Source: Paenibacillus thiaminolyticus (GTDB lineage Bacteria; Bacillota; Bacilli; Paenibacillales; Paenibacillaceae). From it: 64,000 bases of DNA. The notes beneath the pieces were generated by a model. The model ran no database searches. It was not told where the DNA came from and saw nothing but the letters and a program-made list of their open reading frames with translations. A program made the translations under genes and the position numbers. Positions 1 through 64,000 of the stretch are shown piece after piece (position 1 is the stretch's first letter; each line of letters starts with the position of its first letter). The stretch spans positions 5,279,001-5,343,000 of the forward strand of contig NZ_CP041405.1 in assembly GCF_007066085.1 (NCBI RefSeq), written 5' to 3'.

Positions 1-1127
1 CGTTATTTTTTTCCGTGTTCTCTATGCTTACGGCTGTGGCATGGAATCCGGTCATCCTCGGAATCTTCCGCTTCTTGACCGGCATGGGAGTATCCGCGGC
101 CCTGATCAATTCGAGCACATATATTAGCGAGTTTTTCCCTTCCGTTTCCCGAGGCAAATTTCAGGGCATCGCACTCGTCGTCGGCTTGCTGGGCATTCCG
201 GTCACCGGCTGGATTTCAACCTTGCTTATCGGGTTAGGCCCCTTCGGCTGGAAATTCGTCTTCATCTGGGGCGGAATGGGGATCGTAGGTGTATGGTTCC
301 TGCGCCATCTTCATGAAATTCCGCGTTGGCATGTATCCCGGGGAGAAACGGAAAAAGCGGAGGCGATCGTCCGGCAGGTGGAAGAGCAGGCGCTCCGCGA
401 AAAAGGAGAACTGCCTCCCGTTCCCGAGCCAGCTTATCGGCCCCAAGCGCATATGGCAGCCAAGGGCTACCGCGAATTGTTCAAGGGAAAATACCGCCAC
501 CGGACGCTCATCCTGGCTATGGCTTGGATTTTCCAGACACTCGGCTTCTACGGATTCGGCTCCTGGGTTCCGACGCTGCTCGTTCAGAACGGAATTATGC
601 TCGATAAATCACTGCTGTATAGCACGTTGATTACGATCGGTGCTCCGCTCGGAGCTTTGCTTGGCGCGATGATCTCCGACCGCTTTGAACGGAAGTGGAA
701 TTTGGTCGCTTCATCGCTCTTTATCGCAATATCCGTATTCTTTTATGGCATGACGGTCAATCCGCTGTTCCTTATCGCGTTCGGCTTTCTCGTGAATCTA
801 ATCGAGCGAACCTATTCCTCCAACCTTTACACCTATACGTCTGAAATGTATCCGACATCGATTCGCGGAACGGGCTATGGGCTAACGTACGGCTTGGGGA
901 GGTTCTCCAATGTGCTTGGGCCGATGCTGATCAGCTTGCTGCTGCTCGAGTTCGGAAGCTTCAGCGTCTTCGCGTTCATCTCGCTCTGCTGGGTCGGCTC
1001 AGCAATCGCCTTGAGCTTCGGTCCCGCCACCAACCGGCGCAGCCTGGATGACTTCGAGAGCGGCGAGGATGAGATCAGACCATTCGAGCGAACCCGGGCG
1101 ATGACGGCGATGGCCAAGAACGATTGA
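1..1127 (+). CDS. MFS transporter, N-terminus outside the window
   Basis: This is a major facilitator carrier in the cytoplasmic membrane. The reading frame (third frame of the window) is open at the left edge, so the true start and the first one or two membrane segments are missing. What remains is about 370 residues with repeated hydrophobic helices. A cytoplasmic loop containing EIPRW lies in the middle and resembles the loop that follows TM6 in sugar/aromatic-acid type MFS proteins. The C-terminal tail is short and charged. It sits next to a CcpC-like LysR regulator and a PrpF-family isomerase, so I infer a carboxylate substrate, possibly a tricarboxylate or an aromatic-derived acid. The family assignment is solid; the substrate is a guess from context. 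Confidence 0.8.
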   Translation, partial: LFFSVFSMLTAVAWNPVILGIFRFLTGMGVSAALINSSTYISEFFPSVSRGKFQGIALVVGLLGIPVTGWISTLLIGLGPFGWKFVFIWGGMGIVGVWFLRHLHEIPRWHVSRGETEKAEAIVRQVEEQALREKGELPPVPEPAYRPQAHMAAKGYRELFKGKYRHRTLILAMAWIFQTLGFYGFGSWVPTLLVQNGIMLDKSLLYSTLITIGAPLGALLGAMISDRFERKWNLVASSLFIAISVFFYGMTVNPLFLIAFGFLVNLIERTYSSNLYTYTSEMYPTSIRGTGYGLTYGLGRFSNVLGPMLISLLLLEFGSFSVFAFISLCWVGSAIALSFGPATNRRSLDDFESGEDEIRPFERTRAMTAMAKND

Positions 1128-1173
1128 GCAATAAGCAAAGAGAAGAAGATAGAGAGACCGCGATGGTCTCGCT

Positions 1174-2055
1174 CTATCTTCTTTTTGGCGTTTCCAAGTC
1201 TCTATTTTTCATAAAATCCACGAATTCCTTAATGAGCGTCAAGTTAAGCGACTCTTTCCGATAAATCATCCACGATTTCCGTTTCCATGGCTCGCCGTGC
1301 TGTGTGGTCAAATTAATTTTGTATAAATCCTCTTGACCGCCGAGCACGATCGTCGGCAATATGGCATATCCGAGCCCGTTCAACACCATTTCTTTGCCGG
1401 TCTCCATCTTATCCACCTTCATCGCGATGTTCGGGGGCAGCGAATACCGCTCCTTCCACCAGAGGTCGATCGTATTTTGCAGGGAAGGCTCCGTCTTATA
1501 ATTGATTCGCGGGAGGCTGGGCAGGTCCTGAAGACGAATTTCGTGCTTGGAGACGATACAAATATTCTCCTCCATCATTAAATGCTTCTCGTCCGGCCAA
1601 TCGTAATCGCCCCGAATCATGCCGATATGGACATGCTGGCTGTAGACGGAATGAACGAGATTCGAGCTCCAGTCCGTCATGACCCTCACTTCCACATCCG
1701 GGTACTGCTCCAGGAATTGCTTGAGAATGGAGGGGAGAATATAAGTCGCAATATTGCTGGCTACGCCCAAACGAAGGATTCCCGTGACCTTATTATCCAT
1801 ATTTCGCAGAAATTCTTTCGTCTGGCGAAGCTGCAGGCGCATATCTTTGGCGTACTTGACGAGATGCTCCCCCTGAGGCGTGAATTGAATGCCCCTTCTT
1901 CCCCGGTTGACGATCTTGACGCCGAATTCTTTTTCCAGCTGTTGTATCCGGTACGTTAGCGCGGGCTGTGAAATATAGAGCTTCTCCGCGGCCTTGGTAA
2001 TATTCTGCTCATGGTGCAGCGTCTCCAAAATGATCCAATCTTTCTCCTCCATCAT
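1174..2055 (-). CDS. LysR-family regulator, CcpC-like
   Basis: This is a LysR-type transcription factor of about 293 residues. The N-terminal winged helix-turn-helix (about residues 1-60) contains the family pattern ITKAAEKLYISQPALTYRIQ, followed by a linker helix and a substrate-binding domain. As I recall Bacillus CcpC, the citrate-responsive regulator of the TCA branch, this protein shares several of its effector-domain features: a WSS segment, VHIGMIRG, and GLGYAILP near the end. It is divergent from the PrpF gene, with about 138 bases between them, and convergent with the MFS gene. The simplest inference is that it senses a tricarboxylate and controls its neighbours. The start may be either of two adjacent ATG codons. 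Confidence 0.85.
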   Translation of the reverse strand: MMEEKDWIILETLHHEQNITKAAEKLYISQPALTYRIQQLEKEFGVKIVNRGRRGIQFTPQGEHLVKYAKDMRLQLRQTKEFLRNMDNKVTGILRLGVASNIATYILPSILKQFLEQYPDVEVRVMTDWSSNLVHSVYSQHVHIGMIRGDYDWPDEKHLMMEENICIVSKHEIRLQDLPSLPRINYKTEPSLQNTIDLWWKERYSLPPNIAMKVDKMETGKEMVLNGLGYAILPTIVLGGQEDLYKINLTTQHGEPWKRKSWMIYRKESLNLTLIKEFVDFMKNRDLETPKRR

Positions 2056-2071
2056 ATCCTCCTCGCTTCAG

Positions 2072-2111
2072 ATATCGAAAAAAATTATCGAAAACAATAA
2101 AAGTTCGATAT
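2072..2111. promoter_or_regulatory. Candidate LysR operator between regulator and PrpF gene
   Basis: ATATCGAA (2072-2079) and TTCGATAT (2104-2111) form a perfect 8-bp inverted repeat with 24 bp between the arms. A further ATCGAA lies in between, near 2087-2092. The stretch is AT-rich and occupies the space shared by the two divergent genes, where LysR proteins usually bind. This is a positional inference; no consensus for this regulator is known to me. Confidence 0.4.
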
Positions 2112-2193
2112 TTTATTTATTGCAAATACAGTAATACACTGAAATTAAAAAGTCAATGAATCGAATGCAGCGATAGATAAGGAGTGAGGGGTC

Positions 2194-3360
2194 ATGTATG
2201 GCTTCGGACAAGTGGTCGGCATACCGGCCGTGATGATGCGGGGAGGGACAAGCAAAGGGCTCGTATTGCGGACATGCGATCTCCCGTCAGATGGCGCGCT
2301 GCGGGATCAGGTCATTTTGCGCATGTTCGGAAGCCCGGACAGCAATCAGATCGACGGGCTGGGAGGGGGGAGCAGTCTGACCAGCAAGCTGGCCCTGATC
2401 GGCCCTCCTTCTCATCCGGAGGCGCATATCGATTATACCTTCGGGCAAGTCAGCCTTGACAAGAACGTCATCGATTATAAAGTCACTTGCGGGAATCTGA
2501 CGGCTGCGGTCGGGCTGTATGCCGCGGAAGAAGGTTACGTCCCCATGACTGAACCGATTACGGAAGTGAAGATATACAATACCAATACCGATAAACTGAT
2601 TATTGCCGAAATTCCGGTGAAGAACGGGGCCATTCAATATGAAGGCCAGTTCTCGATCGCCGGCGTTCCGGGCGAATCGTCCAAGATTATGCTGAATTTT
2701 TCCGATGCGGGCGGGACGTTTACGCAAAAAACGCTGCCGACAGGAAATGTCGTCGATACGGTGCAAGCGGGTGACGGGCGGCGGATGGAGATCAGTATCG
2801 TTGACTGCGTCAACACGATTGTCTTTGTCAACGCGCGGGATGTCGGGCTTACGGGCACGGAGCTTCGGGCGGACATTAACGGCAATGCGGCGCTGCTGGA
2901 CACGCTGGAGCAGATTCGTGTCGAGGGCGGCATTCTTGCCGGGCTAATCCGGCCGGACGAACCAGTCGGCCCGGGAACCCATTCCCTCCCCAAGATCGTT
3001 ATCGTCGCGGAGCCGGCCGATTACGTCACGTCGGCGAAGGAGCCGATACGCGCGGCGGATATCGACATTTTATCGCGCTATATTTCGATGGGGGGCCTTC
3101 ATAGGGCCCATGCTGTCGGCGGAGCGTTGGCGCTTGCGGCCGCCTGCCAAATACCGGGGACGATCCCCAACCGGTTGACGGCGTCACCGGGTTCGGCCGT
3201 GCGCATCGGGCACCCGTCCGGCACGATGTATGCGGAAGCCGCCGTCGCCAGGACACCATCGGATTGGCTGGTCATGCGAGCGGCTTGCGGCCGAACCGCC
3301 CGCAGGCTAATGGCCGGCGACGCCTATATTCCGGCAGCTGTGCTGTCTGCCCCTAACTAA
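2194..3360 (+). CDS. PrpF-family isomerase / tautomerase
   Basis: This is a 388-residue protein of the PrpF family, whose members move double bonds in tricarboxylates (2-methylaconitate isomerase, and GalD-type 4-oxalomesaconate tautomerase). The family signature MMRGGTSKG lies near residue 13, and TCGNLTAAVG near residue 100 carries the conserved cysteine region. The length is normal for the family. AAGGAG lies about ten bases before the ATG. There is no adjacent AcnD-type dehydratase as in the 2-methylcitrate pathway, so I do not call it PrpF proper. With a CcpC-like regulator and an MFS carrier beside it, uptake and isomerisation of an unsaturated tricarboxylate is plausible. The exact substrate is unknown. 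Confidence 0.8.
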   Translation: MYGFGQVVGIPAVMMRGGTSKGLVLRTCDLPSDGALRDQVILRMFGSPDSNQIDGLGGGSSLTSKLALIGPPSHPEAHIDYTFGQVSLDKNVIDYKVTCGNLTAAVGLYAAEEGYVPMTEPITEVKIYNTNTDKLIIAEIPVKNGAIQYEGQFSIAGVPGESSKIMLNFSDAGGTFTQKTLPTGNVVDTVQAGDGRRMEISIVDCVNTIVFVNARDVGLTGTELRADINGNAALLDTLEQIRVEGGILAGLIRPDEPVGPGTHSLPKIVIVAEPADYVTSAKEPIRAADIDILSRYISMGGLHRAHAVGGALALAAACQIPGTIPNRLTASPGSAVRIGHPSGTMYAEAAVARTPSDWLVMRAACGRTARRLMAGDAYIPAAVLSAPN

Positions 3361-3435
3361 GCGTCCTGTCCGCGAATCGAGAGGCAGCATGAGGAGCGGG
3401 CGCTGGCTTCAGGAGCATAGGCATGAAATGCAAAA

Positions 3436-3464
3436 ACCGGGAAGCCCCCTGCGGGCTTCCCGGT
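3436..3464 (-). terminator. Intrinsic terminator, hemQ side
   Basis: A perfect 12-bp stem (ACCGGGAAGCCC and its complement) has a 5-nt loop. On the minus strand it is followed by a run of five T, so it fits termination of hemQ. On the plus strand only a weak T-rich stretch follows, so any effect on the PrpF gene would be partial. Confidence 0.8.
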
Positions 3465-3493
3465 CTGTGCTTCTACGGCTAGCGTAGAGAACG

Positions 3494-4246
3494 CTATACC
3501 TTCATGATATCGTTCAGCTTCTCCGGCGTGAGCAGGTTCCCGACGTAGAAGGAGCCGAACTCGCCGAAGCGGGCGCTCACTTCATCGAAGCGCATCTCAT
3601 AGACGAGCTTCTTGAATTGCAGCGCGTCGTCGCTGAACAGCGTCACGCCCCATTCCCAATCGTCCAGGCCGACGGAGCCGGTAATGATCTGCTTCACCTT
3701 CCCGGCATAGCTGCGGCCGATCATGCCGTGGCTGCGCATCATGGCGCGGCGATCATCCATGGACAGCATGTACCAGTTGTCGGAGAGATCGCGCTTCTTG
3801 TTCATCGGATAGAAGCAGATATGCTTGCTCTTCGGCAGCGCCGGCTTCAGGCGGGCCGCCACTTCCGGATTGTCCATCGGATCGCCGGTCGCCCCCTGCT
3901 TCGCCATATAATTGCTCAGCTCGACAATGCTCACGTACGAGTAAGTTGGAATCGTATATTGTGCGAAGGAGGTTTTGTTGAAGGCATGCTCCATCGCGTT
4001 CAATTCTTCCAAGGTCTCGCGCAGATGGAATTGAACGAGATCGGCTTTCTGCCCGACGATGCTGTATACGGCGGTGCTTCCCTGCTTCTCTTCTTCCGCC
4101 TTGGTCCAATCGGACCAGAGCGATTGCAGCTCGTCCAGCGCATGCGCCCGCTCCTCGTCATCCGCCTTGTTCCACTTCGTCCAGTCGATTAAGCGAAAAT
4201 CATGGAGCGCATACCAGCCTTCCAATGTTAATGCGGCTTCATTCAT
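3494..4246 (-). CDS. hemQ: Coproheme decarboxylase HemQ (ChdC)
   Basis: This protein of about 250 residues belongs to the chlorite dismutase-like family. In Gram-positive bacteria HemQ carries out the last step of the coproporphyrin-dependent heme pathway, the oxidative decarboxylation of Fe-coproporphyrin III to heme b in the cytoplasm. The N-terminus [16 protein letters not shown] matches what I know of the Bacillus protein, and the [12 protein letters not shown] region lies mid-protein as expected. The ATG at 4246 is preceded by TGGAGG at good spacing. A longer frame reaches 4291 but adds 15 residues without a better ribosome site. It stands alone, with a terminator at 3436-3464. Confidence 0.9.
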
Positions 4247-4458
4247 GTCGTGAACCTCCAATGCTTTATTATATGAAGATGTCTTCATCATCGAACATAC
4301 ACAAGGCCATTGTAGCTTATCTGTCAGCCCAGGAGCAACGTGGAGGTGATAAATGTCACTGAATGTTCGTTGATTTTTGGCTTCTGTGCCAGTACACTAA
4401 TACTAATCAAGGCAAATTAGTGAATTTTGGATATGCGGCAGGCCGTCGGAGTATCCAT

Positions 4459-4788
4459 ATGGAGATAGGTTACAGGGGGATGATGATAGACATGATGGGA
4501 TGGATTATGGTCATCATTTTGATGATGCTGTTCTTCGTCATGATGTTCGGGATCGGGTTTATTTTGAACATGCTGATGAAGACGACCTGGTTCCCAATCG
4601 GATTTTATATCGTTATTGTGCTGCCGGCGACCATTTGGATGCTGTGGAAGAGCGATCTGTCCTTCATCGGCAATATCGGAAGCTACGGTCTTGTCGATTA
4701 CTTGACAGCATTGGCGGGATTGGCCGGGGCCTTCATCAGCGGCAAGACGATTGATTTGCTTCGCAAGAGCGGCTACAAAATGTTTTGA
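4459..4788 (+). CDS. YuiB-like small membrane protein
   Basis: This is a small integral membrane protein of about 109 residues with three or four predicted hydrophobic segments. The methionine-rich stretch containing LFFVMMFGIGFILNMLMK, the ISGKTIDLLRKSGYKMF ending and the length all resemble Bacillus YuiB, a conserved protein of unknown function. The ATG at 4459 has GGAG seven bases upstream. Further ATGs at 4480, 4483, 4492 and 4495 are possible starts, with an AGGGGG before them. A strong terminator follows immediately. No function can be read from the sequence. Confidence 0.7.
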   Translation: MEIGYRGMMIDMMGWIMVIILMMLFFVMMFGIGFILNMLMKTTWFPIGFYIVIVLPATIWMLWKSDLSFIGNIGSYGLVDYLTALAGLAGAFISGKTIDLLRKSGYKMF

Positions 4789-4800
4789 TAAGGTGTGATG

Positions 4801-4829
4801 GGCGTGGACCAGGGGGTCCGCGCCTTTTT
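4801..4829 (+). terminator. Intrinsic terminator after the yuiB-like gene
   Basis: A 10-bp stem GGCGTGGACC / GGTCCGCGCC with one T-G pair and an AGGG loop is followed directly by CTTTTT-type sequence (five T at 4825-4829). Confidence 0.85.
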
Positions 4830-5017
4830 GGATCGGAATGGAGCCGCGAAGATGCGAAGCGAAGAGGTGCGGGTGCGGAGCGCAGAATCGCGCGGGTGCG
4901 AATGCCGGGGTGCAAGCGTAGCGGTGGCCGGGGATGTCCACCGAAGAGTGCAGGGCTGGCGGCACTGCCACAGGCTTTATGAGGCTCATAGAGCGCCGGA
5001 TAAGACACAAATGGCAA

Positions 5018-5203
5018 AAATCCTGCAAAAGCGCAGTAATTTTTTTACTTATGGAGAAAAATTAAGGATATTACTGCAAAAGTGCAGGAATTTGTTTCTC
5101 TTGTTCCAATAGAGCCCCTTATCAGCCGAAATTGATGTATATTTGCAGGATCTTCTATTTCGAATAAGCGCCTCGGTGAGAATACTGCATTTCTGCATTA
5201 TTT
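5018..5203 (+). repeat. 186-bp dispersed intergenic element, copy A
   Basis: Four related 24-27-nt units start near 5018, 5067, 5129 and 5180. Each resembles AATCCTGCAAANNTGCAG followed by AATTT, an imperfect palindrome around CTGCA/TGCAG. Start-to-start spacings are 49, 62 and 51. The same four-unit layout and the same total length of 186 bp recur at 33111 and 57288. The third unit is distinct in all copies (TTGATG then TTTGCAG). It is non-coding and lies downstream of a gene terminator. Confidence 0.75.
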
Positions 5204-5304
5204 CCATAGAACCGGAATGACAGAAAGCTCGGCCTTCCAGCGGGGCTCAGCAAAATAACAAGCGCAATCCGTTGAGGGAAGCAGGAACGTATATTTCTCC
5301 GCAC

Positions 5305-5634
5305 GCATTTCCTCTCAAAGCAGATATCTTCAAACTAGCTATCTCCAAAGTCGCGCTCTTCAAAGCAGTTATCCCCGAACTAGCTATCTCCAAAGCTGTA
5401 ATCTTCAAAACAGTTACTCCGAAATAGCTATCTCTAGAGCACCTATCACTAATGAAACAAACTCCAAAGCACCTATCTCAAATGCATTAATCTCCATTGC
5501 CGTTATCTCGAAAGCGGCAATCTTTAAAAGTAGTTATCTTTCATGCAGCAATCTACAAAGTAGTAATTTTCAGAGTGATAATCTTCAGAGTTGATCTCTT
5601 CGAATTTACTCTCTTCAAATTTATTCTCTTCAAA
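5305..5634 (+). repeat. Array of about 22 degenerate 15-bp units
   Basis: The stretch holds about 22 consecutive units close to GCAGTTATCTCCAAA. Clear examples start at 5320, 5335, 5350, 5365, 5380, 5395, 5469, 5484, 5499 and 5514. The period stays at 15, with one unit of 14 near 5455 that is compensated near 5529-5543. In frame 1 it reads as five-residue repeats such as ADIFK, AVIFK, AAIYK and VVIFR. In another frame, parts read SNFQS and DNLQS. In-frame stops interrupt it, at 5425 for example. It could be a decayed pentapeptide-repeat gene or a purely DNA-level array. Confidence 0.7.
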
Positions 5635-5910
5635 GTCTCTCCCCCAATGATCGTTCCTCTCCAGCGTCGTTATCCTGAAAATAGAATAGTATCCCTGTGT
5701 GTAGATATTTATCCTTGTAGCCGGCCCGCTAGGGTGCTTTATTGGAATGTATAGAGCTCCTGGGAATATTTTGCTCGGTCCTGGTCCGTGGTGACAGAGG
5801 CTGCAGCGGCCAGGAGGGAACGAAGCTGGGGGTGATGCTGTAGAAACGGCGACGTTGGCCTTCCCGAAGGCTTGATTCATGCTGATAACAAAAAGGAGGA
5901 ATGTAATGAA

Positions 5911-8900
5911 ATGAGGGCAGCGAACCGCAAAGCACTGGTTTGTCTCTTTGTCATCGCCTTGGTTTGTTCCGTCTTCCCGGCAAGCGTATTTGCGGCCCCG
6001 GCATGGGCGCCGAATACCGATTATCGGGTCGGCGATGTCGTCACCTACGGCGGCACCGACTACAAATGCATCCAGCCGCACACTTCACTGAACGGATGGG
6101 AGCCGCCGAACGCGCCGGCGCTGTGGATGCCGCAAGCAGGCCCCGGGCCGGAGCCGGAACCGGAGCCGGATACCGAGCCGCCGGCGGCGCCGGCGAATCT
6201 GGCCGTCACCGGCTTCACGTCCACGGCCGTGTCGCTTAGCTGGAGCGCAGCGAGCGATAATGTCGGTGTCACCGGCTACGAGGTGTACCGGAACGGAACG
6301 CTCGCGGGAACGACCGCGATCACGTCGTATACCGTGACGGGACTGACGCCGGATACGTCGTATTCGTTCGCCGTGAAGGCGAAGGATGCGGCGGGCAATG
6401 CTTCCGCATCGAGTGCGGCCGTGACCGTCACTACCGCACCGGGAGGACCGGACCCGAATCCGGCCCCCGGCAAGCTGCTGATCGGCTATTGGCATAATTT
6501 CGACAATGGCTCGACCGCCCTGAAGCTGCGCGATGTATCGCCGCAGTATGACGTCATTCATGTCGCCTTCGCCGAGACCGTGGGGAGAGACCACTCGACC
6601 TTAAGCTTCACGCCGTACAACGTCACGGTCGCGGAATTCCGGTCGGATGTCGCTTACTTGCACAGCCAGGGGAAAAAGGTGCTGATTTCCATCGGCGGGC
6701 AGAACGGCTCGGTTGAGCTTCACAGCAATCAGGATGTCCAAAATTTCGTAAATTCATTGGCAAGCATTATCCAGACCTATGGATTTGACGGATTGGATAT
6801 CGATTTGGAGGGCGGTTCCGTCTCGCTGGGCGCCGGGGACACGGATTACCGCCATCCGACGACGCCGAAAATCGTCAATCTCATCGCCGCGGTCCGGCAG
6901 CTCAGCGATCGCGTCGGCCCGGGCTTCATGCTGACGATGGCGCCGGAGACTGCTTACGTCCAGGGCGGCATCGTCGCCTACGCCGGTCCATGGGGCGCCT
7001 ACCTGCCCGTCATTCACGGGCTGCGTGACAAGCTGGACTTCATTCATGTCCAGCATTATAACGCCGGCGGCAACGAGGCGTTGGACGGCCGGGTCTATAC
7101 ACAGGGGACGGCCGATTTCCAGGTTGCTATGGCGGAAATGCTGCTGCGGGGCTTCCCGATCGGACGCAACCCGAACAATCTGTTCCAGCCGCTGCGGGAA
7201 GAACAGGTCGCGATCGGCCTCCCGGCGGTGCCTAGCGCTGCGCCTTCGGGCGGCTACACCTCAGGGGCGGATATCGCGAAGGCTCTCCGCTATATTGTGA
7301 AGGGCACATCCTACGGCGGTACGTATACGCTGCAGCAAGCCGGAGGATATCCGAACTTTCGCGGCGTGATGACATGGTCGGTCAATTGGGACGCCACGAG
7401 CGGCTATGCCTTTGCCAATCAGGTACGGTCGGCCCTCGGCGGATTAAGCAGCGCCGCCGGCCTTGCCGCTGGCCCGGAACAGGCGGTCCGCATCCTGTCG
7501 GCGCCGCCAGCAGTCGCTGAAGCGTCGCTGCCAGCAGTGGCCGAAGCGCCGCTCCCAGCCGCCGCTGAACCGTCGCCGCCAGCAGCCGCCGAAGCGCTGC
7601 CGGCTGCTGACGTAGCCCTTGCCGCGGCTGCGGCCTGGGCTACGGGAGTGAGTTACGCCGTCAACGATTACGTATCCTATCAAGGGAAGATATACCGCTG
7701 CCGTCAGCCGCATACGTCGCTGGCGGGCTGGGAGCCGCCCAACGTGCCGGCGCTGTGGAGCTACGTCGGCGAGGGAGAAGCGCCGGAGGATAACGAACCT
7801 CCCAGCGCACCGGCCGATCTGAGGCTGATCGGCAAGACGGCGACCAGTGTGTCGCTCGCATGGAGCCCGGCGGCAGACAATATCGGGGTGACCGGATACG
7901 AGGTGTACCGGGATCAGACATTGGCCACGACGACGAGCGGTACAAGCGCGATTGTGACCGGGTTGGCGCCGGAGACGGCGTATTCCTTCACGGTGAAGGC
8001 GAAGGATGCGGCTGGCAATGTCTCCCCTCCCAGCGCTGCCTTGAGCGTGACGACCTCTGCTGCCGGCGGGCCGGCTCCGCTGCCCGGTAAAGTATTGGTC
8101 GGCTACTGGCATAACTTCGTGAACGGCGCGGGCTTTCTTCCGCTGCGTGATGTCTCCACCAATTTCGATGTTATCCATGTCGCGTTTGCTGAACCGGCGG
8201 ACAACAGCGGGAAGATTGAATTCACGCCTTACCAATATACCGATGCCGCCTTCAAGGAAGATGTCGCTTACTTGCAAAGTCTGGGCAAAAAAGTGACTCT
8301 CTCGATCGGCGGCCAGAACGGCCACGTCGAATTGACGACTCCCGCCGCCCGCGACCGGTTCGTCCAATCGGTGATTGCGATTATCGAGAAGTACGGATTT
8401 GACGGATTGGACATTGATTTCGAAGGGCAGTCGCTTTATCTGAACCAAGGGGATACGGACCTCGAGCGCCCGACGACACCTGCGGTTATCCATCTGATTG
8501 ATGCGCTGCGCGCCATTCATGATCATTTCAGAGCGGAGTTCCTGCTGACGATGGCGCCGGAGACATTTTTCGTCCAGGTCGGGTACACGAATTACGGCGC
8601 AGGCCAATGGGGCGGCGATCGGCGCGCCGGGGCATACTTGCCTGTCATCCATGCCTTGCGCGACATCATCGCTTGGGTGCAGGTGCAGCATTACAACTCT
8701 GGACCGGTAACCGGTCTCGACAATCGGTTCTATTCGATGGGCAGCGCCGATTTCCATGTGGCGATGGCCGACATGCTGGTGACGGGCTTCCCGCTCGCCA
8801 AAGATCCGAACCGGCTCTTTCCGGGGCTCCGTCCGGACCAGGTCGTCATCGGCCTGCCGGCTGACAGCCAGGCGGGCAACGGCTATACGAGCGCCGCAGA

Positions 8901-9081
8901 AGTGCATAAAGCGCTCGATTATCTCATCAAGGGGCGAGCGTTCGGGGGCAGCTATTCGCTGCGGAACCCGTCCGGTTATCCAGAGCTCCGCGGCTTGATG
9001 ACGTGGTCGATTAATTGGGACCGCTTCAACCGATTCGGCTTCTCCGATCCGCATCGCGCTTATTTGGACCGGTTGCATTGA
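5911..9081 (+). CDS. Secreted two-module GH18 chitinase
   Basis: This is a 1056-residue exported chitinase that hydrolyses beta-1,4-linked N-acetylglucosamine chains outside the cell. A signal peptide (about 1-28, ending SVFA) is followed by two complete modules in the same order. Module one has a CBM5/12 chitin-binding domain (30-75), FnIII (89-175) and GH18 (186-510). An Ala/Pro/Glu-rich linker (511-573) leads to module two, with CBM5/12 (574-620), FnIII (629-715) and GH18 (725-1050). Each catalytic domain keeps the full DGLDIDxE motif, with the acid at E300 and E838, and a motif around GYWHNF. The ATG at 5911 follows AAAGGAGG; an upstream in-frame start at 5872 would spoil the signal peptide. 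The linker is GC-rich and repetitive. The gene is monocistronic. Confidence 0.92.
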   Translation: MRAANRKALVCLFVIALVCSVFPASVFAAPAWAPNTDYRVGDVVTYGGTDYKCIQPHTSLNGWEPPNAPALWMPQAGPGPEPEPEPDTEPPAAPANLAVTGFTSTAVSLSWSAASDNVGVTGYEVYRNGTLAGTTAITSYTVTGLTPDTSYSFAVKAKDAAGNASASSAAVTVTTAPGGPDPNPAPGKLLIGYWHNFDNGSTALKLRDVSPQYDVIHVAFAETVGRDHSTLSFTPYNVTVAEFRSDVAYLHSQGKKVLISIGGQNGSVELHSNQDVQNFVNSLASIIQTYGFDGLDIDLEGGSVSLGAGDTDYRHPTTPKIVNLIAAVRQLSDRVGPGFMLTMAPETAYVQGGIVAYAGPWGAYLPVIHGLRDKLDFIHVQHYNAGGNEALDGRVYTQGTADFQVAMAEMLLRGFPIGRNPNNLFQPLREEQVAIGLPAVPSAAPSGGYTSGADIAKALRYIVKGTSYGGTYTLQQAGGYPNFRGVMTWSVNWDATSGYAFANQVRSALGGLSSAAGLAAGPEQAVRILSAPPAVAEASLPAVAEAPLPAAAEPSPPAAAEALPAADVALAAAAAWATGVSYAVNDYVSYQGKIYRCRQPHTSLAGWEPPNVPALWSYVGEGEAPEDNEPPSAPADLRLIGKTATSVSLAWSPAADNIGVTGYEVYRDQTLATTTSGTSAIVTGLAPETAYSFTVKAKDAAGNVSPPSAALSVTTSAAGGPAPLPGKVLVGYWHNFVNGAGFLPLRDVSTNFDVIHVAFAEPADNSGKIEFTPYQYTDAAFKEDVAYLQSLGKKVTLSIGGQNGHVELTTPAARDRFVQSVIAIIEKYGFDGLDIDFEGQSLYLNQGDTDLERPTTPAVIHLIDALRAIHDHFRAEFLLTMAPETFFVQVGYTNYGAGQWGGDRRAGAYLPVIHALRDIIAWVQVQHYNSGPVTGLDNRFYSMGSADFHVAMADMLVTGFPLAKDPNRLFPGLRPDQVVIGLPADSQAGNGYTSAAEVHKALDYLIKGRAFGGSYSLRNPSGYPELRGLMTWSINWDRFNRFGFSDPHRAYLDRLH

Positions 9082-9120
9082 TCATCCTCCCCAAGGGGAA
9101 GGTGCGAGCGGAGGGGACTT

Positions 9121-9150
9121 TTGACAGAAGGCGGCTCCATCGCATACAAT
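9121..9150 (+). promoter_or_regulatory. Sigma-A promoter for the ABC-F leader
   Basis: TTGACA (9121-9126), an 18-bp spacer and TACAAT (9145-9150) form a near-consensus vegetative promoter. The expected transcription start is near 9157. Confidence 0.75.
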
Positions 9151-9219
9151 GAAGATATGCATGCCGCAGCGAGACGGGCGGGCATTACATTTCGAAGGAA
9201 AGGGCAAGGTATATCGCCG

Positions 9220-9231
9220 ATGAGCAATTAA
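9220..9231 (+). CDS. Candidate three-codon uORF (Met-Ser-Asn)
   Basis: ATG AGC AAT TAA is preceded by purine-rich sequence with AAGG about ten bases upstream. Very short leader peptides on which drug-bound ribosomes stall are known before ARE-type ABC-F genes in Bacillota. That is the reason for listing it. The sequence alone cannot show that it is translated. Confidence 0.35.
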   Translation: MSN

Positions 9232-9281
9232 TCCGAACTGAAGCGAATCATTTTGACGATATCGATTTCAAAATGTACGTT

Positions 9282-9295
9282 CAGAGAGGATAGAT
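9282..9295 (+). promoter_or_regulatory. Antiterminator strand for the ABC-F attenuator
   Basis: CAGAGAGGATAGAT is the exact reverse complement of 9547-9560, which includes the 5' arm of the terminator at 9553-9573. Pairing can extend to 16 bp (9280-9295 with 9547-9562) with one G-U pair. Formation of this helix would break the terminator and free the ABC-F ribosome binding site. Confidence 0.65.
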
Positions 9296-9552
9296 CTGCC
9301 TGCGGGCGGATTGTCACCGGCTATGTCTTGACCCACATTCAAGGATATCATTGCTGTTGCGCGCTTCGGCGAAGTGTGAACTTGCGCTGACACGCGCGAT
9401 GGACTGACTGCCTAAGCGGTGCAGGCGCTGCAAGATGCAGGCGGCTTCGGCCGCTTGCGAAGGGACGCTGCCTCTGGGGCACGCGTTGTTTTGCGGCTTG
9501 CCGGCAGCATGGCCAGCGGCCAGACGTCCTTGAGCATTGCCGTATCATCTAT

Positions 9553-9580
9553 CCTCTCTGGAATCCAGGGAGGTTTTTTT
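9553..9580 (+). terminator. Attenuator terminator overlapping the ABC-F Shine-Dalgarno
   Basis: The 5' arm CCTCTCTGG (9553-9561), loop AAT and 3' arm CCAGGGAGG (9565-9573) make a 9-bp stem with one U-G pair. Seven T (9574-9580) run directly into the ATG at 9581. The 3' arm AGGGAGG is itself the ribosome binding site, so the hairpin could block both transcription and translation. Confidence 0.85.
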
Positions 9581-11311
9581 ATGTATTCAAACAGATACTC
9601 GGAAGGCAGACAACGGCCCCCTGCCGGCAAGCTTGTATTGGAGGCGAGCGGCTTGGCCGCCGAGGCCGGAGACCGCCGTTTGTTCTCGATTCCGGAGACG
9701 CTGCGCGTCTATTCCGGCGAACGAATCGGGCTAATCGGGGCGAACGGTGCAGGCAAGACGACACTAATTCGGATATTGGCGGGGCTGCTGGAGCCTGCGC
9801 AAGGAAGCGTCAGGCGAATGGCATCCTGCGCTTTCGTGCCTCAGCTCGACGATATCCGGGATGAAGCCTCGGCCGAAGCGACGCTTAGCGGCGGAGAGCG
9901 GACGAAGCGGCGGCTCGAGCAGGCGCTGCAGGGCGGCGCCGAGCTGCTGCTGCTCGACGAGCCGACCAGCCATCTCGATATGGAGCAGATGAAGCGAATG
10001 GAAGAGCGGCTGCTCGATTTCTCACGGACGGGCACGCTGCTGCTTATCTCGCATGACCGGACGCTCCTGAACCGGGTTTGCACGAAAATATGGGAGATGG
10101 AAAACGGAACCCTCCATATTTATGCCGGCGGCTACGACGATTACCGCGTAGAGAAGGAACGGCTGCGCACGGAGCGCGAGCGCGAGTATGACCAGTATAT
10201 CGCGGAGCGGGACCGGCTGCAGGAGATGATCGTCCAGACGAGGGTCATGGCGCAGGGCGTTGGCACCCCGCGTCCACGCAAAGGCTTGACCAGCAAGGAG
10301 ATTCGTTCTGCCCGCCCTCACTTCAACCGCAAGCAGGGGAAGATGGATAAGCGGGTCAAGGCGATGGAGACGCGGCTGGAGAAGCTGCCGCAGGTGGAGC
10401 GCCCGTTCGAGCTTCCTCCCGTCGCCTTCGATGCAGAGTGCCACCGGCCGCTTCGGAGCAAGAGCGCACTCGAGGTGAAGGAGCTGCGGCTCTGCGCCGG
10501 GGAGCGGGAGCTGGTGCGGGACGGCAGCTTCCGCATCCGTCCGCAGATGAAGGTAGCCTTGCTCGGGCCGAACGGCTCGGGGAAGACGACGCTGCTGCGG
10601 CTGCTGAAGCAGAGAAGCGAGACCCCGGACGGCGGGCCGGAAGCGAGCGCTTCATCTGCCATGATCCGGTTCGCGCCGAATGCGCGCGTCGCCTATTTCG
10701 ATCAGAAGCTGTACTCGCTTGACCTGCAGGAGAGCGCCTTGGAGAACGTGCAGAAGTCGAGCGCCTACGACCAGACCGCCATCCGCACGGCCTTGGCCCG
10801 GCTGCGGCTGCGCCGGGACGAGGCGTTGAAGCCGGTCTGGCAGCTAAGCGGCGGAGAGAAGGTCAAGACACAGCTCGTCAAGCTGTTCCTGAGCGAAGCC
10901 AATGTGCTGCTGCTCGATGAGCCGACGAATTACCTCGACATCGAGGCTCGCGAGGAGTTGGAGCGGGTGTTGGCCGCCTATCCGGGGACGCTTCTGTTCG
11001 CGACCCATGACCGTATGCTGCTGGAACGGACGGCCACGCATGTCCTCCGCTTCAACGGACAGTCGTTGGAGCTGCTGCCGATCGAGGCGCTGCACGCCGA
11101 CAGGGAGTCGCCGCCGCAGCAGGACTCGCAAGCCGTTGGTACGGCCCCGCAGCAAGCGGCCTGGACGGAAGAGCAGCGGATGAAGGTCGAGCTGGAATGG
11201 TCCGAGCTGCTGTCCCGGCTGTCCCAGCCGGTTCGCCATGACGAGGCCGAGAAGGAGCGGCTAGAGCGGCGTTACGCCGAATTGCTTGAGCTGCGCAGGG
11301 CGATGCGATGA
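9581..11311 (+). CDS. ABC-F protein, putative ribosome-protection type
   Basis: This 576-residue protein has two ABC ATPase domains and no membrane segments, which is the ABC-F layout. Walker A motifs are GANGAGKT (53-60) and GPNGSGKT (329-336). Each half also has an LSGGE signature and a DEPT..LD Walker B/D-loop with the catalytic glutamate. A charged, coiled-coil-like interdomain linker joins them. ABC-F proteins of this size in Bacillota include antibiotic resistance factors (VmlR, Vga, Lsa groups) that dislodge drugs from the ribosome. The attenuated leader supports that reading over a housekeeping role. Drug specificity, such as lincosamide, streptogramin A or pleuromutilin, cannot be read. 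The ATG at 9581 is preceded by AGGGAGG seven bases away. Confidence 0.85.
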   Translation: MYSNRYSEGRQRPPAGKLVLEASGLAAEAGDRRLFSIPETLRVYSGERIGLIGANGAGKTTLIRILAGLLEPAQGSVRRMASCAFVPQLDDIRDEASAEATLSGGERTKRRLEQALQGGAELLLLDEPTSHLDMEQMKRMEERLLDFSRTGTLLLISHDRTLLNRVCTKIWEMENGTLHIYAGGYDDYRVEKERLRTEREREYDQYIAERDRLQEMIVQTRVMAQGVGTPRPRKGLTSKEIRSARPHFNRKQGKMDKRVKAMETRLEKLPQVERPFELPPVAFDAECHRPLRSKSALEVKELRLCAGERELVRDGSFRIRPQMKVALLGPNGSGKTTLLRLLKQRSETPDGGPEASASSAMIRFAPNARVAYFDQKLYSLDLQESALENVQKSSAYDQTAIRTALARLRLRRDEALKPVWQLSGGEKVKTQLVKLFLSEANVLLLDEPTNYLDIEAREELERVLAAYPGTLLFATHDRMLLERTATHVLRFNGQSLELLPIEALHADRESPPQQDSQAVGTAPQQAAWTEEQRMKVELEWSELLSRLSQPVRHDEAEKERLERRYAELLELRRAMR

Positions 11312-11348
11312 GCGGGAGATTCCAAATCGGCTGCCGCGCCTGCGACGG

Positions 11349-11401
11349 CCGGTTCGGACCGGTTCACCGGGGCATCCGCAATCGCCGAACACCGGATTTT
11401 T
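11349..11401 (+). terminator. Possible terminator after the ABC-F gene
   Basis: CCGGTTCGG (11349-11357) can pair with CCGAACACCGG (11385-11395) with a two-base bulge, followed by ATTTTT. The loop is large and the structure is imperfect. Confidence 0.4.
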
Positions 11402-11474
11402 CCCCGGACGGTTCGTCCCCAAGTATGTTACAATAGGTGAACGTGACGTGCACGGATGAAAAGGAGAGAGTGTC

Positions 11475-12986
11475 ATGCGAATGTCCAACATGCATCATTT
11501 TACAGAACACCATCGGTATGTGGCTTACCGGGAATTCAGCCTCAGCGAGCTGGATCGGAAGATGCTGTCCCACGTCTATCAGCCGATGGTCGGAGCATTC
11601 GCGATTGGGCTATATCATTTATTGTATCAGCATGCGCCTGCGGACCGCGTCGGCTACTCGGGAATCGATGCCCAGCGCCGCCTGTTCCTGCTGCTTGGGC
11701 TGGAGCCGAGCGAGAAGGGGCGCACCTACTTTATCGAACAGACCTCGAAGCTGGAGGCGGTCGGATTGCTGCAGACGTCGCGGATGCTCCTTCCGGACAT
11801 GGAGGAGCATATGTACGAATATGAGCTTCAGCCTCCGCTATCGCCGCATGAGTTTTTCCGGACGCAGCATCTGACCCTGCTGCTGCGCGACTTCGTCGGC
11901 AAGTACGCCGTGCTGAATCTGAGGGAGCAATTCAGTACGGGCGAGCCCTTCGATGAGACGGTGAAGGAGGCGGAGCGCGAAAATATTTCGATCCCGTTCT
12001 ATGAACTGTTCCGCCTGAACACGCAGGTGATTGACGTCGAGCTGGAGCAGGCGCTGGATGAAGTGGCGCCGAGCCGGGCGTCGGTCCGCCCTCCGGCGGT
12101 GACCGAGGAAGCAGAGGCGCCGGCCTTGAACTATGCCGACATTATTATCCGCTTCCCGAAGCAGTCGGTGAACCGCAGCTTCGTCGAACGGCTGCGCTAT
12201 GACCAGGAAGGGCTTGGCGTCATCAATTATGTCGTCCGCAAGTTCGGGCTAACGCTGCAGGAGACGGTCCGGCTTCTCGATGAAGACGGCATCTTTGCCG
12301 AGAACGGCCGCATCGTCATCGATGAGCTGCAGCACCGGGCGCATATGCACTTCCGTCAGAACAAGCGCCGCGGGGAATGGCAGGAGCGGGAGCAGCAGCG
12401 CATCGGCCATCTCGGGGAGGAGACCGCGGCCCCGCAAGAGGAAGTCGCGGTCGAGATGGAGTTCTATGTTGACGTGCCGCCGCAGTTCAGCGGCAAATGC
12501 GATATTCATCAATACAATATGATGCTTCGCAATACACCGTACACCCAACTGCTGGAGCGGTTTTTCCCGGGAGCAGTGCCGGACTCTTTTTTGGATATGT
12601 TCACCAAGATGGATCTCAATTATAAGCTGCCGGATGAAGTCATTAACGTACTCATTCATTATTTGATGACCATGCTCGTACAAGGGGCCGAGCAGCGGTT
12701 GAACCGCAACTTCGTCGAAGCGATTGTGTCCAATATGCTGGTGAAGCAGGTCAACACTTATGAGCAAGCGGTAATGTATATCCGCCAGCAGTCGCAGCTG
12801 CAGGAGGCAGGCGCGGCCCGTTCGGGCGGGAAGGCCGCTTCGCAGCGGACGCGCAGCCGTTACGGAAAAGCGGCAAAACCGGCGATTCCGATCGTGACCC
12901 GCTCGGAGGAGGCGCCTTCGTCGCTGTCGCAGGAGGAGATCGACGCCGCACGGGCGCTCGCCCGCAGATTGGACGGACAAGCCTAA
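11475..12986 (+). CDS. dnaB: Replication initiation and membrane attachment protein DnaB
   Basis: This 503-residue protein corresponds to the Bacillota DnaB helicase co-loader, not the helicase itself. Together with DnaD and DnaI it loads the replicative helicase at oriC and during restart. The N-terminal region (MVGAFAIGLYHLLYQ onward) is a winged-helix type DnaD-like domain. A second helical DnaD-like domain lies near residues 330-430, followed by a basic, alanine-rich tail. AAAGGAGAGAG precedes the ATG at 11475. dnaI follows within about 70 bases, which is the conserved Bacillus gene order and the strongest support for the name. Confidence 0.88.
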   Translation: MRMSNMHHFTEHHRYVAYREFSLSELDRKMLSHVYQPMVGAFAIGLYHLLYQHAPADRVGYSGIDAQRRLFLLLGLEPSEKGRTYFIEQTSKLEAVGLLQTSRMLLPDMEEHMYEYELQPPLSPHEFFRTQHLTLLLRDFVGKYAVLNLREQFSTGEPFDETVKEAERENISIPFYELFRLNTQVIDVELEQALDEVAPSRASVRPPAVTEEAEAPALNYADIIIRFPKQSVNRSFVERLRYDQEGLGVINYVVRKFGLTLQETVRLLDEDGIFAENGRIVIDELQHRAHMHFRQNKRRGEWQEREQQRIGHLGEETAAPQEEVAVEMEFYVDVPPQFSGKCDIHQYNMMLRNTPYTQLLERFFPGAVPDSFLDMFTKMDLNYKLPDEVINVLIHYLMTMLVQGAEQRLNRNFVEAIVSNMLVKQVNTYEQAVMYIRQQSQLQEAGAARSGGKAASQRTRSRYGKAAKPAIPIVTRSEEAPSSLSQEEIDAARALARRLDGQA

Positions 12987-13056
12987 GGCCGGCAGGCGTG
13001 CTTGCAGGCTCCCCACACGATGAATATCGAAGACAGAAGATAAGGAGGGCTCCCGC

Positions 13057-14004
13057 ATGGAATCGATAGGCGAACTGTTGAAGCAGCTGCCGCTTGGCAG
13101 CCGGCGCGCGCAAGCGGAGCAGAAGATGGCCGAGCTGATGAACCATCCGCTCGTCGCCGAATTCCGCAGCTCCTACCCCGAGCTGGACGAGCGTAGCCTT
13201 CGCATGAATATGAACAAATTGTACCAGTACGTGAAGGAAGCGGGGCATTGCAGCCAATGCCCGGGCCTGGATCAGTGCCCGAACGATTTCCATGGGCATT
13301 ATACCCGGCTGAGCGCCGAGACGGTCAACGGACAGGCGTTCATCTATGACCGCAAGGTCCCGTGCCAGAAGTCGCTTGCGCATGAGCGCCAGCAGTCGAT
13401 CCACAACCGCGTCCGTTCTTTTTACGTGGATGAGACGGCCCTTAAGCAGGGATATTCCGCCCGGGAGATGCTGGAGATCGACATGGAGCGGGTGCCTGCT
13501 GTCAAAAAAGTGATGGAATATGTGATGCAGGCGAAGGAATCTGGGCTGACGCCGCACGGATTGTACCTGGTCGGCCCGTTCGGGACCGGGAAGACCTTCC
13601 TGATGAGCTATGTGCTGTACGAACTGGCCCGCGCCGGTTATACCGGGGTCATCGTCTACATGCCAGAATTCGTCGAGGAGCTCAAATCGATGTTCCAGGA
13701 GCCGCAGAAGCTGCGGGAGACGATCGAGCTGATGAAGGAGACAGATTTGCTCGTATTTGACGATATCGGAGCGGAGAATATGTCGGCCTGGGTGCGCGAT
13801 CATGTGCTCGGCTCGATTTTGAACTACCGGATGAACCGGAAGCCGACCTTCTATACGTCGAATTATGACACCAACTCGCTGCTGAAGCATTTCAGCTATA
13901 CGCGCGACGGGGAAGATATTTATAAGGCAGAGCGGCTGATGGACCGGATTAAGCCGTTCACGGACATTGTCCATGTGAATGGGCGCAACAAACGGGGAAC
14001 GTAA
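13057..14004 (+). CDS. dnaI: Primosomal helicase loader DnaI
   Basis: This 315-residue AAA+ ATPase loads the replicative helicase (DnaC in Bacillus). The N-terminal part carries the cysteine/histidine cluster CSQCPGLDQCPNDFHGH (about 66-82), which matches the zinc-binding helicase-interaction domain of DnaI. Walker A is GPFGTGKT (173-180), and Walker B is LLVFDDIGAE with D235 and D236. An arginine-rich C-terminus follows. AAGGAGGG lies before the ATG. The length and order after dnaB agree with the family. Confidence 0.93.
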   Translation: MESIGELLKQLPLGSRRAQAEQKMAELMNHPLVAEFRSSYPELDERSLRMNMNKLYQYVKEAGHCSQCPGLDQCPNDFHGHYTRLSAETVNGQAFIYDRKVPCQKSLAHERQQSIHNRVRSFYVDETALKQGYSAREMLEIDMERVPAVKKVMEYVMQAKESGLTPHGLYLVGPFGTGKTFLMSYVLYELARAGYTGVIVYMPEFVEELKSMFQEPQKLRETIELMKETDLLVFDDIGAENMSAWVRDHVLGSILNYRMNRKPTFYTSNYDTNSLLKHFSYTRDGEDIYKAERLMDRIKPFTDIVHVNGRNKRGT

Positions 14005-14030
14005 GACACGTGATAAGCGTGTCTTTTTTT
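14004..14030 (+). terminator. Intrinsic terminator after dnaI
   Basis: AGACACG / CGTGTCT (14004-14010, 14018-14024) has a 7-nt loop and is followed by a run of T to 14030. Confidence 0.9.
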
Positions 14031-14038
14031 ATGCCGCA

Positions 14039-14083
14039 TTGACAGGATGAGAAGGCCGAAACTATAATGGTCATAGCAACTAT
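14039..14083 (+). promoter_or_regulatory. Promoter and MarR operator before the marR gene
   Basis: TTGACA (14039-14044), an 18-bp spacer and TATAAT (14063-14068) are near consensus. Overlapping the -10 is the imperfect 17-bp palindrome ATGGTCATAGCAACTAT (14067-14083). Its reverse complement recurs with one mismatch at 14574-14590, before the MFS gene. The two sites point to one regulator controlling both genes. Confidence 0.75.
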
Positions 14084-14109
14084 CGTCACATCAATAATGG
14101 AGGCCCGCT

Positions 14110-14535
14110 TTGGAATTAGAAAAATATATTGGCGTCATCGTGAGCCGTGCAGATTTGAAATTGAGCAATTATTATCAAAAAGTAGTCAGCCCGTTCGGCC
14201 TCACCGTCGATCAATGGGAGATTCTTGTCGTGCTGTGGGAGCAGGAGGGCATCACGCAAAAGGAGCTTGCCGAGCGCTTGTACAAGGATCAGACGAACAT
14301 TGCGCGAATGTTGTTCAAGCTGGAGACAAAGGGTTTTATCCATCGCGTCACCCATGAGACGGACAGAAGAGCTTTGCGCGTCTACTTAACCTCCAAAGGA
14401 CGGGAAATCAAGGATGAGATTATGGAACCTTCGATTGAAGCCTATAAAAAAACGATAGCCGGCTTAACCGAAGAAGAAGTAGACAACTTCAGAAGAACAC
14501 TTGCGGTGATGTACAACAATGTCAAGGATCTGTAG
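14110..14535 (+). CDS. MarR-family transcriptional regulator
   Basis: This is a 141-residue MarR-type winged-helix repressor. The core GITQKELAERLYKDQTNIAR is the DNA recognition helix region (about 55-75), and DRRALRVYLTSKGREI is the wing. The start is TTG at 14110, preceded by TGGAGG at proper spacing. An operator-like palindrome overlaps its own -10 and a matching one precedes the downstream MFS gene, so I infer autoregulation and control of the efflux pump. The inducing ligand is unknown. Confidence 0.88.
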   Translation: MELEKYIGVIVSRADLKLSNYYQKVVSPFGLTVDQWEILVVLWEQEGITQKELAERLYKDQTNIARMLFKLETKGFIHRVTHETDRRALRVYLTSKGREIKDEIMEPSIEAYKKTIAGLTEEEVDNFRRTLAVMYNNVKDL

Positions 14536-14573
14536 CTTGCTTGTCTGGGCGAGGTCCTTCGTTTTATGGACAA

Positions 14574-14590
14574 ATAGTTGCCATGACCAT
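14574..14590. promoter_or_regulatory. Second MarR operator, before the MFS gene
   Basis: ATAGTTGCCATGACCAT matches the reverse complement of the operator at 14067-14083 in 16 of 17 positions. It lies about 115 bases before the MFS start. Confidence 0.65.
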
Positions 14591-14703
14591 TATCATCACA
14601 ACAAATATATGGATGGAGGTGGGGCTGTTATTTTCAATTGAGCGGGAGACTCAGTTATTTTTTTGAAAAATTACTTGCTATAACAATTAAGGATGTGACA
14701 AGT

Positions 14704-16095
14704 ATGTCGGGTACACAGGTGGAAACGGAATCGCAAAAGGCAGGGATCCTCGATGCTCCTTACCGGGCATTAACCATCGGCATCGTTTTGATCGTGACGA
14801 CGATGGCGTTTGAAGGGCTGGCCATCACGACCATTGCTCCCAAATTGGCGCAGCATTTAGAGGGTATTCATTTATATGGATGGATATTTAGCGCCTTTCT
14901 GTTGTCCCAAATTATCGGCACGATGATTATGGGGCAGCAGATTGACAGGAGGGGAGTCACTCGCTCCTTTATGGCGGCCATCATCATTTTTGTTATCGGC
15001 ATTGTCGTCGCGGCATCAGCGGTCAATATGTATATGCTCATTGCCGGGAGAGCGCTTCAAGGCTTTGGCGCGGGCGCCAGCATCACTTGCGTGTATTACA
15101 GCATCACGCTGCGCTATCCGGATGCGCTCCGGACCAAAATCCTTGCGGCTTTTTCCGGCGCCTATATCCTTCCTGCACTAATCGGCCCTTATCTGGCAGG
15201 AGTCATCGCCGAGCTTGCCTCATGGAGATTTGTATTTTGGTTTGTACTCCCATTCGTTGTGCTGGCCGTGATTTTGACGATTCCTTCCTTCCGGCACATG
15301 CAGCAGACCGGGCGCACATCATCCGGACAACGCCATCATAAGGAAATCTATGCCATCATTTTGACGCTGGGCACGGGGCTGCTGCTGACCGGCTCAGGCT
15401 CGATATCCGAATGGAGCGGCATCGCGTTGACGGTGGCGGGCCTTGTTCTAGTGGTGCCCCCTTTGCGGAAGCTGCTCCCTTCCGGGTCCTTCCTCCTTCG
15501 CAAAGGCCTGCCTGCCACCATTGTATCCAGAGGGTTCTACGTCGCCGTTTATGTCGCTACGGAGAGTTACGTCGTCTTGGCCCTGATCCAAGTGAAAGGT
15601 CTGTCCGCGGACATTGCTGGCTTGATTGTGGCCGCCGGAGCGTTGAGCTGGTCCACGGCGGCTTGGCTGCAATCCAAGCTTGACGAACGGGATGCCGGCA
15701 AGGGCAGGAAGAAGAGAGCGGTGATCGGAGTCGCCATGATGGTCATCGGCGTCATTTGCGTCATGGCGGTCATCGGGCTGCCTGGGGGCACTATTGCTTT
15801 GGCGATTTTGTCCCAAATATGCACCGGATTCGGCATCGGGCTGGCCAACCCGACAACAGGAGCCATTGCGCTGCAGCATGCAGAGCCCGGCCAGGAAGGC
15901 GAGGTATCGTCTCAGCTCCAATTCGTCGATGCGTTCGGGCCCGGATTAAGCGTAGGCATTGGCGGAGCGCTTATCGCCATCAGCGATTCGCTTGATTGGG
16001 GAATCTTTGCGGGCATCATGCTGGCCTTAACTGCCCAGTTGTTGTTCATCGTTATCAGCTTGGCCGCCGCCTCCCGCATTGCGGTCCAACGTTAA
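14704..16095 (+). CDS. MFS drug-efflux-type transporter
   Basis: This is a 463-residue major facilitator, probably a proton-coupled exporter of the drug:H+ antiporter kind. The second to third helix loop reads GQQIDRRGVTRSF, a form of the MFS motif A, and many hydrophobic helices follow. The total suggests 12 to 14 segments. The ATG at 14704 has AAGGA about ten bases before it. An upstream TTG at 14638 would add 22 unrelated residues. It lies behind a MarR gene and shares its operator, a common arrangement for inducible efflux. The substrate is not visible. Confidence 0.85.
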   Translation: MSGTQVETESQKAGILDAPYRALTIGIVLIVTTMAFEGLAITTIAPKLAQHLEGIHLYGWIFSAFLLSQIIGTMIMGQQIDRRGVTRSFMAAIIIFVIGIVVAASAVNMYMLIAGRALQGFGAGASITCVYYSITLRYPDALRTKILAAFSGAYILPALIGPYLAGVIAELASWRFVFWFVLPFVVLAVILTIPSFRHMQQTGRTSSGQRHHKEIYAIILTLGTGLLLTGSGSISEWSGIALTVAGLVLVVPPLRKLLPSGSFLLRKGLPATIVSRGFYVAVYVATESYVVLALIQVKGLSADIAGLIVAAGALSWSTAAWLQSKLDERDAGKGRKKRAVIGVAMMVIGVICVMAVIGLPGGTIALAILSQICTGFGIGLANPTTGAIALQHAEPGQEGEVSSQLQFVDAFGPGLSVGIGGALIAISDSLDWGIFAGIMLALTAQLLFIVISLAAASRIAVQR

Positions 16096-16161
16096 AGATA
16101 ACCATTCATCTTCGTCCATCCGCCTGGTGCGGGTTCCGGAAAGGCTTCGATAGCAGTAAAA

Positions 16162-16187
16162 AAAGCATGCAGCGATGCATGCTTTAT
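16162..16187. terminator. Bidirectional terminator
   Basis: AAAGCATGCA / TGCATGCTTT (16162-16171, 16176-16185) has a GCGA tetraloop. T-rich sequence follows on both strands, so it can serve the MFS gene and the minus-strand gene at 16317. Confidence 0.8.
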
Positions 16188-16316
16188 CTTCATAATGGCT
16201 CGCGTATGGCTCGCGCAGGAACGGATTGAAAGGTTCGGGCGCTTCCGCTTGACGCTGTTCCCGGCAGGCGGAAGCTATCCGGGCCTGCCTGCGGAACGGC
16301 GTATGGCGATTGGATG

Positions 16317-16538
16317 TTACGACATAATGAACTTCACGATCACCATGCCGAAGAAGACGACGAACATAAACCCGAACATGGCGTTGAACCCGAACAACAC
16401 GTCTGAAAAATCATTTCTCGGTTCTTCGTTGACATGTTCGCGAGGATCCATCGTATTGGCTTCCATTAGCGCGTCCTCCCATTTGTCCGTCACGTTGCAA
16501 TGATTCAGATCACAACATGGACAGGTAGTAAAACCCAT
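16317..16538 (-). CDS. Small cysteine-motif membrane protein, unknown
   Basis: This is a 73-residue protein of unknown function. The N-terminus carries CPCC and a further cysteine (about residues 6-14), possibly a metal site. A charged middle segment follows, and the C-terminus is one hydrophobic helix (about 48-70). The ATG at 16538 has AGAGGCG seven bases upstream. A longer frame starts at 16616 without a ribosome site. I do not recognise the family. It may be a single-pass protein with the cysteine part on one side of the membrane. Confidence 0.55.
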   Translation of the reverse strand: MGFTTCPCCDLNHCNVTDKWEDALMEANTMDPREHVNEEPRNDFSDVLFGFNAMFGFMFVVFFGMVIVKFIMS

Positions 16539-16716
16539 TTTAACGCCTCTAGTATATCGAACGGCGGCGGAACTGTAAAGTCCGGGCCTTGTTATCGTGT
16601 GACAAATTCCTAACAAAATGCATCCTGCTCCGATTTCACATAAAAGTCCGACTTGTGGTATACTTTACTTGTTGACTCAGATATTCTGTTTTTCACGATA
16701 AAGGAGGTTCTCTAAC

Positions 16717-17037
16717 ATGGCTATCGTAAATGTGTCCGACCAGTCGTTCAAGACCGAGGTAGAAGGTCAGCAGGGCGTCGTATTGGTCGACTTTTGGGCG
16801 CCTTGGTGCGGCCCTTGCAAGAGATTGGCTCCGATTCTTGAAGAATTGGACGGAGAAGTAAGCGGTCAAGCAACGATCGCGAAGGTGAACGTGGATGAGA
16901 ATCCGGAATCCGCTTCCCGCTTCGGCGTAATGAGCATTCCGACGATCATCGTGTTCAAGGACGGTCAGCCAGTGGACAAAGTGGTCGGCCTGAACTCCAA
17001 GGATGCGCTCAAAGGCTTGATTGGCAAGCATCAATAA
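16717..17037 (+). CDS. trxA: Thioredoxin
   Basis: This is a 106-residue classical thioredoxin, the cytoplasmic dithiol donor for reductases and protein disulfides. The active site is WAPWCGPCK with cysteines 31 and 34, the cis-proline loop is MSIPT, and the ending VGLNSKDALKGLI fits the fold. AAAGGAGG lies before the ATG. A 13-bp terminator follows immediately, so it is transcribed alone, upstream of uvrC as in several Bacillota. Confidence 0.96.
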   Translation: MAIVNVSDQSFKTEVEGQQGVVLVDFWAPWCGPCKRLAPILEELDGEVSGQATIAKVNVDENPESASRFGVMSIPTIIVFKDGQPVDKVVGLNSKDALKGLIGKHQ

Positions 17038-17067
17038 GCATCCGTGCGGATGAGTATGCAATAGAAG

Positions 17068-17098
17068 AGAAGCCTTCCTGGCTCAGGAAGGCTTCTTT
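17068..17098 (+). terminator. Intrinsic terminator after trxA
   Basis: There is a perfect 13-bp stem AGAAGCCTTCCTG / CAGGAAGGCTTCT with a GCT loop and a short T run. Confidence 0.85.
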
Positions 17099-17224
17099 GC
17101 GTTGAGCAGAAGCGCAGCGCCCTCTTTTTTGATAAAATAGAAGAGTCATGCATCTACAACGAATGCCATGAGCTTTCGTGCAGGGTGCCGAGGCAGGAAC
17201 AATGATGGTAAGGAGGGAGCTCGC

Positions 17225-19315
17225 GTGAGCGACTCGGACAAGAACCGCCCGAACTGGCGCGCAGAGCGGTGGAAGGCCCGCTGGAATGAACGCTATGCCC
17301 CGGAACAGGAAGACGAGCTGGATGCCGAAGCATTGGCTGAACGCGCCCAGGCGCTGGAGCAGATTCACCACAAGCTCGCCTTGCTGCCCGATGCGCCAGG
17401 CTGCTATTTGATGAAGAACAGAGAGGGCACAATTATTTATGTCGGCAAGGCCAAGGTGCTTAAGAACCGTGTCCGCTCCTATTTCTCGGGCAGCCATGAC
17501 GGCAAAACCCAACGACTTGTAGCGGAAATCCGCGATTTCGAATATATCGTCACCGGCAGCAATATGGAAGCCCTCATATTGGAATGCAATCTTATTAAGA
17601 AGCATCACCCGCGTTACAATGTGCTGCTGAAGGATGACAAGACGTTTCCTTATATCAAAATAACGAATGAACGCCACCCGCGGCTTGAGGTGACGCGCCG
17701 GGTGCTGAAGGATAAGGCGAAATATTTCGGCCCTTATCCGAACGGCTTCGCTGCCCAACAGACGAAGAAGCTGCTCGACCGCCTCTATCCGCTGCGCAAA
17801 TGCTCCACGATGCCGGATCGGGTCTGCTTGTACTATCATATCGGCCAGTGCTTGGCCCCCTGCGAGTACGAGGTGACTGAGTCCGAATACGAAAACATGG
17901 TGCAGGAGATCTCCAAATTTCTCAGCGGCGGACATGAAGAGATTAAACGTGAGCTGCAGCGGAAGATGGAGGAGGCGGCCGAGGAGCTGCAATTCGAGCG
18001 GGCCAAGGAATATCGCGATCAGCTGATGGCGATCGCGTCGATTATGGAGAAGCAGAACATCAATACATCCGATCAGGTCGATCGGGATGTGTTCGGGTTC
18101 GCGGTGGACAAAGGCTGGATGTGCGTGCAGATTCTTTATATCCGTCAAGGAAAAATGATCGAGCGCCATACGACGCAATTTCCGTTCTATGGGGAGCCCT
18201 ATGCCGACTTCATGTCCTTCGTGACGCAATATTACAGCGAGAATCCGGCGGTGCCGAAGGAGATTCTTCTCCCGGATCCGGATGGACTGGCTGCGCTGAC
18301 GGCAGACGCGGAAGACTTGGTTGACGTGGAAGACGTGGATGGCGGGGCTAATCGGGAGGGGCTGGACGCCGTTCCACATGCCGAAGAGAGCTTGGCGACG
18401 ACAGAAGCGCTCCAGCAATGGCTGAAGGTGAAGGTCATCCTGCCGAAGCGCGGGCTGAAGAAGCAGATGGTATCGATGGCGATGGAAAATGCGCGGGTCG
18501 CTTTGGACGAGAAGTTCAAGCTGGTCGAGCGAAGCGAGGAGCGGACGCAGCGGGCTGCCCAACGGCTCGGGGATGCGCTCGGGATCGGTTCGCTGCGCCG
18601 GATTGAAGCCTTCGATAACTCCAATATTCAGGGGGCCGACCCGGTCTCCGCGATGGTCGTCTTCACGGACGGCAAGCCGGATAAGAAGGAATACCGGAAA
18701 TACAAAGTGCGTACCGTCGTCGGCCCGGATGATTACGAGACGATGCGCGAAGTCATCCGCCGCCGCTATGAACGGGTGTTGAAGGAACAGCTGGATATGC
18801 CGGATCTCATTATCGTGGACGGCGGCCGGGGTCAGATGTCGGCGGCGCTGGATGTGCTCGAGAATGAACTCGGCCTTGACATCCCGGTATGCGGTCTGGT
18901 CAAGGACAACAAGCATAAGACGGCGCAGCTGATGGCCGGATTCCCGCCCGCCATCGTGCCGCTTGCGCGGGACAGCCAGGAGTTCTACCTGCTGCAGCGC
19001 ATTCAGGATGAGGTTCACCGCTTCGCGATCTCGTTCCACCGCGAACGGCGGGCCAAATCGATGGTGACGTCTGCCCTCGATTCCATTCCGGGCATTGGCG
19101 AGAAGCGGCGGAAGCTGCTGCTCAAGCACTTCGGCTCCTTGAAGAAAATCAGGGAAGCATCGGTCGAGGATTTCCGGGAAATCGGGATTGGCGAGAAGCT
19201 GGCGAATACGATCTTGGCCTCGCTCCGGCGAGAGAAGGAACCGCAGGCAGCGGAGCCGGATGCCCCGGACATGGAGGCTGCCGATGTGGATAATGACGTG
19301 AACAATGATGAATAA
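17225..19315 (+). CDS. uvrC: Excinuclease ABC subunit C
   Basis: UvrC makes both incisions in nucleotide excision repair after UvrA and UvrB recognise the lesion. The protein has 696 residues against roughly 590-600 in Bacillus. The GIY-YIG nuclease begins near residue 60 ([18 protein letters not shown]). A UvrB-binding UVR segment ([15 protein letters not shown]) and the RNase H-like C-terminal nuclease ([19 protein letters not shown]) follow. A helix-hairpin-helix pair lies near the end ([18 protein letters not shown]). The extra length comes from about 45 N-terminal residues, an acidic insert around 18300-18410 and an acidic tail. GTG 17225 follows AAGGAGGG at seven bases. Confidence 0.95.
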
Positions 19316-19329
19316 AAGGAAACAAGCTG

Positions 19330-19366
19330 GAAGCTTTGCAGGCCGTTACTGCAAGGCTTCTTTTTT
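19330..19366 (+). terminator. Intrinsic terminator after uvrC
   Basis: GAAGCTTTGCAG / CTGCAAGGCTTC (19330-19341, 19349-19360) makes a 12-bp stem with one T-G pair, followed by six T. Confidence 0.9.
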
Positions 19367-19826
19367 CGAGCGGGTTCCGGCGGTTTCGGTTGACGTACTG
19401 GACTTACGCTTGGCCCTAGAACCGGGCGGCGGCTCGGCCCCTCTAGGCAGGGGTTCGGAGCACCTTATTAAGCAATCTCCCCGTCGCTCAGAATCGAAGC
19501 TGGCACACGTCCCTGACGAGATGGGAGCGTGCCCAAAGGGATGGCCGCATGAAGGCTAGCGGGAAACGTTCCTGAGGAGAGGGGAGAGTGCGCGAAAGGA
19601 ACGGCAAGGACAACCCCCCGGGACGGAAACTGAGCGAAGGGGAGAATGTCTATAAGGATGTTAACAAGAGATCAACTTGGCCTTGGGGAAGACACAGGAA
19701 GGCGGAGATGCGGGCTGTTTTACCGAACTGCCGGCAGCCGTCGCGCTGGTTTATAGACCAGTCATCCGGGGAATGTTATGATGTTGGTCAAGAAATAAGC
19801 ATCGAGCCGGTAAAGGGTGTGTTGTC
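19367..19826 (+). other. Intergenic region before the Tm-1-like operon
   Basis: I see no convincing gene in these 460 bases. A segment of about 38 bp occurs twice (19508-19545 and 19567-19605). Each copy starts CGTYCCTGA and ends with AGGRA then GGC. The short pairs TCCCT/AGGGA and TTCCT/AGGAA are kept as complementary arms in each copy. This may be a structured leader. No recognised riboswitch or T-box consensus is present. Confidence 0.4.
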
Positions 19827-21026
19827 GTGTATTTCGACCGCGGAACGATAAGAACGAAGCTGCAAGCGCAGATCCAGGCGAACGGGCATATTATTGGCGT
19901 AGCGGCCGGCGCGGGCATCACCGCCAAGTATGCGGTTAAGGGCGGAGCGGATTTCATTTTAGCCTTGAATTCAGGCCGGTTCCGGCAGATGGGGCTGAGC
20001 TCGCTGGGCGGGCTGCTTCCCTTTTCGAACAGCAACGATCTGGTGATGGAATTCGGAACGAGGGAGATTATCCCTATCGTCAGAGACGTTCCCGTTATCT
20101 TTGGGCTGTGCGCGACGGATCCGACCATTGAGTTGGAGCAATATATTGAATCGATTCGGGAACAGGGCTTTTCTGGCATAAATAACTATCCGACCGTCGG
20201 ATTAATGGGCGGTCTTTTTGGTGAGGCTTTGAAGGAAGAAGGGACTTGCTTCGACATTGAAATCGAGGCGATCCGGTTAGCGCATGCCAAAGGCTTGTTT
20301 ACGATCGCATTCGTGTTCGAAGAAGATCAGGCGCGGCGTATGGCTGCTGCCGGAGCGGATATCGTGTGCGCGCATTTGGGCTTTACGAAGGGCGGCGTTC
20401 TTGGCGCGAAAAAAGTATTGTCGCTCAAAGCCGCGGCGGAGATGGCAAGAGATATTTTTAACGCTTGCGATGAAGTCAATACCGGTGTCATGAAGATGGT
20501 CTACGGCGGGCCAGTCAACACTCCTTCCGACGTGGAGTATATGTATGACAATACCGGAGCTGTAGGCTATTTGGGCGGCTCGTCCTTCGAGAGAATTCCT
20601 TCCGAAGCGGCGATTACGCAGGCGGCCAGCGAGTTCAAGGAGGCGGGGCTGACCGAGCAGGACAAGCTCCTTCGCCATATGCTAGAGGGCGTGGCCAAGC
20701 ATTATGATCATGTGCAGTTCGTGAAGGAGTATGTAGCCGCGAATTACATGAATGAGATTTCGTTTGCCGAGCTCGCATTGGTAGCCCATATTTCGCGAAC
20801 ACATTTAAGCTACTTGTTCAAAAAAGAAGTAGGCTGCACGTTTCCCGAATACTTGACGAGATTTCGAATCAACAAGGCCAAGGAATTCATGAAGCAGAGC
20901 CATATTGACCTGTCCGAGGTGTCGGCGCTGGCCGGATATAATGACTACGCCCATTTCAGCAAAACATTCAAAAAACTGACGGGGCTGTCCCCGCGAGAAT
21001 ATCGACATCAGTACAAAAACACATAA
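19827..21026 (+). CDS. AraC-type regulator with PEP hydrolase-like TIM-barrel domain
   Basis: This 399-residue fusion is unusual. Residues 1 to about 275 are the same kind of barrel as the enzyme encoded at 22362. Shared patterns include GAGAGITAK versus GAGTGISAK, the NSGR motif, and NNYPTVGL versus QNFPTVGL. Residues about 295-395 are a complete AraC/XylS DNA-binding domain with two helix-turn-helix units (ISFAELALVAHISRTHLS, and AGYNDYAHFSKTFKKLTG before the SPREYR end). I infer a regulator that senses a ligand with an enzyme-derived domain and controls the operon it heads. The start is GTG 19827 with AAAGGGTG upstream. Whether the barrel keeps catalytic activity is open. Confidence 0.85.
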   Translation: MYFDRGTIRTKLQAQIQANGHIIGVAAGAGITAKYAVKGGADFILALNSGRFRQMGLSSLGGLLPFSNSNDLVMEFGTREIIPIVRDVPVIFGLCATDPTIELEQYIESIREQGFSGINNYPTVGLMGGLFGEALKEEGTCFDIEIEAIRLAHAKGLFTIAFVFEEDQARRMAAAGADIVCAHLGFTKGGVLGAKKVLSLKAAAEMARDIFNACDEVNTGVMKMVYGGPVNTPSDVEYMYDNTGAVGYLGGSSFERIPSEAAITQAASEFKEAGLTEQDKLLRHMLEGVAKHYDHVQFVKEYVAANYMNEISFAELALVAHISRTHLSYLFKKEVGCTFPEYLTRFRINKAKEFMKQSHIDLSEVSALAGYNDYAHFSKTFKKLTGLSPREYRHQYKNT

Positions 21027-21132
21027 AAGCCATACAAATTCACATGAATTGCCCAGGTGAAAGACCTATACTTGAATTGTAAGCAAGTTCAGCAATACTG
21101 AGTACTTCCACTTTACCGAGGAGGTTATGCCA

Positions 21133-22365
21133 GTGAAAACAGTCGCGATAGTCGGAACGTTTGATTCCAAAGGAACCGAGTTTGCTTTTGTCAGAGATAT
21201 GCTTCAAGGTCTTGGTCTGAATACGCTTACGATCCATAGCGGAGTGTTCGAGCCGATGTTCGTCCCGGATGTCTCGAATGAGGAAGTAGCCAGGGAAGCT
21301 GGAGCGGATATTCGTGAAATCGCCTCCAAACGGGACCGATCGCTAGCCACGGAAGTACTCGCGAAGGGCATGGAAAAGCTGATTCCGAGACTGTACGCGG
21401 AAGGTAAATTCGATGGAATCCTCTCCTTCGGCGGCAGCGGCGGCACATCGATCGTTACGCCCGGAATGAGAGCGCTCCCAATCGGCGTGCCGAAGATTAT
21501 GGTGTCGACCGTCGCTTCCGGAAATGTCTCGCAATATGTCGGGACGAGCGATATTATGATGTATCCATCTATCGTCGACGTGTCGGGACTGAACTCGATT
21601 TCGACCAAAATATTTACGAACGCGGCCATGGCGATAGCCGGTATGCTGAAGTTCGAGGTGGAGCATGCTGTGGAGAAAAAGCCGCTCATCGCGGCGACGA
21701 TGTTCGGGCTGACGACGCCTTGCGTCAATCAAGCACGCGAGTATCTGGAGGAACAAGGCTATGAAGTGGTCGTGTTCCATGCCACGGGCGCCGGCGGCAA
21801 GACGATGGAACGGTTGATCGAATCCGGATTCTTCGATGGCGTGCTGGATATCACGACCACGGAATGGTGCGACGAGCTGGTCGGCGGCGTGCTCAATGCC
21901 GGACCGAACCGGCTTGAGGCGGCCGTGCGGGGGCGTGTGCCTCAAGTGGTATCGACAGGAGCGCTGGACATGGTCAACTTCGGCCCGTTCGATACGGTGC
22001 CCGAGAAGTTCGCGAATCGAACGTTCTACAAGCACAATCCGACCGTCACGTTGATGAGAACGACCGTGGAGGAAAATATAGAGCTGGGCAAAATTATCGC
22101 CGGGAAATTGAACGAGGCGACTGCTCCGACTGCGCTCATGCTGCCATTGAAGGGCGTATCCGGGCTGGATGTGGAAGGACAGCCATTCTACGGGCCGGAA
22201 GAGGATCAGGCCTTGTTCGATACGCTGAGACAGGAAATCGACCGCAATGCCATAGAACTCATCGAACTCGATTCGGACATCAATGACAAGAGCTTTGCAC
22301 TGGCCGCAGCCCGGAAGTTAGTCGAACTGATGCGGAAGCGCACACAAGAGGAGGATGCAAAATGA
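21133..22365 (+). CDS. Tm-1-like (UPF0261) ATP-binding protein
   Basis: This protein of about 410 residues belongs to the UPF0261/Tm-1-like family. The N-terminus [16 protein letters not shown] and the segments GGSGGTS and [13 protein letters not shown] are typical of it. In plants and fungi this domain is fused to the PEP hydrolase-like barrel; tomato Tm-1, which blocks tobamovirus replication, is the known example. Bacteria encode the two as neighbours, as here. The biochemical role in bacteria is not established to my knowledge. GTG 21133 sits eight bases after GAGGAGG and is preferred. ATG 21127 is only two bases from it. The stop overlaps the next ATG. Confidence 0.85.
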
Positions 22366-23195
22366 AACAAACTCGACAGGAAATCATCAGTCAACTGAAA
22401 GCGCAAGTAGCCAATGGCGACATGATCTTGGGCGCCGGAGCAGGAACGGGGATTTCCGCCAAGAGCGGCGAAGCGGGCGGAGTTGATTTGATTATCATTT
22501 ACAACTCGGGAAGATATAGAATGGCCGGCCGGGGCTCTCTCGCGGGATTGATGCCTTACGGGGACGCCAACCAAATCGTCGTCGATATGGGGGCGGAAGT
22601 ACTGCCGGTCGTGAAGCGCGCTCCGGTGCTGGCGGGAGTATGCGGTACAGACCCGTTCCGCATCATGGATGTGTTCCTGAAGCAGTTGAAGGAGCAAGGC
22701 TTCGCAGGCGTGCAGAACTTCCCGACCGTGGGCCTGATCGACGGCGTCTTCCGGGCGAATCTGGAAGAGACGGGCATGGGCTATGATTTGGAAGTGGACA
22801 TGATTCGCAAGGCTCATGAGCTTGATCTGCTTACGACGCCGTATGTGTTCGACGAGGAGCAGGCGATGAAGATGGCCAAGGCAGGCGCGGATATTTTGGT
22901 TGCGCATATGGGCTTGACGACCAAAGGGACGATTGGCGCGAAGACTGCTCTCTCGCTTGACGATTGCGCCAAGAAAGTCCAAGCCATCGCTGACGCAGGC
23001 CGTGCGGTGAATCCGGATATTTTGGTCATCTGCCACGGCGGTCCGATTGCGGAGCCGGAGGATGCCCGCTATATTTTCGAGCATACGACGGGCATCGACG
23101 GATTTTTCGGCGCTTCCAGCATCGAGCGGTTCGCGGCCGAGGTTGGCATCCGCCAGCAAGCCGAAGCGTTCAAAAATGTAAAATTGAAATCGTAA
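22362..23195 (+). CDS. PEP hydrolase-like TIM-barrel protein (Tm-1 C-terminal type)
   Basis: This 277-residue barrel protein belongs to the phosphoenolpyruvate mutase/hydrolase superfamily branch found at the C-terminus of Tm-1-like fusions. Visible motifs are [39 protein letters not shown] and ICHGGPI. The ATG overlaps the stop of the previous gene by four bases, implying translational coupling and joint function. The real substrate is unknown. Its close sequence relation to the barrel of the AraC fusion at 19827 suggests both bind the same or related ligand. Confidence 0.85.
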
Positions 23196-23245
23196 ATAAA
23201 GAAAAACAGCATTGCTGGGCTTGTCCCGCGACGCCTGTTATAAAT

Positions 23246-23301
23246 AAGACGTGTACGGGTTAACCGCCGCTTGGCAGGGTCAACCCGCGCACGTCTTTTT
23301 T
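23246..23301. terminator. Long bidirectional terminator
   Basis: AAGACGTG plus CGGGTT (23246-23261) pair with AACCCG and CACGTCTT (23282-23297) with a small internal loop. A T run to 23301 follows on the plus strand. It separates the Tm-1-like operon from the convergent protease gene. Confidence 0.8.
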
Positions 23302-24941
23302 CATGGCAGCCTTGCGCTATACCGATGGAGATACCTCACGCTGTACACGATCAACATCGGCAGCGCCAGATAGAATACGCCAAGTCCGAGGCCGGACGCT
23401 GTGCCCTCCAGCAGATAAGAGATGCTCATCAGCACGTTGTCGAGCATGAGATGGGCGAACATGGCCGTCCAGAAGCCATGGCGCAGCATAATGGCGAGGA
23501 ACAGGAGGCCGATTATGAGCAGCTCCACCGGTCGCGAATAGTACGGGTAAATCGGATAAGTCACATGGCCGAAGGCCCAGATCAAGGTCGGAATGACCCC
23601 GGCTGCCCAAGGGTTCCGAATCCAGCGGTTCAGCAGGCCGGTCCCGAACCAGCGGAATACGCCTTCCTCTGAAATCGCCGCCATCCAGGCGAGGAGCGGA
23701 TAGAGGGCTGGCGCGGTCAGATTGAGCGGAGACATGGAGGCATCGGTGGCCGACCAGGCGCCGAAGCCGGTCTCCAGCGTCAGGAAGATGACGCTCTGTA
23801 CCCCGAGCAGTACGCCCGCATACAGCGTTCCGAGGCGGAATGACCCGGTCAAGACCGTGCCGAATGACCGATCGCGCCATGTCGGCAGCAGCTCGCTTCG
23901 TCCTGACTGTCTCCAGAAATAAGAGCCCGACACCAGCGAAAAATAAAGGAACAGCCCTTGCGTAACCGTAATGGCCCCTTGCAGCACGAGGGCCACATTC
24001 AGATTCAGCTCCGTACGGGGCACTCCGAACTGCAGGACGACCAAGCCGGGCATCATATTCCACATATGGAGCATGGAGATGGCGCATGACAGGAGCGACA
24101 GAGCGATTAAGGTGCCTGAGCCGAAGCGGATCCGCCGCCGGTAATAAATGCAAGCCCACAGCGCAAGCATACTGAGTCCCATCGACATCCACCGGTAGCC
24201 GATACGATAGAGGGAACCGGCGGTCTCGGTCTGCTTCACATCAATGTCCTTGTAATCGGACGGAATGCTCCAGACGGGATGCAGCGCCACGACGCGATCT
24301 AAGCGCATGCGAACGACTAGTTCGAGCCGGGCAGCCCCGATCTCGCCCTGCTTGACGGAGTAACGCAGTTCATCCGCCTTAGACAAATGATCATCCTGCA
24401 GTTCCAGCTTGGATACGTCCCAGCCGAGCGCGTTCAGCTCGCGGTCGGCAATTGGCCGCGCCTTCTCAACGGCGAGCGCGGGGGCCTCCGATTGTGGACT
24501 CTCTGGAATGGCGGCTAATTCATACCCCACGATGCTGCCGCTTGTCATATGTACATCAACCTTCAAAATGTCGTTCCCATCGGGTGTCGTGACACCGAGC
24601 AGGACTTGATAAATATCTATCGGGGCCTGGCTGTCCCATGGAGCATAGCTGGCGGCCAGCCTCTCCCGGTTCATATATCCCGACATTAGTCTGTCGGTCT
24701 GGTAGACGACCGTCGGCTCCTGTTCCGACAGCATGATGCGGCTTCTCCTCGGCTCGCGCTTCACAAATTCAACCGCCCGCTCGGCAGCCTGCCGCTTCGT
24801 AAGAAGCGTTCGCTCCTGCTCTGGCCCGGTCCGGTTCGCTTCCTGAAGCGAGGGAATAACTATCTGCAGGAGCACAAACACTATAAATCCAATGATCGAA
24901 GCCAGCCATAAACGTTTCGTTACATGATGGAACACAGGCAT
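23301..24941 (-). CDS. CPBP-family intramembrane metalloprotease
   Basis: This is a 546-residue multi-pass membrane protein with the three CPBP (CAAX/Abi) motifs near the C-terminus: EEGVFR, a histidine in WAFGHVTYP, and HLMLD. These place metal-binding glutamates and histidines within membrane helices. The N-terminal half has one membrane helix and a large extracytoplasmic domain of about 230 residues. I do not recognise that domain; it is not part of the minimal family. ATG 24941 follows GGAGG at seven bases, and the longer frame to 25013 has no ribosome site. The natural substrate is unknown. Confidence 0.82.
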   Translation of the reverse strand: MPVFHHVTKRLWLASIIGFIVFVLLQIVIPSLQEANRTGPEQERTLLTKRQAAERAVEFVKREPRRSRIMLSEQEPTVVYQTDRLMSGYMNRERLAASYAPWDSQAPIDIYQVLLGVTTPDGNDILKVDVHMTSGSIVGYELAAIPESPQSEAPALAVEKARPIADRELNALGWDVSKLELQDDHLSKADELRYSVKQGEIGAARLELVVRMRLDRVVALHPVWSIPSDYKDIDVKQTETAGSLYRIGYRWMSMGLSMLALWACIYYRRRIRFGSGTLIALSLLSCAISMLHMWNMMPGLVVLQFGVPRTELNLNVALVLQGAITVTQGLFLYFSLVSGSYFWRQSGRSELLPTWRDRSFGTVLTGSFRLGTLYAGVLLGVQSVIFLTLETGFGAWSATDASMSPLNLTAPALYPLLAWMAAISEEGVFRWFGTGLLNRWIRNPWAAGVIPTLIWAFGHVTYPIYPYYSRPVELLIIGLLFLAIMLRHGFWTAMFAHLMLDNVLMSISYLLEGTASGLGLGVFYLALPMLIVYSVRYLHRYSARLP

Positions 24942-25147
24942 AGAGCTACCTCCGTTATCGATTCCGGTGCTTTTCATTATTGTATCCACTCCATTGGCGT
25001 AAAGTCCAGGCATGAAAATTATGGAATAAACCAGCTACACGCTGAAATAGAAAGCGCGAAAGACACAGTGAGAGATTAGGATAGGATGTAAGCGCTATTT
25101 AAAGTCTTTTTCCTATATTTTTTGTTTATTTTGTGCCTGCATCGACT

Positions 25148-25176
25148 TTGTGCCCCTGTCATGAAACGTATATAAT
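25148..25176 (+). promoter_or_regulatory. Promoter for the riboswitch-ktr transcript
   Basis: TTGTGC (25148-25153), a 17-bp spacer and TATAAT (25171-25176) lie just before the riboswitch. The expected transcript start is near 25183. Confidence 0.6.
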
Positions 25177-25193
25177 CTCGTTATGAATTGAAT

Positions 25194-25325
25194 ACGGCCG
25201 AATTTCGTGAATTACGAAAGCGGGGGACCCGATCATTGGGGTGAATTTTGCGCCGATCCGCATTATGGATCTTGGCAAATAGGGCGGCCTGGACGCGCCC
25301 GAATCCGTCAGCTAACCTCGTAGGC
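25194..25325 (+). ncRNA. c-di-AMP riboswitch (ydaO/yuaA type)
   Basis: The conserved blocks of the ydaO/yuaA aptamer appear in order: GCCGAAT, CGGGGGACCC, TTGGGGTGAAT, ATAGGGC, GCCCGAATCCGTC, and AGCTAACCTCGTAGGC at the 3' end. This class binds cyclic di-AMP and turns genes off when it is abundant. It lies between a promoter and a terminator, directly ahead of a potassium channel gene. That matches its known control of potassium uptake in Bacillus. Confidence 0.92.
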
Positions 25326-25349
25326 ATTGAACGTCAGGATACCAGCGTT

Positions 25350-25375
25350 AGCATTGGAGTTCCAGTGCTTTTTTT
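25350..25375 (+). terminator. Expression-platform terminator of the riboswitch
   Basis: AGCATTGG / CCAGTGCT with a small loop is followed by seven T. It sits 25 bases after the aptamer and 24 before the ktrB start, the expected place for a ligand-controlled terminator. Confidence 0.85.
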
Positions 25376-25399
25376 CGTGCTGAAAATGAGGTGATTTCG

Positions 25400-26758
25400 T
25401 TGAAATCAATTAAAAAAGCATCCCGGTGGAAGCTCACCCCGCCGCGAATTCTGGTGACGGGGTTCGGGACGATTATTCTCATCGGGGCGCTGCTGCTGAT
25501 GCTTCCGATAGCCAATTCAGATGGCCAGCCTCTCCCTTTCATCGATGCGCTGTTCACAGCCACGTCGGCAACTTGCGTAACGGGGCTTGTTGTGGTGGAT
25601 ACGGGCACGCATTTCACCTTGTTCGGGCAGATCGTCATTATTACGCTGATTCAGGTCGGCGGACTTGGCTTCATGACGATGGGGACGCTGTTCGCGCTTG
25701 CCTTCCGCAAGCGTATTTCGTTAAAAGAACGTCTCATTTTGCAGGAAGCGCTGAATCAAGGCAGCATGGAGGGCATCGTTCGCCTGATTCGCAAGGTGCT
25801 GCTGTACGCCTTCAGCATCGAAGGTGCAGCGGCGGTCCTGTTCACGCTGCGCTGGTCATTTGACCTGCCGTTCGGCAAGGCATTGTACTTTGGCATATTT
25901 CACGCGATATCGTTTTTCAATAACGCCGGCTTCGATCTGTTCGGCTCCGTATCGGGACCGTTCAGCAGCCTGACCCGGTATGTCGGCGACCCGATCGTGA
26001 ATACCGTCTCGATGCTGCTGATCGTGCTGGGCGGACTCGGCTTTATCGTCCTGTCCGATGTAGCGGAATACCGGCGCACCCGCAGACTGGCGCTCCATTC
26101 CAAGGTCGTGCTGACGATGACGGGCTTGCTCATCGTATTGGGCGCCATCGTCATTTTCGTCTTCGAATTCACGAACCCGGCGACGCTGGGCAGTCTGAAC
26201 GGCTGGCAGAAGATGTGGGCGGCATTCTTCCAATCGGTCAGCCCGCGTACAGCCGGAGCGAATACGGTCGATATCGGCACGATGCGGCAAGCAACGCAGT
26301 TCTTCATGGTCGTGCTGATGTTCATCGGCGCCTCTCCTGGCTCGACGGGCGGCGGAATCAAGACGACGACGTTCGCCATTCTTATCGGCGCCGTCATCAC
26401 GATGATTCGGGGGAAGGAGGACATCGTAATCTTCCGTCATCGGCTGGGCAAAGACCGGATATTTAAGGCGGTCACGATAACATTGATGGCCTTGTTCATG
26501 GTGATCGGGGTAACGATGGTATTGTCCACGACCGAGGATCATCCATTTTTGATGATATTGTTCGAGACGACTTCGGCGTTCGGGACCGTCGGACTAACGG
26601 CGGGCCTGACGACCGATTTGACCGTAGTCGGCAAATTATTGATCTGCCTGATGATGTTCGCGGGGCGGCTGGGTCCGATTACGCTGGCCTATGCCTTAGG
26701 CCCAAAAAGCGAACGTGAGCTATTCAAGCACCCGGAAGGAAAAATTACGATCGGATAA
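25400..26758 (+). CDS. ktrB: Potassium uptake channel subunit KtrB/KtrD type
   Basis: This 452-residue TrkH/KtrB-type membrane subunit carries potassium, coupled to sodium in known Ktr systems. The four pore repeats are visible, the first with SATCVTGL and later ones with FNNAGFDLF, SPRTAGANT and SAFGTVGLT; each glycine lies in a selectivity loop. The start is TTG at 25400 with GAGGTG in front, and a GTG at 25391 overlaps that site. It is preceded by a c-di-AMP riboswitch and followed by the matching RCK subunit, so the two form one unit. The B-then-A order differs from Bacillus ktrAB. Confidence 0.92.
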   Translation: MKSIKKASRWKLTPPRILVTGFGTIILIGALLLMLPIANSDGQPLPFIDALFTATSATCVTGLVVVDTGTHFTLFGQIVIITLIQVGGLGFMTMGTLFALAFRKRISLKERLILQEALNQGSMEGIVRLIRKVLLYAFSIEGAAAVLFTLRWSFDLPFGKALYFGIFHAISFFNNAGFDLFGSVSGPFSSLTRYVGDPIVNTVSMLLIVLGGLGFIVLSDVAEYRRTRRLALHSKVVLTMTGLLIVLGAIVIFVFEFTNPATLGSLNGWQKMWAAFFQSVSPRTAGANTVDIGTMRQATQFFMVVLMFIGASPGSTGGGIKTTTFAILIGAVITMIRGKEDIVIFRHRLGKDRIFKAVTITLMALFMVIGVTMVLSTTEDHPFLMILFETTSAFGTVGLTAGLTTDLTVVGKLLICLMMFAGRLGPITLAYALGPKSERELFKHPEGKITIG

Positions 26759-26820
26759 AAGGCCGGCATTCCGGGATTACCATATAGAAGAAGAGTAATG
26801 GGCGAAGGAGCAATACGAAC

Positions 26821-27489
26821 ATGGAGTTACAGCAATTTGCAGTCGTGGGGATGGGCAGATTCGGTTCGAGTCTGGCGCAGGAGCTGGTCGAGCTCGGCCA
26901 TCAGGTGCTGGGAATCGATAAGGATGAAGAGGTTGTCTCGGAGATGAACAACGTCTTGACGCATGCCGTCGTTGCCGATGCGGCGGATGAGGATGTTCTT
27001 CGTTCGCTCGGCATCCGGAATTTCGATTGCGCCATTGTCGCTATCGGGAATGATCTGCAGACGAGCGTTCTCGTCAGTATCCAGATGAAGGAGCTTGGGG
27101 TCAGAAAAGTGGTCGCCAAAGCCGTGTCCGAGCTGCACGGGCGCGTGTTGGAGCGGATTGGCGTCGATCGGGTCATCTATCCGGAAAGGGATATGGGGAT
27201 CCGTGTGGCCCACCAACTGGTATCGCCGAACCTTCTGGATTATATCGAATTGTCCAAGGACTATACGATTGCGGAGCTGAGTGTTCCCGGCAATTTGCGC
27301 GGCAAGATGCTCAAGGATGTCAACCCGAGAGCCCGGTACGGCTGCAGCATCGTGGCGCTGCATAAGCCGAACGGCGTGATTATCGCTCCATCGGCCGAGG
27401 ATGTCCTCCAGGACGATGATGTCATGGTCGTCATCGGAACGAATGCCCAGATCGATCAATTCGAGGATCAGATCGGGAAGCGCAGGTAG
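26821..27489 (+). CDS. ktrA: Ktr potassium uptake regulatory subunit KtrA type
   Basis: This 222-residue cytoplasmic RCK protein forms the gating ring on the KtrB channel. The N-terminal Rossmann fold has GMGRFGSS with the acidic end of strand two (GIDKDEE), which binds ATP/ADP or NAD. The C-terminal RCK_C domain (about 135-215) is where c-di-AMP binds in known KtrA proteins. The 62-base gap to ktrB has no terminator. The pair can therefore be controlled by c-di-AMP twice, through RNA and through protein, if the protein site is conserved. Confidence 0.92.
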   Translation: MELQQFAVVGMGRFGSSLAQELVELGHQVLGIDKDEEVVSEMNNVLTHAVVADAADEDVLRSLGIRNFDCAIVAIGNDLQTSVLVSIQMKELGVRKVVAKAVSELHGRVLERIGVDRVIYPERDMGIRVAHQLVSPNLLDYIELSKDYTIAELSVPGNLRGKMLKDVNPRARYGCSIVALHKPNGVIIAPSAEDVLQDDDVMVVIGTNAQIDQFEDQIGKRR

Positions 27490-27496
27490 ATGCAAT

Positions 27497-27529
27497 AAAG
27501 CCCTCCAGGCCATTCCGGCGGAGGGCTTT
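27497..27529. terminator. Bidirectional terminator
   Basis: AAAGCCCTCC / GGAGGGCTTT (27497-27506, 27520-27529) forms a perfect 10-bp stem between the convergent ktrA and zinc-ribbon genes. Confidence 0.85.
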
Positions 27530-27551
27530 GCTGCATGCATGCAGGGCGGGA

Positions 27552-28343
27552 TTAGAACAGAATTTTGGCCATAATCAGTAAGAGCAGGAAATAGCCGCTT
27601 AGGCTGGCCAGCACATACACGAAGCGGTTATTCCGCGACACTTGGGCTTGCTCCAGCGACTCATAGATGGTCATCATGACCGATACGAGCCAGGCGAGGC
27701 CGGCGATGGAGAGCGCCAATAAATAGAATGACAGCAGCGAGATGATTCCGGCGACCGCATAGATAGGTCCGTAAGGCATCTGCATCGCCGCTAACTGGAC
27801 GAAAAAGGTCTTGGCGTCGAGCTTCCGACCGCCTTTCCAGCGGTTCACGAAGTAGAGCGAGCCGAAGAGGGCGGCCAAGGCGACGAGATGGAGCAGCATC
27901 AGCTGCAGAAAATATGAAAACGGCGGAGCCGTGTTGCCAAGTCCGATCGGCAGGGGGCCGAACAGAAACTTCGCGAATTGGTCAATGAACAGATAGCCGA
28001 AGAGCGCAAATCCGATCGCAGACGCGGCAGCGCCGATCACGCCGTACCAATAATCGGCTCCCGTCGTCATATAGCTTGCCGCCTGAGGCTCCTTCATGAG
28101 GCGGACAACGCGTGCCATGTCGATATTCGGCCTGGATGTCTTCGGCGAGCCATAACCTGGATCCGTCGGCTGCACGGGTTCCTGCGTATGACGAACGGGA
28201 AACGGCTGCTCCGCCGCGGCGGCAGTCTCCCACCGATCCGGAGAGGACGCCTGGGTTTCATCTGCTGGGCGTCCCTCATGCACCCGGCACGTATGTACTT
28301 CGTGCTCTTGCAGCGGTTCGCCGCATCGATTGCATACTTTCAT
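27552..28343 (-). CDS. Zinc-ribbon membrane protein, unknown
   Basis: This is a 263-residue protein. The N-terminus has CNRCGEPL and a later HTC, a plausible zinc ribbon half-site. A proline-rich, disordered cytoplasmic stretch runs to about residue 75, followed by five predicted membrane helices. The arrangement resembles zinc-ribbon proteins with Yip1-like membrane domains in Bacillota. No catalytic motif is visible. It is monocistronic. The assignment is structural only. Confidence 0.7.
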   Translation of the reverse strand: MKVCNRCGEPLQEHEVHTCRVHEGRPADETQASSPDRWETAAAAEQPFPVRHTQEPVQPTDPGYGSPKTSRPNIDMARVVRLMKEPQAASYMTTGADYWYGVIGAAASAIGFALFGYLFIDQFAKFLFGPLPIGLGNTAPPFSYFLQLMLLHLVALAALFGSLYFVNRWKGGRKLDAKTFFVQLAAMQMPYGPIYAVAGIISLLSFYLLALSIAGLAWLVSVMMTIYESLEQAQVSRNNRFVYVLASLSGYFLLLLIMAKILF

Positions 28344-28437
28344 CTTCTCTACCTCCTAGATTTCCCCCATCATGCATGAACATATCGGGTCTCGTGTCTC
28401 TGTATATGTAACAGTATTAGATTCGACGCATCCTCTC

Positions 28438-29352
28438 CTATTCCTGCTTCGATTGCGCATTCCATCCGGAGGCGGCCCGGGCCGTCTCTTCGATGAACCG
28501 TCTTGCGGTCAGACTGAGGGCGGCTTGCTTCGCATAGACAAGCGACGTGATCCGCTCCGTCTGCACCAGCTCCTTCAGATGGATGGCGACGAGCCCGTTG
28601 TCGTCCAGCCATTCGGAGCGCAAGTACGATTTGGGGAGCAGCGCCGCAGCATGGCAGGGAGACAGCAGGCGGACGATCGCTTCGAAGGAGTCGATCTCCA
28701 TCCGGATGTCGGGAACGATATGGTGGCGCCGGAACAGGTCGTCGATCAGCTTGCGGTACCAGGTGCCTTTAGAGAACAGCAGCATCGGGAGACCGTTCAG
28801 CCGGGCAATCGAACCCTGATCGCCGGAGGCCAGCTCATGCTCCCGCGGCATGACCAGTTCCAAATGATCGGAGAACAGGGGAAGACAGACGAGGCTCGGA
28901 TCGCGGATCGCGTCGGCGACCAAGCCGACATCAACCTTTTGATCCCGGATGAAGGAAATGATCTCGTGCGTCTTGCCGGTTACGGTTTTCAATTGCGCTT
29001 CCGGATATTTTTCTACAAATAAAGAAACAAACAGCGGCAGCGTCGTCTGCAGCGTCGTCAAGCTCGCCCCGATCGTGACGGACGCATGGCCTTCGATCTT
29101 GTAATCCGCGATCGACTTCAAGAAATCAAGCTGCCGGTTGCGGATGTCGAGCGCGAACTCATACGTAATCTGTCCGACCCGGGTCAGCTCCAGCCGCTTG
29201 CCGTTCCGGATGAACAGATCGACGCCGAGTTCGCTCTCCAGCTTCGCGATTTGGCGGGAGAGGGCGGGCTGGGACAGGTTGAGCCGCTTGGATGCCTGAT
29301 TCAAGGTTGATAATTCAACGACGGTAGCGAATGATTCCAGCAAATCGAGCAC
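28438..29352 (-). CDS. LysR-family regulator divergent from sdhCAB
   Basis: This 304-residue LysR protein has its helix-turn-helix at TLNQASKRLNLSQPALSRQI (about 16-35) and a full effector domain. I place the start at GTG 29352: the codons before it read AAAGGAGG, so the ATG at 29373 would have the ribosome site inside its own reading frame. The gene faces away from sdhCAB across about 330 bases, so control of succinate dehydrogenase is a reasonable inference. The effector is not visible. Confidence 0.87.
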   Translation of the reverse strand: MLDLLESFATVVELSTLNQASKRLNLSQPALSRQIAKLESELGVDLFIRNGKRLELTRVGQITYEFALDIRNRQLDFLKSIADYKIEGHASVTIGASLTTLQTTLPLFVSLFVEKYPEAQLKTVTGKTHEIISFIRDQKVDVGLVADAIRDPSLVCLPLFSDHLELVMPREHELASGDQGSIARLNGLPMLLFSKGTWYRKLIDDLFRRHHIVPDIRMEIDSFEAIVRLLSPCHAAALLPKSYLRSEWLDDNGLVAIHLKELVQTERITSLVYAKQAALSLTARRFIEETARAASGWNAQSKQE

Positions 29353-29593
29353 TGCGCTTCCTCCTTTTGCCATGTACTAAAAGGTTGCCATTTCAGATAA
29401 ATGACTTTGATATGCGTAAAAGTTATTAAAATTATAAAAACATTGCAATACCATTATAAGAGAAAAAGAGGTAACATGAGAAGTGTCACAACTTAGTCAC
29501 AAGTATGGAGAGCGGTTACATCGGCATCCCTCAAGAGATTCACCCGTATGTCATAATGTGGATCGCCTCCGATTTCGCAAAAATGACAAAATG

Positions 29594-29622
29594 TTGACGC
29601 TTTCGACAGGCACGGGTAAAAT
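29594..29622 (+). promoter_or_regulatory. Promoter of sdhCAB
   Basis: TTGACG (29594-29599), a 17-bp spacer and TAAAAT (29617-29622). The predicted start near 29629 excludes an upstream TTG start at 29628 and supports ATG 29685 for sdhC. Confidence 0.7.
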
Positions 29623-29684
29623 GAGGGTTGTTTCAATTACCAAAATCTACTGGTACGTACATGGAAAGGGGAAACGGCACGCTT

Positions 29685-30359
29685 ATGAAACGAGGTTATT
29701 TTTACTCGCGGAAGTTGCATTCGCTTCTCGGGGTTATCCCGCTCGGCTTCTTTCTTGTGGAGCATATGCTGACCAACTTCGCGGCATTTGACGGCGGGAA
29801 GGAAGCGTTTCAGAGCAGCGTCAAGATGTTGAATGACCTGCCGCTCATTTTCTTTCTCGAGATGTTCGGCATCTGGCTTCCGCTTCTGTATCACGGAGTG
29901 TATGGTCTCTATATCGCCTATACCGCGAAGAACAACGTAGGGAACTTCAACTACGGGCGCAACGTGGCATTTCTATGGCAGCGGATTACGGGGGTCATCA
30001 CGTTTATTTTCGTCACCTGGCATGTGTTCGAGACGCGCTTCCAGATTACACTCGGCAATGTGACGCATGAAGAGCTGGGCACTCATATGAACGGTATCGT
30101 ATCGCAGCCGCTCATGTTCGCCGTCTATACGATCGCGGTCATCGCGGCATCGTATCATTTCACGAACGGACTGTGGGCCTTCCTCGTCAGCTGGGGAATC
30201 ACGATTGGCCCGCGCGCGCAGAAGGTGTCGGCCAAGATTTGCATGGGCTTGTTCGTGATCATGTCCGTCTTGTTCGTATTGTCGCTGTTCGGCTTCCGCG
30301 GAGAAGAGTTCCAGGCGGCTTCCGTTATGATGGATACAGTCAAATCGGTTATTGGTTAA
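29685..30359 (+). CDS. sdhC: Succinate dehydrogenase cytochrome b558 subunit
   Basis: This is the 224-residue membrane anchor of complex II, Bacillus b558 type with five helices and two hemes that pass electrons to menaquinone. Conserved histidines are visible in RKLHSLLG, LVEHML, LYHGVYG, TWHVFE and YHFTNG, the expected heme ligands. ATG 29685 has AAAGGGG 13 bases upstream; ATG 29661 is a less likely alternative. sdhA follows after 15 bases, so the three genes form one operon. Confidence 0.93.
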   Translation: MKRGYFYSRKLHSLLGVIPLGFFLVEHMLTNFAAFDGGKEAFQSSVKMLNDLPLIFFLEMFGIWLPLLYHGVYGLYIAYTAKNNVGNFNYGRNVAFLWQRITGVITFIFVTWHVFETRFQITLGNVTHEELGTHMNGIVSQPLMFAVYTIAVIAASYHFTNGLWAFLVSWGITIGPRAQKVSAKICMGLFVIMSVLFVLSLFGFRGEEFQAASVMMDTVKSVIG

Positions 30360-30374
30360 GGGGGAGGACGCATA

Positions 30375-32141
30375 ATGGCTAAGCAGAAAATCATCGTCGT
30401 CGGCGGCGGTCTCGCCGGTCTGATGGCTGTCGTAAAAGCAGCGGAGGCAGGCGTGCACGTTGACCTGTTCTCTCTGGTTCCCGTCAAGCGGTCCCACTCC
30501 GTATGCGCTCAGGGCGGAATCAACGGGGCGGTCAACACGAAGGGGGAAGGCGACTCGCCATGGGAGCATTTTGACGATACGGTATACGGCGGGGACTTCC
30601 TCGCGAACCAACCTCCGGTCAAGGCAATGTGCGAAGCGGCGCCGGGCATCATCCATTTGATGGACCGGATGGGCGTCATGTTCAGCCGCACGCCGGAAGG
30701 GCTGCTTGATTTCCGCCGCTTCGGCGGCACGCAGTATCACCGGACAGCGTTCGCCGGTGCAACGACCGGCCAGCAGCTGTTGTATGCGCTTGACGAGCAG
30801 GTGCGCCGTTGGGAAGCCGCTGGTCTCGTCACCAAGTATGAGCATTGGGAATTCCTGTCGGCCGTTATCGACGAGGATGAAGTGTGCCGCGGCATCACGG
30901 CGCAGGATCTCCGCTCGATGGAAGTCAAGTCGTTCGCGGCCGATGCGGTCATTCTCGCGACCGGCGGTCCCGGCATTATTTTCGGCAAGACGACGAACTC
31001 GGTTATCAACACAGGGACGGCAGCCAGCGCTGTCTACCAGCAGGGGGTCCGCTATGCGAACGGGGAATTCATTCAGATTCACCCGACGGCCATTCCGGGA
31101 GATGACAAGCTTCGTCTCATGTCCGAGTCCGCGCGCGGCGAAGGCGGACGGATCTGGACCTACAAGGACGGCAAGCCATGGTATTTCCTCGAGGAAAAGT
31201 ATCCGGCATACGGGAACCTCGTGCCGCGTGATATCGCGACTCGGGAAATTTTCCATGTCTGCGTCGATTTGAAGCTCGGCGTCAACGGCGAGAACATGGT
31301 CTACCTCGATCTGTCGCACAAGGATCCGAAGGAGCTTGACGTCAAGCTCGGCGGCATAATCGAGATTTACGAGAAGTTCATGGGGGACGACCCGCGCAAG
31401 ATTCCGATGAAGATCTTCCCGGGTGTCCACTATTCGATGGGCGGCATGTGGGTCGACTACAACCAGATGACGAATATCAAGGGCCTGTTCGCCGCAGGGG
31501 AATGCGAATACCAGTATCACGGGGCGAACCGTCTCGGCGCCAATTCCCTCCTGTCGGCCATTTTCGGCGGCATGGTCGCGGGGCCGAAGGCCGTGGAATA
31601 TATTCGAGGACTGGATAAGTCCGTTGAGGATATCTCCTCCAGCGTATTCGACCGCGAAGTCAAGCTGAGAGCGGATCGGTACGATAATCTGCTCAAGATG
31701 GACGGCAGCGAGAATGCCTATGTTCTCCATAAAGAGCTGGGCGAATGGATGACGAACAATATGACGGTCGTCCGCTACAATTCGAAGCTGGAAGAGACCG
31801 TCGTGAAGATCAAAGAGCTGAAGCAGCGTTATGCGAGCATCAATATGTCGGATACGGCGCGCTGGAACAACCAGGCCGCCAGCTTCACCCGCCAGCTGTG
31901 GAACATGCTCGAGCTGGCCGAAGCGATGACGAAGAGTGCCCTGCTTCGCAACGAGAGCCGCGGCGCTCATTACAAGCCGGACTACCCGGATCGGAACGAC
32001 GAGGACTTCCTCAAGACGACGATTGCCGCCTGGACGCCGGAAGGGCCGGAGATCAGTTACGACGAGATAGACGTATCCCTCATTCAACCGCGGAAGCGCG
32101 ATTATACGACGGATAAAAAAAGTAAAAAGAAAGGAGAATAA
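30375..32141 (+). CDS. sdhA: Succinate dehydrogenase flavoprotein subunit
   Basis: This 588-residue flavoprotein oxidises succinate to fumarate on the cytoplasmic side. The FAD dinucleotide fold GGGLAG is at 10-15. SHSVCAQGG carries His41, the expected site of covalent FAD attachment. HPTAIPGDDKLRLMSESARGEGG is represented by HPTAIPGDD and SESARGEGG, with the active-site arginine. The ending is lysine-rich. GGGGGAGG precedes the ATG. Confidence 0.96.
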   Translation: MAKQKIIVVGGGLAGLMAVVKAAEAGVHVDLFSLVPVKRSHSVCAQGGINGAVNTKGEGDSPWEHFDDTVYGGDFLANQPPVKAMCEAAPGIIHLMDRMGVMFSRTPEGLLDFRRFGGTQYHRTAFAGATTGQQLLYALDEQVRRWEAAGLVTKYEHWEFLSAVIDEDEVCRGITAQDLRSMEVKSFAADAVILATGGPGIIFGKTTNSVINTGTAASAVYQQGVRYANGEFIQIHPTAIPGDDKLRLMSESARGEGGRIWTYKDGKPWYFLEEKYPAYGNLVPRDIATREIFHVCVDLKLGVNGENMVYLDLSHKDPKELDVKLGGIIEIYEKFMGDDPRKIPMKIFPGVHYSMGGMWVDYNQMTNIKGLFAAGECEYQYHGANRLGANSLLSAIFGGMVAGPKAVEYIRGLDKSVEDISSSVFDREVKLRADRYDNLLKMDGSENAYVLHKELGEWMTNNMTVVRYNSKLEETVVKIKELKQRYASINMSDTARWNNQAASFTRQLWNMLELAEAMTKSALLRNESRGAHYKPDYPDRNDEDFLKTTIAAWTPEGPEISYDEIDVSLIQPRKRDYTTDKKSKKKGE

Positions 32142-32143
32142 CG

Positions 32144-32908
32144 ATGGCGGAAGCAGTGGCATCATCCAAGAAAATTAAGTTCATTGTGACGCGTCAGGAT
32201 TCGCCTGATGCAGCTCCTTATACCGAAGAGTTCGAAATTCCGTATCGCCCGAACATGAACGTCATCAGCGCCCTGATGGAGATTCAGCGGAATCCTGTCA
32301 ACGCGTCGGGCAAAGAGACGGCCCCGGTCTGTTGGGAGTCGAACTGTCTGGAAGAAGTGTGCGGCGCCTGCTCGATGGTCATCAACGGCAAGCCGCGCCA
32401 AGCCTGCTCGGCCTTGATCGACAAGCTGGAGCAGCCGATTCGCCTGGCTCCGATGAAGACGTTCCCGATCGTGCGCGATCTGGTCATCAACCGGGAGCGG
32501 ATGTTCAATGCGCTCAAGCGCGTCAAGGCCTGGATTCCGATTGACGGCACATATGATCTGGGACCGGGGCCGCGCATGGCGGAGACGAAGCGCCAGTGGG
32601 CGTATGAGCTGTCCAAGTGCATGACCTGCGGCGTATGTCTCGAAGCTTGCCCGAACGTGAATGACAAGACAAGCTTCATCGGACCGGCGCCGCTATCGCA
32701 AGTCCGTCTGTTCAACGCGCATCCGACGGGCGAGATGAACAAGGATGAGCGCTTGGAAGCGCTGTTAGACGATGGCGGCATTGAAGGCTGCGGCAACTCG
32801 CAGAACTGCGTCCGCTCCTGTCCGAAGGAGATTCCATTGACCACATCCATCGCGGAAATGAATAAAGACACGACCAAACTGATGTTCAAGCGCTGGTTCA
32901 AAATGTAA
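32144..32908 (+). CDS. sdhB: Succinate dehydrogenase iron-sulfur subunit
   Basis: This is the 254-residue electron-transfer subunit. Cysteine clusters are CWESNCLEEVCGACS with a later C for the 2Fe-2S centre, CMTCGVCLEACP for 4Fe-4S and CGNSQNCVRSCP for the third centre. It starts two bases after the sdhA stop, with AAAGGAG inside the end of sdhA. A terminator follows. Confidence 0.96.
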   Translation: MAEAVASSKKIKFIVTRQDSPDAAPYTEEFEIPYRPNMNVISALMEIQRNPVNASGKETAPVCWESNCLEEVCGACSMVINGKPRQACSALIDKLEQPIRLAPMKTFPIVRDLVINRERMFNALKRVKAWIPIDGTYDLGPGPRMAETKRQWAYELSKCMTCGVCLEACPNVNDKTSFIGPAPLSQVRLFNAHPTGEMNKDERLEALLDDGGIEGCGNSQNCVRSCPKEIPLTTSIAEMNKDTTKLMFKRWFKM

Positions 32909-32928
32909 CCAAGGCTGCGTCAGGCCAC

Positions 32929-32957
32929 GGGCGTCCCGGGAACGGGGCGCTCTTTTT
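32929..32957 (+). terminator. Intrinsic terminator after sdhB
   Basis: GGGCGTCCC (32929-32937) pairs with GGGGCGCTC (32944-32952) using two G-U pairs; five T follow. Confidence 0.75.
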
Positions 32958-33110
32958 ATTTTGTCCCTCGGTATGCGTGACTGTGATAGGCTGCCAACGT
33001 GAACTGCGCGCCATGACATAGACATGCTGTCAACGCGATATGGAGAGAGTACGATGCTGTCAATCCGCTAACCGACGGGCAAGATGCTAATCGGTGAGGC
33101 AAGAACGGTT

Positions 33111-33296
33111 GAATCCTGCAAATCTACAGTATTTCTCTTGTTTGGATACTGTTTCCGATGAAATTGCTGCAAATCTGCATCTTTTACCCCGTCCAATCTC
33201 AAATCCAAGCTTAAAAGCACAAAATTGATGCCTTTTTGCAGGAATCTCTTTTTCAAAATAGAGCTTCACCGGGAATGCTGTATTTTTGCAGCATTG
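33111..33296 (+). repeat. 186-bp dispersed intergenic element, copy B
   Basis: Four units of the CTGCAAATNTGCAG type start at 33111, 33161, 33222 and 33272, with spacings 50, 61 and 50. Total length and layout equal copies A (5018) and C (57288). The third unit again begins TTGATG and ends TTTTGCAGGA. The surrounding 32958-33485 has no other recognisable feature. Confidence 0.75.
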
Positions 33297-33485
33297 GCCT
33301 GGGGAACGCAAGCTGCCCGGAGCAATGTGCTACTGGCAGCAGTAATAAATTTGACAAATTCGTGAATTTCATATTTCCGTAGACAACAATTTCCTTTATA
33401 GTAATGGTAAATATAAGCAGCACCTTTGCGGCACCTCTGGCATCACCTTGAGTCTGGAACAGACAGGATAGAGGAGGGATTCTCA

Positions 33486-33875
33486 TTGCGTGAATCATTT
33501 ACGAACTGCGAAAGCGACGCTATGGCGTGCTCCCGGTTGTTCTACCCGCACATTAAGGAAGCGGTCGATCTGTGGGATCCTATCGGCCTGCTGTCACTGG
33601 GCGCGCCGTCTGACGAGTACGACAGCTTGTCCCTGCATATTACGCTGCTGTACGCCAAGCGTCCCGAGCCGGACGGCATGGCTGCGCAATTGGAGCGATA
33701 TATGGAGGAGCAATTCGGCCTCGGTCCGGCAGTCATGCCGCGAGATCGCGGGGAAGCGTGGACGCGAAGCATTCGGACATTTTGTCGGCACTTACTTGAA
33801 GATGAACGGTTGTTCGAGCGTTATGAGCATTGGCGGCTTCACCACGGGCGTTGTCATACGACAGAGGTATGCTGA
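33486..33875 (+). CDS. Small cytosolic protein, DUF1871-like
   Basis: This is a 129-residue protein starting at TTG 33486, with GAGGAGGG seven to eight bases upstream. The segment AVDLWDPIGLLSLGAPSDEYD recalls, from memory, the DUF1871 group of small Bacillales proteins (a WDP motif followed by an acidic EYD). No signal peptide or membrane segment is present, and no catalytic residues are evident. The C-terminal part is arginine- and histidine-rich. The function is unknown. The gene is followed by a tandem repeat region. Confidence 0.55.
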   Translation: MRESFTNCESDAMACSRLFYPHIKEAVDLWDPIGLLSLGAPSDEYDSLSLHITLLYAKRPEPDGMAAQLERYMEEQFGLGPAVMPRDRGEAWTRSIRTFCRHLLEDERLFERYEHWRLHHGRCHTTEVC

Positions 33876-33942
33876 GGGGCTGGAGGAGGGCTAGCCTGTC
33901 TGAATCATGAGGTAAGCCCGCTGCCCTCGCGCGAGTCCACCA

Positions 33943-34159
33943 GTATCGGCATCGAGAAGGGCAGGGCTTGCAGGTCGCTGCCTCCCCCGAATCCGCCGTA
34001 TCGGCATCGAGAAGGGCAGGGCTTGCAGGTCGCTGCCTCCCGAATCCGCCGTATCGCATCGAGAAGGGCAGGGCTTACAGGTCACTGCCCTCCCGGCCGA
34101 GTCCACAGTATCGGCATCGGGAAGGGCAGGGCGGGCAGGCCGCTGCCGCGGACGGCTAG
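33943..34159. repeat. Tandem 55-bp repeat, four copies
   Basis: Four copies start with GTATCGGCATCGAGAAGGGC at 33943, 33998, 34051 and 34108, of 55, 53, 57 and about 52 bp. A partial copy precedes them at about 33915-33942. Each unit contains GGGCAG and CTGCC(C), which can form a hairpin. The last copy runs into the stop codon of the aldehyde dehydrogenase gene. Copies 1 and 2 are nearly identical, which suggests recent expansion. Confidence 0.85.
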
Positions 34160-35523
34160 CGGAACAGCCGCTTGATGATATCCAGCCTCCGGGCGGCACC
34201 GGGATAGCGGAAGGAGAAATCAAACGCGGTCGTCTGATAGAGGACGCTCTTCCGATGGCTGAACGTATTGAAGCTGTGAACGCCGTGATAGCTGCCGATT
34301 CCGCTCTCGCCCACCCCGCCGAACGGAAGATAAGGCGTAGCCAGGTGCATGAGCGTATCATTGATGCAGCCGCCGCCAAACGGAAGCTGCCGGACGACGC
34401 GCTGCTGCAAGGCCCGATCGGCCGTGAACAGATAGAGCGCGAGCGGCTTCGGCCGCTCAAGGATCGCGTGCTCGGCTTCCTCGTACGACTCGTAAGTGAG
34501 AATGGGCAGTATCGGCCCGAATATCTCCTCCTGCATGACGGGTGACGACCAGTCCGCTTCCGTCATGACGGTCGGAGCCAAGCGCAGCCGCTCCCGGTCG
34601 GATTCGCCGCCGAAGGCGATGCGGCCGTTGTCCAGGAAGCTGTGCAGCCGTTCCCAGTGCCGCTCGCTGACGATAGATGCGTACTCGCCGCTGTCAAGCG
34701 GCCGCGGTCCGAAGAATTGGCTAATCGTCCGCTCCAGCTCGCGGATTAGCTCATCGCGGCGGGATTGATGGACATATACGTAATCCGGCGCGACGCAGGT
34801 CTGCCCGGCATTCGTCCATTTGCCGAAGGCGATCCGTCTGGCCGCAAGCTTCATATCAGCGTCATGATGGACGATGCAGGGGCTCTTGCCGCCAAGCTCC
34901 AGCGTGATCGGAATCAGGCGGGAGGCCGCCGCCTCCATGACGAGCTTGCCGACCGGGACGCTGCCGGTGAAGAAAATATAATCGAACGGCCAGGCCAACA
35001 GCTGCTGGGCCGTCTCGGCGTCCCCCTGCACGACGGCGACATGACCCGGATCGAACGTCTCCCCGACGAGACGTTCCAGCACCGCGCCGGTATGCGGCGT
35101 CAGCTCTGACGGCTTCAGCACCGCCGTGTTGCCGGCGGCGATTGCGCCGATAAGCGGGGCGAGGGCCAACTGGAACGGATAGTTCCAGGGGGCGATGATG
35201 AGCGCGCTGCCGTACGGCTCAGGCACAATCATGCCGCGGCTTCCCAGATGGGTGAGCGCCGTCCTGGCACGGCGCGGCTTCGCCCAGCGGCTGACCCGCC
35301 GCGCAGCCAGCCGCGCTTCCTCCAGCACGATGCCGATCTCGGTCATGTACGCTTCCGACGCGCTCTTCCCCAAATCCTGCCGAAGCGCGGCGGTGATGTC
35401 CTGCTCCATCCCGCGCACGCGGTCAGCAAGGCGGATAAGGGCTGCGCGCCGCTCCTTAACGTCACGGGTGCGCCCTTCACGGTAATACGTTTTTTGCATT
35501 TCCAACAGAGCCGGATCTGTCAT
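34156..35523 (-). CDS. Aldehyde dehydrogenase, class 3 type
   Basis: This 455-residue NAD(P)-dependent aldehyde dehydrogenase oxidises aldehydes to acids. Catalytic features are the LELGGKSP segment with the general-base glutamate, NAGQTCVAPDYV with the catalytic cysteine, and FFTGSVPVGK for cofactor binding. The length and the lack of an N-terminal extension suggest the class 3 / fatty aldehyde group, like Bacillus YwdH. ATG 35523 follows GGAGG at eight bases; the frame to 35559 has no ribosome site. Its 3' end abuts a 55-bp tandem repeat. The substrate is unknown. Confidence 0.9.
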   Translation of the reverse strand: MTDPALLEMQKTYYREGRTRDVKERRAALIRLADRVRGMEQDITAALRQDLGKSASEAYMTEIGIVLEEARLAARRVSRWAKPRRARTALTHLGSRGMIVPEPYGSALIIAPWNYPFQLALAPLIGAIAAGNTAVLKPSELTPHTGAVLERLVGETFDPGHVAVVQGDAETAQQLLAWPFDYIFFTGSVPVGKLVMEAAASRLIPITLELGGKSPCIVHHDADMKLAARRIAFGKWTNAGQTCVAPDYVYVHQSRRDELIRELERTISQFFGPRPLDSGEYASIVSERHWERLHSFLDNGRIAFGGESDRERLRLAPTVMTEADWSSPVMQEEIFGPILPILTYESYEEAEHAILERPKPLALYLFTADRALQQRVVRQLPFGGGCINDTLMHLATPYLPFGGVGESGIGSYHGVHSFNTFSHRKSVLYQTTAFDFSFRYPGAARRLDIIKRLFR

Positions 35524-35889
35524 GGATGACGCCTCCTCTCCCCAATCGCAATGCTTCATGACCTCATTACAACATATTTTTTTGCGGTTTGCATTGAACT
35601 TCTTGCTGATTCATAATAAAAGTACAGAATTCAATATTATTTCGCTTATTTTTCCTGGCGATTGCGGCACGGCTATGGAATGCGGGAAGGGAATATCATT
35701 CGCCCAGCTTCGCTGCCCAATCCGGACTAATGCGCGTCGGCCAAGCTGCCGCCGATCCGCTTATTCGGTCCCTTCGGAAATGGGCACTGCTTACTTTGAC
35801 AAGAGAAAGGGTATCATATCTCGGATTGCCCGCGCATAACACAGAACAAGACACCGACATTCATAGTCTAGAGAGGAGACAATAACATT
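35524..35889 (+). other. Divergent intergenic region, no clear feature
   Basis: This lies between the aldehyde dehydrogenase gene and the phosphoesterase gene. TTGACA occurs at 35796-35801 but the best -10-like hexamer (TATCAT, 35812) is too close. I see no gene, repeat or terminator here. Confidence 0.4.
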
Positions 35890-36642
35890 ATGCAATCCAT
35901 CGCTATCATTTCAGATATACATGGTAATTTGCAGGCATTGGAAGCGGTGCTGCAGGATGTGGAGCGCCAAGGCGCCGACCGGATCTACTGTCTTGGCGAT
36001 GTCGTCGGGAAGGGCCCGAATCCGGCGGAGGCTGTCGATCTCATCTGGGAGCATTGCGATGTGATCGTGCGCGGCAATTGGGATGAGCTTGTCCTGCGGA
36101 TGGAAGAGGACATCCAATTCCGCTGGCACGCCGAACGGCTGGGCGAGAAGCGCCGGAGCATGCTGGCCGCGCTGCCGTTCTCTCATGACTTCATCATGAG
36201 CGGCCGGCATATCCGTCTCGTCCATGCGTCCCCGCAGAGCGTCTATCATCGGGTACAGCCGTGGGATGCGGAAGAGAGAAGACTCGGCATGTTCGAATTC
36301 ACCTCCTCCCTCAACGAGCCTCTTCATCCGTGCCAATCGCCGGATGTTGTCATATACGGGGATATTCATAATGCTTATTTGCAGCATCTTCAGGGCCGCA
36401 CGCTGGTCAACTGCGGCAGCGTAGGCAATCCGCTTGACATTACCCAGGCGTCCTATATTATGCTGCAAGGGAGCTTGGGGCAAGTGACGACCAGTGAATT
36501 TTCGATTCATTTTCACCGGGTGCCCTATGATATCGAACGGGCTGTCCGGGCTGCCCAAGAGGCGGATATCCCGGGCCTCCAGCCGTACGTGCGGGAGCTG
36601 CGCACCGGCGTGTACCGTGGGCTTCAAAGCGGAGAAGCATAG
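35890..36642 (+). CDS. Calcineurin-like metallophosphoesterase
   Basis: This is a 250-residue protein with the dinuclear metal phosphoesterase motifs in order: SDIHGN (8-13), GDVVGKGPN (about 36-44), RGNWD (60-64), a histidine in LVHASP, and GDIHNA with GSVGNP near the C-terminus. It resembles the bacterial single-domain group that includes YfcE-type and diadenosine tetraphosphate-like hydrolases. GAGAGGAG precedes the ATG. The substrate is not determined by the sequence. Confidence 0.85.
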   Translation: MQSIAIISDIHGNLQALEAVLQDVERQGADRIYCLGDVVGKGPNPAEAVDLIWEHCDVIVRGNWDELVLRMEEDIQFRWHAERLGEKRRSMLAALPFSHDFIMSGRHIRLVHASPQSVYHRVQPWDAEERRLGMFEFTSSLNEPLHPCQSPDVVIYGDIHNAYLQHLQGRTLVNCGSVGNPLDITQASYIMLQGSLGQVTTSEFSIHFHRVPYDIERAVRAAQEADIPGLQPYVRELRTGVYRGLQSGEA

Positions 36643-36783
36643 ACTCGGAAGCGCGGCATCCAGCCATGCGAGCCTGATCGGACGATGAGGACAGCCCGTA
36701 ACGGACTGTCCTGTTTGCCGTGCGGCGGCAGAAGTCATGGACTCTTTTTCCATAGAATGCTATGCTGTGTAGCGGTGATATCT

Positions 36784-37155
36784 ATGTTCCGAATCGGAGA
36801 CTTTTCAAAATCAACGCAAGTGTCCATCCGAATGCTGCGCTATTATGATGAAGTCGGCCTGTTGAAGCCGGCCCGGGTTGATGAGCTTACAGGCTATCGG
36901 CTCTATTCCATCGACCAAATCCCAGTCATACAGCAAATTATCCTTTTACGAGATATGGAATTCAATGTTGCTGAAATCGCTTGCGCCCTTGCCAACTGGG
37001 AAGATTCCTTCATTATCGGGCAATTGGAGAATAAAAAGAAAGAAATACATGCAGCGATTCGGCGGGAATTAGAGCATATCGCCAAAATCGAAGTCGCGAT
37101 AAAAGACCAGACCGAATCCCATTGCCCTGTCTACCGCCCGAGTCACAGCGATTGA
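36784..37155 (+). CDS. MerR-family regulator, truncated
   Basis: This is a 123-residue protein with a complete MerR DNA-binding domain: FRIGDFSKSTQVSIRMLRYY and LTGYRLYSIDQ, followed by the dimerisation helix. BmrR-type relatives continue into a GyrI-like ligand domain of about 150 residues. Here the frame stops shortly after the helix, at SHSD. From about 37103 the DNA encodes a TrmO-like fragment in another frame. I infer that a deletion joined the 5' part of the merR gene to an unrelated 3' gene fragment. The remaining protein might still bind DNA. Confidence 0.75.
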   Translation: MFRIGDFSKSTQVSIRMLRYYDEVGLLKPARVDELTGYRLYSIDQIPVIQQIILLRDMEFNVAEIACALANWEDSFIIGQLENKKKEIHAAIRRELEHIAKIEVAIKDQTESHCPVYRPSHSD

Positions 37156-37345
37156 CGAGGAGAACGGCATCATTCAGCTTGCGTATATTGACGCATATGA
37201 AGGCAGCCCGGCCCTTGATGAGAAGCCTTACACTCCAAGCCTCGACAGGGTGGAAATTCCGCATGTGCCGGACTGGTGCGCCCACTGGCCTGGAGGAATC
37301 GGCCTCGTTCGATTGGGCCAAGGAGTTTCGCTGGAGCAATGAATG
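37103..37345 (+). pseudogene. TrmO/TsaA-like C-terminal fragment, frameshifted
   Basis: In the frame with codons at 37103, the translation reads KTRPNPIALSTARVTAIDEE and continues through YIDAYEGSPALD, EKPYTPSLDRVE and VPDWCAHWP. The RPNPI.LS, DG/EGSP.LD and KPY.P motifs are typical of TrmO (TsaA-like) tRNA methyltransferases. The frame then shifts near 37290, and LEESASFDWAKEF continues in another frame to the stop at 37345. The N-terminal half is absent. It overlaps the end of the merR frame. Confidence 0.6.
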
Positions 37346-37506
37346 AGAGAGTTTCATTTGGACCGCCACAGACTACGAAAAGCGATTCGATCATCAAATT
37401 TTCATCATTTGTTACACAACGGTAATATTTCTGTTAACGGAGGTTAATGTTGAGAGGGTATATTGATAACAAGACCCCCTTTTGATGAATATATATCCCT
37501 TGAGTC

Positions 37507-37537
37507 GGACCTGAATGTTCAGGTCCTCTTTTTTTTT
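37507..37537 (+). terminator. Intrinsic terminator
   Basis: GGACCTGA / TCAGGTCC (37507-37514, 37519-37526) has an ATGT loop and is followed by nine T. It terminates the merR/remnant transcript. Confidence 0.9.
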
Positions 37538-37581
37538 GCCTCTTGGCTGTCAGGAGCGGCCGGAAGGACCAAAAAGCCGCT

Positions 37582-38394
37582 CTACGCGAGCGGCACTTCA
37601 TGTCTTTGTTTCTGCTTGTAGTAGACCCAGGACGTGAAGCCGATCTCGAGGAGCCGCTTCCGGACTTGCTCCCATTCGTCGCCGACCCGGGACGGCTTGT
37701 GGGCATCGGAGCCGAACGTGACATCGACGCCGAAGTGAAGGGCCCGTTCCAGAATCTCGTCGGAAGGATACCAGCCGCCGCTCAGCTTCGTCTTGCCGGA
37801 CGTATTGATCTCGATCGCCACGCCGCAATCGGCGATGACGGACAGCGTCTCATCGATAGCCTCGGCAGCAGCGATATCCGAGAAGGCCGGATAGTTCCCC
37901 TTCATCGCGTCGATGTGGCCGAGAATCTGGAACATGCCGGAGCGGGCGGAATCGCGAATGAGCTCATAATACGTTACCTTCTGGGCGATGCGTTCTTCAT
38001 CGGACAGCTTTTTCCACCGGTTCTTATTGAAAATGCTGATCTCGTTCGTATAATGAACGGATCCGATTATATAATCGAACGGATACCGGTCCAGCATCTG
38101 GCGGTAGGTCTCGGCGTGCGGAGGGAAATAGTCGGACTCGATGCCGAGCAGCACGTCGATGCGTCCTTCATATTCCCGCTTCAGCTCCAGCACTTCATTC
38201 ACATAATTCTCGAAGTCGCTCTTCGCCATCGCGATATTGGGAAAGGCCTGATCTTCCTCTCTGCCGAAGTACGGGGTATGATCGGAAATGCCGATGACGT
38301 CCAGCCCGTTCGCGATCCCTGCCTCGATGTATTCCCGGATATTTCCGTCCGCATGCCCGCAGCGGAAATGATGTGTATGCAAGTCGAATTTCAT
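37582..38394 (-). CDS. PHP-domain histidinol-phosphatase-type protein
   Basis: This is a 270-residue PHP phosphatase. Metal-binding motifs are DLHTHHFRCGHA (4-15), GISDHTPYF (about 34-42), GIESDY, GSVHY, ILGHID and FGSDAHKPS, the full set of the HisK/HisJ group that removes phosphate from L-histidinol phosphate. Other PHP phosphatases look similar, and no histidine biosynthesis gene is nearby, so the role is probable but not certain. The LysR gene upstream ends only 12 bases before it on the same strand, suggesting cotranscription. Confidence 0.82.
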   Translation of the reverse strand: MKFDLHTHHFRCGHADGNIREYIEAGIANGLDVIGISDHTPYFGREEDQAFPNIAMAKSDFENYVNEVLELKREYEGRIDVLLGIESDYFPPHAETYRQMLDRYPFDYIIGSVHYTNEISIFNKNRWKKLSDEERIAQKVTYYELIRDSARSGMFQILGHIDAMKGNYPAFSDIAAAEAIDETLSVIADCGVAIEINTSGKTKLSGGWYPSDEILERALHFGVDVTFGSDAHKPSRVGDEWEQVRKRLLEIGFTSWVYYKQKQRHEVPLA

Positions 38395-38406
38395 ATCTTT
38401 TTCCTC

Positions 38407-39309
38407 CTATTCTGACCCGATGAATTGCGTTTCCGGCATGCCTTTCAGGTCATTCAGGAACTGCTGCATCGCGGAATTCAAATATCGGCCCGTACGGTAC
38501 ATGACGCCGACCGGATGGGCGATCTCCAACTCATGGATATGTACAATCTGCAGGGTTCCCCGCTTCAGCTCGTTGCTGACGGACAGCTTCGAGATGATGG
38601 CTGCGCCAAGATTCAGCTCTACCATCCGCTTCACTTCCTCGCTGCTGTTCAATTCCATCACAATATGAGGCTGAATGCCGTGACGGCGGAACGTCTCATC
38701 CGCGAACCGGCGGCCGAGGGTGTCGGTGGACAGCATAATGAGAGGGATATCCCGCAGCAGATCCATGGTGCCATGCTTATGCTCGGCTAGCGGATGGTTC
38801 GCATTGACAACCAGTTCGAACGTGTCGTAGTACAGAACGGAAGAGACAAGATTCGGATTCTGCTCATTCAAATACCCGATTCCGATATCCAAGGTGCCAT
38901 TTTCGATTTGGCTCATGATTTGGGTTGAGGACATGGACAAGATGGAGGTCTTGATGAGCGGGAATTGATCCTGGAAATAGGAAAGCACCCGCGGGAGAAT
39001 TTGAATGGCAATCGATGTCGTCGTTCCAAGCACGATATGACCCTGCGGAATTTGCTGCAAATCGTTCAGCTTTTGCTTCAAATCATCGACGATTTGGAGT
39101 ATGCGTTCGGCTTGTTCAAGAAACAACCGGCCGCTGTCGGTCAGCGTAACCGGCTGATTGCGATCAATGAGAATGGTCTTGAACTCATCTTCCAAGCTCT
39201 TGATTTGCGCAGATACGGCAGGCTGAGTCAGGTTCAGCAGTTCGCCGGCTTTGCGGAAGCTCATTGTCTTGGAAATCGTGATGAGCGTTTCCAATTGGCT
39301 CAAATTCAT
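38407..39309 (-). CDS. LysR-family regulator
   Basis: This 300-residue LysR protein has its helix-turn-helix at MSFRKAGELLNLTQPAVSAQ (about 15-34) and a two-lobed effector domain with IENGTLDIGIGYL and LGAAIIS. ATG 39309 follows AAAGGAG at good distance; the frame to 39384 is unsupported. Its stop is 12 bases from the PHP phosphatase start, so the two are probably one transcript, which is unusual for a LysR gene. Targets are unknown. Confidence 0.85.
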   Translation of the reverse strand: MNLSQLETLITISKTMSFRKAGELLNLTQPAVSAQIKSLEDEFKTILIDRNQPVTLTDSGRLFLEQAERILQIVDDLKQKLNDLQQIPQGHIVLGTTTSIAIQILPRVLSYFQDQFPLIKTSILSMSSTQIMSQIENGTLDIGIGYLNEQNPNLVSSVLYYDTFELVVNANHPLAEHKHGTMDLLRDIPLIMLSTDTLGRRFADETFRRHGIQPHIVMELNSSEEVKRMVELNLGAAIISKLSVSNELKRGTLQIVHIHELEIAHPVGVMYRTGRYLNSAMQQFLNDLKGMPETQFIGSE

Positions 39310-39661
39310 TGAAGCTCTCCTTTCCCGTGCAATGACATGAATCATAAATGCCAAGATTATAAAAATATTTATCAATAATAACATAGCAATAAAATTGTTT
39401 TGTCATTATATATCTTAGATTATAGAGGAAGCGGCTGGCCGGAGCAATGTGTGCTTCTTTTTCCATGCTGTGCAAGCAGGTACGTCCGAATTTTTCCCCA
39501 TTTCACGCATAATGATTCAGCCGGCATTTTGTGCCGGAGAACCGTCCGGTCTAGCGCCTCCTGGTTGAACCAACTGTGACGGCGGGCTCCCAAAACAGCC
39601 CGCTCCAGTCAACGGAACGGGCTGCTGCGGTCCAAGCTTAATGCAATGCTGAGGTCAAGGC
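39310..39661. other. Upstream region of the LysR gene plus DUF4127 terminator
   Basis: An AT-rich stretch of about 60 bases (39355-39415) probably holds the LysR promoter, but no clear hexamers stand out. At 39596-39624, CAGCCCG / CGGGCTG with a 15-nt loop is followed on the minus strand by TTTT, and fits termination of the DUF4127 gene. A neighbouring inverted repeat (39582-39603) shares its arm. Confidence 0.5.
39596..39624 (-). terminator. Terminator after the DUF4127 gene
   Basis: CAGCCCG (39596-39602) pairs with CGGGCTG (39618-39624); on the minus strand four T follow. Confidence 0.6.
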
Positions 39662-41365
39662 TCAGTGCAATGCTGCGGCAGGCTGCAAGGTGATCTCGAA
39701 GGCCCGCCCCCACATGAAGTCCGGGTTGTCATCGTCCAGCGATACATGGGAGTAGGCCGCCAAGGACCAGAGAGACCCGCGAATTTGCCGTACATTTTGC
39801 GCAGCTCCCGGGCAGCCGGCCAAAAATGCGTTTTTGCCGGCAAGGGTGGCAGTATGCGTCTGCATACGTGTGCGGAGGATCGCCAGAAGGAAGGCATAAT
39901 CGGCCGCCGTATTGAAGAGGCGCATGTTCTGGTCGGCCATGGACGCAATGTTGGAATACATGCAGTGCTTTCTCGAATAGGTACGGATTTCGCCGATTGC
40001 CGTTGTTTTATAATAATAGTCTTTCAGGAAACGCTTGAACAGCAGTGAACCATGTGCATTGACGGCCCGATCGAGGGCTGCCGGACGATTCTCCGTAACG
40101 AGGAAGGCATAGCGCGCTTGCCCCATGCCTAGTGCAATCCCGATCTTATTCCCCGGAGTATTCCAGGCGCTGTATCCAAGCAGGCATCCCGTATGCCGGC
40201 TGTCCAGCAGCGCTTCGGTCACGGCGGCGTTGGCCGGACCTCGCCCCGCGAAATCGATGGCGACCGTCGGAATCCGGTTCGACACATTCGCTTCCAACCG
40301 GCTTATGGCGGCGGACACCTGCTCCGGGGCAGTAATGGCAATGATCTCGATATCTGGTGAACAAGGGACACGCTGGCCCCCGATTATATCGACGTGGCGC
40401 CGGATATTGTCATCCACATTCATATATTCGTAAGGGCTCGTGATGGTGGATCCGTCAGGCCCGTAATAGCGCACCGCGTAGCGCGGCTTGGTCCCGCCGC
40501 GATGCAATTGGTTCGCCATGCGGGCCATCAGCGCATGCCCCAGTCCGTCCGCATCCGGAAGAATAATGGCACGGTCGGGATTTTGTCCGCTGGCTCCGCC
40601 GCCGAGCCAAGCGTTGATGCGCCCTTCGATGAATCGAATCTCGTTGAGCTGCGCGCCTTGCGTATAAGCATCGTCAACGCCGATCGCCAGGAAGTCGATA
40701 TAACCCTGCCGGGCCAGCTGCTCCAGAATATAATAGTTGGTTTTGAATTTATGCCGGCGGGCGTTGTAATATTGTTCCTTGTCGAAATGAACGGTGCCCC
40801 CATAAGACCCGTCTGGGGACAAGTCATACCCTTGCAAAATATCGTCAAACGCGGTAAAGCTCTTGCGGGGCTGCTGCATGAAGCTGCGCGACTCCGTATA
40901 AGCCTCATAGGTCAGACCATCCACGAACGTCGTCGTCGCCAACCGCATGATGGTATCGAGAACATAGATCGGCTTGCCCGGACACGATTGCTTCACGAGA
41001 CGAATGACGTCCAGCCGCTTCGCCGCCGCAGGGTCGTAATCGGGGTAGATGCCGCCCCCATTCGCCCTTAAGCGCCGGCTGCCGATTAATCCTCCATAGA
41101 CCAGCATATCGGTGGAGATAATAAACCCGTCCGCCGCCCCGGCGTGACGGAGAATAAAGCGCCGAATATTGTCCGGATGGCCGACAGCCGGGGAAGACGT
41201 GCTTTCCAGGATTCCGCCCGCGGCTATTTTTTCCGTATCCAGCCGATTCCGAATATCGCTTCGGCAAGGGGTGATGACGTTGAGACCTGCCGAGCGCCCT
41301 TGCATAATCACATCATCCAAATTAACGGGCCGGTCGTCGAGCGGCACATACAGAACGTTTTTCAT
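39662..41365 (-). CDS. DUF4127 family protein
   Basis: This is a 567-residue protein with the signature VPLDDRPVN at the N-terminus (residues 6-14), which I associate with DUF4127. Later motifs include STDMLVYGGLIGSR, GVDDAYTQG and LLGYSAWNTPGN. There is no signal peptide or membrane helix, so it is cytoplasmic. DUF4127 has no established activity that I know of; the many conserved Asp, Gly and Asn residues look enzymatic. It stands alone between a LysR gene and an MFS gene. The ATG is preceded by AGGGAG at a slightly long distance. Confidence 0.8.
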   Translation of the reverse strand: MKNVLYVPLDDRPVNLDDVIMQGRSAGLNVITPCRSDIRNRLDTEKIAAGGILESTSSPAVGHPDNIRRFILRHAGAADGFIISTDMLVYGGLIGSRRLRANGGGIYPDYDPAAAKRLDVIRLVKQSCPGKPIYVLDTIMRLATTTFVDGLTYEAYTESRSFMQQPRKSFTAFDDILQGYDLSPDGSYGGTVHFDKEQYYNARRHKFKTNYYILEQLARQGYIDFLAIGVDDAYTQGAQLNEIRFIEGRINAWLGGGASGQNPDRAIILPDADGLGHALMARMANQLHRGGTKPRYAVRYYGPDGSTITSPYEYMNVDDNIRRHVDIIGGQRVPCSPDIEIIAITAPEQVSAAISRLEANVSNRIPTVAIDFAGRGPANAAVTEALLDSRHTGCLLGYSAWNTPGNKIGIALGMGQARYAFLVTENRPAALDRAVNAHGSLLFKRFLKDYYYKTTAIGEIRTYSRKHCMYSNIASMADQNMRLFNTAADYAFLLAILRTRMQTHTATLAGKNAFLAGCPGAAQNVRQIRGSLWSLAAYSHVSLDDDNPDFMWGRAFEITLQPAAALH

Positions 41366-41636
41366 CCTTGATCAACTCCCTGTTATGGATAGGCTGCGCC
41401 CCATTTCAGTTACTAGGCTTATGTGTACGCATGCCTTCACTTCTATAGGCAATGAAGGAGGGGAAAATACAACCAACCGGGCGAAAAAATTTTGGATAAG
41501 CATGGGGGCCGGTCCGTTGCGAAAACTTAATATTTGAAACAGTTGACCCGCCAGCCTGCGATGCCTCACAATAAATGAAGGCGCTCTCATCGAAGCGGAA
41601 TGCGGAGATGATAAGTTGAAATTAGGGGGACACGCA

Positions 41637-42956
41637 ATGCGTACGAAAGAAGTTCGCAGTTGGATGATGTACGATTGGGCGAATTCCGCTTTTGCGACTA
41701 CGATGCTGGCGGCGGTGCTGCCGATTTTTTACCAGACCGTAGCCGCCTCGAATCTGCCTGGACATCAGGCGACCAGCTATTGGGCCTTCACCCAGACGAT
41801 AGGCATGATTCTGGTTGCGGTGCTGTCGCCGATACTGGGGGCGGTGGCCGATCTGTCCCAGCGGAAGATGGCGTTCCTTCGCGTGTGTGCCTGGATGGGA
41901 GCCTTGGCCTGCATCCTGATGGTGTTCGCGGGTGAAGGAGACTGGCTGTATGTATCGGTGCTGTTCGTCTTCGCCACGATCGGTTTTTCCGGCGGCAATA
42001 CATTCTATGACTCGCTCCTTCCGGATATCGCTCCGCCCGAAGCACGGGACGAAATCTCTGCCAAAGGCTATATGTACGGCTATATCGGCGGCGGGGCCCT
42101 GCTGGCCGTCAATATTGTGATGCTGGAATTGTGGGAGACGTTCGGCTTCGCCAGCAAGGTGGCGGCGACCCAGGCCGTATTCCTGACCGTCGGCGTCTGG
42201 TGGCTTCTGTTCTCGCTGCCGCTGTTCCGCACGCTGCGCGACCCGGCCCGAATCGAACGGCGCTCAGCGGTTTATTACACGAAGCATGGGTTCGGCCGTA
42301 TTTTCTACACCTTGAAGCGGGTGAAGCACTATCCGGAGCTGTTGAAATATATTTTATCCTTCTGGTTCTTCAATGACGGGATATCGACCATCATCGCCAT
42401 GTCGGCCATCTATGGCGCCGAGATTGGCATCGAGACGAGCCATCTCATTATTGCCTTGCTCATTACGCAGTTCGTGGGCATCCCGTTCACGTTCCTGTTC
42501 GCGAAGTTCGCCAGACAGCTCGGATCGAAGCGATCACTCTATATTTCGCTCAGCACGTATATCGTCATCGTGTTCCTTGGCTACTTCATGACGTCCGCGC
42601 TTCATTTTTATATTTTGGCCTTCCTTGTCGGTATGGTTCAAGGCGGCAGCCAGGCCGTGGCCCGCTCCGTCTTCAGCCAGATGGTGCCGCGCAGCCGGGC
42701 ATCCGAGTTCTTCGGCTTCCTGAGCCTGTCGAGCAAAGTATCGGCTTCCATCGGCCCGGCCGTATTCGGGATGGTCGGCCTGCTGACCGGATCCACCCGC
42801 TTGGCGATCTTATCGATTCTCGCCTTCTTCATTATCGGTATTCTGCTCCTTGTCTTCGTCGATATCGAGAAGGGGCGCCGAGAGGCGGAACAGGAAGAGA
42901 GCCTGTTCACGGGAGGCTCGATCAATCCGCCAGCCCCCGGCGTTCCGGTGAATTGA
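41637..42956 (+). CDS. MFS transporter, UMF1 (Atg22-like) family
   Basis: This is a 439-residue membrane carrier. The N-terminus WMMYDWANSAFATTM and the segment FYDSLLPDIAPPEARDEISA are hallmark sequences of the UMF1 family, related to the yeast vacuolar amino acid effluxer Atg22. About 12 helices are present, ending in an acidic tail. ATG 41637 follows GGGGG at seven bases, and an upstream in-frame start at 41616 has none. Bacterial substrates are not established. Confidence 0.88.
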   Translation: MRTKEVRSWMMYDWANSAFATTMLAAVLPIFYQTVAASNLPGHQATSYWAFTQTIGMILVAVLSPILGAVADLSQRKMAFLRVCAWMGALACILMVFAGEGDWLYVSVLFVFATIGFSGGNTFYDSLLPDIAPPEARDEISAKGYMYGYIGGGALLAVNIVMLELWETFGFASKVAATQAVFLTVGVWWLLFSLPLFRTLRDPARIERRSAVYYTKHGFGRIFYTLKRVKHYPELLKYILSFWFFNDGISTIIAMSAIYGAEIGIETSHLIIALLITQFVGIPFTFLFAKFARQLGSKRSLYISLSTYIVIVFLGYFMTSALHFYILAFLVGMVQGGSQAVARSVFSQMVPRSRASEFFGFLSLSSKVSASIGPAVFGMVGLLTGSTRLAILSILAFFIIGILLLVFVDIEKGRREAEQEESLFTGGSINPPAPGVPVN

Positions 42957-42995
42957 GACGGATAACAGAAAGGGACTATTGCGTGGAAAAAAGTT

Positions 42996-43030
42996 AAGGG
43001 CGTCATGCTGCGAGTGCGGCAGACGCCCTT
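42996..43030. terminator. Terminator between convergent MFS and P-type ATPase genes
   Basis: AAGGGCGTC / GACGCCCTT (42996-43004, 43022-43030) has a 17-nt loop. On the minus strand AACTTTTTT follows, so it suits the ATPase gene best. Confidence 0.75.
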
Positions 43031-43119
43031 GGTTCCGTTCCTGAAGCTAGGCCGCCACGCCCTGCTGGCTTGGCGCAGTGAGGCCCGTCGAAGCGGCCGC
43101 CGGAGAGTACTGCGGCTTA

Positions 43120-45816
43120 TTAACCCCGGTTCGTGCCGCTTGCCCGTCTGCGGGAGAACAGCTTCACGATTTCCACGATCGGAATCATGGACAGCGAGGC
43201 GCCGGCGACGATGAGCCACTGCTGGCGGTTCAACGCTACGACACTGAACAGCTCGCGCAGGAACGGAAGCGCGATGACGAGCACGATAAGCAGCCCGGAT
43301 ATAATCACGGCGATATTTAGCTTCCGGTTCGTGAACCAACCGATCCGGAACAGCGACTGCTTGTTGGAGCGGACATTGAACGCATGCGTGAGCTGGATTA
43401 AGCCCAGCGTGGCGAAGGCCATCGTAATCGCCACATCCTCGGAATAATGCGTATGTCCCCAGTAATAGGTGAGCAGCGTCAGCAAGGCTTCGAGCAGCCC
43501 CTGATAGACGAGGCTGACGCCGATGCCACCGGCGAAGATGCTGGCCGAGGCTTGGCGCGGCTCCTGCTTCATCAGGTCTTCTTCGGCCTGTTCGAAGCCG
43601 AGCGCCAGCGCGGGCAGCGTGTCGGTGACCAGATTGATCCACAGGATATGAATCGGAAAGAGAATTTTCCAGTTCAGCATCGTCGCCACGAACAGGGTGA
43701 CGACCTCGCCGAGATTGGCAGACAGCAAATATTGAATCGTCTTGCGGATGTTGCTGTATACCTTCCGTCCTTCCTCGACGGCGAGAACGATCGTCGAGAA
43801 ATTGTCGTCCGCCAGCACCATATCCGAAGCGCCCTTCGCCACATCGGTGCCGGTAATGCCCATGCCGACGCCGATATCGGCTGCCTTCAAGGCCGGAGCA
43901 TCATTTACTCCGTCACCTGTCATGGCTACGATTTTGCCCTTCTTCTTCCACGCCTTCACGATCCGGACCTTATGTTCGGGCGATACGCGGGCATAGACAG
44001 AATATTGCTCCACCTCCGCCTCGAACGCTTCGTCATCGATGCGGCTCAGTTCCGCCCCGGTCAGGACTGCGCCATCCTTGTCGATGATGCCCAGTTCCTT
44101 CGCGATTGCGGCGGCCGTGTCCCCGTGATCGCCCGTAATCATCACGGGGCGAATGCCGGCCAGCTTGCAGATGCGAACCGCTTCCTTCACTTCTTCGCGC
44201 GGCGGATCGATCATACCGACCAGGCCGGCGAAGACGAGATCGCTCTCGAGGGCATCCACTGTCAGGTTGTCCGGCACCCGCTCCGCATCCCGGTAGGCGA
44301 GGGCCAGTACGCGCAGCGCCTTGTCAGCCATCGCTTTATTGGCGGCGGCGATGCGCTGGAGGTGCTCGTCTGTCATCGGTTCGACGCTGCCGTCCTGAAG
44401 AATATGGGTGCAACGGGCCGTTAGCACGTCAGGCGCGCCCTTCGTCATGATGCGGCATCGGCTCCCGCCTTCTCCGTTCTCCTCAGCGGGCAGCTGATGA
44501 ACGGTCGTCATCCGCTTGCGTTCCGAATCGAACGGCAGCTCGGCGATCCGCGGGAAGCGCCGTTCGGCCTCTCGTTTGTCGATGCCGTTCAGGAGGGCAT
44601 AGTCGATCAGTGCCGTCTCGGTCGGATCGCCGATCGCCCCGGCCGTATTTCCTCCACCGGCATCCGCTAGCCGGGCGTCATTGCAGAGGACCATCACCTG
44701 CATCAGCCGTTCGGCCGCGGGAGTCCGGCTCCACTCTTCCCCGGATGAGCGGAGGGTATTGTCGGCGAAGAGCTCTTTGACGGTCATCCGGTTCTGTGTC
44801 AAGGTTCCCGTCTTATCCGAGCAGATAATATCTGTGCTGCCGAGCGTCTCCACTGCAGGCAGCTTGCGGATGATTGCTTTGCGCCGGGCCATCGTCTGCA
44901 CGCCAAGCGCCAAAATAATCGTGACAATGGCAGGCAAGCCTTCCGGAATGGCCGCCACCGCAAGCGAGATGGAGGTGAGCAGCATGTCGAACAGCTCCCT
45001 GCCTTCGATAAGCCCAACGGTGAACATAACGACCGCGACGATCACGATAATGATGGTGAACGTTTTGCCCAGTTCGTTCAGCTTGCGCTGAAGCGGCGTG
45101 ACCTCATCCTCTTCCTGCGACAAATAGCCCGCGATCGAACCGACCTCGGTGGCGCCTCCGGTGGCGGTAACGACACCGAGGCCCCGGCCGTAAGAGACGT
45201 GGCTCGTCATATAGGCCATATTGATGCGATCCCCGATCACGAGATCGGCTTCGCTTAACGGGTCCGTCCCTTTTTCGACCGGGACCGATTCCCCGGTCAA
45301 TGCCGCCTCTTCAATCTTCAGCGAGGCGGATTCGATAAGCCGCAGATCGGCCGGAACCACATTGCCGGCCTCCAGCAGGACGATGTCGCCGGGGACAAGC
45401 TCTTCGGCCTTAATATCGAGTGCCTGCCCCCCGCGCATGACGCGGGCATGGGGCGTGGACATCTGCTTCAGTGCGCTCAGCGCCTGCTCCGCCTTCTGCT
45501 CCTGAATGACGCCGAGCACGGCATTCAGGACGACGACAACGAGAATGATGACGGAGTCGGTCCATTCGCCCAACAGGCCGGAGACGATGGCGGCGGCAAG
45601 CAGGACGAGAATCATGACGTCCTTGAATTGGGCCAGCAGCTTCGCCAGCAGGGACGGGCCGGCCGTCTCCTCGAGTAGATTGCGCCCATATTGCTGCCTC
45701 CGCTGCTCCGCTTCCTGCCCGGTCAGGCCTTCCCGGCGCGAGCCAAGCCGCTGCAAGGCCGCTTCGGCGGTCAATGTATGAAAAGCTGCCTCTTGATTCT
45801 CCTGTTCCTTTTTCAT
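43120..45816 (-). CDS. Calcium-transporting P-type ATPase (P2A type)
   Basis: This 898-residue P-type ATPase exports or sequesters divalent cations, most likely Ca2+, at the expense of ATP. The phosphorylation motif SDKTGTLTQN has Asp334. TGES in the actuator domain, the hinge TGDGVNDAPALK and six C-terminal helices with WINLVTDTLPALALG are all intact. Membrane helix four reads VAAIPEGLPAIVT, the Ca2+-site signature of SERCA-like pumps (compare Bacillus YloB). The ATG follows GGAG and GAGG. The gene is monocistronic. Other cations such as Mn2+ cannot be excluded. Confidence 0.93.
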   Translation of the reverse strand: MKKEQENQEAAFHTLTAEAALQRLGSRREGLTGQEAEQRRQQYGRNLLEETAGPSLLAKLLAQFKDVMILVLLAAAIVSGLLGEWTDSVIILVVVVLNAVLGVIQEQKAEQALSALKQMSTPHARVMRGGQALDIKAEELVPGDIVLLEAGNVVPADLRLIESASLKIEEAALTGESVPVEKGTDPLSEADLVIGDRINMAYMTSHVSYGRGLGVVTATGGATEVGSIAGYLSQEEDEVTPLQRKLNELGKTFTIIIVIVAVVMFTVGLIEGRELFDMLLTSISLAVAAIPEGLPAIVTIILALGVQTMARRKAIIRKLPAVETLGSTDIICSDKTGTLTQNRMTVKELFADNTLRSSGEEWSRTPAAERLMQVMVLCNDARLADAGGGNTAGAIGDPTETALIDYALLNGIDKREAERRFPRIAELPFDSERKRMTTVHQLPAEENGEGGSRCRIMTKGAPDVLTARCTHILQDGSVEPMTDEHLQRIAAANKAMADKALRVLALAYRDAERVPDNLTVDALESDLVFAGLVGMIDPPREEVKEAVRICKLAGIRPVMITGDHGDTAAAIAKELGIIDKDGAVLTGAELSRIDDEAFEAEVEQYSVYARVSPEHKVRIVKAWKKKGKIVAMTGDGVNDAPALKAADIGVGMGITGTDVAKGASDMVLADDNFSTIVLAVEEGRKVYSNIRKTIQYLLSANLGEVVTLFVATMLNWKILFPIHILWINLVTDTLPALALGFEQAEEDLMKQEPRQASASIFAGGIGVSLVYQGLLEALLTLLTYYWGHTHYSEDVAITMAFATLGLIQLTHAFNVRSNKQSLFRIGWFTNRKLNIAVIISGLLIVLVIALPFLRELFSVVALNRQQWLIVAGASLSMIPIVEIVKLFSRRRASGTNRG

Positions 45817-45880
45817 GTTCCTCAGCTCCTATCAAGGCTAGTGTGAGAGAACAAGCGGAAAAATATGTGTGTGCGGCCTT

Positions 45881-46861
45881 TCAACGGCCGTCGTCCTCAT
45901 CCCATATCGGATCCTCGACGGTAATTGCCCGGTTCTGATCCAGGGGCAGCCCGGTCTCATACGAGCGGTTGCCGATGGCAGCCGTCAAGGCGGCATCGGC
46001 ATGGCGCGCACCGGCGCTGCCGGCCCCCTCCGTCCTGCGGGCGTGCCAATAGTTCTTCACGGCCTCCAAGGCGGCGGCCGCATCCGTCCGGGCGGCATCC
46101 CACATCTCCCATACCGTCGTCGCGAAGTGCTCGCCGCTTCCCGTCGGATCAAGCCACGGCCGGCGGGCGAGATTCATCACATCGTAAGGCGGCGTCACCT
46201 TGCGGTAGACGAACGGATCGAGGTGCTTGCCGGCGAGACGGCGCTTCACGCCAGTCGGGTCATGGAACAGCTTCTGCGCGCGAATCATCGCCCGGTAAGC
46301 GGCGTTCCACGAAGATGGCGCGACGCCTGCGGCAAGCTTCGGATAATAGGTCCGCGACAGCTCGGACAAATGGTGAATGACAGCGGCCGGCATGGAACGG
46401 CCTGCCTCGATCTCCTTCCATACGGGAATTTTCCACGACGGAATGCTTCTCTTATCCTGCAGCACATGCGTATCCATCAATACTTCGAACCGCTGGTGAT
46501 CCCACTTCCGGAATCCGGAGCGGGAGAACACATACGGGTGCATATTCCGATCCAAAATATGATGAAGCAGAAAGCCGAGCGCGTATACGCGGCTATCCTC
46601 CACGGTGGTGAGATCCGGGCTTGCCGCGCGGATCAGACCGGTAAGGAACGGACCGCAATGCTCATTATGCATCGCGCTTCCCAACTCGTTCATGACGCTC
46701 GCGGGCTGCCACGGGAAAAAATGATGGTAGAATAAAAAATCAGGCCCCTGGCAGCCGAGATTGAACAGCCGCCGGCTCCGGTCCTCTTCAATGGAACGGC
46801 CAAGGCCCGCCGCGGCGAGCGCCTCCTGGCCGAACAGCAAATGCGTCCACACATTCGGCAT
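45881..46861 (-). CDS. Zinc-dependent phospholipase C-like protein
   Basis: This 326-residue protein begins PNVWTHLLFGQEA and contains histidine/aspartate patterns typical of the zinc-dependent phospholipase C/S1-P1 nuclease fold (NLGCQGPDFLFYHHF, LGFLLHHILDRNMHPYVF). No secretion signal is seen, unlike the secreted Bacillus enzymes. It thus fits the cytoplasmic family of unknown function found widely in Paenibacillus and Clostridia. ATG 46861 has AAAGGAG nine bases upstream; the frame to 46978 lacks a site. Confidence 0.75.
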   Translation of the reverse strand: MPNVWTHLLFGQEALAAAGLGRSIEEDRSRRLFNLGCQGPDFLFYHHFFPWQPASVMNELGSAMHNEHCGPFLTGLIRAASPDLTTVEDSRVYALGFLLHHILDRNMHPYVFSRSGFRKWDHQRFEVLMDTHVLQDKRSIPSWKIPVWKEIEAGRSMPAAVIHHLSELSRTYYPKLAAGVAPSSWNAAYRAMIRAQKLFHDPTGVKRRLAGKHLDPFVYRKVTPPYDVMNLARRPWLDPTGSGEHFATTVWEMWDAARTDAAAALEAVKNYWHARRTEGAGSAGARHADAALTAAIGNRSYETGLPLDQNRAITVEDPIWDEDDGR

Positions 46862-47099
46862 CGATAGTATCTCCTTTGTCAGTTCATCGTTCTCCTGTTT
46901 ACCAGCTTCCCGAGCTGTTCGCCTAGTCCGCTTTTGAACACTGTTTCTAACGTTTCTAAGTAATGTTTCTAAGTTCAAGATGACGCTTTCTAGGCAAAGT
47001 TGTCAACCTTTTTGTATAATGGGAACCGTTGATGTATATGCCGGGCCGCAGAAGAGGGATACGGCCTCGCGTGCAAGCTTGGAAAAGGAGACGATGCAT

Positions 47100-48845
47100 A
47101 TGGGGCGCATGAAGCCCTTTGTCAGTCTGCAATCGAAAATATTGAGATTTACCGTCCTGCTCGTCTGTATTCCGATTCTGCTCATCGGCCTGTTCTCTTA
47201 TTGGAAATCATCCGAGATCGTAGAGCAAAAAGTATCGGCGTCGGATCTGAATGCCGTGACCCAGGTCGGGTTGAATATTCAGTTCATGACGGATTACGTG
47301 CATGATACATCGCTGTTCCTGATTCAATCGGATGAGGTGCGGCGCTTCCTGCTCAGCGGAACCCAGTCGCAGGACAATATCGCGAAGGAGCAGGCGGTCA
47401 TGGAACGCTTTTTTCTTCATCTTATCAATATGAAGGATTTCATTCATTCGATATATTTGCGGGGGGAGAACGGCATGACCTTCTCTACCTCGCCTGAAGC
47501 TATCGGCTTGGACGGCCTGATGCTCGATGAGGTGAAGCGGCTGCGCGGCAAGCCGCTCTGGTTCGTCCAGAGGCGGGGCGGGCATGAGATGCTGTCCTTC
47601 ATTCGCGAGATCCGGGATGTGAATAATGTCGGCCGCCGGCTGGGCATGGTTCAGATCAACATCGACCTGCCGTATGTGCGCGATCTGATGAAGCAGCAGC
47701 GCATCGGTACGCAGGATAACTATTATTTGCTCAATGAGGAGCGGCTCGTGCTGGCCTCGACCGGGGATGCGCATGTCTATTCCCGGCTCCCGGCGGAACT
47801 CGACTACGACAATGAGGCCCAGGGCGGTCATGGATACTATACGGTCGCGATGGGCGGTCAACGCTATCTGGTAACCTACGCCGGCCTGGGCAAATCCGGC
47901 TGGCAGATCGTCCACTCGGTACCGCTGAATGAAGTGCTCCAGGAGAATAGCGCGATTCCGCAGCTGATGCTGCTGGCGATGGTGATCTCTTTCGCCCTAT
48001 GCGTCATTACGGCGCTTCTGTTCTCCCGCCGCATTATTCGCCCGATCCGGCAGCTCCGCAGCCTGATGCTGAAGGTCGAGCGGGGCCAGTTCCAGGGACG
48101 GGTCGAAATCGGGAGCAACGATGAGATTACGCTGCTCGGCCGCAGCTTCAACCGCATGAACGAGCGGCTGCATGAGATGATCAAGCTTGTCTATGAGGCG
48201 GAGCTCAAGAAGAAGGAAGCGGAGCTCAAGGCGTTCCAGGCGCAGATTAACCCGCATTTTCTCTATAATACGCTCGATACGATCTACTGGATGAGCCGCA
48301 TGGAGAAGGCGTATGACACGGCCCAGCTCGTCGAGGCGCTCTCCAAGCTGTTCCGCCTCAGCCTGAACAGCGGCAAGGAGCTAACGACGGTGCGGGATGA
48401 AGTGAATCACGTAACGAATTATATGATTATTCAACGCAGGCGCTATGAAGAATTAATCGATTTCGCGCTGGAGGTCGATGAAGAAGATACACTGAACGGA
48501 ATGACCGTGAAGCTTATATTGCAGCCGTTCGTCGAGAACGCGATCGTTCACGGCATCGAGAAGCTGGGCGAACCGGGAACGATCCGCGTTCGCATCTTCC
48601 GGCGGGACGAACAACTCGTCTTCCGCATTGAGGATACGGGCACCGGGGTCGATATCGCGGAGATGGAACGGCTGATGCGCGAGAGCGGCGGCAATAACCG
48701 GGGGTTCGCGATCAAGAACGTGAACGACCGCATCCAGCTCTATTACGGTCAGGAGTACGGGGTAACCTTCATGAACAGGAAGGAAGGCGGGACGATCGCA
48801 GAAATCATCCAGCCTTGGCGCTACGGGGAGGGCAAGCCAGCATGA
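47100..48845 (+). CDS. Sensor histidine kinase, YesM type
   Basis: This is a 581-residue membrane kinase. A first helix (about 17-40) is followed by an extracytoplasmic sensing domain (about 45-290), a second helix, HAMP (about 310-365) and a His_kinase domain with FQAQINPHFLYNTLDTI. The phospho-acceptor histidine sits in the NPHFLYN motif of the YesM/LytS class. A HATPase domain with FVENAIVHG and DTGTGVD closes the protein. ATG 47100 has AAGGAG nine bases upstream; ATG 47094 is too close to it. It overlaps the response regulator gene by four bases. The partner genes point to sensing a glycan or its fragments. Confidence 0.92.
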   Translation: MGRMKPFVSLQSKILRFTVLLVCIPILLIGLFSYWKSSEIVEQKVSASDLNAVTQVGLNIQFMTDYVHDTSLFLIQSDEVRRFLLSGTQSQDNIAKEQAVMERFFLHLINMKDFIHSIYLRGENGMTFSTSPEAIGLDGLMLDEVKRLRGKPLWFVQRRGGHEMLSFIREIRDVNNVGRRLGMVQINIDLPYVRDLMKQQRIGTQDNYYLLNEERLVLASTGDAHVYSRLPAELDYDNEAQGGHGYYTVAMGGQRYLVTYAGLGKSGWQIVHSVPLNEVLQENSAIPQLMLLAMVISFALCVITALLFSRRIIRPIRQLRSLMLKVERGQFQGRVEIGSNDEITLLGRSFNRMNERLHEMIKLVYEAELKKKEAELKAFQAQINPHFLYNTLDTIYWMSRMEKAYDTAQLVEALSKLFRLSLNSGKELTTVRDEVNHVTNYMIIQRRRYEELIDFALEVDEEDTLNGMTVKLILQPFVENAIVHGIEKLGEPGTIRVRIFRRDEQLVFRIEDTGTGVDIAEMERLMRESGGNNRGFAIKNVNDRIQLYYGQEYGVTFMNRKEGGTIAEIIQPWRYGEGKPA

Positions 48846-50458
48846 ACAGGGACATGATCAAAGTATTGATCGTTGACGATGAGATGATCATCCGCAAAGG
48901 CATACGAACGTCCATCGATTGGGAGCGGCTCGGCATCGAGATCGTGGGCGAAGCGAAGAACGGGCAGGAGGCGTTGGAGCTGTCTGGCCGTATGGAGCCC
49001 GATATCGTCATGACGGATATCCGGATGCCGGTCATGGACGGACTCGCCTTGGCCGCGGCGCTGCGCGAACGGCAGCCGCAGGTCAAGATCATCATCGTCT
49101 CGGGCTATGACGATTTTGACTATGCGCGGCAGGCGCTCAAAATCGGCGTCAGCGAATATTTGACCAAGCCAGTCGGCGCCGAGGACTTAACGAAGCTGAT
49201 GCTCAAGCTGGGCGATCAGATTCATGAGGAGCGGGATCGCTCTTATGAAGAGCGGAATAAAGGCATGCTGCTGCGCGAGAGTCTGCCGTTCATCCAGAGC
49301 AAATGGCTGCTCCGTCTCCTGCAGGGAGAGGCGAAGCTCGATGAGGAGATGCTGGACCGGGCGCGCCAGCTTCAGATTACGCTCGAAGGCCCGGAATATG
49401 CCGTTGCCGTCGTCGATATTGACGATTACTTGCTCCTGATGGGCCAGGCGTCAGACCGGGAGAAGGAGCTGCTTATGTTCGCACTATACAATGTGGCGGA
49501 CGAGCTGTTGACGGAACGGTATCCGAGCGCCCTCTGCCAAATGGATGAAAGCTCGATCGCGATACTGCTCAACGTCAATAGGATGAACAGGCACCGGATC
49601 CTGACCATGTGCGAGGAGCTGAGCGATTGCATCCGCCGCTTCGTCAAAGTATCCGTCACCATCGGCATCGGAAGCGTCGTTCCTTCGCTCCATCAGGTGA
49701 ACGAGAGCATGCTCGAAGCGCTTAACGCCCTGTCGGGCAAGGCGTACCGGGGCAAAGGGCAGGTCATCGCCTTCCAGCCGGGGGAGCACGCGGACCATGA
49801 TGAGCCGGTGTTCGTATCCGCCAAGGAGGAAGCCGAGCTGCTTCAATCCCTGACGGCGTTGGATACCGCCGGCATACAGGACCGTCTCGACACCTGGTTC
49901 CGGCATTTTGCAGAAGCGGGCGCATCTTATCCGCATGTGCGATCGCTGTGCGTGAAGCTGATCGTGCTGGCGACGAACCATGTGGAGCAGATGGGGGTGC
50001 AGCGCAGCGAGCTGGAGCCAGTCCTGCTGCGGCCGTACGAGGAGGTTCACAAGTACGAGACGATCTTCGATCTGCGGAGCTGGGTCGGCCGTATCTTCGA
50101 TTCCTTCGTGGATCATCTTACCCGCCACAAGACCGGGCGCTACCGCAATATCGTCGCGGTGGCGATCCAGTATATGCAAGAGCACTATGCCCAGGATCTG
50201 AAGCTGGAGGACGTGGCTGGGCAGGTCTATGTCACCCCGAACTATTTCAGCCGTGTCTTCAAGGAAGAGACGGGGGAGCATTTCTCGGAATGGTTGAACA
50301 AGCTCCGGGTCGAGAAGGCGAAGCAGCTGCTGAAGGATGTCGGGCTCAAGGTATACGAGGTAGCCGAGCGAGTAGGTTATAATGATTATAAATATTTCGC
50401 GCATATCTTCAAAAAATATACCGGCATTACTCCGAAGCAGTACCGCAATGAATTGTAG
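48842..50458 (+). CDS. AraC-type response regulator, YesN type
   Basis: This 538-residue regulator has an N-terminal receiver domain (DDEMIIRKG with acidic pocket, phospho-acceptor Asp in IVMTDIRMPVMDG, Lys in YLTKP). A long middle region precedes a C-terminal AraC domain with two helix-turn-helix motifs (LEDVAGQVYVTPNYFSRVFK, and GYNDYKYFAHIFKKYTG ending TPKQYR). The ATG overlaps the kinase stop, so the pair is cotranslated. It most likely activates the ABC importer operon downstream, which is the common YesMN arrangement. Confidence 0.93.
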   Translation: MNRDMIKVLIVDDEMIIRKGIRTSIDWERLGIEIVGEAKNGQEALELSGRMEPDIVMTDIRMPVMDGLALAAALRERQPQVKIIIVSGYDDFDYARQALKIGVSEYLTKPVGAEDLTKLMLKLGDQIHEERDRSYEERNKGMLLRESLPFIQSKWLLRLLQGEAKLDEEMLDRARQLQITLEGPEYAVAVVDIDDYLLLMGQASDREKELLMFALYNVADELLTERYPSALCQMDESSIAILLNVNRMNRHRILTMCEELSDCIRRFVKVSVTIGIGSVVPSLHQVNESMLEALNALSGKAYRGKGQVIAFQPGEHADHDEPVFVSAKEEAELLQSLTALDTAGIQDRLDTWFRHFAEAGASYPHVRSLCVKLIVLATNHVEQMGVQRSELEPVLLRPYEEVHKYETIFDLRSWVGRIFDSFVDHLTRHKTGRYRNIVAVAIQYMQEHYAQDLKLEDVAGQVYVTPNYFSRVFKEETGEHFSEWLNKLRVEKAKQLLKDVGLKVYEVAERVGYNDYKYFAHIFKKYTGITPKQYRNEL

Positions 50459-50504
50459 CGGCATAGCGGGCAGGAGAAATGATGCGGCCGATGGGGCAGA
50501 ATAC

Positions 50505-50543
50505 AATAAGGCAAGGCTGGCGGCGCCGGCTTTGCCTTATTTG
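50505..50543 (+). terminator. Terminator after the two-component genes
   Basis: AATAAGGCAAGGC / GCTTTGCCTTATT (50505-50517, 50529-50541) forms a 13-bp stem with one mismatch or G-U pair and a T-rich end. It separates regulator and transporter transcripts. Confidence 0.8.
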
Positions 50544-50643
50544 TGTCTCCCATCCTTGGTCACAGTTCCGCACAGACGGGAAGAAGGTTAAAAAATCGGA
50601 TAATTTGATATAATCCTCTACTTACGAGCCGGGTCCGATTACC

Positions 50644-50669
50644 TATAATTAGAATTGTAAACGGTCGCA
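50644..50669 (+). promoter_or_regulatory. Candidate -10 and cre site before the ABC importer
   Basis: TATAAT (50644-50649) lacks a good -35, as expected for an activated promoter. TGTAAACGGTCGCA (50656-50669) matches the CcpA cre consensus TGWAANCGNTNWCA at 13 of 14 positions, just downstream of the -10. That fits repression by preferred sugars. A second TATAAT lies at 50609-50614. Confidence 0.55.
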
Positions 50670-50705
50670 TCATAATGATCGCACAACTTAAAGGGGTGTA
50701 CAAAA

Positions 50706-52034
50706 ATGAAAAAAGGCATCAAACGTTGGACGTCGATTCTGCTGATCAGCTGTCTGGCGGTAGCGGTGGCTGGCTGCGGCTCGTCCAAGCCGGCTGCGGA
50801 GTCGGGCAAGGACAAAGGCCCGTCCGATCCGATTACGTTCATGCATATGTTCGACAAGAACGCCGAAGGCGGCGGGCTTCATCAAGCGGAGCTGCTCGAC
50901 AAGTTCACGGCGGATAATCCGGACATTCTGCTGGATCAAGAGATTCAGTCGCATGACAACTACGAGACGAAGATCAAGACGCTGGCCGCTGCCAACGAGC
51001 TGCCAGATGTATTCCTGATGAAGAGCTCGATGGTAACGACCTTCGTCGAGAACGGATTGGTAAGACCGGTTGACGATCTGTTGGATAAAGATCCGGATTG
51101 GAAGAACGGCTTCGTAGACGGCGCGCTCGATACGTACCAAGTCGACGGCCAAACCTACGGCATTCAATTTTCGGGCGGACCGACCCATGTAATTTATTAC
51201 AACAAAGATTTGGTTGCCAATGCCGGATTCTCCGAATTCCCGAAAACATGGGGTGACTTCCTGAAACTGATCGACAACCTGAAGGCCCAGAACATTACGC
51301 CGATTGCCTTCGGCAACAAAGGTAAATGGCTTGCGAACTCCAGCTACATGTCGACGCTGGGCGATCGCTTCACCGGAACGGAATGGTTCGAGAGCCTCGC
51401 GAACCACAAGGGCGCCAAGTTCACGGATAAGGAATTCGTGGAAGCGCTGGCGTTGTTCCAGGATCTGGCCAAGCGCGGATCGTTCAACAACGACATGAAC
51501 TCGATCGACAACAATCAGATGAAGACGCTCTACTACAACGGCAAGGCGGCGATGTTCATCGAGGGCGCCTGGGCGAGCAACGCGGTGGAGACCGGCGGAC
51601 CGCAAGAGATTTTGGACAAGACGGAATTGGCTGTCTTCCCGGCTATCGATGGCGCCAAGGGCGACCAGAACGGCGTATCCGGCGGCGGCGGATGGGCATA
51701 TGCCATCAATGCCAACATCGACGAGTCGAAGCTCGACGATATCGCCAAGCTGATGAAAACCTTGTCCGACAAGGAAGCAGCCGAAGTCATTCTGAAATAC
51801 GGCGACATTCCTTCCAGCAAGGTGGACAATATCAACGAGTTGGATCTGTCCCCGCTTACCAAAAAAATGGTGAAGCTGCTTGAAACGACGAAATATGTTC
51901 CTATCTACGATTCCCGTCTGTCCCCAGGTCTGACGGAAGCGATGAACTCTGCGATGCAGGAAATGCTCATCGGTCAGGTGACGCCAGAAAAAGCGGCTGA
52001 AGTGATGCAAAAGGAATACGAGAACGAAATGTAA
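50706..52034 (+). CDS. Sugar ABC transporter substrate-binding lipoprotein
   Basis: This 442-residue extracellular binding protein is anchored by a lipobox (ISCLAVAVAGC, lipidated Cys near 22). The body matches family 1 solute-binding proteins (DNYETKIKTLAAANELPDVF, MFIEGAWA, GWAYAIN), which bind oligosaccharides. AAAGGGGTG precedes the ATG. It heads an operon with two permeases, a sulfatase and a GH125 mannosidase, so the ligand is probably a mannose-containing oligosaccharide. Confidence 0.93.
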   Translation: MKKGIKRWTSILLISCLAVAVAGCGSSKPAAESGKDKGPSDPITFMHMFDKNAEGGGLHQAELLDKFTADNPDILLDQEIQSHDNYETKIKTLAAANELPDVFLMKSSMVTTFVENGLVRPVDDLLDKDPDWKNGFVDGALDTYQVDGQTYGIQFSGGPTHVIYYNKDLVANAGFSEFPKTWGDFLKLIDNLKAQNITPIAFGNKGKWLANSSYMSTLGDRFTGTEWFESLANHKGAKFTDKEFVEALALFQDLAKRGSFNNDMNSIDNNQMKTLYYNGKAAMFIEGAWASNAVETGGPQEILDKTELAVFPAIDGAKGDQNGVSGGGGWAYAINANIDESKLDDIAKLMKTLSDKEAAEVILKYGDIPSSKVDNINELDLSPLTKKMVKLLETTKYVPIYDSRLSPGLTEAMNSAMQEMLIGQVTPEKAAEVMQKEYENEM

Positions 52035-52113
52035 TCCCGGCTTGAACGCCAAGCTGGCTTATAACAAAGATACACACAAGATACAAAGATAGAGATGCAA
52101 CAGTTGGATAGAA

Positions 52114-52160
52114 GACGGACGGACCCTTCTCCTGAACGCCATGTTCGGGAGGAGTCTGTC
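52114..52160 (+). other. Intercistronic stem-loop between binding protein and permease
   Basis: CTCCTGAAC pairs with GTTCGGGAG around the GCCAT loop near 52140, with weaker pairing further out. No strong T run follows. Such hairpins after binding-protein genes often stabilise the upstream mRNA and keep its product in excess. Confidence 0.5.
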
Positions 52161-52203
52161 TTGTCTGTTGTTCTGCATATGCAAAAGAGAGGAGAGAGCC
52201 GTG

Positions 52204-53088
52204 ATGAATAACTCCGCGATTCGGCCCAAGCGATGGACATTTTTCGCCTATTTGCTGCCAAGCGTGCTGCTGTACGCGTTCATGGTCCTTGTTCCGCTGG
52301 TGCTCGCCTTGCGATACAGCTTCTATAAATGGTCGGGCGGACCGAAGATGGAATGGATCGGGCTCCGCAACTACGAGGTGCTTCTTCAAGATACGAAATT
52401 TTGGGGCGCTTTTCTCAATAACTTAATTATTGTCGGCTTCAGTGTCGTCGGCCAGATCGGGATCGCGTTCGTCATCGCGGTATTCCTGATGAACAAATGG
52501 GTGAAGTGGCGCGAATTCCACCGGACCGTCATCTTTATTCCCGTCGTCCTGTCCTCGGTCGTCATCGGGTTCCTGTGGTCCATGATCTTCAATAATGACG
52601 CGGGGCTGCTGAACTGGCTGCTGACTTCCCTGGGGCTCGAATCCTGGATCAAGCCTTGGCTGGACGATCCGAACGTCGTCATGTACTCCGTAACAGCACC
52701 GATTGTGTGGCAATATATCGGTTTCTACCTGATTATATTTATGGCTTCGATGCAGAGCATCAACGGGGAAGTGTACGAGATGGCGGAGATCGATGGAGCC
52801 ACCGGCTTCAAGAAGACGATGTACATTACGCTGCCCCTGCTGAAGGATACGATGAAAATTGCCGTGATGCTCTGTATTGCGGGGAACATGAAGGCGTTCG
52901 ACAGCATCTTCGTCATGACGGGTGGCGGACCGGGCAACTCGTCCACAGTCATGGCGCAATATGCATATGACACGTCGTTCAAAGCGTTCAAGCTTGGATA
53001 CGGCAGTGCGATCTCCATCGGCATTATGGTGCTCAGCGTCTTCCTTATCCTGTTGAGCCGCTTGATTGGAGGGAAGAACAATGACTAA
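52204..53088 (+). CDS. Sugar ABC transporter permease, MalF type
   Basis: This is a 294-residue permease with six predicted helices. The EAA-like cytoplasmic loop reads YEMAEIDGATGFKKTMYITLP as split segments EMAEIDGA and ITLPLLKD, the coupling site for the ATPase. No ATP-binding gene is in the operon, so a shared MsmX-type ATPase elsewhere is expected. ATG 52204 follows GGAG at nine bases. The next gene overlaps by eight bases. Confidence 0.92.
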   Translation: MNNSAIRPKRWTFFAYLLPSVLLYAFMVLVPLVLALRYSFYKWSGGPKMEWIGLRNYEVLLQDTKFWGAFLNNLIIVGFSVVGQIGIAFVIAVFLMNKWVKWREFHRTVIFIPVVLSSVVIGFLWSMIFNNDAGLLNWLLTSLGLESWIKPWLDDPNVVMYSVTAPIVWQYIGFYLIIFMASMQSINGEVYEMAEIDGATGFKKTMYITLPLLKDTMKIAVMLCIAGNMKAFDSIFVMTGGGPGNSSTVMAQYAYDTSFKAFKLGYGSAISIGIMVLSVFLILLSRLIGGKNND

Positions 53089-53914
53089 AGCGATGCGGTA
53101 CATTCCGCGGTTCTTGATCAACCTGTTCCTGTGGGTCATGTCGTTGTCCTGCATATTCCCGGTCATCTGGATGATCTATTCCTCGCTGAAAACCCAGCAG
53201 GAATTCAACCTTAATATTATTTCGCTGCCAACGTCGCTTAATTTCCAGAACTATATTGACGCCTTCCGCATCGGGAAAATGGATACGTATTTCGTGAACA
53301 GTGTATTCGTCACGGTGCTGACGGTTATTTTCACGGTCGTCCTGAGCTTCCTGGCCGCCTATATTTTGGCGCGCTTCGAGTTCCCGGGCCGCAATGTGGT
53401 CTACTTCATGTTCCTGGCAGGGATGCTCATTCCGATTCACGGGCTGCTTATCCCGGTCTTCGTCGAGTTCAAGGCGCTGGGGCTGCTCGATAAGCGGATA
53501 ACGCTTGTGCTGCCGTATGTTGCCTTCAACCTGTCGATGGGGATATTCCTGTTCGAGAACTTCATCAAATCGATTCCGCTCGAGGTGGAGGAAGCGGCGG
53601 CGATTGACGGAAGCAGCACGACGCGGCGGGTACTTACGATCGTGCTTCCGATGTGTCTTCCGGTCATCTCGACGGCCATCATCCTGTACTTCTTGGGCGC
53701 CTGGAACGAGTTCCCGTTCGCTCTCGTGCTGATTAAGAGCCCGGAGCTGCGGACGCTGCCGGTCGGTCTGACGAATTTCAACGGACAGTTCACCGTGAAC
53801 TATCCGCAAATGATGGCCGCAATGGTTATCGTCGTATTGCCGGTCATTTTGACATATCTCGCATTCTATAAGAAAATTATGCAAGGGATGACGGCGGGGG
53901 CCGTCAAAGGCTAA
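53081..53914 (+). CDS. Sugar ABC transporter permease, MalG type
   Basis: This is a 277-residue second permease with six helices and the EAA motif EEAAAIDGSS followed by IVLPMCLPVIST. ATG 53081 lies within the end of the MalF-type gene, with GGAGGG about eight bases upstream. Together with the previous gene it forms the membrane channel of a CUT1-type importer. Confidence 0.92.
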   Translation: MTKAMRYIPRFLINLFLWVMSLSCIFPVIWMIYSSLKTQQEFNLNIISLPTSLNFQNYIDAFRIGKMDTYFVNSVFVTVLTVIFTVVLSFLAAYILARFEFPGRNVVYFMFLAGMLIPIHGLLIPVFVEFKALGLLDKRITLVLPYVAFNLSMGIFLFENFIKSIPLEVEEAAAIDGSSTTRRVLTIVLPMCLPVISTAIILYFLGAWNEFPFALVLIKSPELRTLPVGLTNFNGQFTVNYPQMMAAMVIVVLPVILTYLAFYKKIMQGMTAGAVKG

Positions 53915-53958
53915 CGGACCCCCGTCTATCGACATAATGAGCAGATAGGGGCGGATGA

Positions 53959-55338
53959 ATGATGGATAAGCATTCCGCGCGGCGGCCGAATGTGATCGTG
54001 CTCGTCGCCGATGACCACCGGTATGAGTCGATTCGGGCGCACGGCAACCCCGAGGTCCTGACTCCGACGCTGGACCGCTTGGCCGAGCGCGGTGTCAGCT
54101 ACCAGAGCACGAACATCATTGGCGGGATGGACGGAGCGGTATGCTCGCCATGCCGGGCCTGCCTGAACACAGGCTCCTCGATATTCGGGGCGACGGTGAA
54201 GCAGGAGCTGGGCGACACGGTGGAGAAGATGACGCTGTCTCCGCAGAAGCGCACCTTGGGCGAGGCATTCCAACAGCACGGCTACTATGCTTATGCGGTC
54301 GGGAAGTGGCATAATGACACCGCCAGCTTCAACCGCAGCTTTGCCGGCGGCAACCGCATCTTCTTCGGCGGAATGAGCCATCATCGGGAGGTCCCTGTCT
54401 ATAGCTATGATCCGACGGGAAGCTATGCGTCCTCCCAGCGCACCGTCGAGAGCACCTTCTCGACCGAGCTGTTCACGGATGAAGCGGAGGCGTTCATCCG
54501 GAGGTATGACCGGGAGGAACCGTTTTTCCTCTATGTCGCGTATACGTCACCTCATGATCCGCGGACGGCACCCGAGCCGTATGGGTCGCACTATGAGGGC
54601 GATCGCGTCACCGTGCCCGGCAATTTTTTGCCGGAGCATCCTTTTGACAATGGAGAGATGCATATCCGGGACGAAGGGCTCGCGGGCCTGCCGCGCAAGA
54701 AGGATGAAGTTCGGCGCCATATCGCCGATTATTACGCGATGATCACCCATATGGATGCGCAGATGGGGCGGTTGATGCAGGCGCTGGAGGAGACCGGACG
54801 AATGGACGACACTATCGTCGTCTATACGTCTGACCACGGGCTCGCCGTCGGGCAGCATGGTCTGATGGGCAAGCAGAATCTGTACGAGCACAGCATCCGC
54901 ATCCCGTGGCTGATGGCAGGGCCTGGCGTGCCGGCCAAGGGGCCGGTAAGCGGGCAAGTGTATCAGATGGATATTTATCCGACCTTATGCGAGTTGGCCG
55001 GCATTCCTGTTCCTGCGTCCGTGGAAGGACGCAGCATGGCAGGCTTGCTCCGCGGAGAAGCCGGCGCGGAGCGGAATACCGTCTATGCGCTGTACAAGGA
55101 CACGCAGCGGATGGTGAAGGACGGCCGCTACAAGCTCATTCGCTACAGGAAGTCCGGCGTCACCGGCGAAGGTACGGACATGGTGCAGCTCTTCGACCTG
55201 CTGGAAGATCCCGGGGAGCTGCGCAATCTGGCGCAGGAGCCAGGGCTGCAGCAGCATATCCGCCGCCTGGACGAGGCGATGCAGGCGTGGATGAGACAGG
55301 TCGGCGACCCGTTCGCGGATTCATTTGCGATAAGCTGA
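53959..55338 (+). CDS. Sulfatase, formylglycine type
   Basis: This is a 459-residue arylsulfatase-family enzyme that would remove sulfate esters from a sugar. The active-site motif is C62-S-P-C-R, a valid C-x-P-x-R formylglycine motif, although position 65 is usually Ser or Ala. The metal-binding DDH (18-20), GKWHND, and SDHGLAVGQHGLMGK with the catalytic His/Lys region are present. There is no signal peptide, so it acts in the cytoplasm after import. It needs a modifying enzyme encoded elsewhere. It lies between the sugar importer and a GH125 mannosidase. Confidence 0.9.
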   Translation: MMDKHSARRPNVIVLVADDHRYESIRAHGNPEVLTPTLDRLAERGVSYQSTNIIGGMDGAVCSPCRACLNTGSSIFGATVKQELGDTVEKMTLSPQKRTLGEAFQQHGYYAYAVGKWHNDTASFNRSFAGGNRIFFGGMSHHREVPVYSYDPTGSYASSQRTVESTFSTELFTDEAEAFIRRYDREEPFFLYVAYTSPHDPRTAPEPYGSHYEGDRVTVPGNFLPEHPFDNGEMHIRDEGLAGLPRKKDEVRRHIADYYAMITHMDAQMGRLMQALEETGRMDDTIVVYTSDHGLAVGQHGLMGKQNLYEHSIRIPWLMAGPGVPAKGPVSGQVYQMDIYPTLCELAGIPVPASVEGRSMAGLLRGEAGAERNTVYALYKDTQRMVKDGRYKLIRYRKSGVTGEGTDMVQLFDLLEDPGELRNLAQEPGLQQHIRRLDEAMQAWMRQVGDPFADSFAIS

Positions 55339-55501
55339 TGAAGTTCCGGAGCAGAGGGTAGCGATAACCCGCATTTGCATGTAAACTAAGAAGAGCCGCG
55401 GGCAGGACAAGGCAGACGGATGACTTCGCTCTTTCCGCTGTCCGTGCCTGCGCATATCATCCGATATATACATCAAGTGGAACAGGTGGAGGATACCCAA
55501 G

Positions 55502-56827
55502 ATGGAACAATTCCGATTGCCCAAAATCGACGTGCCGAAGTTCGAGCTTCCCCAAGCGGTGAAGCAGGTGCTGGCGGAGGCCGAGCAGAAGCTGGCGCAT
55601 CGCCCGAAGCTGTTGAAGCAGTTCAAGAACTGCTTCCCGAATACGCTGGAGACGACGACGAAGCTGCTGGAGGACGGCACGACCTTCGTGCTGACCGGGG
55701 ACATTCCGGCCATGTGGCTGCGCGACTCGGTGGAGCAAGTCATTCACTATGTCCCGTTCGCGAAGGATGACGCCGATTTGCAGCGCATCATCGGCGGCTT
55801 GATTAAGCGCCATATGTTCTATATCAATATCGATCCGTATGCGAACGCATTCAATGAAGGCCCGAACGACTGGCACTGGGATGCGAATGACCAGACCGAT
55901 ATGTCCCCATGGATATGGGAGCGCAAATATGAGCTTGATTCGATGTGCTTCACGATTCGTCTCGCTTATATGTATTGGAAAGAAACAGGGCGCACCGATA
56001 TTTTCGATTCGAACTTCAAATCCGCCATGCGCAAAATCGTCGACGTCTGGAAGACGGAGCAGCGCCATTTCGAGCTATCGCCGTACCGCTTCATGCGCGA
56101 GAATTGCCCGGATATCGATACGCTGCGCAACGACGGTCTTGGCATGCCGGTCAACTATACGGGAATGACATGGTCCGGCTTCCGTCCGAGCGACGATGCC
56201 TGCGATTTCCATTACAATATTCCTTCCAACATGTTCGCGGCCGTCTCGCTTCGCCAGATGCAGGAGATTGCGAAGTACGGCTTCCGCGACGAAGCGTTCG
56301 TGAAGGAAATGCACAAGCTCGAAAAAGAAATCGAGCACGGCATCCAGCTGTACGGCACCTACAATCACCCGACCTACGGCAAAATGTACGTGTACGAGAC
56401 AGATGGCTTCGGCAACTTCTGTCTAATGGACGACGCGGGGACGCCGAGTCTGATGTCGATTCCGTATCTTGGCTATACGGACGCAGCAGATCCGATCTAC
56501 CAAAATACGCGCCGCTTCATTCTCAGCAAGGAAAATCCGTACTACTTCGAAGGCAAGGCCGCCTCGGGAATCGGCAGCCCGCATACGCCGGACGGCTATA
56601 TATGGCATATGGCGCTCTCGATGCAGGGCTTGACCGCGATCAGCGATGAGGAGATCGTGTCGCTCATCGGCACACTGGAAGCAACCGATGCCGATACCGG
56701 CTTCATGCATGAAGGCTTCCACGCGGATGATCCGGCCATCTTCACCCGTCCGTGGTTCGCCTGGTCGAACAGTCTGTTCTCCCAGCTCGTATGGAAGGCG
56801 ATGCAGCGGGGATTGCTGGACAATTAA
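55502..56827 (+). CDS. GH125 exo-alpha-1,6-mannosidase
   Basis: This 441-residue cytoplasmic glycoside hydrolase belongs to family 125 (formerly DUF1237). The family removes non-reducing alpha-1,6-linked mannose by inversion and is independent of metal. Typical segments are TGDIPAMWLRDSVEQV, ANAFNEGPNDWHWDANDQTD, FRPSDDACDFHYNIPSNMFA and FTRPWFAWSNSLF. The candidate acid and base residues lie in the D-rich FRPSDDAC and FMHEGF regions. GGTGGAGG is about nine bases before the ATG. The operon context suggests it trims imported, possibly sulfated, mannose oligosaccharides. Confidence 0.92.
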   Translation: MEQFRLPKIDVPKFELPQAVKQVLAEAEQKLAHRPKLLKQFKNCFPNTLETTTKLLEDGTTFVLTGDIPAMWLRDSVEQVIHYVPFAKDDADLQRIIGGLIKRHMFYINIDPYANAFNEGPNDWHWDANDQTDMSPWIWERKYELDSMCFTIRLAYMYWKETGRTDIFDSNFKSAMRKIVDVWKTEQRHFELSPYRFMRENCPDIDTLRNDGLGMPVNYTGMTWSGFRPSDDACDFHYNIPSNMFAAVSLRQMQEIAKYGFRDEAFVKEMHKLEKEIEHGIQLYGTYNHPTYGKMYVYETDGFGNFCLMDDAGTPSLMSIPYLGYTDAADPIYQNTRRFILSKENPYYFEGKAASGIGSPHTPDGYIWHMALSMQGLTAISDEEIVSLIGTLEATDADTGFMHEGFHADDPAIFTRPWFAWSNSLFSQLVWKAMQRGLLDN

Positions 56828-56966
56828 AGGACAAGCCGAAGTTCATTGAGACCAGAACAAGGGGAATGTCTCACAGGCACTGAAAATGATGGAGATGACG
56901 AGTGAACAGAGAATGTGGATGCGGGGAAAACGGCGGCGCACAAACTGGTGGAAGATGGATGAAGCA

Positions 56967-57270
56967 GTGAAATGCTGCGTGGATGCATCAATTTCTGCTC
57001 TTTAAGCCGCTATTTGATGAAATTCCTGCAAAAGTCAGGCTGTTGAGAAAGTCCAAGGGATTTTGTGGCACTTCATTTTTTGTGTGGCGGATCTCGTCTC
57101 TCCGTAGAAAAAATCGATTTAAAACGCGATGGGCGCCAAGTTTTGAGTAGGAAGATGGACAATCTCCACCCCTTCTTAAAAAATAGGGGTTTTCCAACGG
57201 CCTGAAAACTGCACCATTTTCCTAGACACGTCTATCCGGTAAGCGAAATCTGCATAACGGCACGATTTCT
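56967..57270 (+). repeat. Partial units of the 186-bp element family
   Basis: Degenerate CTGCA/TGCAG units lie at about 56967-56994 and 57245-57270. One unit starting at 57020 (GAAATTCCTGCAAAA) is interrupted at 57036 and resumes at 57211 (GCACCATTTT). The interrupting segment is the MITE-like element at 57036-57204. Confidence 0.55.
57036..57204. mobile_element. MITE-like element, 169 bp
   Basis: The left end CAGGCTGTTGAGAAAGTCC (57036-57054) and the right end GGGGTTTTCCAACGGCCTG (57186-57204) are imperfect terminal inverted repeats, 14 of 19 matching. They are flanked by AAAAGT (57030-57035) and AAAACT (57205-57210), a likely 6-bp target duplication with one change. It encodes no transposase. 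Removing it restores a unit of the dispersed repeat. A related left-end sequence lies at 57606-57650. Confidence 0.6.
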
Positions 57271-57287
57271 ACACCTATTCGGTAAGC

Positions 57288-57473
57288 GAAATCCTGCGCA
57301 AATACAGCAATTCGATATGGACGACTTGACCAGAAAGGGAATCCTGCAAAACTACAGGAATTTCACCCGTTTCGCTTCGACTTGAAGCAAAAGGGCCTAA
57401 AATGATGTAGATTTGCAGCAATTCCTCGGGATGTGGACTCGTTGAGCCGAAATTCCTGTAAAATAGCAGCAAT
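57288..57473 (+). repeat. 186-bp dispersed intergenic element, copy C
   Basis: Four units start at 57288, 57337, 57398 and 57448 (spacings 49, 61 and 50). The layout and length are the same as copies A and B. The second unit is the most complete, AATCCTGCAAAACTACAG followed by GAATTT. Confidence 0.78.
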
Positions 57474-57491
57474 TCCCTCCACATGTTCAAG

Positions 57492-57567
57492 CCTCAGGAG
57501 GCAACGATGTCTCAAAGAGGCAATGATGCCTCCTGAAGGCGATAACGCTTCCTGAAGGCGATGATGC
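57492..57567 (+). repeat. Tandem 19-bp repeat, four units
   Basis: Four units of exactly 19 bp start at 57492, 57511, 57530 and 57549, close to CTCCTGAAGGCGATGATGC. The array follows copy C of the 186-bp element, as the 15-bp array follows copy A. Confidence 0.7.
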
Positions 57568-57605
57568 CCAGGATCCGACGCGGTCTCTTGGATCCCGTAA
57601 AATCA

Positions 57606-57738
57606 GGCCATTGAAAAGTCTATGAGAATTTTCGCCACTTTCTTTTATCGATTGGATCGTCAGAAATTGATGCCGTTTTGCAGGATTCCCTGTAACGGAG
57701 TACACGTCATAATGGAAAAGTGCATTTCGGCAGGTTTT
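57606..57738 (+). repeat. MITE end fragment and degraded 186-bp element units
   Basis: CAGGCCATTGAAAAGTC and the following 40 bases resemble the left end of the MITE-like element at 57036. Immediately after, at 57663-57687, a unit of the third kind (AAATTGATGCC then TTTTGCAGGA) occurs. A degraded fourth unit lies 50 bases on. Confidence 0.5.
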
Positions 57739-57763
57739 GGAGAGTTGAGCTTTGAAAAATCAG

Positions 57764-57810
57764 GGGGGCTGTCTCACTGTAGTGAAATACTACTTGTGGG
57801 ACACCCCCCT
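57764..57810 (-). terminator. Long inverted repeat ending the chemoreceptor gene
   Basis: GGGGGCTGTCTCAC pairs with GTGGGACACCCCCC around an inner hairpin (GTAGT/ACTAC type). On the minus strand TGATTTTTC follows. It sits 13 bases beyond the chemoreceptor stop and could also derive from an insertion-sequence end. Confidence 0.7.
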
Positions 57811-57822
57811 TGCTGCGTTCTC

Positions 57823-59877
57823 TTATATTTTATAGCGGCTTATCATCTGGTTCAGCGTTTGCGCCATCTGATTAAGCTGCTCCGCGTTGTTCAGCAGTGT
57901 GCCCATATCGAGCAGCTGCTGATCCGTGAACTTCACCAGCTTCGTGGCATGCTCCGCGTTCTTCTCAGCGATGTGGGCAATCTCATTCACGGAAGCAAAC
58001 ACTTCCTCGGAGCCGGCGGACATTTCTTCCGTCACGGCTGACGTGTCCTGAATCTGGCCTGCGATATCCGTAATGTCCGTTAGGATGCGTTCGAAGGTCG
58101 TGCCCGAATTCTGCACCTTTTTAATGCCATCGGCGACGCTATCCCGCACTTGCTCCATCGATTCCACGGCTCTGCGGGCATCCATTCTCGTCTCCTCGAT
58201 CAGATCGGAGATTTCACGGGCGGATTCGGCCGAGCGCTCCGCCAGCTTCCTGACTTCATGGGCGACGACGGCGAAGCCTTGGCCATGTTCCCCGGCCCGG
58301 GATGCTTCAATCGCCGCATTGAGCGCAAGCAGGTTCGTCTGCGATGCGATCTGGGTGATGACATCGACGATATGGGCCATCTGCTCCGACCGCTCGCCGA
58401 GCGTCTGCACCAATCCCCCGGAATGCTTCACCGATTCATCGATCGTATTCATCTGCTGTACCGCTTCCTGGAGCAGCATATTGCCCTGCTTCGCTTGGTC
58501 GGTCGTATCGATGGACGTCTCGGAAATGTTGGTTGTGCTTTCCGCGATGCGCTGAATGCCGATGGCCATCTCTTCCATCGCCTTGGCTCCTTCCTCCGTG
58601 CCCCGCATCTGCGTCTCGGCCCCGCTCGCGACGATCTTGACGATCGAGTCTACTTCTTGAATCTGAGCCGTGCTCGCGGCCGTGTGGTCGGACAACTGCT
58701 TCGAAGAGTCACCCAATGTATTCGCGGCGCTGCGTATCTCCCCGACGAGTTGGCGGATGGAGGCTTGCATCACTTGCAGCGACTGCCCCAGCACGCCGAT
58801 TTCGTCCTTTTTCCGCTGAATATGGGCAGGGACCTCGCCCGTGAAATCCCCTGCGCTGATCTCCTTCAGATTGGCGACGACGGTCTGAATCGGCTTCGTA
58901 ATGCTCAATGCCATCCCAAGCGCCAGCAGCACAGAGAAGATGGCGCATATCGAGCTGGTGATCAGATTGATCCTTGCGATCTTGTCGGCTTCCTTCGTCA
59001 GCTCGCTTTTTTCAACGATAGATAAATATTTCCACCCGGTCGTCTTCGACGAATACAAGTTGGTCATGTAGTGCGTGCCATCGACTTGAATCTCGAAGTG
59101 ATCCGCATCTTTTTCTTTGATACCGGCAAATTCGGGCACGCCGATGTCCGCGATATTTTTGGAAATCAGCTCCGGATTGCGGGGATGAGCGAGAATCGTT
59201 CCGTCTTTGGAGAGGAGAACGACATAGCCGGTCTCCCGGATTTTGATGCTCTGAAGCTGTTCGGTCAGCTTGTCGAGGCTCGTATCCAGTCCGACTACGC
59301 CCAGCGGCTTGCCGTTGTCGTCATGGACGACTGCCACGCTGCTCATATTCAACTTGCCGGTAACCGAATCGACATACGGATCGGTAATCGTGACCAAGTC
59401 CGGATTCGCCATCGCATTCGCATACCAAGGGCGGGTGCGCGGGTCATACTTGGCCGCCATTTCTTTCTCCGGCCACTGCACGTAACCGCCATGATTAGCC
59501 GCCAAAAAAACGGCAGAGGTGTTCGGATGCGTGTTGGCAAAGCGCTCAAACTCCTTATAGATTTGACTCTCAATGCCGCCGTTTTGCGCAAATGCCGATT
59601 TTATGTTCTTCGTTTGCTTCATATACGTGGTGATGCTGTCATCCGCTTGATTGATGATCGGGCTGTCCGCCAGAAACTTTACATTTTCTTTCACCGTGTC
59701 GAAAAAAAGCGCCATTCGGCCGTCTACCTGCGAGATTTCGTTGGTTGTCGATGTTACGAATGAAGCGGTGATTTCCTTGATCATACTGTTATTCACAATA
59801 ATACCAATAATTGAAATCGGAATCAGAATCGTAACTAAAAAGGCAAGAATCAGTTTCATTTTAATACTTTTTAACAT
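57823..59877 (-). CDS. Methyl-accepting chemotaxis protein
   Basis: This is a 684-residue chemoreceptor. The first helix spans about 7-29. An extracytoplasmic double-Cache type sensing domain (about 35-275) contains the YDPRTRPWY and YVDSVTGKL segments. The second helix is at about 283-303, HAMP to about 358, and a long cytoplasmic coiled coil has the conserved hairpin tip [20 protein letters not shown]. Cache domains of this kind usually bind small amino or organic acids; the ligand is unknown. GAGGAGGG precedes the ATG. It is divergent from a CheX-like gene, which supports a role in motility. Confidence 0.94.
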
Positions 59878-60347
59878 AGCTGGCCCTCCTCTAAGCTGTT
59901 TGCGCAGACAGATTCGACATTAATTAAGGAAATTCGACACCATCTCTATTCTATTTATCGCCCAAAAAAAGGTCTTTCTTAATACCTATTATAAATAGAA
60001 GGGAGTTTTCTTCTGAATAATTTTGCATTTCCTATTTTGCTCTTGAAGATTAGGTCTTTGGTCATAGAAGATTGCTTGATTGAAACGGCGCCAATCTCTT
60101 CAGAACAGCGTCATCCACGATTGCATAAGCAAAATCCATCGGTTTATCATAAAAATAAAGCTGAGGGAATCATTCTTTATGCTCGGAACTATATAAATAT
60201 ACAAAATTAATGAAATTGAGATAAATGTTTTAGTGATCGATGCGAGTGTTTTTAGTATAATAGTCATATAAAAATGGGTAGGTAGGACGTTCGAATGAGG
60301 TTCGGACATCACTCCCTTATTGTCGGAAAGGGGCGAAAGATACAAAG
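59878..60347. other. Divergent region between chemoreceptor and cheX-like genes
   Basis: No gene is seen in these 470 AT-rich bases. On the minus strand TTAA (59979-59982) and GGCGATAA (59955-59962), 16 bases apart, resemble a sigma-D motility promoter for the chemoreceptor. TATAAT near 60257 on the plus strand may serve the cheX-like gene, without a clear -35. Confidence 0.4.
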
Positions 60348-60824
60348 ATGAAAGCCGAGTGGATTCATCCTTTTTTGCAATCGGCGTGCACAGTCATTGA
60401 GCAAGTCGTGCAAGTCCGTCCGGAACGGGGAGAGCTTGAGATGCTATCTTGGAGCGGGTCTCATGATTTTCGTATCCAGATAGGGATGACAGGGCAATTA
60501 TCGGGCCATGTGGCGTTCGGATTAAATGAAGATGTTGCCATTAAGATGGCTTCGGCGATGATGGGAGGCTTCCCGCTGGAAGTGCTTGATGCCATTGGAG
60601 AAAGCGCGATTTCGGAGCTGGGGAATATGATTAGCGGGAATGCGACGACGTTGATGTACAATCAAGGGCTGCACGTTGATATCACGCCGCCTCAATTGCT
60701 GCTCCCCTCCAACTCGGGACCGATTCAACAGGCGATGGCGGTGCCGCTCATTATTGGAGACATCGGACGGTTTGATGTGCTCATGCATATCGGATATAGT
60801 GATAAGGTCAGTATTGTATCCTGA
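60348..60824 (+). CDS. CheX-like chemotaxis phosphatase
   Basis: This is a 158-residue CheC/CheX-family protein. The motif ESAISELGNMISGNA (about 85-99) carries the E-x2-N pair with which these proteins dephosphorylate CheY-P. Length and a single motif favour CheX over CheC, which has two. It is divergent from a chemoreceptor gene. AAAGGGGCG lies before the ATG. Some relatives regulate other receiver proteins, so the partner is inferred. Confidence 0.82.
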   Translation: MKAEWIHPFLQSACTVIEQVVQVRPERGELEMLSWSGSHDFRIQIGMTGQLSGHVAFGLNEDVAIKMASAMMGGFPLEVLDAIGESAISELGNMISGNATTLMYNQGLHVDITPPQLLLPSNSGPIQQAMAVPLIIGDIGRFDVLMHIGYSDKVSIVS

Positions 60825-60906
60825 CGCATGATGCAAGGTCTGCGGCGAGCTGCAGCGCCAGGAATGGCGGACTGCAGGCGAGGCAGGCCCAAAGGAGCAG
60901 CAGGTA

Positions 60907-61683
60907 ATGGATTGGACAGGGAAAATTGTGCTCATCACTGGAGCGTCGAGCGGCATTGGGGCTCTGACCGCCCAAGCCGTCGCGGCAAAAGGAGCCGTTC
61001 CGGTGTTGACGGGACGTTCGCGGAACAAGCTGGAGGCCGCCGTTCTGGGCATAACAGCGGAGCATGCCGTCTATACGATGGACGTGACGAGCGACGATGA
61101 CGTGGAACGTGTCATAACTGATGTCCTGAAGCGGTTCGGCCGTATCGACATCCTGCTCAACAATGCGGGATACGGGGAGTTCGAGCGCGTTACGGACATG
61201 AGCGTGGCCCGATTCGCCGGCATGATGGACGTTAATTATATGGGGGTTGTGCGCTGCACGAAGGCGGTGCTTCCGCATATGCTGGCGCGCCGCGACGGTC
61301 ATATCGTGAATATTGCCTCTATGGCAGGCAAGATCGGCTCACCCAAGTCTGCCGGCTACAGCGCGACGAAGCATGCCGTGCTCGGGTTCACGAATGCGCT
61401 TCGGATGGAGCTGGCGGGAACTGGCGTGGCCGTATCGGCCGTCAATCCGGGACCTGTCGATACGCCCTTCTTCGAACTGGCTGATCCTTCCGGCCAGTAT
61501 GTGAACAATGTCCGCTGGTTCATGATGCCGCCGGAGAAGGTGGTGCGCCACCTGCTTCGCATCATGGAGACGCGCAGACAGGAAGTGGACCTGCCGTGGC
61601 TGGGAGCCTTGGGCATACGCTTCTATTCTCTCTTTCCCCGCATATCCAATCGTATCGCAGCCAGATTGCTGAACAAAAAATAA
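60907..61683 (+). CDS. Short-chain dehydrogenase/reductase
   Basis: This is a 258-residue classical SDR. The cofactor motif TGASSGIG is at 11-18, LLNNAGYG follows near 78, and the catalytic pair Y151 and K155 lies in YSATK; the upstream serine of ASMAGKIGS is present. The loop after strand two lacks a clear acidic residue (LTGRSRNKLEA), so NADPH is more likely than NADH. AAAGGAG lies nine bases before the ATG. The substrate is not predictable. Confidence 0.9.
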   Translation: MDWTGKIVLITGASSGIGALTAQAVAAKGAVPVLTGRSRNKLEAAVLGITAEHAVYTMDVTSDDDVERVITDVLKRFGRIDILLNNAGYGEFERVTDMSVARFAGMMDVNYMGVVRCTKAVLPHMLARRDGHIVNIASMAGKIGSPKSAGYSATKHAVLGFTNALRMELAGTGVAVSAVNPGPVDTPFFELADPSGQYVNNVRWFMMPPEKVVRHLLRIMETRRQEVDLPWLGALGIRFYSLFPRISNRIAARLLNKK

Positions 61684-61813
61684 GCGCCGCTATGGGCGCT
61701 TAACGAATGTTATCGGCTCGGGAGGGAAGAACTGCAGCCGGTCCGCTCATCCTATGCCGCCACGGAATGCGGGCTAGCGGGAGCGGACTTGTCGCAGCAG
61801 CCGGCACAGAGCG

Positions 61814-62068
61814 TCAGGAACTGGAGCCGCCCTGCCGATGCGCCTCGTTCATTTGCTTAATCTCCTCGAACAGCGCCCGTATTTCCGCCTTTCCTTCCGG
61901 ATGGGCATCGTTCCAATGCCGAGTCAGGTTCGGCATCGTCTTATGCATTTGATTATACAGAGCCCACCGCTTCACCTTGTCGACGGTGGCCGGATCGGAA
62001 TGCCCCGTCAGCAGCTCGGCATATTTTTCAACTAACCGTTCGAATGCGGGTTGCGCAGCTTCACTCAT
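61814..62068 (-). CDS. Small conserved protein, DUF2573-like
   Basis: This is an 84-residue helical, charged cytosolic protein. Its pattern FERLVEKYAELLTG, KRWALYNQMHKTMP, HWN and IKQMNEAHR resembles, from memory, Bacillus YusU (DUF2573). AAAGGAGG lies seven bases before the ATG, a near-perfect site that supports real translation despite the size. The function is unknown. Confidence 0.7.
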   Translation of the reverse strand: MSEAAQPAFERLVEKYAELLTGHSDPATVDKVKRWALYNQMHKTMPNLTRHWNDAHPEGKAEIRALFEEIKQMNEAHRQGGSSS

Positions 62069-62413
62069 ATTAGGTCCTCCTTTTTCCTGTTACGATGATG
62101 ATCGATGCCTCACCATTACGGTCCGCGATTTGCGGCCCCTTCGATTGCTTTCATACTTCCGCTTTATATTCCAGCATGTCACGAACAAGAGTAGATGATG
62201 CATTATGATGGCTCGGGCCGGCTTCAGGAGCTGCCCTATGATTGCGCATAATCTGCATTTATGGTTAATTGTACCACATTTCGCGGTCAAGACGGGCCGA
62301 TCAAGGACGAAAAGTTTGGTGGCGGCGCTTCTTTTCGCTATAATAGAGCCATGGATACCGAAGTTGAGTTAGATATACATACATGAACGGATGTCATGTC
62401 ATAGAGAGGAACG

Positions 62414-63700
62414 ATGCAGTTGAGCACCACGTTTGCTTCCTTGTCGATTACCGAGGAATTGTTAGCCAAGCTTCAAGCGAAAGACATTACCGCTCCGTCT
62501 CCCGTACAGGCGGAAGCGATTCCGGCAGCGCTGGAGGGCCGCGATATTCTGGCCCAGTCGCAGACCGGAACGGGCAAGACACTGGCTTACCTCTTGCCGG
62601 TATTGATGAAAATAGACGCCTCGCATCGAGGCACGCAGGCGGTTGTCATTGCCCCGACGCAGGAGCTGGCGATGCAGATCGTGCGCGAGGCGGAGTACTA
62701 CGGCGAGGGAAGCGGCATTCATGTCGCCGCGCTCATTGGCGGAGCTGCGCTGAACCGCCAGGTGGAGCGGCTGCGCGACAAGCCGCAGCTTGTCGTCGGC
62801 ACGCCCGGCCGGATCCGGGAACTGATTGAGATGCGCAAGCTGAAGATGCATGAGGTCCGCATGATCGTCGTGGATGAGGTCGACCATTTGCTGCAGAAGG
62901 GCGGAGCCCGCGATACGGACATGGCGATACGCAGCGCGCTGCGCGATCGGCAGCTTCTCTTCTTCTCGGCGACTCTCCCTCAGGAGGTTCGGGAACTGGC
63001 CGCTCGCTTCATGCAGGCGCCGGCGGAGATCGGAATCGAGCCGGACAAGCGGATGGCGGACACGATTCAGCATCTGTATGTGGCCGTTGAACGCGACAAG
63101 ATCGACATGGTCCGCCGTCTTATCCGGCTGTGGAACCCGAAGCGGGCGATCGCGTTCGTGAATGACACGAACCGCATCGGAGAATGGGAGGCGAAGCTGG
63201 CCTATGCCGGCCTGTCGGTTGCTTCCCTGTACGGGGATGCGCCGAAGCAGGAGCGGGCAGCCGTGCTGCGGCGCTTCCGCGATGGCCAGGTCCAGGTGCT
63301 CCTGGCGACCGATGTCGCGGCCAGAGGATTGGATATCCCGGATCTGCCGCTCGTCATCAGCATTGAGCCGGCGCTAGATGCGGAGCACTATATTCACCGC
63401 GCCGGCCGCACCGGCCGGATGGGCCGCCAAGGAACGTCCGTCAATCTGATTACGCCGCAAGAGCGGTTCATTATGCGCAAGTTCGAACGCGAGCTTGGAA
63501 TTACGATCGCCGAGCGCGTCTTCTACGAAGGGCGCCTGCACGACCCGAACGCGAACCGGGGCGGGGGCAAGCCGAACCGCAAGCCGCGCGGCGCGCGCGA
63601 TGCCGCCGGAGCTGCCAGGAAGGCGCAGCCCAAGTCGGAGCGTCACCAGGAACGGAAGGACAAAGGCGCCCCGAAGTGGCTCAAGGATAAACGCACGTAA
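62414..63700 (+). CDS. DEAD-box family RNA helicase with DEVD motif
   Basis: This 428-residue ATP-dependent RNA helicase has a Q motif near residue 30 (SPVQAEAIPAAL), Walker A in QTGTGKT, motif Ib TPGR, motif II V-V-D-E-V-D in place of DEAD, SAT for motif III, ATDVAARGLDIP for motif V and HRAGRTGR for motif VI. All catalytic positions are kept; Ala to Val in motif II is tolerated in some relatives. The C-terminal 55 residues are basic, rich in Arg, Lys and Gly, and likely bind RNA. AGAGAGGA precedes the ATG. A terminator follows. Confidence 0.92.
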   Translation: MQLSTTFASLSITEELLAKLQAKDITAPSPVQAEAIPAALEGRDILAQSQTGTGKTLAYLLPVLMKIDASHRGTQAVVIAPTQELAMQIVREAEYYGEGSGIHVAALIGGAALNRQVERLRDKPQLVVGTPGRIRELIEMRKLKMHEVRMIVVDEVDHLLQKGGARDTDMAIRSALRDRQLLFFSATLPQEVRELAARFMQAPAEIGIEPDKRMADTIQHLYVAVERDKIDMVRRLIRLWNPKRAIAFVNDTNRIGEWEAKLAYAGLSVASLYGDAPKQERAAVLRRFRDGQVQVLLATDVAARGLDIPDLPLVISIEPALDAEHYIHRAGRTGRMGRQGTSVNLITPQERFIMRKFERELGITIAERVFYEGRLHDPNANRGGGKPNRKPRGARDAAGAARKAQPKSERHQERKDKGAPKWLKDKRT

Positions 63701-63717
63701 TTAGGAGGAAAAGGTCG

Positions 63718-63753
63718 AGCACCGCTGAATGGGCATCATTCGGCGGTGCTTTT
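63718..63753 (+). terminator. Intrinsic terminator after the helicase gene
   Basis: AGCACCGCTGAATG / CATTCGGCGGTGCT (63718-63731, 63737-63750) is a 14-bp stem with one T-G pair, followed by TTT. Confidence 0.85.
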
Positions 63754-63822
63754 GCATTTGGAAAGGAATTGGCATCGAGTCTAGTAAAAACATAACAAAA
63801 ACATAAAGTTTCCTGTATATGG

Positions 63823-63851
63823 TTGAACCGGGCTATGTCAACCGATATACT
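63823..63851 (+). promoter_or_regulatory. Sigma-A promoter for the lipoprotein gene
   Basis: TTGAAC (63823-63828), a 17-bp spacer and TATACT (63846-63851), 34 bases before the next start. Confidence 0.7.
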
Positions 63852-63884
63852 GAATTTGGAATGGGAAAAGGAGGAGAACGGACT

Positions 63885-64000
63885 GTGGTAAGGAAATGGA
63901 AGATTGCTCTGCTTCTGACCCTCGTCGTTGCGATGCTAAGCGGCTGCTTCGGCGAGAAGCCGGTGCTTGAGGAGCTCGGGAAGGACGGCAAGGGGAAGAT
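63885..64000 (+). CDS. Lipoprotein, 3' end outside the window
   Basis: The first 38 codons are visible from GTG 63885, with AAGGAGG ten bases upstream. A positively charged start (MVRKWK), a hydrophobic stretch and the lipobox LSGC place the lipidated cysteine near residue 23. The mature part begins FGEKPVLEELGKDGKGK. This resembles the start of Paenibacillus extracellular solute-binding proteins, but too little is present to be sure. Confidence 0.65.
   Translation, partial: MVRKWKIALLLTLVVAMLSGCFGEKPVLEELGKDGKGK

Follow-up and report, generated by a model that had tools for sequence, protein, structure and literature searches.

A very probable ribosome-mediated attenuator upstream of a Vga-like ABC-F gene of Paenibacillus thiaminolyticus and a candidate pause motif shared with leaders of other resistance genes

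The locus described here raises the question of how an ABC-F gene is controlled when its leader, of ~424 nt if transcription starts at ~9157 as taken here, ends in an intrinsic terminator directly at the start codon. The window, i.e., the whole analyzed stretch of 64,000 nucleotides from Paenibacillus thiaminolyticus (NZ_CP041405.1), carries this gene at 9581..11311. Its product is a ribosome-protection ABC-F protein, passing the NCBIfam NF000355 cut-off of 380 with 415.9 bits, and is called Vga-like only, because it missed the cut-off of the NCBIfam Vga model (455.3 vs. 725). Its best relatives with solved structures are 7nhl and Lmo0919 (7nhn). The upstream ORF, 5872-9081, is chitinase-like by eye and ends ~40 bp before the promoter. 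The parts of the leader and the gene are as follows:

9121..9150, + strand: sigma-A promoter TTGACA-18-TACAAT (TTGACA at 9121-9126, spacer of 18, last base of TACAAT at 9150; consensus bases at 11 of 12 positions)
9202..9209, + strand: Shine-Dalgarno (SD) sequence of the uORF, GGGCAAGG, highly conserved in 18 leaders
9220..9231, + strand: uORF Met-Ser-Asn-stop, ATG AGC AAT TAA, read from the sequence
9228..9294, + strand: predicted anti-antiterminator stem-loop (P1 9231-9234/9288-9291, P2 9238-9245/9278-9284, P3 9249-9256/9268-9275)
9282..9295, + strand: antiterminator segment CAGAGAGGATAGAT, exact reverse complement of 9547-9560
9302..9546, + strand: spacer, ~250 nt with its flanks, roughly kept in length and not in sequence
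9547..9560, + strand: 5′ region of the terminator, complementary to the antiterminator
9553..9580, + strand: intrinsic terminator (9-bp stem 9553-9573, loop AAT, seven T at 9574-9580; ATG follows at 9581)
9567..9573, + strand: SD sequence of the ABC-F gene, AGGGAGG, within the 3′ arm of the terminator, kept in 18 of 18 genus leaders
9581..11311, + strand: gene of the Vga-like ABC-F ribosome-protection protein, 576 aa

The original prediction had placed the promoter, the Met-Ser-Asn uORF, the antiterminator, the terminator with the SD sequence, and the seven T in this order; all are read directly in the sequence and every part that it named is exact, but it named neither the anti-antiterminator nor the motif discussed below (9288-9301). 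One promoter-like site was seen in the leader region vs. a mean of 0.5 in shuffled sequence, and leaders L002-L007 have a similar promoter layout upstream (by eye). The predicted 14-nt complementarity between 9282-9295 and 9547-9560 is also exact, with 251 nt between the arms. It constitutes the longest perfect inverted repeat in 561 bases, in which a chance pair of this length is expected ~6e-4 times, as estimated for uniform composition.

A survey of 19 genomes of the genus yielded 18 leaders, one genome being without the gene at the threshold used. The uORF, the complementary segments, the terminator, its overlap with the SD sequence, and the seven T are present in all 18, so that the conservation of both complementary segments in relatives, set beforehand as a test of the prediction, was borne out. 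The uORF begins with M-X-N in each of them (M-D-N-N in three; MWN in L014, by eye), with X variable and Asn encoded by AAT or AAC, and in L023-L026 the antiterminator:terminator match is just 8 bp long. The ~250-nt separation of the two segments, regarded initially as exceptionally wide, is real, as distances of 165-279 nt are found in the 18 genus leaders, but its special status is weakened by four leaders of further genera with ~91-135 nt. No conserved sequence was seen within the spacer in the alignment of the 18 leaders, and in all of them the spacer folds into structures more stable than the mean of 60 shuffles (z from -0.3 to -3.7).

The covariation sought between 9282-9295 and 9547-9560 is borne out in energy: the cognate antiterminator:terminator duplexes have a mean of -19.9 kcal/mol vs. 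-14.2 for non-cognate ones, with 0 of 20,000 permutations as low, in a test on 13 divergent leaders that form six sequence groups, the related rows of which are not independent. The test leans on the other genera, because both segments vary little within the genus. The duplexes of the anti-antiterminator (A) with the antiterminator (B) behave alike (cognate -13.0 vs. non-cognate -9.9 kcal/mol; 0 of 20,000 permutations as low).

The anti-antiterminator, with which the stop codon of the uORF overlaps, is strong in the predicted folds of the window, where the P1 core and P3 have pair probabilities of at least 0.89, five of the seven P2 pairs have 0.95-1.0 and the other two 0.67 and 0.35, and the outer pairs 9228-9229/9293-9294 are only transient. 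In the 18 leaders 91.2% of the alignment cells are paired vs. 34-47% when the structure is slid, a percentage which leans toward the assumed fold, because RNAalifold on the MAFFT alignment gave only P1 and the additional helix P0 (see below), and the upper stem comes from a structure set by hand. Covariation appears to back the stem 9231-9291 in part: 23 cells have both sides changed, a number equaled in none of 500 shuffles, and the number of pairs changed on both sides (reached by 45 of 500) and that of further pair types (363 of 500) are not distinctive. At the Rfam gathering score neither the window nor any of 17 leader loci gave a match relevant to the leader, and the leader alone gave two chance-like matches at E 0.9-1. 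The R1 covariance model has one match in its own genome; in the order it matched 10 of the 296 genomes searched, six of them from the genus, of which seven genomes had been drawn, and four from another family, the latter with longer uORFs.

By prediction and comparison the anti-antiterminator, the antiterminator, and the terminator are mutually exclusive, and in all 18 leaders the terminator hairpin holds the SD sequence of the gene, as in dual attenuators of the cplR type. Very probably this chromosomal ABC-F ribosome-protection gene is controlled by a ribosome-mediated attenuator of the vmlR/CplR kind. Joint control of transcription and translation through stalling of a ribosome on the short uORF, as originally proposed, is the best reading of segments kept in 18 of 18 leaders and of energies reached in 0 of 20,000 permutations. 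From the sequence, its conservation, the exclusive pairings, and the protein family we infer both the stall and the switch. Without the drug, the ribosome would complete the three-codon uORF and depart, and 9231-9245, at and after the stop codon, would pair with 9278-9291, masking the antiterminator; the terminator hairpin 9553-9573 could then form, stopping transcription at the start codon and also masking the ABC-F SD sequence in any read-through RNA. With the drug, a ribosome stalled in the first codons would cover the RNA of the anti-antiterminator and leave 9282-9295 free to pair with 9547-9560; the ABC-F gene would then be both transcribed and translated. The inducing antibiotic, to judge by kinship with Vga and VmlR, would be of the lincosamide, pleuromutilin, or streptogramin A type.

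Folding the window's leader with and without a ribosome mask, as the original prediction had advised, revealed the anticipated shift, the antiterminator-minus-terminator energy falling from +9.6 (unmasked) to +2.1 (ribosome at codon 1) and -0.6 kcal/mol (codon 3). Just before the 3′ arm of the terminator is made, 17 of 18 leaders with a ribosome at codon 3 have an antiterminator probability of >0.8; however, in full-length equilibrium folds this probability exceeds 0.3 in just 7 of 18, and equilibrium folding alone does not explain the switch. Because of this, and because in 7 of 18 leaders the antiterminator passes 0.5 before completion of the terminator even when no ribosome is present, the switch must be kinetic.

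It is improbable that the switch is driven by an RNA-binding protein or a ligand on the conserved 5′ stem. Conservation of the 5′ domain goes further than the uORF requires and ribosome stalling enters the main model by deduction, but the M-X-N coding pattern, the uORF SD sequence, and a stop codon that overlaps the anti-antiterminator argue for a ribosome, as do the lack of a relevant Rfam match and the fact that in the accessible text on VmlR and CplR attenuators a switch of this design is experimentally ribosome-driven (PMC9226507, PMC10201436). Even harder to credit is constitutive termination by a housekeeping or 3′-end terminator of the upstream gene with an incidental inverted match, as, although terminators commonly adjoin gene ends and ORF 5872-9081 ends nearby, the promoter sits between that gene and the terminator, and three pairing segments and the uORF are kept in 18 of 18 leaders and co-vary across genera.

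The probable attenuator also has a conserved stretch at the 3′ edge of its antiterminator, a diverged copy of the motif AACGGGATNNGTCTGYCCATTTTTA, with these features:

9288..9301, + strand: diverged motif copy GGATAGATCTGCCT, without a T-run after it; the core is kept in 18 of 18 leaders (consensus motif GGGATNNGTCTGYCYATTTT)
9297/9298, + strand: candidate pause suggested by the motif, with the RNA 3′ end at 9297 and G+1 at 9298
9326..9334, + strand: segment pairing with the uORF SD sequence in the predicted MFE folds of 9157-9546 and 9157-9600

The motif pattern was drawn from leaders of the window type and one other ABC-F leader, L065; 10 of the 18 orthologous genus leaders match it and the window's own copy does not. 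Among 296 genomes of the order, 33 of 36 exact copies lie upstream of ABC-F, HflX, RlmA-like and Erm rRNA methyltransferase, Mph-like phosphotransferase, and FexA-like efflux pump genes, a count which leaves out the unassigned L103, L127, and L176 and includes one unclear MFS pump, L112, which served as its own reference and owes its name to a weak match (47.3 bits vs. a cut-off of 700). Among 250 genomes of the class all 15 matches precede genes of these families. Controls with the reversed pattern, rather than random intergenic sites, gave two matches in the order and none in the class. The neighbor labels rest on reference loci among the 51 matches (L100, L112, L114, L121, L122, L139, and L141), named beforehand by NCBIfam, some under another locus number. 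An earlier search with 40 matches contained 14 circular ones, namely the 10 window-type genus leaders, L065, and the close copies L083, L084, and L088; none of these is among the 36 order matches, and the HflX, Erm, RlmA, Mph, and FexA leaders took no part in drawing the pattern. Within the 40-match set Rid-like (L078, L089), serine-hydrolase-like (L085), and chance-looking neighbors (L073, L093, L094) were also observed, and the pattern has 13 matches in viral contigs. Literature searches by sequence, wording, and Paenibacillus attenuators, in accessible text rather than in figures or most subscription papers, found no description of the motif, the search by sequence giving one unrelated paper.

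The motif agrees with the consensus of elemental RNA polymerase pauses (G-10, Y-1, G+1), as given in the accessible text of PMC12288461: T-1 and G+1 are invariant columns in the 18 leaders, and G-10 occurs in 18 of 18 with the register set on TCTGYC. By eye, the motif consensus holds no TTNTTT, which marks NusG-dependent pauses of the B. subtilis type when it occupies -11 to -6 on the non-template strand. It is suggested here, as an unproven idea, that drug-sensing leaders have a programmed RNA polymerase pause in common. In the window the chances are about equal that the conserved stretch acts as such a pause aiding ribosome loading; it would give the ribosome time to load before 9326-9334 masks the uORF SD sequence. 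Uncovering of this SD sequence at the supposed pause is weakly seen in the models, its mean unpaired probability in the 18 leaders going from 0.46 at the pause to 0.50 after another fourteen nt and 0.30 before the terminator, with a drop of >0.15 in 2 and 8 of 18. In 9 of the 18 leaders the neighboring GGAAAGG was used as the SD sequence. A wider proposal has slightly under an even chance: that this one element underlies drug-sensing leaders in six or more unrelated resistance families of Bacilli, acting as a programmed pause ahead of the segment that masks the uORF start, so that a ribosome would inspect each leader during its synthesis and before the switch.

The motif may instead be kept for RNA pairing, masking the uORF SD sequence in helix P0 (9202-9209 with 9295-9301), which seems rather unlikely. 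P0 is paired in 99.2% of the alignment cells of the 18 leaders, a figure sharing the lean toward the assumed fold, and a crude long-segment duplex scan of 45 resistance leaders gave a mean z of -1.3, with 17 below -1.5, mainly ABC-F and FexA-like, most HflX, RlmA, and Erm leaders being unremarkable. On the other hand, the changes in P0 are one-sided, the motif precedes leaders with differing uORF SD sequences, and, because P0 has a probability of 0.00-0.08 in the window's own folds, where the SD sequence pairs with 9326-9334, this rationale was downgraded from an already doubtful standing. Less likely again is shared ancestry, in which a leader cassette was copied between resistance genes and the motif has no function of its own: HflX, Erm, Mph, and RlmA leaders share, besides the motif, a CTCTG hairpin and the stop-codon region (by eye), and a search for exact copies under-sees drift elsewhere, the window copy itself having drifted, but the stretch that ABC-F and FexA-like leaders have in common with the rest seems to be only ~22 nt long, and bases outside the constraint of the pattern are also kept.

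The shared motif would offer a sequence handle for finding resistance genes that are inducible and in many cases silent, and whose regulation goes unmarked when only the proteins are annotated. The attenuator itself would extend the VmlR/CplR scheme to the genus Paenibacillus, with the anti-antiterminator part added. According to the accessible text of the papers concerned, the vmlR leader of B. subtilis (PMC9226507) likewise has a three-codon uORF (MIN; MDN also works there), an anti-antiterminator based on the uORF, an antiterminator, a terminator, SD sequestration, and an ABC-F product. It contains pauses, as may the leader described here at its candidate site, and differs in its length of 219 nt vs. 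~424 nt and in an SD sequence partly masked by a separate hairpin, SL-4, rather than by the terminator. Similarly, cplR of Clostridioides difficile (PMC10201436) has a three-codon uORF (MRI), a terminator hairpin with the gene's SD sequence, termination at the start codon, and combined attenuation of transcription and translation, but its leader is 212 nt long, and the uORF and the ABC-F subfamily are different. The leader rli80 of the Listeria hflXr gene lmo0762 (PMC6310831) also combines a uORF, an anti-antiterminator, an antiterminator, and a terminator, with a uORF of 14 aa of the RLR type instead; in the present analysis the shared motif occurs in HflX leaders whose uORFs are RLR-like. 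Finally, in the tlrB/yxjB leader of B. subtilis (PMC6851288) a polymerase pause helps the leader peptide to be translated before its start is masked, and the same logic is proposed for the motif, although in tlrB/yxjB the pause depends on NusG and has a pause hairpin, and the motif is without the exact TTNTTT.

The attenuator architecture of the leader ahead of the Vga-like ABC-F gene is near certain. When the sequence was read directly, all leader elements listed in the original prediction were present in their places, and the same build recurs in every leader read in the genus. An ABC-F search (E <= 1e-70) gave matches in 18 of 19 genomes of the genus, with no match at that threshold in G009, and the DNA upstream of the best gene of each positive genome was read. 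The uORF starts Met-X-Asn in all 18 leaders, with S, N, I, D, E, L or W as X and AAT or AAC as the Asn codon; a stop follows directly in 15, and the other three have M-D-N-N (MWN in L014 was assigned by eye, the automated call MKG being incorrect). In 18/18 the Shine-Dalgarno sequence (SD) of the gene is the terminator 3' arm, seven T reach up to the start codon after the terminator, and the complementarity between antiterminator and terminator 5' arm, for which conservation in relatives had been proposed as the check, is kept over 8-16 nt. The paired segments lie 165-279 nt apart; alignment is good in the 5' domain and terminator but not in the spacer. An exact 12-nt inverted repeat, GCTTGCCGGCAG, links the spacer (9496-9507) with early ABC-F codons (9621-9632) and could provide an extra layer of translational control; similar words, judged by eye, also repeat in leaders L002-L005.

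Features in the window
9581-11311, + strand: ABC-F ribosome-protection protein, 576 aa (NCBIfam NF000355, 415.9 bits, cut-off 380)
9231-9234 with 9288-9291: helix P1, predicted fold
9228-9229 with 9293-9294: outer pairs of P1, predicted fold, only in short transcripts
9238-9245 with 9278-9284: helix P2, predicted fold
9249-9256 with 9268-9275: helix P3, predicted fold
25186-25341, + strand: c-di-AMP riboswitch elsewhere in the window (RF00379, 85.4 bits)

The Vga model scores 455.3 on the ABC-F reading frame, below its cut-off of 725, and the closest solved proteins by sequence are 7nhl, a lincosamide-streptogramin A resistance protein, and 7nhn (Lmo0919). The host genome is 6.6 Mb in size, and close relatives identified by protein are Paenibacillus, including P. 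dendritiformis, P. apiarius and P. alvei.

In predicted folds of the window the antiterminator pairs with the uORF stop and the RNA that follows it. This anti-antiterminator (P1-P3) is the element missing from the original prediction. With a partly hand-set structure, 91.2% of its alignment cells pair across the 18 leaders, versus 34-47% when slid by 1-3 columns; changes on both sides occur in 23 cells and the covariation score is 0.269, and 0/500 shuffles gave as many or as high, respectively. The number of pairs with both-sided changes (6; equalled in 45/500 shuffles) and of further pair types (18; 363/500) shows no excess. Regularity is lowest in P2, where 76.4% of cells pair. RNAalifold proposed another helix, P0, between the uORF SD (9202-9209) and a conserved TCTGYC (9295-9301), which pairs in 99.2% of cells with one-sided changes only. 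P0 is absent from the window's own folds (probability 0.00-0.08), where 9293-9300 and 9305-9312 form a local hairpin, and is not likely to be the partner hiding the uORF SD there. Because that SD pairs with 9326-9334 in these folds, it is probably hidden by RNA transcribed later than the shared motif described below.

Full-length folds without a ribosome favour the terminator in 18/18 leaders (probability at least 0.95). Folding was also compared with and without a ribosome, as the original prediction had suggested. In the window the antiterminator-minus-terminator difference shifts from +9.6 without a ribosome to +2.1 with one on codon 1 and -0.6 kcal/mol on codon 3. In full-length folds with codon 3 occupied the antiterminator probability exceeds 0.3 in only 7/18. 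In nascent RNA ending just ahead of the terminator 3' arm it exceeds 0.8 in 17/18 with codon 3 occupied, and already exceeds 0.5 in 7/18 without a ribosome. The switch, if real, would be governed by the order of events.

Four leaders from further genera (L015-L018) have uORFs M-X-N or M-X-Y, and each has matching segments of its own at a distance of 91-135 nt. Four leaders from another family (L055-L058) retain the SD, motif core and long spacer, with altered terminator and antiterminator; the matches in L057 are only short. Their uORFs, MDHESQS, MDNESES, MDYVSVS and MDNTSESEGRRI, extend beyond codon 3, a natural hint that stalling takes place within the first codons rather than at the stop. 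A permutation test covered 13 leaders drawn from six sequence groups: antiterminator:terminator duplexes averaged -19.92 kcal/mol when cognate versus -14.18 when non-cognate, and post-uORF:antiterminator duplexes -12.98 versus -9.87, with 0/20,000 permutations as low in either case, figures made optimistic by hand-cut segments and related rows.

The antiterminator's 3' edge carries a diverged copy (9288-9301 in the window) of a short motif that is very likely a real shared element, judging by its recurrence. Another ABC-F leader of the same genome, L065, has GGATAGATCTGCCCATTT, and the same letters follow the antiterminator in L006. The pattern built from them, GGATNNNTCTGYCYATTT, gave 40 matches in 60 related genomes versus 3 for its reversed control, 14 of the 40 being its sources and their close copies; it is matched by 10/18 orthologous leaders. 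GGATNNGTCTGYCYATTTT gave 36 matches, none a source, in 296 genomes of the order (control 2), and the stricter GGGATNNGTCTGYCYATTTT 15 in 250 genomes of the class (control 0), 14 of them among the 228 genomes that belong to other orders than the window. Letters left free are also kept: of 44 distinct motif sites, 41 have C before GGGAT, 40 the first G and 35 C at +13. The window copy, GGATAGATCTGCCTGCGGG, lacks a T-run and fits none of these three patterns. A two-mismatch copy lies in the leader of fexA, a gene of a staphylococcal plasmid (2/200 shuffles give any match).

Downstream genes were labelled by phmmer (E < 1e-5) from the three longest same-strand reading frames starting within 750 bases. 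The 36 matches of the order precede ABC-F (13), RlmA-like (10), HflX (6), FexA-like (2), Erm (1) and another MFS gene (1, its own reference), with three unlabelled; the 15 of the class precede ABC-F (8), HflX (2), Mph-like (2), Erm (2) and RlmA-like (1) genes. References were named from NCBIfam (HflX TIGR03156, 447.1, cut-off 216.75; Erm NF000499, 250.4, cut-off 212), "-like" marking scores below cut-off (RlmA/Erm(32)-type 129.8 of 550, Mph 471.2 of 615, FexA 564.6 of 900, Mef 208.6 of 800). Many motif leaders have an Arg-X-Arg uORF (before RlmA-like genes, for example, MVHYIRLR), in keeping with R/K-X-R/K, the macrolide arrest motif described in PMC6851288. Two genomes (L078, L089) have the motif ahead of a Rid-like gene whose leader holds an ORF of 21 codons, and CRISPR repeats (RF01315) lie at 460-956 of L079, upstream of a motif-bearing HflX gene.

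The register GGGATNNGTCT|G gives the motif G-11, G-10, T-3, T-1 and G+1. The elemental pause consensus includes T-3 and G-11 as well as the signal G-10, Y-1, G+1. The latter is given in PMC12288461. T-1 and G+1 do not vary across the window-type leaders, of which all 18 have G-10 and 6 have G-11; L014 lacks one base, the register being kept by an extra G, and L016 and L017 carry GGGATACGTGCG, also compatible. With -2, -1 and +1 left free, CGGGATNNGTNNNYCYATTTT had 30 matches in 292 genomes (control 1), 24 of them with CTG at the free positions. GTG belongs to an ABC-F gene of the same genome (L060/L172) and CGG, an exception at -1, to a Mef-like gene with an RLR uORF; by eye, the remaining four (GTT, TAA, AAT, ATG) look unlike such leaders. 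The putative pause lies 77-89 nt downstream of the uORF start, far enough for the polymerase to have cleared the entire uORF. Pausing plays a part in tlrB induction (PMC6851288) and acts in vmlR (PMC9226507), as these sources describe. A register fit to so short a consensus is not strong evidence alone, and the chances that the motif is an RNA polymerase pause seem evenly balanced; it may instead have been kept for RNA pairing, or reflect plain shared ancestry. The window's diverged copy is a candidate pause.

Two further ABC-F genes of the same genome have leaders of their own. L059 (G000:C1:5656503 region), Lsa-like by eye, shows at ~1270-1460 of the locus an apparent start-stop uORF (ATG TAA) after an SD, then AATTTCTTGC, GGCAAGAAAG and a terminator, GTAAGAAAGG..CTTTCTTGC; this may be an attenuator whose sensor is a single codon. 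L060/L172 (G000:C1:1595625) has a leader ORF of ~50 codons containing the motif variant GGGATAGGTGTGTCCATTTTT, followed by a terminator-like hairpin.

Two known attenuators offer a comparison. B. subtilis vmlR, as described in PMC9226507, has a 219-nt leader with the uORF MIN, pauses that in part lie opposite the uORF, and an anti-antiterminator held to be broken by the stalled ribosome. For C. difficile cplR, PMC10201436 describes the uORF MRI, an SD hidden by the terminator, and control of both transcription and translation demonstrated by reporters. Because of this kinship a ribosome-driven drug response is likely in the window; its leader appears alike in build and working, its own feature being a length of ~424 nt, with the TSS assumed near 9157.
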